Virus record (IMG/VR): IMGVR_UViG_3300035034_001963 | Span: 1-22,191 of that record | Reading direction: 5' to 3' (one strand) | Source: a virus | Length of the DNA stretch: 22,191 nucleotides | In this document: positions 1 to 22,191 of the stretch, in pieces | Layout: each line of letters opens with the position of its first letter | How positions within the stretch are numbered: the first letter of the stretch is position 1 | Notes under the pieces: model-generated | Databases searched by the model: none | The model's input: only the letters and a program-made list of their open reading frames with translations | Told to the model about the DNA's origin: nothing | Position numbers and translations under genes: made by a program

Positions 1-1
1 A

Positions 2-301
2 TTGCCGCTTAAGCCAAGCATCGTCCAGAGCTCTGATCACATGCTTGAACATGGACGCCTCAAAGTCTGGCCATCCTGCGGTGACTCTGGCGATGCTTTG
101 CGCAGGGATAGGTCCTGCGCCATAGTCTGTCAACTGCCTATCTGTGCCCATCTCAAAGAATTCTTCAAGCCATTGCACAGCTCCAGGATTTGCTTCAGGG
201 GGATAAAGACGATCTGGAACTCGCCTGCCCTTCTTTTCTAATGCGGAAACTTGTGCTGCTGCTCCAGGATTGTCAAGTGCCCACAGCAGCACCTCGGTCA
301 G
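2..301 (-). CDS. Tail assembly chaperone, T-like frameshift extension (partial)
   Basis: This reading frame follows the G-like chaperone in the -1 frame and stays open for 100 codons to the left window edge. It has no plausible start of its own next to the junction and is best read as the C-terminal part of a GT-type fusion made by -1 frameshifting at 301-307. The translation contains GAVQWLEEFFEMGTDRQL followed by GAGPIPAQSIARV, a pattern I associate with C-terminal parts of siphovirus tail assembly chaperones (W/E-rich helix, TDRQ, G-PIP). In lambda, gpG and gpGT coat the tape measure protein during tail assembly. A tape measure gene would be expected just beyond the left edge. The 3' end lies outside the window. 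Confidence 0.75.
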   Translation of the reverse strand, partial: MTEVLLWALDNPGAAAQVSALEKKGRRVPDRLYPPEANPGAVQWLEEFFEMGTDRQLTDYGAGPIPAQSIARVTAGWPDFEASMFKHVIRALDDAWLKRQ

Positions 302-307
302 TTTCCC
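253..307 (-). promoter_or_regulatory. -1 programmed frameshift signal (slippery site plus stem-loop)
   Basis: Reading the minus strand, the heptamer GGGAAAC (307-301) fits X XXY YYZ in the zero frame (G GGA AAC) and is followed at once by TGA (300-298). After an 8-nt spacer comes a perfect 9-bp inverted repeat, GTGCTGCTG (292-284) and CAGCAGCAC (261-253), with a 22-nt loop. Spacer and stem sizes are in the usual range for stimulated -1 frameshifting. Lambda uses GGGAAAG at the equivalent place. Confidence 0.85.
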
Positions 308-717
308 GCGATGTCATCTGCAATGCTGAGATGACCGTCAGCCACGATGCCCGCCGCGTAGGCCACGCAGTCTCGGAAGGTCTGGCCCATTCCTCGTTCG
401 TCGACAGACGTCAGGATCTTCATCGCCAGTTCAAGGTCATGCTTCGCAGGCTTGCCCTTGACTTGAACCGCGTTTTCCCAGTCAAGGAGGATATGCTTCG
501 CCAGCAACTCGCCTGCCGCCTTCTGGTATGCAGGACTGTTGTGGGCTTGAGTCGCCTTCTTGCCGAACGACCGCAACAAGGCGTCATGCGCCACGTTGAA
601 AGGCTTAAAGTTTCGGCTGCGCACCTTGAACCGCACACCGGGGTGATTCGGGATATCCCCGACCCACTCGCCGCCAACCAGATCGACAGGCTTGTCAATT
701 TCGTCGATATTGAACAT
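298..717 (-). CDS. Tail assembly chaperone, gpG-like
   Basis: The ORF encodes 139 residues, close to the roughly 140 of lambda gpG. It lies directly downstream of the tail tube gene, the usual place for the G/GT chaperone pair. The start is ATG with AAGGAAA about six bases upstream. The last codons are GCG GGA AAC TGA, so the stop follows immediately after a GGGAAAC slippery heptamer. This strongly supports the frameshifted pair. Sequence features include a mixed alpha/beta N-terminus (GGEWVGDIPNHPGVRFKVRS) and a helical C-terminal half. The role is inferred: binding of the tape measure protein and recruitment of tail tube protein during tail polymerisation. Identification rests mainly on position, size and the frameshift signal. 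Confidence 0.82.
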   Translation of the reverse strand: MFNIDEIDKPVDLVGGEWVGDIPNHPGVRFKVRSRNFKPFNVAHDALLRSFGKKATQAHNSPAYQKAAGELLAKHILLDWENAVQVKGKPAKHDLELAMKILTSVDERGMGQTFRDCVAYAAGIVADGHLSIADDIAGN

Positions 718-780
718 CGTATTTTCCTTTGGCTCTGGTTCAAAGCGCCGGAGGAATGACGAACCACTCCACTCCCCCGG

Positions 781-801
781 CTAGCCTTGCCTTGCGGCTA
801 G
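781..801 (-). other. Intercistronic hairpin after the tail tube gene
   Basis: CTAGCC (781-786) and GGCTAG (796-801) form a 6-bp stem with a 9-nt loop, between the stop of the tail tube gene and the start of the chaperone gene. No T-run follows in the leftward direction, so an intrinsic terminator is unlikely. An mRNA processing or stability element is a guess. Confidence 0.45.
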
Positions 802-819
802 GCGTGTCGCCAGCGTTGG

Positions 820-1536
820 TTAGACGCTAATTTCTTCGGCAATCCGCTGAATCGGAAAGCTGATCATCCGATTCGCGGAAGAATCACCGCCAGACTTAAC
901 GCCCCGCATAGCGAAGCCAAAGAACAGGTCGGTGTCGCCAACAGGCTGTGCGGTCGCTGTGTGGACGCCCGACTGCGTACCGCTTGTAACGATTGCCGCG
1001 CCGCCAGGAGTTGCAGAAAGGGAGAATGTTCCAGCCGCAGGCGTTGGGGTAGCAGAGACGTAATAGACTGTCGCTACAGACAGCCCCGTCGGAAGAGCGC
1101 CGGTGGTCGACAACGTCACGGCAGTGCCAGCAACAAGCCCATGCGCTGCCCAGCTTACCACGCCGGGGGAGGCGATGCTGATGGTAACAACGCTTTCCTC
1201 TCCGCAGTCAGCGCCCCATTCGATCTTGAACGCAAACGGTTTGCAGGAACGCTGCGCAGCGCGCATTTGGATCTGACCAGGATCGACGCGGTCTGGCACG
1301 AACATGCCCTCGGTGATCGGGAAGGAGATCACGCCCTTGGCGTACAACGTAATGTTGGTGTTGATCAAGGTCTGAGTGAGTGACTCCTGTTCGACGCCAA
1401 GATCGCCGGTTTCGGCCCAGCCGTCGACTTCAATCCACGTTTGCCCGGAAAAGTCTGGAAGCGTGACTGTGCTCTTGTAGGGGACGCGCGAGCCGATGTA
1501 GAGCTTCGACCCTGCTACTTTTTGCAGAGATGCCAT
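820..1536 (-). CDS. Major tail tube protein with inserted beta domain
   Basis: This 238-residue protein lies just before the G/GT chaperone genes, where lambda-type phages encode the tail tube protein (lambda gpV). The start ATG has TGGAGG six bases upstream. The N-terminal part (GSKLYIGS, TWIEVDGWAETGDLGVEQESLTQT) and the C-terminal part (FGFAMRGVKSGGDSSANRMISFPIQR) resemble siphovirus tail tube proteins. Residues of about 116-197 look like an inserted Thr/Ser/Gly-rich beta domain (VSWAAHGLVAGTAV, TTGALPTGL, YYVSATPTPAAGTF). That repeat type is common in phage virion proteins, and here it probably projects from the tube surface. Function is inferred from position and sequence style. Confidence 0.82.
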   Translation of the reverse strand: MASLQKVAGSKLYIGSRVPYKSTVTLPDFSGQTWIEVDGWAETGDLGVEQESLTQTLINTNITLYAKGVISFPITEGMFVPDRVDPGQIQMRAAQRSCKPFAFKIEWGADCGEESVVTISIASPGVVSWAAHGLVAGTAVTLSTTGALPTGLSVATVYYVSATPTPAAGTFSLSATPGGAAIVTSGTQSGVHTATAQPVGDTDLFFGFAMRGVKSGGDSSANRMISFPIQRIAEEISV

Positions 1537-1557
1537 GAAAGGCCTCCATAGTTTGAA

Positions 1558-1573
1558 GCCCCACGGAAGGGGC
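1558..1573 (-). other. Short GC hairpin upstream of the tail tube gene
   Basis: GCCCC (1558-1562) and GGGGC (1569-1573) form a compact 5-bp all-GC stem with a 6-nt loop, between the tail terminator gene and the tail tube gene. No U-tract follows. It may mark a transcript boundary or protect the 5' end of a tail tube mRNA. Confidence 0.35.
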
Positions 1574-1598
1574 GGTTGTACCGGCTATGCCGGATTAA

Positions 1599-2003
1599 TT
1601 ATGCGGAGCAGCGCCAAGAGATGTTAACCGGCGTACGCCACCAGCCCCCCTCTCTGAAGCCTTCAACCACATGAGGCGCGGATACGATTCGGACGCAGAC
1701 GTCGCTGTATTCGAGATTGGCATCCTCTGGGAAGTGTGCCGCGATTGCAGCTGCTGCTTCCTCGTAGACTGCCAAGTCCTGCCCGATAGGTGCGACATGG
1801 GACAGAGTCAACGTCCCAGTTCTCTCATGCTTCCCGCGTTTGATGTAGACGCGCCGGGGGGCCACAATTGCGCGACCAACAGCGATGTACGCGTCCTTTC
1901 CAGGGCGGTAAACAGATGCTGGGTAGGATACAAATAGGTCGCTCGGCAAAGACTGAACGCGAGCTTTCAATGCCAGCCATATTTTAGTCTCAACAGCTGG
2001 CAT
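1599..2003 (-). CDS. Tail terminator / tail completion protein
   Basis: This 134-residue protein sits between the HK97 gp10-like gene and the tail tube gene, the position of tail terminator proteins (lambda gpU type). I chose ATG at 2003 over the in-frame TTG at 2006 because GAGG lies seven bases upstream of the ATG. The sequence opens with a helix (VETKIWLALKARVQSL), followed by alternating beta segments (RRVYIKRGKHERTGTLTLSHVAP) and a C-terminal strand (WWRTPVNISWRC). This matches the small alpha/beta fold of tail terminators, which form the hexameric ring capping the tail tube. No close family can be named by eye. Confidence 0.65.
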   Translation of the reverse strand: MPAVETKIWLALKARVQSLPSDLFVSYPASVYRPGKDAYIAVGRAIVAPRRVYIKRGKHERTGTLTLSHVAPIGQDLAVYEEAAAAIAAHFPEDANLEYSDVCVRIVSAPHVVEGFREGGWWRTPVNISWRCSA

Positions 2004-2006
2004 CAA

Positions 2007-2459
2007 TTAACCTCGCGATGTCACTTGCGCTTTTATGTCCTCAGCAACCAGTTCAACTATCGTCGGCCACACCAAGACTGCAGCCTCGACAAAGTGCGCG
2101 CCCTCTTGGTTGTATGCTCTGCCCAAGCTATCCTCGCCAACGAATCCGTAATTCTGGCGACGCGCATACACAGCTTGATAGCCTAACCAGACGGTGTCTT
2201 CGAGGGAAAGCGTAGCAGTGACTGTCCCGATATCCTGCCCAGAGTAAACAGCGTCTGGCTGTCCTGTTGTTGGCATTTCAGCAGTAGACGCCAGCAGGGA
2301 TCGCATCAAGTTGCCCGTCAAATGAGGAAGTCGCCCCCCGTTCGCCCGCGTCGTGGTCATCTCGTCGGCCAGCATATCGATGGAACCGCGCCATACCGCC
2401 GTCAATCGCTCTTGAGTTTCGTTGGCCCAATCTCCAACGATGTCAGCGAATTGGCCCAT
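2007..2459 (-). CDS. HK97 gp10-like head-tail/tail completion protein
   Basis: The protein has 150 residues. The frame is open further upstream, but ATG at 2459 has GGAG seven bases before it and begins after the previous gene's stop, so I take it as the start. The N-terminal region (FADIVGDWANETQERLTAVWRGSIDMLADEM, seen in two pieces either side of residue 20) is followed by P-HLTGNLMRSL. The later YQAVYARRQNYGFVGED and FVEAAVLVWPTIVE segments fit the HK97 gp10 family, where a helical N-terminus is followed by a 'G.L..S' turn and 'Y..xxxxG'. These proteins act at the head-tail junction or tail completion step. The next gene starts four bases after the stop. Confidence 0.75.
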   Translation of the reverse strand: MGQFADIVGDWANETQERLTAVWRGSIDMLADEMTTTRANGGRLPHLTGNLMRSLLASTAEMPTTGQPDAVYSGQDIGTVTATLSLEDTVWLGYQAVYARRQNYGFVGEDSLGRAYNQEGAHFVEAAVLVWPTIVELVAEDIKAQVTSRG

Positions 2460-2479
2460 GAACAATCTCCAAATGCCAA

Positions 2480-2671
2480 TCACCGAAACTGATATTTTGC
2501 CCACTCTGGCAGATCGTCTGGCGGGTTCTTCACTCCCGTTATCCTGACAGACCCACACATCGGCGCACTGTCAAATCCTACATATTCAATTCTGTTGTCC
2601 TTGATGAACTTTCTAAAGTCACAGTTTGGATCATCAGTGCAGAATATGATATTGATGCAAATCTCAACCAT
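2480..2671 (-). CDS. Small hypothetical protein (63 aa) in the head-tail cluster
   Basis: Its ATG overlaps the TAA of the upstream 41-residue gene (TAATG), so translation is probably coupled. It lies 20 bases before the gp10-like gene. The product has 63 residues with three cysteines (CINIIFC near the start and PMCGSV later), a charged middle (RKFIKDNRIEY) and a Pro/Trp-containing end (PPDDLPEWAKYQF). I do not recognise the family. Position suggests a small accessory of head or connector assembly, or an unrelated cargo gene. The coding call rests on the overlap chain and lack of any competing frame. Confidence 0.6.
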   Translation of the reverse strand: MVEICINIIFCTDDPNCDFRKFIKDNRIEYVGFDSAPMCGSVRITGVKNPPDDLPEWAKYQFR

Positions 2672-2796
2672 TATTTAATGCTCTTTGCTATTTCCACTAC
2701 ACCGATCGCAGCCTGCTTCAGAGCCTCTGCAATCTTTCCTGCTATGATAGCGTCCAGCATCTTGCGGCGACGTTCTTCGCAAGGGGTGCAGTTCAT
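2671..2796 (-). CDS. Small CxxC protein (41 aa)
   Basis: This short ORF fills the gap between the MuF-like gene and the 63-residue gene. Its ATG overlaps the TGA of the MuF-like gene (ATGA at 2796-2793), and its TAA overlaps the next ATG. The product begins MNCTPCEERRRKML, continues as an amphipathic helix (AIIAGKIAEALKQAAIGVVE) and ends in IAKSIK. The N-terminal CxxC followed by a basic helix could bind metal or RNA, but I recognise no family. Precise stop/start overlaps at both ends are the best evidence that it is translated. Confidence 0.6.
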   Translation of the reverse strand: MNCTPCEERRRKMLDAIIAGKIAEALKQAAIGVVEIAKSIK

Positions 2797-3827
2797 GTCA
2801 GGTTCCAACTATGGTCGATGCGCATGGTCGTGTCGCAGGTGCAATTGATTATCTCTTCTGCTCCGCCATCAGGGTCAAGCGCGTACTGAAGCACTGCGCC
2901 ATTCTCAAGGACGAAAGGAGTATTGAGCCCGCGAACCTGCTTGTTGTTCGCTGCGACGTGATGCGGCCTCGGATCCTTGACACCACCACCATGTCGCCAA
3001 GTTTTGATCACCGCATTGTCAGGATAGTTAAGTTTCTCAAGCACCTGCTGCATTGACTCTTTGCGGGAGGCCATGACAGCCATTCCAGTCTCGGTTCTGG
3101 CTACGTCTTCGCCTCTGCGTTTCAGGAGCTTGTTGGTGTATCCGTTTATCATGTCTTCGACATTCTTCGCGGTTAGCGTAGCCTTGCCCTGCTGGACTCT
3201 GCCGAGTAGTTTGTCGAACCTCTTGTCACGCAAAGTCATTCCACTCAGTATCTTTTCAATCTCAGAAGCTGACCCGTTCTGCAGCCGAGAGCGCATTGAT
3301 TCGACATATCCCATCTGAGGCGCGGACAATCCTAGAAGTCCGCCGGTCCGCTTGCCGTTGGAAATGTTCCCTATCAAAGACCTAGCTATCGTAAAGGGAT
3401 GACTTCCCTTCTCGTAGCTTTCCAAGATCTTAGCAGTAATCGCCTCTCGAAGGCCTGGTATTATTAGTTTGGTTATCTTCTCGCTTCCATTAGCAGAAAG
3501 CCAAGCCTCAGCACGCGGGTTTTCCATGTTGAACAGGAAGTTGATGGCTCCCCCGCGCGGACCCTTGATACCTGCTGCTGCAAGCGAACCGCCCTGCGCG
3601 TATACGGCCACCAGAACAGTCTGGTAGCCGTAGAAGGCTTCCTTGGTTATCCCGAGGGCTGCAATGGCTGCCTCCGTATCGCGCGCTGTCAAAGCCGCAA
3701 TCAGTTCTTTCCATACGACCCGATCTTTGATTCCTTGTACTGCGGTCATAAACGCCTTGCGAAGCTCAGGCTCCAGCTTCGCAATCAGCGCCTTGAAGAG
3801 CTTTGTCTGCTGATTGGTCGAAGCCAT
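2793..3827 (-). CDS. Minor head protein, SPP1 gp7 / Mu gpF (MuF) type
   Basis: The 344-residue product has a long helical N-terminal part and a C-terminal MuF-like domain. The latter shows VARTETGMAVMASRKES, then KTWRHGGG, DPRPHHVAANN, the beta segment FVLENGAVLQYALDPDG and a terminal EEIINCTCDTTM. This 'ARTE...W....D.R....H...' pattern with a late cysteine pair is typical of phage head morphogenesis proteins (SPP1 gp7, Mu gpF). These bind the portal and are present in a few copies in the head. The start ATG overlaps the upstream TAA (TAATG) with GAGGAACTA before it. Unlike many MuF proteins it has no recognisable toxin domain attached. It sits after the connector genes rather than next to the portal. 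Confidence 0.85.
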   Translation of the reverse strand: MASTNQQTKLFKALIAKLEPELRKAFMTAVQGIKDRVVWKELIAALTARDTEAAIAALGITKEAFYGYQTVLVAVYAQGGSLAAAGIKGPRGGAINFLFNMENPRAEAWLSANGSEKITKLIIPGLREAITAKILESYEKGSHPFTIARSLIGNISNGKRTGGLLGLSAPQMGYVESMRSRLQNGSASEIEKILSGMTLRDKRFDKLLGRVQQGKATLTAKNVEDMINGYTNKLLKRRGEDVARTETGMAVMASRKESMQQVLEKLNYPDNAVIKTWRHGGGVKDPRPHHVAANNKQVRGLNTPFVLENGAVLQYALDPDGGAEEIINCTCDTTMRIDHSWNLT

Positions 3828-4204
3828 TAGTTCCTCGCAATAATCACGATGGCAGCTGGTGTCCCTGCAGCGGGCAAGCCCTCAGTCTGAACAACCTGAA
3901 GGATCTTTCCATCGACCTCAACTTTCATAACGTCATCGTCGCCCATCCTCCAGTCCATGATTGGAACAGCCGCTACGATTCGAAAGTCAGTGCTTAGGAT
4001 TGTCACCCCGTTGGCGTACTTACCAGCACCAGCTACAGCCGCCTTGAGCGTCTCCGAAACTGTTTCGGGGATAGCGGGAACCCAAGGCATGCCGGTGTTT
4101 GTTTGTCCCAAGGTTTCCCTTTTAAGGACGACTAAACCCTGTCCGAAAACAGACGAAGACAGAAGCTCTGCCGTGACCAATGCCATTTCATCGTAGAAAG
4201 ACAT
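3827..4204 (-). CDS. Head-tail connector / head-closure protein
   Basis: The product has 125 residues and lies between the DnaT-like connector gene and the MuF gene. After a helical N-terminus (FYDEMALVTAELLSSSVFGQG) come a beta-rich core (GVTILSTDFRIVAAVP, MDWRMGDDDVMKVEVDGKILQVVQTE) and a Pro/Ala C-terminus. This is the style of small stopper or closure proteins (gpFII / SPP1 gp16-like fold), which seal the portal vestibule after packaging. The ATG follows the previous TGA by one base and has only a weak ribosome site, so coupling is likely. The exact subfamily is uncertain. Confidence 0.6.
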   Translation of the reverse strand: MSFYDEMALVTAELLSSSVFGQGLVVLKRETLGQTNTGMPWVPAIPETVSETLKAAVAGAGKYANGVTILSTDFRIVAAVPIMDWRMGDDDVMKVEVDGKILQVVQTEGLPAAGTPAAIVIIARN

Positions 4205-4205
4205 A

Positions 4206-4733
4206 TCAAACTACCGATGCAACCCAGCGACGACCCGCTAGGTTCAAGTAGCACCACATGAAATCTTCCACAATGAGGACGTTCGGCCGGAATGCGTTGA
4301 GGGGGCTTCCAGGCCCAAGCAAGAATGCAAGGTCTTTTGGGCTAAAGAACGAACGCGAAACCGCGCCACTCACAGCCTCGCTCTGGGTCAAACGACCAAG
4401 CGATGCAACCGTCGGAGACAAGCTGTTTGGGGAGACCAGCTCAAGCAGAGCTAGCTCGTAGCTGGCGTTGATGATAGCGTCAGGGGTGACCCCATCAGGC
4501 ACAGCCGACTGGGAGCAGTTATCGTATAGATCTACGCGCGGGAACTGCAACGCCTGTCCTGCTACAGCCTTAACACCACTGAGTTGGCCAGCGTAGCGCC
4601 CATCGAGCGCGCGAGAGCCGCGACGCATAGCAGACTCACGCTGTACGTCAGTGTAGGTCGACGCGGCCCAAACCACGTTACCCACCAAGACGTGATATGC
4701 AGATGCAGCCGCAAGCGTCCCGTAAAAGGTCAT
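4206..4733 (-). CDS. Head-tail adaptor, DnaT-like phage family
   Basis: This 175-residue helical protein begins MTFYGTLAAASAYHVLVGN and contains a conserved-looking RESAMRRGSRALDGRYAG, then QALQFPRVDLYD and PDAIINASYELALLEL. This pattern (small N-terminal helix, 'R.S..LDG.Y', 'Q.L..PR.....', 'P..I..A..E.A') is that of the phage proteins labelled 'DnaT-like ssDNA-binding' in databases. They more probably act as connector adaptors below the portal. The ATG overlaps the preceding TGA (ATGA). Position between the capsid and closure genes supports the connector reading. Confidence 0.7.
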   Translation of the reverse strand: MTFYGTLAAASAYHVLVGNVVWAASTYTDVQRESAMRRGSRALDGRYAGQLSGVKAVAGQALQFPRVDLYDNCSQSAVPDGVTPDAIINASYELALLELVSPNSLSPTVASLGRLTQSEAVSGAVSRSFFSPKDLAFLLGPGSPLNAFRPNVLIVEDFMWCYLNLAGRRWVASVV

Positions 4734-5071
4734 TTCGGAGCCTCAAGCCCTTTCTGCCAGTCAGCAGGAGCTTCAGATTCTTGTTGCTTGGCCGGAGCCT
4801 TAGCAGCCACAGGAACCGCCGTTTTTTGGCCAGCCTGCGGCTTCGTGGGCTCTACGGCTGGAGCCGGAGCGGCAGGGACAGGAGCCGTGTTTTCTTGGCT
4901 ATTTTTTGGGTCTGAAGATTCAGTGATCGAAAGATCGAAACCAGATTTGTGCTGCGCACTGGGGTCGAGATCGTACACATCTTCGGAATTCGGTGGAACG
5001 ATGACCATCCCCCCGGTTGCTGCGCTAAGAGCTCTTGCTCTGGAGCTATCATTCCTGACATTGAACTTCAT
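4730..5071 (-). CDS. Small Pro/Ala-rich head-region protein
   Basis: The 113-residue product has a short ordered N-terminal segment (MKFNVRNDSSRARALSAATGG, then VIVPPNSEDVYDLD). A long low-complexity tail follows, rich in Ala, Pro and Lys (for example TAPVPAAPAPAVEPTKP), which is likely disordered. It follows the major capsid gene after a strong hairpin and starts at an ATG with CCGGAGGA upstream. Small proteins with an ordered head and Ala/Pro tail are often found at this position in lambda-like head clusters, but the function is not known to me. It could be a head accessory or head-tail joining factor (a lambda gpFI-like role is possible). Confidence 0.6.
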   Translation of the reverse strand: MKFNVRNDSSRARALSAATGGMVIVPPNSEDVYDLDPSAQHKSGFDLSITESSDPKNSQENTAPVPAAPAPAVEPTKPQAGQKTAVPVAAKAPAKQQESEAPADWQKGLEAPK

Positions 5072-5098
5072 TTCTATTCCTCCGGTTCAAGGTTCGAA

Positions 5099-5126
5099 TC
5101 TGGCGAAGGAATGAACCTTCGCCAGA
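5099..5126 (-). other. Strong hairpin directly after the major capsid gene
   Basis: An 11-bp perfect stem is formed by TCTGGCGAAGG (5099-5109) and CCTTCGCCAGA (5116-5126), with a 6-nt loop, 17 bases after the capsid gene's stop in the leftward direction. There is no U-run, so it more likely limits read-through partially, or blocks 3'-exonuclease decay of the capsid mRNA, than fully terminates transcription. Confidence 0.7.
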
Positions 5127-5142
5127 GCTTTGTCATTCAGAC

Positions 5143-6159
5143 TTACGTCCGACGGCCAGTCCGAAGAGCTTCCGGACGCTGGCAGAAGTACAGCGGATAA
5201 CTGTAGAGCTCACCGCGAGACCAAGCCTGCCGCTGCAGATCCAGAATGTTCATCGCATAAGTGTCTTGCCCCGGCGTGTTGATGAAAGGTCCGAACTCCG
5301 CAGGAGCCATCGCCTTCTTGAACACGTCCGGTGCACCGACCGGAAAGAACTTCACTTCATCTGGCTTGATTGCCACGACGGAATTGTCGTCGGACCCACG
5401 ATAGTTGTGGAACGTAACTCCGGCGTAGACAAAGTCGCCGAACGCGGTTGCCGTACGAAGCTCTGCAGCGGCAACGTAGTTCAGGTAGGTCGCGCGGATC
5501 GTCGGGTGATCGATCAGAGAATCGTAGAAAGCGTCACCGGCAAGCGCGTGAATCTGCGCAACGTTAGTGACGGCCCCGCGAGACCCTCGCACCATCGAGC
5601 GTACCAGATTTGTCAGGATCTGGCGAACGTTGGTAGTATCGTCATCGAGGTTGAAGTCGATGACAGCAGGTGGCGCAACGCCAAACTCGGCGAAGTAGTC
5701 GTAGATCACAGAAGTGCCATCAGCGTCGAGCAGAAGCCCCTGAAGAGCACCGAGGCGATGGTACTCGTGGGTCAGCTCCATGTCAGTGCGAATCCGCGCC
5801 ATGCGACGAAGATACTCAGCCTGAACCTGCGTGAACTCGGTCTCGGACCCGTAAGCGCGGATGCCCTCGACCTCGTGCGCGTACATCGTGAAGGCCTTGG
5901 CAAGCCGCGTAGTCTTCAAGGGGACCGCATCGCGGTCGTCCTTGGCGAGTTCTTCGGGCGGGGAGCCCAAAGCCGATGTGCCGATCAGAGTCAGAAACCC
6001 GTCGCGACGGTCGATGAAAAGGTTCCGCGTACGAACGGGCATGGGCGAAAAGATTCCCAGTTGTCCGAGCGTCTGCGGAACGTAGTCGATCTTCTCGACG
6101 ACGCCTGTCAAGGACGTCATGGAGAAAGCATTGTTGTTGAAGACGTCCATGCCAGCCAT
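5143..6159 (-). CDS. Major capsid protein, lambda gpE family
   Basis: The 338-residue length matches lambda gpE (341). The N-terminus (DVFNNNAFSMTSLTGVVEKIDYVP, in two parts) and LGIFSPMPVRTRNLFIDRRDG are typical of the gpE family. So are the HEYHRLGALQGLLLDADG helix and a C-terminal region with GPFINTPGQDTYAMNI and YSYPLYFCQRPEAL. The product assembles the icosahedral shell with HK97 fold. The start ATG at 6159 has AAGGAG eight bases upstream; a second in-frame ATG lies three codons later. It follows the decoration gene and is followed by a strong hairpin, which suits a highly expressed structural gene. Confidence 0.95.
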   Translation of the reverse strand: MAGMDVFNNNAFSMTSLTGVVEKIDYVPQTLGQLGIFSPMPVRTRNLFIDRRDGFLTLIGTSALGSPPEELAKDDRDAVPLKTTRLAKAFTMYAHEVEGIRAYGSETEFTQVQAEYLRRMARIRTDMELTHEYHRLGALQGLLLDADGTSVIYDYFAEFGVAPPAVIDFNLDDDTTNVRQILTNLVRSMVRGSRGAVTNVAQIHALAGDAFYDSLIDHPTIRATYLNYVAAAELRTATAFGDFVYAGVTFHNYRGSDDNSVVAIKPDEVKFFPVGAPDVFKKAMAPAEFGPFINTPGQDTYAMNILDLQRQAWSRGELYSYPLYFCQRPEALRTGRRT

Positions 6160-6174
6160 TGCTGAAACTCCTTG

Positions 6175-6813
6175 TTATCGGACGACGATGCCGAGCGCAA
6201 GAAGCGCGGCGTTCGCAGTGGCGATCTGTGCGGCAGAAGCGCCCGCCGAGTAGATCAGGTGATCGCCATTGACTTCGCAGTCACGACGGGTGATGGTTCG
6301 CTTGATGGTAACAGCAGGGGGGACTTCCTCGTAGAGGATGCCAGCCACAGTCTGCGTGCCGTCTGTCGCACCCAAAAGGTGCCGCGCAAAGTCCCCCGGA
6401 GCCTTGGTGACGGTAATGTTGAATCCATCCCCGGCAACCATCGCCGTAGCGCCAACAGTCAGCGTGAAGGTCAACCCGCCTCGGGTGACAGCCGATCCGG
6501 TCGCACCATTGGCAAGCAGAGCGCCGCCCGGAAGCGCCACACTGAAAGTCGTGGCCGTCAAGAATTCGACGACGTAGACACCGACAACCGCATCAGCCGA
6601 GACGGTAACAGCACTCGACGTCGCATTGCCAGTATTTCCGGGCTGTACAGCGGCGGTCGCGGCCCCGGTGATGACCTGACCGAGAACGGTTCCGACCTCA
6701 AGGATCAGGCTCGCGTGCCCGATGACGTCGGCCTCATCGCGCGAGCGATACATGCCGTTTGCCTCGGAGACGAGGTAATTGGCTGGGCCATCACGCATTG
6801 AAAGAATGGTCAT
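6175..6813 (-). CDS. Head decoration protein, lambda gpD family, with insert
   Basis: The first ~50 residues (GPANYLVSEANGMYRSRDEA, then EVGTVLGQV) and the last ~75 (GILYEEVPPAVT, RRDCEVNGDHLIYSAG, ANAALLALGIVV) match the gpD decoration family, whose trimers stabilise the expanded capsid. Usual members have about 110-130 residues, while this one has 212. The extra length is a Thr/Val/Gly-rich beta segment at about 54-136 (QPGNTGNATSSAVTV, GGLTFTLTVGATAMVAGDGF), probably an exposed domain on the capsid surface. The start ATG has AAGGAG upstream and the gene lies between protease/scaffold and major capsid genes, as in lambda. Confidence 0.9.
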   Translation of the reverse strand: MTILSMRDGPANYLVSEANGMYRSRDEADVIGHASLILEVGTVLGQVITGAATAAVQPGNTGNATSSAVTVSADAVVGVYVVEFLTATTFSVALPGGALLANGATGSAVTRGGLTFTLTVGATAMVAGDGFNITVTKAPGDFARHLLGATDGTQTVAGILYEEVPPAVTIKRTITRRDCEVNGDHLIYSAGASAAQIATANAALLALGIVVR

Positions 6814-6816
6814 ATC

Positions 6817-7932
6817 TTACGCTCCTTTCTTGAACGTAATGCCAGCGGCTTTGGCGACAGCGTCGCCCCAGACTCCGGAGTTGGCATCGGTGATCTTTTG
6901 CGATCCGAGAGCGTTTCGCACTGAATCGTTCGGAGCAGTCTGCTTCGCAGCGTTGACGGCCTTGAACATTCCGTTGATCTCGGAAGGGGTTGCGTCCAGC
7001 ACAGCCGCATCACCGAGGACGGAGACAACAGCAGCTTTACGCAGATCGGCGTCTGGGACATTGTCGCAGACGATCTTAGCGTCGATCAGTTTAACCTTCT
7101 GCTCGAGAGCGACGCGGTCAGCGATCATGGTGGTGAGCTTTGCGGGAGTGACCGCTGCGTCTTCCATGACTTTCTTCTCGGCTTTCAGCTTGCCGATTTC
7201 CTCGTCCTTCTCGTCGTCCGACTTCTTCTTCTCGAACATCGCATCGGCGAGTTTCTTCGTCATCTCAGTCTTGTAGGCTTCGATGATGTTGGCATCGGCG
7301 ATTGGCAGTACGACTGCCGCATCCCCTAGCACCACGCTCTTTGTCGACATGGGAATCTCCTTGTCACCATGGTGGATAGGGGTCGCCCCCCAGTGGATCG
7401 CAGCGTCACCGATGCGAAGTTCTTTACCGCCGCGTGCCGCAGGAACGACAGCGAGGTGGTTGATGTTGATTGGTCCGACCTGAACCGCTTGATAAGGTGT
7501 GCCGTCCGGCGCAACGCCATCCTGCAGCACCATCGGCGTCGTGTAGCCCATGCTCACTTCACGCGTGCCAGCCTCAACGCCATGTATTGCGTCGGCGTCC
7601 ATGATTGAGAAGTCAACCACGATAGATTCGCCGTCGCGTAGAACCTTTGACCCAACGGTTCCGATAGCAAGCTGCTTCCAGTTCGCTGAATCTACCACAC
7701 CGCCTTTGGGGTGACCCAGAGTGATCGGCTTGCCCGCGTACGTCGCAATGCTTGCCTTATCAAACACCGAATCTTCAGGCCGGTAGACGGCAATCATGCC
7801 TTCACCCTCCAGCCCAAGCTCAGTGCGCAAGTAGTCCTGTACGCCGGTCCTGGCACAGCGGACAGAGCCTGTGAGGTAGCCGTCATTGGTGCGACGCATC
7901 GAGGTTACTGGTGCAGCGTCCGAGAAGTTCAT
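6817..7932 (-). CDS. Prohead protease with scaffold domain (DUF2213-type)
   Basis: The 371-residue product begins at the ATG that overlaps the upstream TAA (TAATG), with GGAG eight bases before. An ATG five codons earlier is less well placed. The N-terminal ~180 residues match DUF2213: GKPITLGHPKGG (His74), GTREVSMGYTTP (Ser127) and ININHLAVVPAARGGK (His159). This spacing fits a herpesvirus/HK97-type serine protease with Ser and His residues in the active site. From about residue 220 the sequence turns helical and charged (KKKSDDEKDEEIGKLKAEKK), as expected for an internal scaffold. It probably directs prohead assembly and then cuts itself and other head proteins. A separate scaffold gene is not seen. 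Confidence 0.85.
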   Translation of the reverse strand: MNFSDAAPVTSMRRTNDGYLTGSVRCARTGVQDYLRTELGLEGEGMIAVYRPEDSVFDKASIATYAGKPITLGHPKGGVVDSANWKQLAIGTVGSKVLRDGESIVVDFSIMDADAIHGVEAGTREVSMGYTTPMVLQDGVAPDGTPYQAVQVGPININHLAVVPAARGGKELRIGDAAIHWGATPIHHGDKEIPMSTKSVVLGDAAVVLPIADANIIEAYKTEMTKKLADAMFEKKKSDDEKDEEIGKLKAEKKVMEDAAVTPAKLTTMIADRVALEQKVKLIDAKIVCDNVPDADLRKAAVVSVLGDAAVLDATPSEINGMFKAVNAAKQTAPNDSVRNALGSQKITDANSGVWGDAVAKAAGITFKKGA

Positions 7933-9101
7933 TATACCAGCTCCCATCCACCAAACTTGAGGAACGCCTCAACAACCATTGGCTTGCTCCGGTTGCCCTT
8001 GGTGTTAAACGCAACAGCCATTTTGAAGCCAAACTCGTTCTCTCCAGCTTCAACCATCACGGCACCGTCAGAATGCTTGGCGATGATCTTTTGCGAAGCA
8101 TCTACGAGTGCGACCTTCTCAGAATGAATTGCATCTTGCATGCTTGACCTCGGGTTGCCTTTCATGCTCCAAGGTATACCGAGGTCGTTGAGTTTGGCTT
8201 CAACGGCCTTGCTTGGAGCTCTCTTGCGGAATTGAACACTCTTGATGTCACTGACTTCAATCCCGCCACCCCAGATTTGAGCTTCAACGTATTGAAGATC
8301 AATGCCTGGAACTCCTCTCTTGCTGCTTCTCCATTCAGAATTAGCCATTGCGCTATATGCAGCAACCCTATCGTTGGCAGGAAATGGCAGAGAAGGTCTA
8401 CGAATTCCTCCAAGAATCTCATCTGGGAGACCGTGATCACGCTTAACATATCCAGAGTTGACGTCGAGGCTGTCGCCAAATGTGAGAGTGGTTCGACTTT
8501 TGACGCTGTCCGAAACAGTCACGGAAACGTCGCCATAACCAAATCCACCAAGCATGCGCAGTTCAGCCTCTGACCTGTTAGATTCGCCACCCATCACGCC
8601 GTATATTGGGTTCTTCAATTCGCTTCCGAACAGTTCCTTCTCAAGCTTGGCTCTGCTCTCAACAGTGTATGGGCGAGTTGTCTCACCAGTCAACGCAGCA
8701 GGTTTAAAGCCTTCAGATAGTATTGCGTTAAGGCTCCCTGACGGAGCAACAATGACCAAGTCTGGGCGGTCAGCTAAGAGACGATCAACGTGCAATATGT
8801 CCTCAGCTGAAGGTGCTTGATTGAAGCCGATAGCTTCTGCTCTAGCTTTTAGACCTGAGCCAACCTTGTTGATTGCCTCGGCCCCAACTTCAAAAGGGGC
8901 TTGCCCCCCTGAGCCGCCTCCGCCCTTACCAAACTGACCGCCTTGCGGGCTACCGGCAGGGACGCGAGCTTGAGCGTCGCCGATAGGTTCAATCCGCTGC
9001 TTCGCCAAGATGCGCTGGACCATAGCAAGAGCAATAGGATCCGTCAAGATCGGATCCTCATTCTCGACGCGGTCGTACAAGGCGACTAGGCTCTCTCTCA
9101 T
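7932..9101 (-). CDS. DUF3626-like head-cluster protein with GGQF linker
   Basis: The 389-residue product starts one base after the portal stop. Residues 1-40 form a helical lead. Residues 42-57 read DAQARVPAGSPQGGQF, followed by a Gly-rich linker (GKGGGGSGGQ). The C-terminal domain has SGSLNAILSEGFKPA, NPIYGVMGG, GYGDVSVTVSDSVKSRTTLT with FGDSLD, and YVEAQIWGGGIEVSDI. That order ('YG..', 'A/RTT..FGDS', 'Y.EAQ..G...L.D') reminds me of DUF3626, a family of unknown function with some resemblance to ADP-ribosyltransferase-like proteins. I give this as a resemblance only. The same linker motif occurs in the portal. A virion-carried enzyme or effector is possible, and catalytic activity is not shown. 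Confidence 0.6.
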   Translation of the reverse strand: MRESLVALYDRVENEDPILTDPIALAMVQRILAKQRIEPIGDAQARVPAGSPQGGQFGKGGGGSGGQAPFEVGAEAINKVGSGLKARAEAIGFNQAPSAEDILHVDRLLADRPDLVIVAPSGSLNAILSEGFKPAALTGETTRPYTVESRAKLEKELFGSELKNPIYGVMGGESNRSEAELRMLGGFGYGDVSVTVSDSVKSRTTLTFGDSLDVNSGYVKRDHGLPDEILGGIRRPSLPFPANDRVAAYSAMANSEWRSSKRGVPGIDLQYVEAQIWGGGIEVSDIKSVQFRKRAPSKAVEAKLNDLGIPWSMKGNPRSSMQDAIHSEKVALVDASQKIIAKHSDGAVMVEAGENEFGFKMAVAFNTKGNRSKPMVVEAFLKFGGWELV

Positions 9102-9102
9102 A

Positions 9103-11457
9103 TCAATTCATCTGCGCGGCGAAGCGCGTCCCTCTGAGGGGGTTCAAACCCTGTTGGCTCAAGATTGGTTTGGGATCTGTGATCCCGCCATTGTTGTCTA
9201 GATCAGCAAAACCGTCTGCCATATTGTTGAGCTTCAAGAATCCGTAGGTCGAGGAAGGTTTCGAACCAACAAAATCGAGATACGAAGGTGGAACAAGCCT
9301 GCCAGTGTTTACAAAGCGGCTGATGTTCCGCCCGTATGCATTCTCGGGAGTGACTGACATGTTGACGACCGAAACAGTATAACCAGCAGCCTTGTACAGG
9401 TCAATCGTCTTCTTAATGGAAGTGGGATTGTCTCCTACCTTTGGCAGAATGACGTTTGAACCTTTTGCGATAGCTAGAGCTTGAAGGCTCTTCGCTAGGC
9501 TGGAACTCTCTTCGTGGACTGCCGCAGCGCCAGAACCACGTTCAAACTCTGGGATAGACTTCTTGATCTCGTCAGAGTCAAGAATCATAGCCTTACGAGA
9601 AACAGCAATCTCATTGGCGATTGTAGACTTCCCAGCCGCAGGGGGACCGAGCAATATGGTCAGCTCTCTCTCGTAGAGGATTGGCTCAACAGGCAAGCCG
9701 ATTTCTTTCCAGGCCAACTCGTTAGCTTGAGTCTCCCAAGCCTCCATCGCAGCCTCGGTACCTTTGATGTCCTTGCCGTCGACTTTGTAGGTCCGATTCT
9801 CGTGCCATTCCTGCGAACCGTAACCCGGCTTCTCTGTTGTTTGTTCGCGCTTCTCCATCTCATCAATAATCGACAAGAGAGCAATGTGCGAATCGATGAC
9901 GTCACGGCCAGCGCCAGAGAGGACTAGAGACTTAAGCTCTTTACTCGAAACGCTTTTGATTGGAGATCCGTTGATCGAACCTGATGCACCACCAGAAGAA
10001 AACTGCCCCCCGGTCGATGTCCCCTTCGGGTCACGAGCTTGGGCGTCAGTTAAGACGCCGGGTTTCCCCGGCTTTGACTTTTCCGGCGGAACCAAAGCCT
10101 CCGCTTTCCCATCCTCGCCTTCGTCCTCTGCATCCCAAGGATCTTCGCCACCTTTTTCAAAGTAGCCTTTGTACTCTGCTTCCAGGCCAGGAATTACGCC
10201 AGCCTGAGTGAGCATGTTGACAGCCCCGCGCGAGAGCACCTCGTCAGGGATCAAGCCTGTGTCCTTGAGCGTCTTAATGGTGGCTACGCCTATCCGGCCC
10301 AGCTCTGACCGCTCTTTGTCGTTGTTCTGCCACAGGCTTGCCCAGAGGTAATGAACCTCCGGAGGACGAGACCCTAGGGCAGCATAGATCAGGCATTCGT
10401 CAAACGTAGCCATCGCTGGCGTGACGGTTAGCTCCTGACTTGCTGACAGGTGATCGTAGTAATTGCGCGTGTCGTTCTCGCCAGCGCCAGAGGTCCCGAT
10501 TCCGCTGTGAGCTTTACCGAACAGGCGCGAAAGAGGAACATCGGCTGCACCAGAAGCGTTCTGGCTGAACCGATCCATGATGTCAGGAAGAGCCGCAAAG
10601 CTGTAAGCCTTCTGCTCGTATTCCTCCATGTCGCCATCGAGGATCAACATGCCGTTGTTCCCTTTGGTCGTAGCAGCAAGAGCGTATCGCGCGAGCAGCT
10701 TTTGCTCCTCGTGAGGGTTGCCTGCAATCTGCATCAGCCCCTTGACCCTGATCACGTCGATCTTGGCCTCAAAAACCAATGACGCAATGTTGGCTGCGAC
10801 CGAATCGAAATGCTTGATGGCGGGGAGCGTAGCAGACAGAACGCTTGTCCCAAGCCGAAAACCCATTCCTTCTCGGCTTCCGACCATCAGATTCTCATCT
10901 GGGCTTTCTGACCCAATAAGAATAATGATCCGGCTAGGATGGATTCGCACGATTCCAGCAGCGGTCGTACCGACAACATCAAACCACTTAGGCTTCCCAA
11001 ATTGATCGGAAAGAGCATCCTGCTCAATTTCGCCTGGGTTAAGCTGCCTATGCGTCAGAACCGTTGCAAACCGAATGCCCCCCCGTTTGACCTTGGTTGG
11101 GTCCAACGGCAGAGATTGGTCGTCGCCGAGATCGTAATAGATGTAGCACGACCCATAAAGACGCGCCAGCTTAGTGGCGCGAACGAGTTTCTCTTTGATG
11201 CCGAGCTTCTTCTCAAGCTCCTCAAGCTTCTCGACTTGATCTTCTTCTGCCTGCCAATTGCGCCAGCGTCGGAAAGTGTCGCTGGCTGGAACGTCGACGA
11301 TCTTCTTGGCCAACCAAGACGTCTTGTAAGCCGCAGTAAGCTGCTGGTCGCCAATGTGCGTCTCAACGTAGGTCACGGACGTTGCCTTATCACGTGCAGT
11401 GCCGAGAGATGCCGTAAGGCTCTCCAGTCCATCAGCAAAGGCGACAGGCTTGTTCAT
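9103..11457 (-). CDS. Portal protein (DUF1073) fused to zeta-toxin-like kinase domain
   Basis: The 784-residue product (ATG at 11457; a TTG two codons upstream is also possible) has a DUF1073-type portal domain at about 20-430. This shows AYKTSWLAKKIVDVPASD, RRWRNW, ARLYGSCYIYYDL, HPSRIIILIG, and SRLFGKAHSGIGTSGAGEND. Next come an acidic linker, DAQARDPKGTSTGGQFSSGG (about 471-490), and a C-terminal P-loop domain. The last has ELTILLGPPAAGKST (Walker A, about 604-612), MILDSDEIKKSIPEF (acidic catalytic position) and GRNISRFVNTGRLVPPSYL (Arg residues). This is the layout of zeta/PezT-like kinases. Portal proteins form the dodecameric DNA channel; typical members are about 450-500 residues. No frameshift separates the two parts. 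No antitoxin gene is visible nearby. Substrate and activity of the C-terminal domain are unknown. Confidence 0.9.
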   Translation of the reverse strand: MNKPVAFADGLESLTASLGTARDKATSVTYVETHIGDQQLTAAYKTSWLAKKIVDVPASDTFRRWRNWQAEEDQVEKLEELEKKLGIKEKLVRATKLARLYGSCYIYYDLGDDQSLPLDPTKVKRGGIRFATVLTHRQLNPGEIEQDALSDQFGKPKWFDVVGTTAAGIVRIHPSRIIILIGSESPDENLMVGSREGMGFRLGTSVLSATLPAIKHFDSVAANIASLVFEAKIDVIRVKGLMQIAGNPHEEQKLLARYALAATTKGNNGMLILDGDMEEYEQKAYSFAALPDIMDRFSQNASGAADVPLSRLFGKAHSGIGTSGAGENDTRNYYDHLSASQELTVTPAMATFDECLIYAALGSRPPEVHYLWASLWQNNDKERSELGRIGVATIKTLKDTGLIPDEVLSRGAVNMLTQAGVIPGLEAEYKGYFEKGGEDPWDAEDEGEDGKAEALVPPEKSKPGKPGVLTDAQARDPKGTSTGGQFSSGGASGSINGSPIKSVSSKELKSLVLSGAGRDVIDSHIALLSIIDEMEKREQTTEKPGYGSQEWHENRTYKVDGKDIKGTEAAMEAWETQANELAWKEIGLPVEPILYERELTILLGPPAAGKSTIANEIAVSRKAMILDSDEIKKSIPEFERGSGAAAVHEESSSLAKSLQALAIAKGSNVILPKVGDNPTSIKKTIDLYKAAGYTVSVVNMSVTPENAYGRNISRFVNTGRLVPPSYLDFVGSKPSSTYGFLKLNNMADGFADLDNNGGITDPKPILSQQGLNPLRGTRFAAQMN

Positions 11458-11459
11458 GA

Positions 11460-12959
11460 TCAAAGATTATCCAGATTGATGCGGTCATTGCCAGAGAGCA
11501 TGTTGTTGATTGCGTCCATCATCGGGTCGACTTGGTCATCATGGCCACTGCCTAGACCGTCGAATGTCGCAAGCTCGGTTCGTAGGCTGTTGATCCATGG
11601 AGCGTTCTTAGGTAGCCAAACCATTCCTGAAGAGACCCAAGGAGCGGCGTCTAGGCCACGAGTATACTTGTCTCGCTCCCGAGGGATAGCCTGGACAGGG
11701 ACGCCCTTACGCTTGAGCCCCTGGATCAGGCCTGTGCCGCTGGCCTTGTCCTCTATCTTGAAGCCGCGCGGGTGAATGCCCATAGTCCGGTATCGGTTAT
11801 AGAAGAACAACGCATTCTTCTCGAGGTCTGGAGCTTCCCACTTGCCTCGAAGCTGATCAACCAAGTAGATGCCGGTGCGGTTCTTGGCCTTGCCCCATAG
11901 CTGGAATACGCTGAAGTCGTTGCGTTCCGCAGTCTTCATAGCGGTGTCCGCGAACATTACGAAGTAGTCCATCTCAGGAAGTTCTGTCCACTCCCTGAAG
12001 CATTCCATGTCGAATAGCGCGCCCTCAATGCTTGTGGGCCTACCTTTGTATTGGCTCTGGTAAGTGTACGCGTCAGCCTTGAGGACCTCAACCTGTTCGA
12101 GGTTGTGCTTATCTTCCCAGAGCGGACCTTCAGGAAGATTGTGCGGGATTTGTATCCCATTAGTCCATTCTTGCGGATAAGTGTCACCGCTCTCAATCAA
12201 GACCGGAAGGTCGAGATGGTGCCAGTAATCTCCTGTTCCGCCGGTCAGCAAATGCCCAGCAAAGTCATCGTTATGGAGCCGCTGCATGATCACGACGATC
12301 GGGACACCTTCGTGAGCCAGACGGCTTCTGAATGTGTTGGTTGAACGACGATTGACGTGTTTTCTCTTAGTTGGGCTGAAGGCGTCGTCTGGCTTGAGCG
12401 GATCATCGATGATCAGAGCGCCAGTGAATATGTTCTTCTCCATGCGGCCCGCACGGAAACCAGTGATCGATCCACCAGAAGCTTTAGCAAGCAACCCGCC
12501 GCCTGCCGAAGTCTGCCAACGATCTTTGGCTTTGGAATCAGTTCTCAGTTCAAACTTGCGCTCGCATATTTCTTGGTAGTCTTCAGACTGCACAAGCTTC
12601 TTAATCTTGTCGCTGTTCTCTTTTGCGAGCTCATCACTGAATGTCGCATGAATGAACTTAGACGCCGGGTTAATCTGGAAACCTTTGGCCATGAAGTTGA
12701 TCACTGCCAACTCGGTCTTGGTGTACCCCGGAGGAAGCGTGATGAGCAGCCGAGGTATTTCTCTTCTGAGAACCCGGTCTAACGTGTGACCTATAAGAGC
12801 GTGATGTTGCCCTACAAGGAATTCCATCCCTTCGCGTTCTGGGAAGAACCAACGGGTGAATGAGAGCAGTGACCCCCCGGCTGCAAGCTCAGAGTCCTTC
12901 TTCCTCTGAACCGCTAATGCCAAAAGCGCTAAGCGGGATGCCAAGTCGTCGTGCTTCAT
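11460..12959 (-). CDS. terL: Terminase large subunit
   Basis: The 499-residue product has the ATPase and nuclease parts of a packaging motor. ATPase motifs are LPPGYTKTE (residues 75-83, Walker A), ALIIDDP (181-187, Walker B with Asp185/186) and VVIMQRLHNDD (coupling motif). Nuclease motifs are YFVMFADTAMK (Asp338), FKIEDKASG (Glu403/Asp404) and GHDDQVDPMMDAI (Asp474/475/478), as expected of the RNase H-like fold. The 5' end overlaps the TerS gene by 71 bases. No strong ribosome site precedes the ATG, so translation may be coupled to TerS. The stop is three bases before the portal ATG. Confidence 0.95.
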   Translation of the reverse strand: MKHDDLASRLALLALAVQRKKDSELAAGGSLLSFTRWFFPEREGMEFLVGQHHALIGHTLDRVLRREIPRLLITLPPGYTKTELAVINFMAKGFQINPASKFIHATFSDELAKENSDKIKKLVQSEDYQEICERKFELRTDSKAKDRWQTSAGGGLLAKASGGSITGFRAGRMEKNIFTGALIIDDPLKPDDAFSPTKRKHVNRRSTNTFRSRLAHEGVPIVVIMQRLHNDDFAGHLLTGGTGDYWHHLDLPVLIESGDTYPQEWTNGIQIPHNLPEGPLWEDKHNLEQVEVLKADAYTYQSQYKGRPTSIEGALFDMECFREWTELPEMDYFVMFADTAMKTAERNDFSVFQLWGKAKNRTGIYLVDQLRGKWEAPDLEKNALFFYNRYRTMGIHPRGFKIEDKASGTGLIQGLKRKGVPVQAIPRERDKYTRGLDAAPWVSSGMVWLPKNAPWINSLRTELATFDGLGSGHDDQVDPMMDAINNMLSGNDRINLDNL

Positions 12960-13455
12960 TGCGCAACTTGTCCTCGTCGATTAGGCCTAAGGTTTGGATT
13001 GGTCCTCCGTCCTTGCCAGTAAGTTCAGAACGTTCAGCCAGACCGAGGCTCCTTGCGACGAGAGCGGGGTTCAGCAGACCTGCTGCAGCGCCAGTGAACT
13101 TCGATTCGTACATGGCTTGTTCAATGACCTCAACGACCGCATGAAGGTCAGGCCGATCATCGCCTCGACGCCAGCTACCCCATTGGTCTCTGTGAATGCC
13201 GAGATACAGACAGAGACCGGCAAGGGTCGGTGAGCGCATCTTGGGAAGCATCGCAACCCTGCTGCTGCCTTCGAAGCTGACGAGCTTTGCTTCTTCGAGC
13301 TGATTCTCTTCGAGCCATTCGAAGTATCCTGCGCATTTCACGAGAAGCTCTTCTGGTCCAGCATAACCTCTTTTGGCCCTGAGATTGGCTATGCCGATCT
13401 TCCAAAGCTGATTACCCTTGTAGAAGCCTACGCGGTCTTCTTGATCAGCAGACAT
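12889..13455 (-). CDS. terS: Terminase small subunit (P22 gp3-like)
   Basis: The 188-residue product contains YAGPEELLVKCAGYFEWLEENQL, MRSPTLAGLCLYLGIHRDQW, IEQAMYESKFTGAAAGLLNP and ALVARSLGLAERSEL, quoted here in short pieces. These match the DNA-packaging gp3 family (P22 small terminase), which recognises the packaging site and regulates TerL. Residues 74-97 look like the DNA-binding helix-turn-helix. The start ATG has AAGGAATA upstream, and a 10-bp palindrome (GGGTTAACCC) lies a little further upstream. The gp3-like type often goes with headful packaging, but no packaging site is identified here. Confidence 0.85.
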   Translation of the reverse strand: MSADQEDRVGFYKGNQLWKIGIANLRAKRGYAGPEELLVKCAGYFEWLEENQLEEAKLVSFEGSSRVAMLPKMRSPTLAGLCLYLGIHRDQWGSWRRGDDRPDLHAVVEVIEQAMYESKFTGAAAGLLNPALVARSLGLAERSELTGKDGGPIQTLGLIDEDKLRNEARRLGIPLSAFGISGSEEEGL

Positions 13456-13468
13456 AGTTATTCCTTTT

Positions 13469-13525
13469 GGGTTAACCCCAAGGGCCAGTCGCCTCTCATC
13501 GGAGGACGGTGTTCCTGGTCGTCCT
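13469..13525 (-). other. Structured gap between NusG-like gene and terS
   Basis: The 71-bp gap contains a perfect 10-bp palindrome GGGTTAACCC (13469-13478, flanked by TT/CAA) and a 6-bp stem AGGACG (13503-13508) with CGTCCT (13520-13525) and an 11-nt loop. The stem follows the stop of the NusG-like gene on the minus strand. On the plus strand it is followed by TTTAA, so it could also stop antisense transcription. A site for antitermination or a processing site ahead of terS is possible. Confidence 0.4.
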
Positions 13526-13526
13526 T

Positions 13527-14096
13527 TTAAGCTACTTCGACCGAGTCAATGGGAGCAGTCACGTTCTTGCCGTTAAGACTCAAACCGACCTGCCCGTTGG
13601 CGACAGAAGAATTGCGGAGCGTTGCGAGCAAACCTTCGAATGGCCCAGAGGTGAGCCTGAGGTGCCTGCCCTGTTGATGAGCTTGTGCGAGTTCAGCGAG
13701 CTTGGCGCTGATTGTCTCGAAGAGGGTAGGCTCAACGTGCTTGACGGAGCCATATTCAGCCTCTAGCTTGCGGAGGATCTGAATCTCGCTGTCGCGAGCA
13801 TAACAAGGTCCAGATGAAGTTCGGACGACACCATATACGTTCTTGCTGCGGAGGAGATCAGATAAGTCTTGATTGTCGTGCGCAGCCACAAACAGGTAGC
13901 CTGGAAGAAGGGGAAAGGAGAATAGCGCGCGGTTGCGGCCTTGCTTGACGGCTTCATGCTTAGGGAGCTTGCGCCACTTCACAATCGTAGGGTGATAGCA
14001 CTCTATGGAATGATTCTCTGAGAGGTGGCAAGCAATCCTGCGCTCTTCGCCTCCTTTGACGACAGCCGCGACCCAATGTTTGCTATCTCTTGTCAA
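13527..14096 (-). CDS. NusG/RfaH-like transcription antitermination protein
   Basis: The 189-residue product starts at TTG (14096) with TGAGGAAAA about eight bases before it; no better in-frame start is present. The N-terminal domain (HWVAAVVKGGEERRIACHL, ALFSFPLLPGYLFVAAHD at about 57-74, VYGVVRTSSGP) is the NGN fold, with the PGYLFV signature of NusG and RfaH. The C-terminal part (GRHLRLTSGPFEGLLATLRN, then VGLSLNGKNVTAPID) is a KOW domain. Such paralogues bind RNA polymerase and suppress pausing or termination. In this operon it lies ahead of terS and the head and tail genes, so it may ensure read-through over the ~15-kb late transcript. The target element is not known. Confidence 0.88.
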   Translation of the reverse strand: MTRDSKHWVAAVVKGGEERRIACHLSENHSIECYHPTIVKWRKLPKHEAVKQGRNRALFSFPLLPGYLFVAAHDNQDLSDLLRSKNVYGVVRTSSGPCYARDSEIQILRKLEAEYGSVKHVEPTLFETISAKLAELAQAHQQGRHLRLTSGPFEGLLATLRNSSVANGQVGLSLNGKNVTAPIDSVEVA

Positions 14097-14186
14097 GCCG
14101 TTTTCCTCAGAGGGTGACCCAATGAAGATGTTATGCCGGAATAGAAGAGCATAAGCACGCTAATAAACAGTGATCACCGCAAATAA

Positions 14187-14585
14187 TTAGTCCATCGCAA
14201 GAGATAATACGGCGTAATCAATAAAGTCTAGCTCGAATTCGCATACGATAGCTTCGCTTAGTTCACTAGAGAAGCCCCCCGAGAGTTTGATCTCAAAGAG
14301 GATGACCGAATAGTCTGATCGCAAAACTAGACCATGGGTACGTATGCCGAAACTCAACGAGGTCCTATGCCAAAGACGTTGCGTGGGCCGGAGTTCCTTG
14401 ATTACAGAATTGCCTCTCTTAAGCTCTAGAGGCTTCCAACGATCACCTATGGCCACAAGACAGTCCGGTAGCCCAACGTCTGAGCCGTTGGCAGGTTCTA
14501 TGAAGCCTATCCTGCCCTCTGGGAATCTATTCACGTCTCGAAGAGCATTACGAAGCAGGCTTTCCTTGAGGGGTTTGTTAGACAC
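14187..14585 (-). CDS. VRR-NUC / PD-(D/E)xK nuclease
   Basis: The 132-residue product starts at GTG with TGGAGG six to seven bases upstream. It shows a compact PD-(D/E)xK nuclease pattern: GLPDCLVAIGDRWKPLELKRG with Asp41 and Glu54-x-Lys56, followed by LRPTQRLWHR (Gln69). This fits the VRR-NUC family common in phages, which act as Holliday-junction resolvase-like or packaging/recombination nucleases. It is small compared with multi-domain family members, typical for phage copies. It lies between the HTH-like gene and the NusG-like gene. The substrate cannot be told from the sequence. Confidence 0.8.
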   Translation of the reverse strand: MSNKPLKESLLRNALRDVNRFPEGRIGFIEPANGSDVGLPDCLVAIGDRWKPLELKRGNSVIKELRPTQRLWHRTSLSFGIRTHGLVLRSDYSVILFEIKLSGGFSSELSEAIVCEFELDFIDYAVLSLAMD

Positions 14586-14600
14586 GGCACACCTCCAATT

Positions 14601-14629
14601 GAAAAGGGTTGACTATGGTGAGCCAACCC
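14601..14629 (-). terminator. Possible weak intrinsic terminator after the HTH-like gene
   Basis: In the leftward direction GGGTTG (14629-14624) and CAACCC (14611-14606) form a 6-bp stem, followed by TTTTC. The T-run is short and the loop is 12 nt, so termination would be partial, which would fit an attenuator that an antitermination system could override. Confidence 0.4.
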
Positions 14630-14657
14630 CTCTATTCCGATGTCGCCAAATGTCAGA

Positions 14658-14939
14658 TCAATTGCCGTCGTTGGTCGGGACGTATTCGGGGTTCTTGTAA
14701 ACCCGATTGCGAACGATCTGCGAGATGACGCCAGCAGAGGTGCCGAACTGGACGGCCAGAGCGGGATGCGTATGGAGCGGCTTTCCGGCCTTGGGCGACC
14801 CCTCGGGATGGGTCAGGGCGCGAAGCGAACGAATCTCGGCAATCTGCTCATCGGTGAACTTCGACCGCGTGCTTGCGACCTTCTCGGCCTTCGGCGGTTC
14901 TGCGGTCTGGGTCTGCGGTTCTTCGGTCTGGGTATCCAT
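14658..14939 (-). CDS. Small HTH-type DNA-binding protein
   Basis: The 93-residue product has a low-complexity N-terminus (MDTQTEEPQTQTAEPPKAEK) and a C-terminal region reading KFTDEQIAEIRSLRAL, then HPALAVQFGTSAGVISQIVR and NRVYKNPEYV. This 'L..EQ...IR.L.A....S...LA..FG.S...IS.I.R...Y' pattern is the helix-turn-helix of resolvase-like and homing-endonuclease-associated domains. AAGGAACC precedes the ATG. As the first well-supported gene of the leftward unit, close to the repeat array, it is a candidate for binding those repeats, but that is only an inference from proximity. Confidence 0.72.
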   Translation of the reverse strand: MDTQTEEPQTQTAEPPKAEKVASTRSKFTDEQIAEIRSLRALTHPEGSPKAGKPLHTHPALAVQFGTSAGVISQIVRNRVYKNPEYVPTNDGN

Positions 14940-14966
14940 AGTTGGTTCCTTTGATAAAAGTGTCGT

Positions 14967-15065
14967 TTACTCTGCTGCATTCTGTTGCAGCCTCGTGATG
15001 GTCTTATCGACCGGCTGTGCAGCAGAAGCATCAACTATTTGTGGAGAGCGTGAGAATATTGCCAT
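14967..15065 (-). CDS. Possible 32-aa small protein at the head of the leftward unit
   Basis: An ORF from ATG (15065) to TAA (14967) encodes MAIFSRSPQIVDASAAQPVD and a helical end KTITRLQQNAAE. A GGGGGG run lies six bases upstream, which is a poor ribosome site. It ends 27 bases before the HTH-like gene. It could be a short first gene or only a leader. Nothing in the sequence identifies a function. Confidence 0.35.
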   Translation of the reverse strand: MAIFSRSPQIVDASAAQPVDKTITRLQQNAAE

Positions 15066-15093
15066 GCGCGACCCCCCGGAGTTGTTGTGGCCC

Positions 15094-15141
15094 TATTGGC
15101 AACCCTTAGACCTTTCTAACCTGCTGGAGGGGTTGCCAATA
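15094..15141 (-). other. Stem-loop at expected 5' end of leftward RNA
   Basis: TATTGGCAACCC (15094-15105) and GGGTTGCCAATA (15130-15141) are perfect 12-bp inverted repeats with a 24-nt loop. Made of two repeat elements, it could act as DNA operator pair or as an RNA hairpin. Confidence 0.6.
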
Positions 15142-15148
15142 AAATCCC

Positions 15149-15178
15149 ATAAAAATGAGTCTTTCTTGGTATTAGCAA
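15149..15178 (-). promoter_or_regulatory. Putative leftward promoter in left arm
   Basis: On the minus strand TTGCTA (15178-15173) and TTTTAT (15154-15149) are separated by 18 bases; each has about four of six consensus bases. The -35 lies inside a repeat copy. Start of transcription near 15142 would place the stem-loop 15094-15141 at the very 5' end of the leftward RNA. Confidence 0.4.
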
Positions 15179-15191
15179 CCCCTTGAGATCT

Positions 15192-15228
15192 ATTGGCAAC
15201 CCCAGCTAATAACCAAGGGGTTGCCAAT
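15192..15228. other. Central inverted repeat pair
   Basis: ATTGGCAACCCC (15192-15203) and GGGGTTGCCAAT (15217-15228) are perfect 12-bp inverted repeats separated by 13 bases, between the two mirrored arms. It has no mirror counterpart with the same spacing. Confidence 0.6.
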
Positions 15229-15390
15229 CTTTCCTATTGTTTACGGTGCTTTATAGCTATTGGCTACCCTTTCTTTCTCATTCCTTCCTAAAAGGCAATA
15301 GGGAGAAATAAGAATATGAATAAAGGAATCGTGAATTCCCCGCCTGTTCTCCAAAAGGGGGGTCGTTGCGGTTGCTAATCGTGTTTGCGG

Positions 15391-15420
15391 TTGCTAATCC
15401 GAAAAAAGCCTCATTTTTAT
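15391..15420 (+). promoter_or_regulatory. Putative rightward promoter in right arm
   Basis: TTGCTA (15391-15396) and TTTTAT (15415-15420) are separated by 18 bases, the mirror image of the leftward pair. Transcription would start near 15427, at the edge of the stem-loop 15424-15479, and give a leader of about 200 nt before the first rightward gene. Confidence 0.4.
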
Positions 15421-15423
15421 GAG

Positions 15424-15479
15424 CTCTTATTGGCAACCCTTAGAGCGGAAAATGCAGGCTTAGGGGTTGCCAATAAGAG
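15424..15479 (+). other. Stem-loop at expected 5' end of rightward RNA
   Basis: CTCTTATTGGCAACC (15424-15438) and GGTTGCCAATAAGAG (15465-15479) are perfect 15-bp inverted repeats. In RNA the stem can be lengthened by about five more pairs, including two G-U, leaving a loop of about 16 nt. Confidence 0.65.
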
Positions 15480-15629
15480 GGTAAGGGTTGCCAATGCGAC
15501 CATTATTCAGCCTTTAAACGACGATAAACACCGATTTCTCAAGTTGCGCTGAAATACTTGAATCTTTTGCTTTATTTTCGAGCTATAAATATTTCCAACG
15601 GGCACTACTTCGTAGCAAAGGATCTGAAT

Positions 15630-16169
15630 ATGAGAGAAGAAAATTATTTCGCCTACGGATTTGAACCCGAGGATCTGGCCCCTCAACCGGTGCATGAGCC
15701 CCAAACAGCCGTCTACCTCGGCTTCGACAACGCACTCTACACTGACGGCAAAACTCCTTGCCAAGCGTTGCCTACTGTTTTGAACCTGAAGGGCGTAAAG
15801 TTCTTCATGCTCGATTCTGATGGAAACGAATGGCCCATCAGCAGAAAAGATTTGATCGAGCGGATGGAGAAAGGCGAGTACTTGTGGTTGTCTTCCAAAG
15901 AGGATAACCGCAAAGATGGAAGCTGGGTGCAAGGTTCTTGCTTTCAGATCAAATCAACCAAAGACATCAAGTCTTATCGGCCAGAGTTCAAACCGCCGTT
16001 CTCTGAGAGCAAAATCGAGGCGCTACTCGGGAAGCCTCAAGGCTCCTTTTTCTTTAAGGGGCGCTGCCGCCAACACAATCAAGACGGAACTGTGAGCCGA
16101 GGCACCAACTACAACACCCTCAAGCGCCTCAACGCACAGCGCCTTGCAGGCCTCAAAGGCGATCAATGA
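15630..16169 (+). CDS. Hypothetical protein, first gene of the rightward unit
   Basis: The 179-residue product starts at ATG 15630 with AAAGGA seven bases upstream; the frame is open further upstream from a TTG at 15558, but without a ribosome site. The sequence has an acidic N-terminus (MREENYFAYGFEPEDLAP), a middle region with TAVYLGFDNALYTDGKTPC and VKFFMLDSDGNEWPISRKDL, and a basic end (GRCRQHNQDGTVSRGTNYN, LKRLNAQRLAGLKG). I do not recognise the family. As the first gene after the putative rightward promoter it should be expressed early. The stop overlaps the next start (ATGA). Confidence 0.75.
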   Translation: MREENYFAYGFEPEDLAPQPVHEPQTAVYLGFDNALYTDGKTPCQALPTVLNLKGVKFFMLDSDGNEWPISRKDLIERMEKGEYLWLSSKEDNRKDGSWVQGSCFQIKSTKDIKSYRPEFKPPFSESKIEALLGKPQGSFFFKGRCRQHNQDGTVSRGTNYNTLKRLNAQRLAGLKGDQ

Positions 16170-16588
16170 TGGATGCAAACTCTTCCAGAGACCTCATTCA
16201 TTATGAGATCGAAACGATCGTCTCGGTCCTCACAAAGGACTACCTGCAACAGGCCAAGAGTGTCTGGTTCTCGCTCAAGGAGGCTTATGAATTCTACGGT
16301 CCGATGACAGATGTCAACGCAGTTTTCTTCAGAACCATCGCTGCATCACCATCGCAAGCCGAATCTTCTATATGTAAGCTTCTTGCGGTAGAGCTTCGTA
16401 GGCAACACTTTCACTTGGCCCCCCGGCTGTTCTTGGCGGGAAAGCTCCAGACTGCTGTGTGGCGCACGACGATAGACTTCCTACATTTCGACAGGGAGCG
16501 CGCCTCGGTCCGACCCGGCACGAGGGGGGCTCCATCCAAGACTGAATTCGACCTCATCCACAAATGGAAATTAGGAGCACCGACATGA
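16166..16588 (+). CDS. Hypothetical protein (140 aa), early region
   Basis: The ATG overlaps the preceding TGA (ATGA), with AAAGGCG upstream. A second ATG follows directly, so one residue is uncertain. The product is mostly helical, with YEIETIVSVLTKDYLQQAKSV near the start, LLAVELRRQHFHLAPRLFLA in the middle and a basic, Pro/Gly-rich end (SVRPGTRGAPSKTEFDL). No motif or family is recognised. Codon and base use look like the neighbours. The tight overlaps on both sides support it as a real coding region. Confidence 0.7.
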   Translation: MMDANSSRDLIHYEIETIVSVLTKDYLQQAKSVWFSLKEAYEFYGPMTDVNAVFFRTIAASPSQAESSICKLLAVELRRQHFHLAPRLFLAGKLQTAVWRTTIDFLHFDRERASVRPGTRGAPSKTEFDLIHKWKLGAPT

Positions 16589-16788
16589 CGAACGAAGCTG
16601 ACAGAACTATGGCCCAAGCGAAGATGGCTGCGCTTTGCGAGTCTGCAATGCGTGAGATGCCCGGCGAAATCAAGAGAGCTGAGGTGCTGGCACAGGTTCG
16701 GCGGGTTCATTATGATGCATCCATCCGCAAAGGTTTCACACCTGAACAAGCCCTGATTCTTTGCGCCAAAGCGTATCATCAACAGTAA
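16585..16788 (+). CDS. Small hypothetical protein (67 aa)
   Basis: The start ATG at 16585 overlaps the TGA of the previous gene and has AGGAG upstream, so I prefer it to the in-frame ATG at 16564. The product is helical and charged (MTNEADRTMAQAKMAALC, EVLAQVRRVHYDASIRKGF, TPEQALILCAKAYHQQ). The segment 'A...GFTPEQAL.LC' is seen in small phage proteins of unknown function. It could be a small helical inhibitor or adaptor, but there is no direct evidence for that. Confidence 0.65.
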   Translation: MTNEADRTMAQAKMAALCESAMREMPGEIKRAEVLAQVRRVHYDASIRKGFTPEQALILCAKAYHQQ

Positions 16789-16807
16789 GTAATCCAGGAG
16801 CACAAAC

Positions 16808-17191
16808 ATGAGAAACGTTCACGCATTCTTCGTCTTCGCCATCTTCGCACTGTTTGCTCTGGTCTTGATCCTGACCGCAACAGTGTCTCTCTTGGCCACC
16901 AAAGCCTCCGCATCCGCGCCCTTGGACTCAGGTCAATGGTCTAGGGATGCTCGCCCATCGGACATTGACTGCGAATGGCTAGCGACGGTCTTCTCGAACA
17001 TTGCCGCCATGCGAGACGCTGGGCTTCCTGCTACGGTAGCCCAGCGAATGCTTCTGGATGCAGAAGGCCTTCCAATGGAAATGCGAATGGCATTGATCCC
17101 CCACGTTGAGCGCGTATATTCCTCTATCAGCTTCAGCTTCATGACTCCCAAGGAGGTGCTCGACTTCATGCTTGAGCCTTGCGGCAGATGA
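16808..17191 (+). CDS. Small exported or membrane-anchored protein
   Basis: The 127-residue product starts at an ATG with CCAGGAG before it. Residues of about 6-30 are strongly hydrophobic (AFFVFAIFALFALVLILTAT), followed by SLLATKASASAP. This could be a signal peptide with cleavage near A33-S34-A35, or an uncleaved anchor. The rest is a soluble domain with two cysteines, one in DIDCEWLATVFSNIAAMRDAG and one at the end (FMLEPCGR), which could form a disulfide in the periplasm. A role at the envelope, such as superinfection exclusion or lysis control, is possible but not indicated by any motif. Confidence 0.7.
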   Translation: MRNVHAFFVFAIFALFALVLILTATVSLLATKASASAPLDSGQWSRDARPSDIDCEWLATVFSNIAAMRDAGLPATVAQRMLLDAEGLPMEMRMALIPHVERVYSSISFSFMTPKEVLDFMLEPCGR

Positions 17192-17361
17192 AGTGGCCCA
17201 CCAAAGAGCAGACTGGGCGAGGCTTAGTCTCTGAAGCCGTTGATACTGAGCGCCAAAGATTGTGCGATGAAGTCGACAATTTTCTCATGACCAAGACAGG
17301 CCTTCACATTGTCGTCATTGTCGACTTCATCGCCGACCTGAGGAAAGGGCCGAAGCTATGA
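17188..17361 (+). CDS. Small hypothetical protein (57 aa)
   Basis: The ATG at 17188 overlaps the TGA of the exported-protein gene (ATGA). A TTG three codons upstream is possible but less likely. The product MKWPTKEQTGRGL...RKGPKL has a charged helical middle (VDTERQRLCDEVDNFLM) and a hydrophobic stretch (LHIVVIVDFIADL). No family is recognised. Its stop overlaps the next start in the same way, so it is part of a translationally coupled run of very small genes. Confidence 0.6.
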   Translation: MKWPTKEQTGRGLVSEAVDTERQRLCDEVDNFLMTKTGLHIVVIVDFIADLRKGPKL

Positions 17362-17525
17362 ACGCAGGCCAAACCCTAGCAGCCGCATGGTTGGCGATGG
17401 CAGGCACATCGGGGGAGCTCAATCTCGCCATAATGCGTAAGAAGCCTATTCAGCATTCAACCATCCTCCGATGGATCAACCGTCTGCGTAAGGCTGCAGA
17501 CATTCTTGAGGGGCTAACGAAATGA
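17358..17525 (+). CDS. Small hypothetical protein (55 aa), possible HTH
   Basis: Start and stop both overlap neighbours by ATGA (17358-17361 and 17522-17525). The product begins MNAGQTLAAAWLAMAGTSGE, continues LNLAIMRKKP and ends with QHSTILRWINRLRKAADIL, which could be the recognition part of a helix-turn-helix. It is too short for a confident family call. The exact fit between two genes in the overlap chain is the evidence for translation. Confidence 0.6.
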   Translation: MNAGQTLAAAWLAMAGTSGELNLAIMRKKPIQHSTILRWINRLRKAADILEGLTK

Positions 17526-18121
17526 CCGACGCAGACCACCTTATCGGTAAACTTAAATTCGCAGCAATGGACACGCTTAACGCTGATAATGTTCGTGCTC
17601 AATTTAGGGCAGAGGCTGACCGGCTTACCAAAGCGTCAAGGCAGCACAAGGAACTTATGGGAGCGTTGTCGGCTGCAGTGGAATTCATGACATTCCATTC
17701 TACGAAGCATTCTGAACCGGTACCATTGCAGAGGTGCCGGGGGGTGATTGAATCAGCAACACTTGACTGGGCTGCCATAGTCAAGAGGCACACAGAAAAG
17801 ATTAAAGATAACAACCCCCCGATCGTTCAGTCCAACGTCAACCGCGCTGCCATCGACGCTGCGTTTGCTGCTCTTCCGCCAGACGCATCAGGGACTATCG
17901 CAGAAGGAGAAATGGAGCGAGTTCTTGAGGCTGCATTCCGCGCCAACTCACCCGTTCAGTCCCCCACAGACGAAGAGATTCGCGCTTTGGCTCATGCTCC
18001 ATGGGCTTATGGTGGAGAGGTCTTGTCTCGTGCGCTGCTGGGCCTACTCGAAGAACGCATCGCAAGAAGGGGCCAAGCCGCGTCAGGGGGCGATCTTGGG
18101 AAAGATGCAACGAAGGAATAG
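17522..18121 (+). CDS. Hypothetical protein (199 aa), early region
   Basis: The ATG overlaps the preceding TGA. The first half is helical (NADNVRAQFRAEADRLTKA, LMGALSAAVEFMTFHSTKH). A Pro/Asn-rich linker follows (KDNNPPIVQSNVN), then a second helical part (AAIDAAFAALPPD, EGEMERVLEAAFRA, DEEIRALAHAPWAYGGEVL). The tail is polar and probably disordered. No enzymatic motif is visible. The last part has the look of small phage regulatory or adaptor proteins, but the family is not recognised. A 59-codon ORF overlaps its last 17 bases in another frame. Confidence 0.68.
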   Translation: MTDADHLIGKLKFAAMDTLNADNVRAQFRAEADRLTKASRQHKELMGALSAAVEFMTFHSTKHSEPVPLQRCRGVIESATLDWAAIVKRHTEKIKDNNPPIVQSNVNRAAIDAAFAALPPDASGTIAEGEMERVLEAAFRANSPVQSPTDEEIRALAHAPWAYGGEVLSRALLGLLEERIARRGQAASGGDLGKDATKE

Positions 18122-18281
18122 GGAAGCGCGTGAGCTCCAAGGCCTCGCAAGAATTAAGGTTTCGCGCCCAAGAATCATCTTCTCAAACTTTGCAGGCATA
18201 GCTAGGTTTGTAAGTGCCGTAGCTAGGCTTCGAATAACTCTTGACGCTCTGAGGTCGAACAAATCCAAGTCAAAGCCATGA
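18105..18281 (+). CDS. Small highly basic protein (58 aa)
   Basis: The ORF from ATG 18105 to TGA 18279-18281 overlaps the end of the previous gene by 17 bases. The product is rich in Arg and Lys (MQRRNREARELQGLARIKVS, RPRIIFSNFAGIARFV, RLRITLDALRSNKSKSKP), as expected of a nucleic-acid binding or ribosome-targeting peptide. The ribosome site is weak. It fills an otherwise empty stretch, which supports it, but part of its length could be chance. No family is recognised. Confidence 0.45.
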   Translation: MQRRNREARELQGLARIKVSRPRIIFSNFAGIARFVSAVARLRITLDALRSNKSKSKP

Positions 18282-18367
18282 CCGCTTTTATTGTCAAGAC
18301 TCGCCATCTTTCCACGTGTCATTGCGCTTCATACAGGCTATAAAGTTCTTGTCGGTTCGTCTCCGGC

Positions 18368-18430
18368 GCTGCGGCAAGGGCGGTTCTTGAAAACCTCCCC
18401 AGGAACACCATTTACTTACCTTGCCGCAGC
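18368..18430 (+). promoter_or_regulatory. Nested stem-loop in the leader of the GHKL-like gene
   Basis: GCTGCGGCAAGG (18368-18379) and CCTTGCCGCAGC (18419-18430) are perfect 12-bp inverted repeats enclosing a second small hairpin, GGTT/AACC (18382-18385 and 18392-18395). It lies in the 197-bp gap 18282-18478, in which I see no convincing gene. It ends 48 bases before the start of the GHKL-like gene. Possible roles are a leader control element or a transcript boundary. Confidence 0.45.
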
Positions 18431-18478
18431 AGCAGAGACGACAGACGCGGGCTACCTGCCCTTAATGGAGCTGCATCA

Positions 18479-19534
18479 ATGCCTGAAAACTCTTGCGTCT
18501 TCTGGACGCCAACCTCGATACCGATTGAGTCGTTCACGACTTTCGGTCTCAATGCTAAACCCAACACAACAAACCCTATCGGCTTCTTCGGGACCGGTCT
18601 AAAGTACGCAGTCTCTGTGATCCTGCGTCACGGCGGAAATTTCCGGTTGTTCGTTGATGGGACGGAGTACGAGTTCTATTGCGAAGAGAAGCTCTTCCGT
18701 GGGACGAAAGTCCAACAGCTCAGGATGCGAAAGCGCTATGGATTTGGGCGATGGCGTTCATCTGAACTCCCTTTCACGCTTGACCTAGGCAAGAACTGGT
18801 CGCTGTGGATGGCATTCCGCGAGCTGATGTCAAACACCAAGGACGAAGGTGGTTCGGTCAACCTCGGCGGCGTTGACGTCCCAAGCAGCGGAACATACAT
18901 TGAGATAGATTGTGAAGGCTTTGCGACCGATGATGCCATGTACGGCAACGAGGTCTTCTTGAACCAACCGGGGGAGAAGGTCTTCACGCATGGCAGCCTG
19001 ACAATCTACGATGCGCCTTCGAACTATATCTATTACCGGGGGGTGAGGGTGCACGATCTGCGCTTCCCTGCTAGGTTCACTTACGATTTCTCTAGGGGCG
19101 CTGTTGACCTCTCAGAAGACCGCTCTGCCCGAAACTCTTTTTCCTTGATGTACGCCATCAGCAAAGCTTTTATGTGCAGGATCACGGACAAGAAGATTGT
19201 CTACAAAGCTCTCAACTCATCAAAGAAGGAAGACAGCCCAGAGTGGTTTGAAGGGAGAGACTTGATATTCAACGCAGACGATTACGATGCGACCTCAGAG
19301 TTCAAGAGCGTTGCGCGAGATCTATCGTTGAAGGGTTTCGCTTCGCCAGTAGCCTATGGCTATCACGCAAGTCGCACTGCCATGAGGGCAAGCTATGCAA
19401 CCGAGGATCTCGAACTGTCTCTCAGCAAAGCGGAATGGGAGGAAGTCATCAAGGCCGTCGAGGATCACGATAACCGCTACGGAGTTGAAACGGCTGCACT
19501 GCAACGCCTCAAAGATCAACTCAGCGATTCCTAA
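18479..19534 (+). CDS. GHKL-like ATP-binding phage protein
   Basis: The 351-residue product starts at an ATG with TGGAG eight bases upstream. The N-terminus (FWTPTSIPIESFTTFGLNAK, then PNTTNPIGFFGTGLKYAV) contains a glycine motif at 35-42 like the G2/lid region of GHKL ATPases. Residues 113-123 read FRELMSNTKDE, an ExxxNxxD N-box (Glu115, Asn119, Asp122). YIEIDCEGFATDD follows at about 140-152. In classic GHKL proteins (GyrB, Hsp90, MutL) the N-box comes before the G2 box; here the order is reversed, as in a circular permutation. I have seen similar phage proteins annotated only as ATP-binding. The substrate or partner is unknown. Confidence 0.75.
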   Translation: MPENSCVFWTPTSIPIESFTTFGLNAKPNTTNPIGFFGTGLKYAVSVILRHGGNFRLFVDGTEYEFYCEEKLFRGTKVQQLRMRKRYGFGRWRSSELPFTLDLGKNWSLWMAFRELMSNTKDEGGSVNLGGVDVPSSGTYIEIDCEGFATDDAMYGNEVFLNQPGEKVFTHGSLTIYDAPSNYIYYRGVRVHDLRFPARFTYDFSRGAVDLSEDRSARNSFSLMYAISKAFMCRITDKKIVYKALNSSKKEDSPEWFEGRDLIFNADDYDATSEFKSVARDLSLKGFASPVAYGYHASRTAMRASYATEDLELSLSKAEWEEVIKAVEDHDNRYGVETAALQRLKDQLSDS

Positions 19535-19583
19535 GCAGGCAATCGCTGCACACCAACGACCCGCCATCAGAGGAGACAGACCA

Positions 19584-20471
19584 ATGGCAAACACCAAGAA
19601 CCAATACCAGACCGAAGGGGTCCTTCCGGAAGAGCCCATCAACAATATGCCTGTCGTGCAGGCTGGAACTGCAGTATCTCAGACGATGACCGACGACGAC
19701 TTCTTCGGCCTCGAGACTGGCATGGAAGACATCAGCTCTGCTGACGTTACGATTCCGCGCTACGTCATCCTGCAGGGGCTCAGCCCACAGATCAACCCGC
19801 GCAAGGACGAGTATGTCGAAGGCGCGCAGATGGGCATGATCCTGAATACTGCGACCGGCAGGGTCCATAAGTCGATCGAATTGATCTTCGCCGCATACCA
19901 GCGCCGGAACATCGAATGGACCCCCAGAGACAAGCCGTGCCCGATTGCCGGCCTGCCCCAGCTTACAGGCGGGGGGCTGTATCGCGATTACGGCACAGAC
20001 GACACCATTCTGGGAGATTGCTTGCTCTGGGAAGACAACAACTCGCTCTGGACGCCGCGCGGCAATGAATTGGTCGTGACCGGTACTTGGTATGTGATTG
20101 ACCCCTCGACCCTGTCTGTCGGCTTCATCGCCATGGGCAAGACCCAGTTCACTGCAAGCAAGAAGCTGCTTGGCGGCATTCGCGACGAGAAGATCATGAC
20201 GTCGAAGGGCATTCTGCCTGCGCCGCTCTTCTACCGCTCTTGGGAGATGGGCACTGTTATCCGCAAGAATGGCGAGAATGAGTGGTTCGTGTGGAACCAC
20301 AAGCCGGGAACCAAGATCAGCGACATGAGCCACGGTCGTGCGATCCTTGCCGAAGTCAAGGAGATCAACCGTACCATCCGCGAGGGTGAGATGACGATCG
20401 ATGTGGCCGTAGGTGAGGCCTCGGAGACCGCTGGTGGCGGTTCCCGGTCCAGCGACGACGCTCGCATGTGA
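19584..20471 (+). CDS. Conserved phage protein, possible ssDNA-associated
   Basis: The 295-residue product starts at an ATG with AGAGGAGA upstream. It has an acidic N-terminal stretch (MTDDDFFGLETGMEDI), then VTIPRYVILQGLSPQINPRK, EYVEGAQMGMILNTATG and ELIFAAYQRRNIEWTPRD. The C-terminus is Gly/Ser-rich and acidic (GGGSRSSDDARM). 'IPR..ILQ.LSP......Y.EGA..G...NTATGE' is a pattern I associate with a widespread phage family of unknown function, which is often near recombination or replication genes. The acidic tail recalls ssDNA-binding proteins, but this is an analogy. A strong hairpin follows, as often seen after highly expressed genes. Confidence 0.7.
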   Translation: MANTKNQYQTEGVLPEEPINNMPVVQAGTAVSQTMTDDDFFGLETGMEDISSADVTIPRYVILQGLSPQINPRKDEYVEGAQMGMILNTATGRVHKSIELIFAAYQRRNIEWTPRDKPCPIAGLPQLTGGGLYRDYGTDDTILGDCLLWEDNNSLWTPRGNELVVTGTWYVIDPSTLSVGFIAMGKTQFTASKKLLGGIRDEKIMTSKGILPAPLFYRSWEMGTVIRKNGENEWFVWNHKPGTKISDMSHGRAILAEVKEINRTIREGEMTIDVAVGEASETAGGGSRSSDDARM

Positions 20472-20478
20472 AACCAAC

Positions 20479-20510
20479 AGGCTGGCAGGCTTGTGTGGCT
20501 CTGCCAGCCT
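20479..20510 (+). other. Intercistronic 10-bp hairpin
   Basis: AGGCTGGCAG (20479-20488) and CTGCCAGCCT (20501-20510) form a perfect 10-bp stem with a 12-nt loop, seven bases after the stop of the previous gene. No U-tract follows. It is of the same type as the hairpin after the major capsid gene. Confidence 0.65.
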
Positions 20511-20534
20511 CCACCAACTCAAGGAGACGAACAA

Positions 20535-21233
20535 ATGCCCGAACCTACAGAGATTGAACCTATCGCCGGAGATGAATTCTTCGCCGAAGGGCTGGCCACC
20601 GAATCAGGCAACAACACCACGCAGAAGATCGTCGAGACCTTCAACTCGGTACGCGATTCCGAGGAGAAGATTGAGCAAGTCAAAGCTGTGCTTGAAGGCC
20701 TCGAAGCGGTCGTCAACAAAGCAAAGACCGTGACCTTCCCTGCATTGCTGCAGGAGCTTGGTACCGAGATTTGGCGCGACCCGGTTAGCGGCATTGCCGT
20801 TGAACTGGTGACAGCTGTGAACTCCAAACTACCCAAGGAAATCGCCAAGCGCAATGCGGTGCTGGACGCTCTGCGACCGATCGGCGTCGAGGAAATCATG
20901 GCCGAGGAATTCACGGTCACCTTCTCGCCCAACGACCGTCGGGCGCATATCGTGCGCGCCTTGTTGGGCTTGACTCCTCCACCTGTCCTGGAGGACGATG
21001 AGCCCGATCAGAGGCTCACCAATCTTGAGAATGAGTTGATCTGCAACTTGCGAGATGAACTTGGCCTCAGCCAGACGGACCTTCCTGCCGAGGAGAAGCT
21101 TGGCGTGCACGCAGCCCGGTTGGGTGCATGGTTGCGCGAGAAGATCGCCAAGGGTTTCGGCTCTGCGATCAGCGACGCTGGTATCTGGCACGGCAAGCAC
21201 GCCAAGCTGGTAGTTCCGAAGGAGAAGAAGTGA
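20535..21233 (+). CDS. Hypothetical protein (232 aa), probable replication/recombination module
   Basis: The start ATG has CAAGGAGACGAA before it. The product has an acidic N-terminus (MPEPTEIEPIAGDEFFAEG), a helical and coiled region (NSVRDSEEKIEQVKAVLEGL, VNKAKTVTFPALLQELG), a middle part with IAKRNAVLDALRPIGVEEIM and EFTVTFSPNDRRAHIVRAL, and a helical C-terminal part. No catalytic motif is visible. It is paired with the preceding gene, separated only by the hairpin, so a shared process is likely. I do not recognise the family. Confidence 0.68.
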   Translation: MPEPTEIEPIAGDEFFAEGLATESGNNTTQKIVETFNSVRDSEEKIEQVKAVLEGLEAVVNKAKTVTFPALLQELGTEIWRDPVSGIAVELVTAVNSKLPKEIAKRNAVLDALRPIGVEEIMAEEFTVTFSPNDRRAHIVRALLGLTPPPVLEDDEPDQRLTNLENELICNLRDELGLSQTDLPAEEKLGVHAARLGAWLREKIAKGFGSAISDAGIWHGKHAKLVVPKEKK

Positions 21234-21535
21234 TGACTGTAGGTGAAACCAGAATCACACTGCGCATGTGGCACAAGGACATTGCCGGCCAGAAACCTGC
21301 GGATTTCAATCGGGGTAAACTCGTCGGAACTCGTTGGTTTCACCCCAAGACCGGGGGGCTCTACTTCGTCGAAGGTTTCAGCTTCGACGGTGAGAGGGAA
21401 CGCTGGATGATCTTGTATCGCAAGGAAAAGACCGACGATTGCGACAATTTGGATGATACCGACTTTCCCTTTGCGCACTTGCCGGAGGACTTCTTCCGAG
21501 AAGGTCGCTTCCTCCAAGTCATGAAAGGGACGTGA
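21233..21535 (+). CDS. Hypothetical protein (100 aa)
   Basis: The ATG at 21233 overlaps the TGA of the preceding gene (TGATG), with AAGGAG upstream. The frame is open further upstream inside that gene, but there is no ribosome site there. The product is beta-rich (TRITLRMWHKDIAG, RGKLVGTRWFHPKTGGLYFV, ERERWMILYRKEK), followed by an acidic part (TDDCDNLDDTDFPF). It looks like a small single-domain protein, perhaps of SH3-like build. The family is not recognised. Confidence 0.65.
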   Translation: MTVGETRITLRMWHKDIAGQKPADFNRGKLVGTRWFHPKTGGLYFVEGFSFDGERERWMILYRKEKTDDCDNLDDTDFPFAHLPEDFFREGRFLQVMKGT

Positions 21536-21536
21536 C

Positions 21537-21863
21537 ATGCCAGACATCAACCACAAGTTCGCTACCCATGTCACGTCCATCGCCTTCAACCTCTCCCTGA
21601 CCAAGAACATGGTCGTCACGCTGACCGACATTGCTTCTTGCAACCAAGTCCAGCGCAACACTTTCCGCGCATTGGGGATGCCTTGCAACTTCGTAAGTGG
21701 ACTTCGCGGCCTGCTGGAGCGTGGACTCGTATTCTCGCCGGATCCTGAATGGCCCGGAAAGTGCGAGTTGACCGAAGCAGGCACTGCGGTCTTCGCTCTA
21801 CTCCAGATGGCTGGGATCGTGCAACAGATCGAGACCAAAGTCGCAGAGAGGAGTGTAGCATAA
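21537..21863 (+). CDS. Small winged-helix-like protein
   Basis: The 108-residue product starts at an ATG with AAAGGG seven bases upstream, one base after the previous stop. The first half is helical (MPDINHKFATHVTSIAFNLS, MVVTLTDIASCNQVQ). It continues CNFVSGLRGLLERGLVFSPD, then GKCELTEAGTAVFALLQMAG, which resembles the recognition helix, wing and last helix of MarR-like winged-helix proteins ('GL..L..RGLV......LTEAG..V'). It could be a small transcription regulator. The TAA overlaps the next ATG (TAATG). DNA-binding is an inference from this pattern only. Confidence 0.6.
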   Translation: MPDINHKFATHVTSIAFNLSLTKNMVVTLTDIASCNQVQRNTFRALGMPCNFVSGLRGLLERGLVFSPDPEWPGKCELTEAGTAVFALLQMAGIVQQIETKVAERSVA

Positions 21864-22191
21864 TGTTGACCTCTCAACCACTCGACCGCCACGGCGACTG
21901 GATCATGACGTTCACCGGCAGAGCCTTCTGGCCAATGGACCCGCGTCCGGAGGACGTCGACGTCAGAGACATCTGCCATGCCCTGTCGCTGGAAACCCGC
22001 TACGGGGGGCATTGCTCTCACCATTACTCGGTGGCTCAGCATACTGTGCTGCTTCACAACTACGTCGAATCTCTCGGCAAATACCGCACCGGGTTCTTGA
22101 AGTACGTCCTTTTGCACGATGCAGCCGAAGCTTACATCAAAGATATTCCGCGTCCCTTGAAAGCCTTCTTGCCAGACTACGGCAACATCGA
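21863..22191 (+). CDS. HD-domain phosphohydrolase (partial)
   Basis: The ORF starts at the ATG overlapping the previous TAA and is cut by the right edge after 109 codons. It has GDWIMTFTGRAFWPMDPRPE, VDVRDICHALSLETRYGGH, HHYSVAQHTVLL (His60), LLHDAAEAYIKDIPRPLK (His85-Asp86, Glu89). This is the HD-domain signature of phage phosphohydrolases related to YfbR-type 5'-nucleotidases. Phage relatives act on (d)NMPs or dNTPs; one branch, DatZ, removes dATP in phages with 2-aminopurine-type genomes. The substrate of this copy cannot be told from the sequence seen. It probably belongs to a nucleotide-metabolism module continuing to the right. Confidence 0.85.
   Translation, partial: MLTSQPLDRHGDWIMTFTGRAFWPMDPRPEDVDVRDICHALSLETRYGGHCSHHYSVAQHTVLLHNYVESLGKYRTGFLKYVLLHDAAEAYIKDIPRPLKAFLPDYGNI

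Follow-up and report, generated by a model that had tools for sequence, protein, structure and literature searches.

A conserved, mirrored array of a 10-bp element between divergent gene blocks of a phage: a probable regulatory switch region

Introduction

In phage lambda, the operators oL and oR and the antitermination sites nutL and nutR are mirrored on divergent operons. The lambda N protein acts at nutL and nutR in antitermination, and LoaP acts at an RNA hairpin. Phage HK022 possesses putL and putR, similar RNA elements that lie downstream of the early promoters PL and PR (PMC9378689). For mycobacteriophages, it has been established that a monomeric phage repressor can read an asymmetric DNA site (PMC9283540).

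Here, we analyzed a viral record of 22,191 bases (the window), which is a genome fragment and contains an array of a 10-bp word in the intergenic region between two oppositely transcribed gene blocks, one leftward and one rightward. The array resembles lambdoid oL/oR and the operators/stoperators of cluster A mycobacteriophages in being composed of repeated short sites, which control phage transcription in those systems. Unlike them, it has its word arranged in mirrored a-b-a modules and confined to a single intergenic region, whereas stoperators occur throughout the genome. The window fragment holds no recognised repressor. Like putL and putR of HK022, which are located on two early operons and are each able to fold into stem-loops in about 70-90 nt, the array presents two similar sequences. 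By contrast to the put sites, which need no phage protein, its potential stems are made by one repeated word and the loops of two modules drift; a comparison with Rfam at E values up to 1 gave no match. As in the RfaH/ops and LoaP systems, a specialised NusG paralog accompanies a repeated element that precedes long operons, and GGTWGC is common to ops and the a element of the array. The a word was nevertheless rejected as an ops element (GGCGGTAGCGTG), because the array element is GGTTGCYAAT and the A7T change abolishes RfaH recruitment in E. coli (PMC5995543). Unlike the array, the LoaP hairpin is of the UNCG type (PMC12691694). On the features tested, the array falls outside the put, RfaH/ops and LoaP systems. 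The original prediction had regarded long-range mirror symmetry as unusual for operator arrays and iteron origins. That mirror symmetry is foreign to known systems is not supported, given HK022 putL/putR and lambda oL/oR and nutL/nutR; since such mirrored early-operon elements exist, the symmetry introduces no new principle.

Results

Eleven elements of the ATTGGCAACC type (one change at most) were found within 401 bp (15095-15495), with the word present in both orientations. This count agrees with the eleven copies in about 400 bp given by the original prediction. The expected number of such matches was 1.42 per shuffled window (whole 22 kb), and the largest of 100 shuffles had 4. When the whole window was scanned, three one-mismatch matches and no exact copy were found outside the array, so that within the window the elements are confined to this spot. 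All 10 exact window matches of the pattern ATTRGCAACC are inside the array, and a reversed control pattern gave 0. The GC content over 15001-16000 is 46%, compared with about 49-54% in the flanking stretches.

We found that the array is built by repeating a single module, a*-30-b-(17 to 28)-a, which occurs three times, with two copies facing left and one facing right. Read outward, a module runs from an a element (GGTTGCYAAT; one copy is GGTAGCCAAT) through 29-32 bases to a b element (ATTGGCAACY), and then through 17-28 bases to another a element. Module A (15192-15268, minus strand) reads a1*-30-b1-17-a2. Its a1* (15259-15268, plus) is the variant ATTGGCTACC, which is ATTGGCAACC in L002, a contig of a related phage. 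Its b1 (15219-15228, minus) can pair with a2 (15192-15201, plus; ATTGGCAACC, identical in L002) across a gap of 17 bases, 14 of which are identical in L002. Module B (15095-15180, minus) reads a3*-30-b2-26-a4, and its a3* (15171-15180, plus), 11 bp from a2, is the variant ATTAGCAACC in both phages. In the leftward transcript, b2 (15131-15140, minus) appears as ATTGGCAACC and can pair, across a gap of 26, with a4 (15095-15104, plus; ATTGGCAACC, identical in L002), which appears as GGTTGCCAAT; the L002 ortholog of b2 is ATTGGCAACT. Module R (15389-15474, plus) reads a6*-30-b3-26-a7 and is the mirror image of module B. Its a6* (15389-15398, minus) is ATTAGCAACC in the window and ATTGGCAACC in L002, and its b3 (15429-15438, plus; ortholog again ATTGGCAACT) can pair with a7 (15465-15474, minus; ATTGGCAACC, identical in L002) across a gap of 26. 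Outside the modules lie a5 (15370-15379, minus), which is 9 bp from a6* and is the variant ATTAGCAACC in both phages, and a8 (15486-15495, minus; ATTGGCAACC), which is without an L002 counterpart. Tandem a elements 19-21 bp apart, or about two helical turns, occur in three places (a3/a2, a5/a6 and a7/a8).

The arms 15095-15180 and 15389-15474 match in mirror at 66 of 86 positions, including 30 of 30 within elements and 36 of 56 outside them, where shuffled spacers led to an expectation of 14.5. The strong mirror predicted earlier therefore holds, with a count of 66 instead of 65. The predicted arm spacings of 26, 8 and 11 did not hold: both arms have gaps of 26 and 30, and the next gap is 11 in the left arm and 9 in the right arm. 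A fourth mirrored pair (15192-15201 and 15370-15379), offset by 2 bp, brings the number to four elements per arm and leaves the elements at 15219 and 15259 (left only) and at 15486 (right only) unpaired in the mirror. Obtaining four mirrored pairs within 2 bp had a p of about 0.009 for the window when gaps and orientations were shuffled and of 0.002 for random positions; the same two null models gave 0.003 and 0.0005 for L002. A chance origin of the four-pair mirror is thus unlikely in both. The spacers of modules B and R are alike at 23 of 30 positions within the window, compared with 18 of 32 and 20 of 35 for each against its own L002 ortholog. Being more alike within the window than to their orthologs, modules B and R suggest an inverted duplication whose similarity may have been maintained through exchange.

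L002 is an 8.2 kb phage contig with a terminase 90% and a NusG paralog 74% identical to those of the window phage. It keeps 10 of the 11 elements without any change of order or orientation, and its gaps are 28-29-11-17-30-100-9-32-25 compared with 26-30-11-17-30-101-9-30-26 in the window. Over 100 element positions, the two phages differ at only 5 (95% conservation), whereas most spacers have diverged. Module A is conserved throughout (67 of 77 positions), while modules B and R retain words and spacing with a changed spacer sequence, their spacers and loops being only 48-57% identical to the L002 orthologs. The distance from a* to a is 76 bp in both window arms and 77 bp in both L002 arms, despite a shift of b. 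A second contig (L001, 5.3 kb) is identical over its full length to window 10123-15387; it thus represents the same phage and adds no independent evidence, so that two independent arrays, those of the window and L002, were compared. The elements and mirrored spacing are kept in this syntenic relative, as the original prediction demanded of related phages. Neither the array nor the NusG paralog was found in twelve loci with terminases 63-68% identical, some of which are the same phage and some of which are cut short. Because the related phage keeps the layout while the DNA between the words has changed, the array is confirmed as real and is probably a regulatory switch region between the divergent gene blocks.

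The leftward block, starting from about 14.9 kb, contains structural genes (small and large terminase, portal, protease and capsid). The portal gene (9103-11463) has a C-terminal zeta-toxin/AAA_33 (kinase-like) domain at window 9226-9663 (minus; Pfam Zeta_toxin, E 1e-19, residues 601-746). The rightward block, from 15.6 kb, contains mostly unknown genes and one Pam3 gp34-like gene; its first gene (15630-16169, plus) encodes a protein without a family match that is 63% identical in L002. The first gene of the leftward operon (14658-14939, minus) encodes a 93-aa HTH-like protein, a candidate site-binding regulator, which is 67% identical in L002 and was detected only together with the array. It gave sub-threshold HTH matches only in Pfam, with no confident family match. 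The third gene (13527-14096, minus) encodes the NusG paralog, a candidate elongation or antitermination factor detected only in array-bearing contigs (Pfam NusG, 3e-11; phrog_6386 transcription antiterminator, 1.8e-10). UpxY, RfaH and LoaP models outrank the NusG model, and all score far below NCBIfam cut-offs (34.3 bits against 144.5 for the RfaH equivalog model and 30.5 against 125 for LoaP). For this reason, we class the protein from its sequence as a specialised, unclassified NusG-family member that is divergent and RfaH/UpxY/LoaP-like. AlphaFold models of the HTH-like protein (a low-confidence three-helix model, mean pLDDT 56) and the NusG paralog (mean pLDDT 42) were too poor to use. As for the regulators named by the original prediction, the HTH-like protein is kept as a candidate, but neither it nor the winged-helix-like protein has a confident family match, and the NusG paralog was absent from that proposal.

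A 132-aa gene between the HTH and NusG genes (14187-14585, minus) has the look of a VRR-NUC-type nuclease by eye and no family match. A small conserved frame lies between the array and the HTH gene (window 14967-15065, minus, MAIFSRSPQIVDASAAQPVDKTITRLQQNAAE; L002 1468-1584, plus). In L002 it does not begin with ATG, and its stop codon and the start codon of the HTH gene overlap in the sequence ATGA. It is a possible leader peptide candidate.

We next consider how the array might be read. The reading that we tentatively prefer, at somewhat less than an even chance, is that the elements are asymmetric sites at which a DNA-binding regulator encoded by this tailed phage would act on its two divergent operons, which would share the array as a control region. 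The 10-bp asymmetric element would be recognised as duplex DNA and bound at many copies simultaneously by a phage-encoded regulator, and the bound regulator would repress or activate outward transcription into both genome arms. Each a*-b interval may cover a promoter, with b located where transcription would start; a* usually contains TTGCCA or TTGCTA, which is 5/6 or 4/6 of a -35 box. The regulator may be the adjacent HTH-like protein, which would also control itself as the product of the left operon's first gene. As in operator arrays, multiple copies of one word occupy the control region and are absent elsewhere. The conservation of the elements against the diverged spacers of modules B and R, the use of both orientations and the lack of an exact copy elsewhere argue for such sites, as do the two-helical-turn spacing of tandem a words, the constant 76/77-bp a*-a distance and the small HTH-like gene that heads the left operon and is found only with the array. 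Conserved elements that lack a hairpin partner, such as a5, point the same way, since a pure hairpin model would need none. On the other side, the element is non-palindromic whereas most HTH operators are palindromic, the HTH assignment is weak, and the drift of b preserves outward RNA pairing. Nor is there a promoter above chance: using a sigma-70 consensus, which may not be the host's, we found 0 sigma-70-type promoters against 1.0 expected in the window array and 1 against 1.1 in the L002 array.

The pairing of b with a bears on the main rival explanation, to which we give well under an even chance, namely put/nut-like mirrored recruitment sites for processive antitermination by the phage NusG paralog. 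Outward transcripts from the centre would present b-a hairpins in nascent RNA, or else the a words would be read as non-template DNA. At these sites the NusG paralog, a product of the left operon, would load on RNA polymerase and carry it through both operons. Potential hairpins of 9-12 bp are formed by b and a in outward transcripts, and the left operon does encode the divergent NusG paralog of array-bearing contigs. Among six hairpins compared at 13 positions, outward pairing has 5 wobbles and 5 mismatches whereas inward pairing has 1 wobble and 9 mismatches; however, the 5:1 ratio of wobbles falls short of significance (one-sided p about 0.11), and a single homogenisation event may account for the L002 changes. 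All three L002 b elements have T for C at position 10, so that outward pairing survives as U.G; at position 11, the C-G pair of the window corresponds to U-A in two of the L002 hairpins. Predicted hairpin energies favour the outward strand in 5 of 6 cases, and the inner stem of hairpin A, which is the same in the window phage and L002, is predicted in the outward strand only. The window outward strands fold better than shuffles (z of -3.3 and -5.8), but the L002 right arm folds slightly better inward, modules B and R have long, unconserved loops, and a elements without a pairing partner are conserved as well. Moreover, RfaH recruitment is abolished by the A7T change in ops (PMC5995543) and the element carries a T at this position, and no intrinsic terminators were seen in the window leaders. 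Attenuation by intrinsic terminators was rejected because none was found in the window region, and a boxA-like GCTCTTA before b3 was dropped because it has no L002 counterpart.

An iteron-type replication origin, at which an initiator would bind the repeats and melt DNA in the AT-richer intergenic stretch, is improbable. The repetition of a short word where the DNA is locally richer in AT agrees with it; however, the words are irregularly spaced, mirrored instead of arranged in tandem and mixed in orientation, and no initiator gene was recognised among the scanned proteins of this genome fragment, so that the expected tandem direct repeats with a nearby cognate initiator gene were not found. 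Cumulative GC skew, put forward earlier as a check for an origin, has no clear turn at 15.3 kb. We give still less credence to other protein-DNA sites, such as those for packaging (cos/pac), partition or attachment-site arms. Terminase genes are 1.5-3.5 kb to the left, although the array is three genes from terS; and while GTTGCCAATTG repeats start integrase-like genes at other loci, no integrase or ParA/ParB gene was recognised here, which is weak evidence in a fragment. At those loci (L137, L141 and L143), the GTTGCCAATTG repeats are near tRNA-end-like sequence and are perhaps integrase arm sites. Several viral contigs (L024, L025, L028, L036, L049, L054, L055, L059, L068 and L073) each have a single copy of a different recurrent 37-bp inverted repeat, for example ATTGGCAACTGTTAAGTAATGCTTACAAGTTGCCAAT.

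Pattern scans of 2.9 million viral contigs revealed no other array. Hairpin-pattern matches outside the window clade were lone hairpins, judged to be chance or other families, and the tandem a-word pattern gave no further mirrored array, its three matches being repeats that start integrase-like genes. Relatives of the NusG paralog, the HTH protein and the first rightward gene were found in viral contigs L001 and L002 only. None of the three had a match in phage records at E 0.01, where a housekeeping NusG query did retrieve more distant phage NusG homologs. The NusG paralog was not found in GTDB genomes or in 385 genomes of one class, an empty result that carries little weight, and terminase relatives in GTDB genomes came to 54 loci, 0 of which showed the array or a copy of the NusG paralog in the stretches examined. 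In none of the other collections searched did word, module and genes occur together.

Discussion

The original prediction held that one protein or RNA mechanism controls both arms of the genome from this site. The idea of a control region is supported, as the same element serves both arms, is conserved and is confined between divergent operons; the mechanism is one that we infer. Because the outward wobble asymmetry is not significant by itself and its events are perhaps not independent, recognition of the elements as duplex DNA is ranked ahead of NusG antitermination, by a small margin. A complete scheme, in which mirrored leader elements (RNA hairpins or non-template words) would recruit the NusG paralog to both divergent operons as one antitermination switch for the whole genome, is a shade more doubtful than antitermination sites as such.

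If the array consists of DNA sites, it would be a compact, mirror-built switch for both phage genome arms, with an element, protein and layout for which the collections searched gave no match. Were the NusG paralog to read the array, the phage would use its own NusG-family factor as lambda uses N, and a phage would then provide either a second RNA-guided NusG-family protein, in addition to LoaP, or an ops-like code of a new kind. Under either reading, the conserved a*-30-b-a module would be a precise target for mutation.
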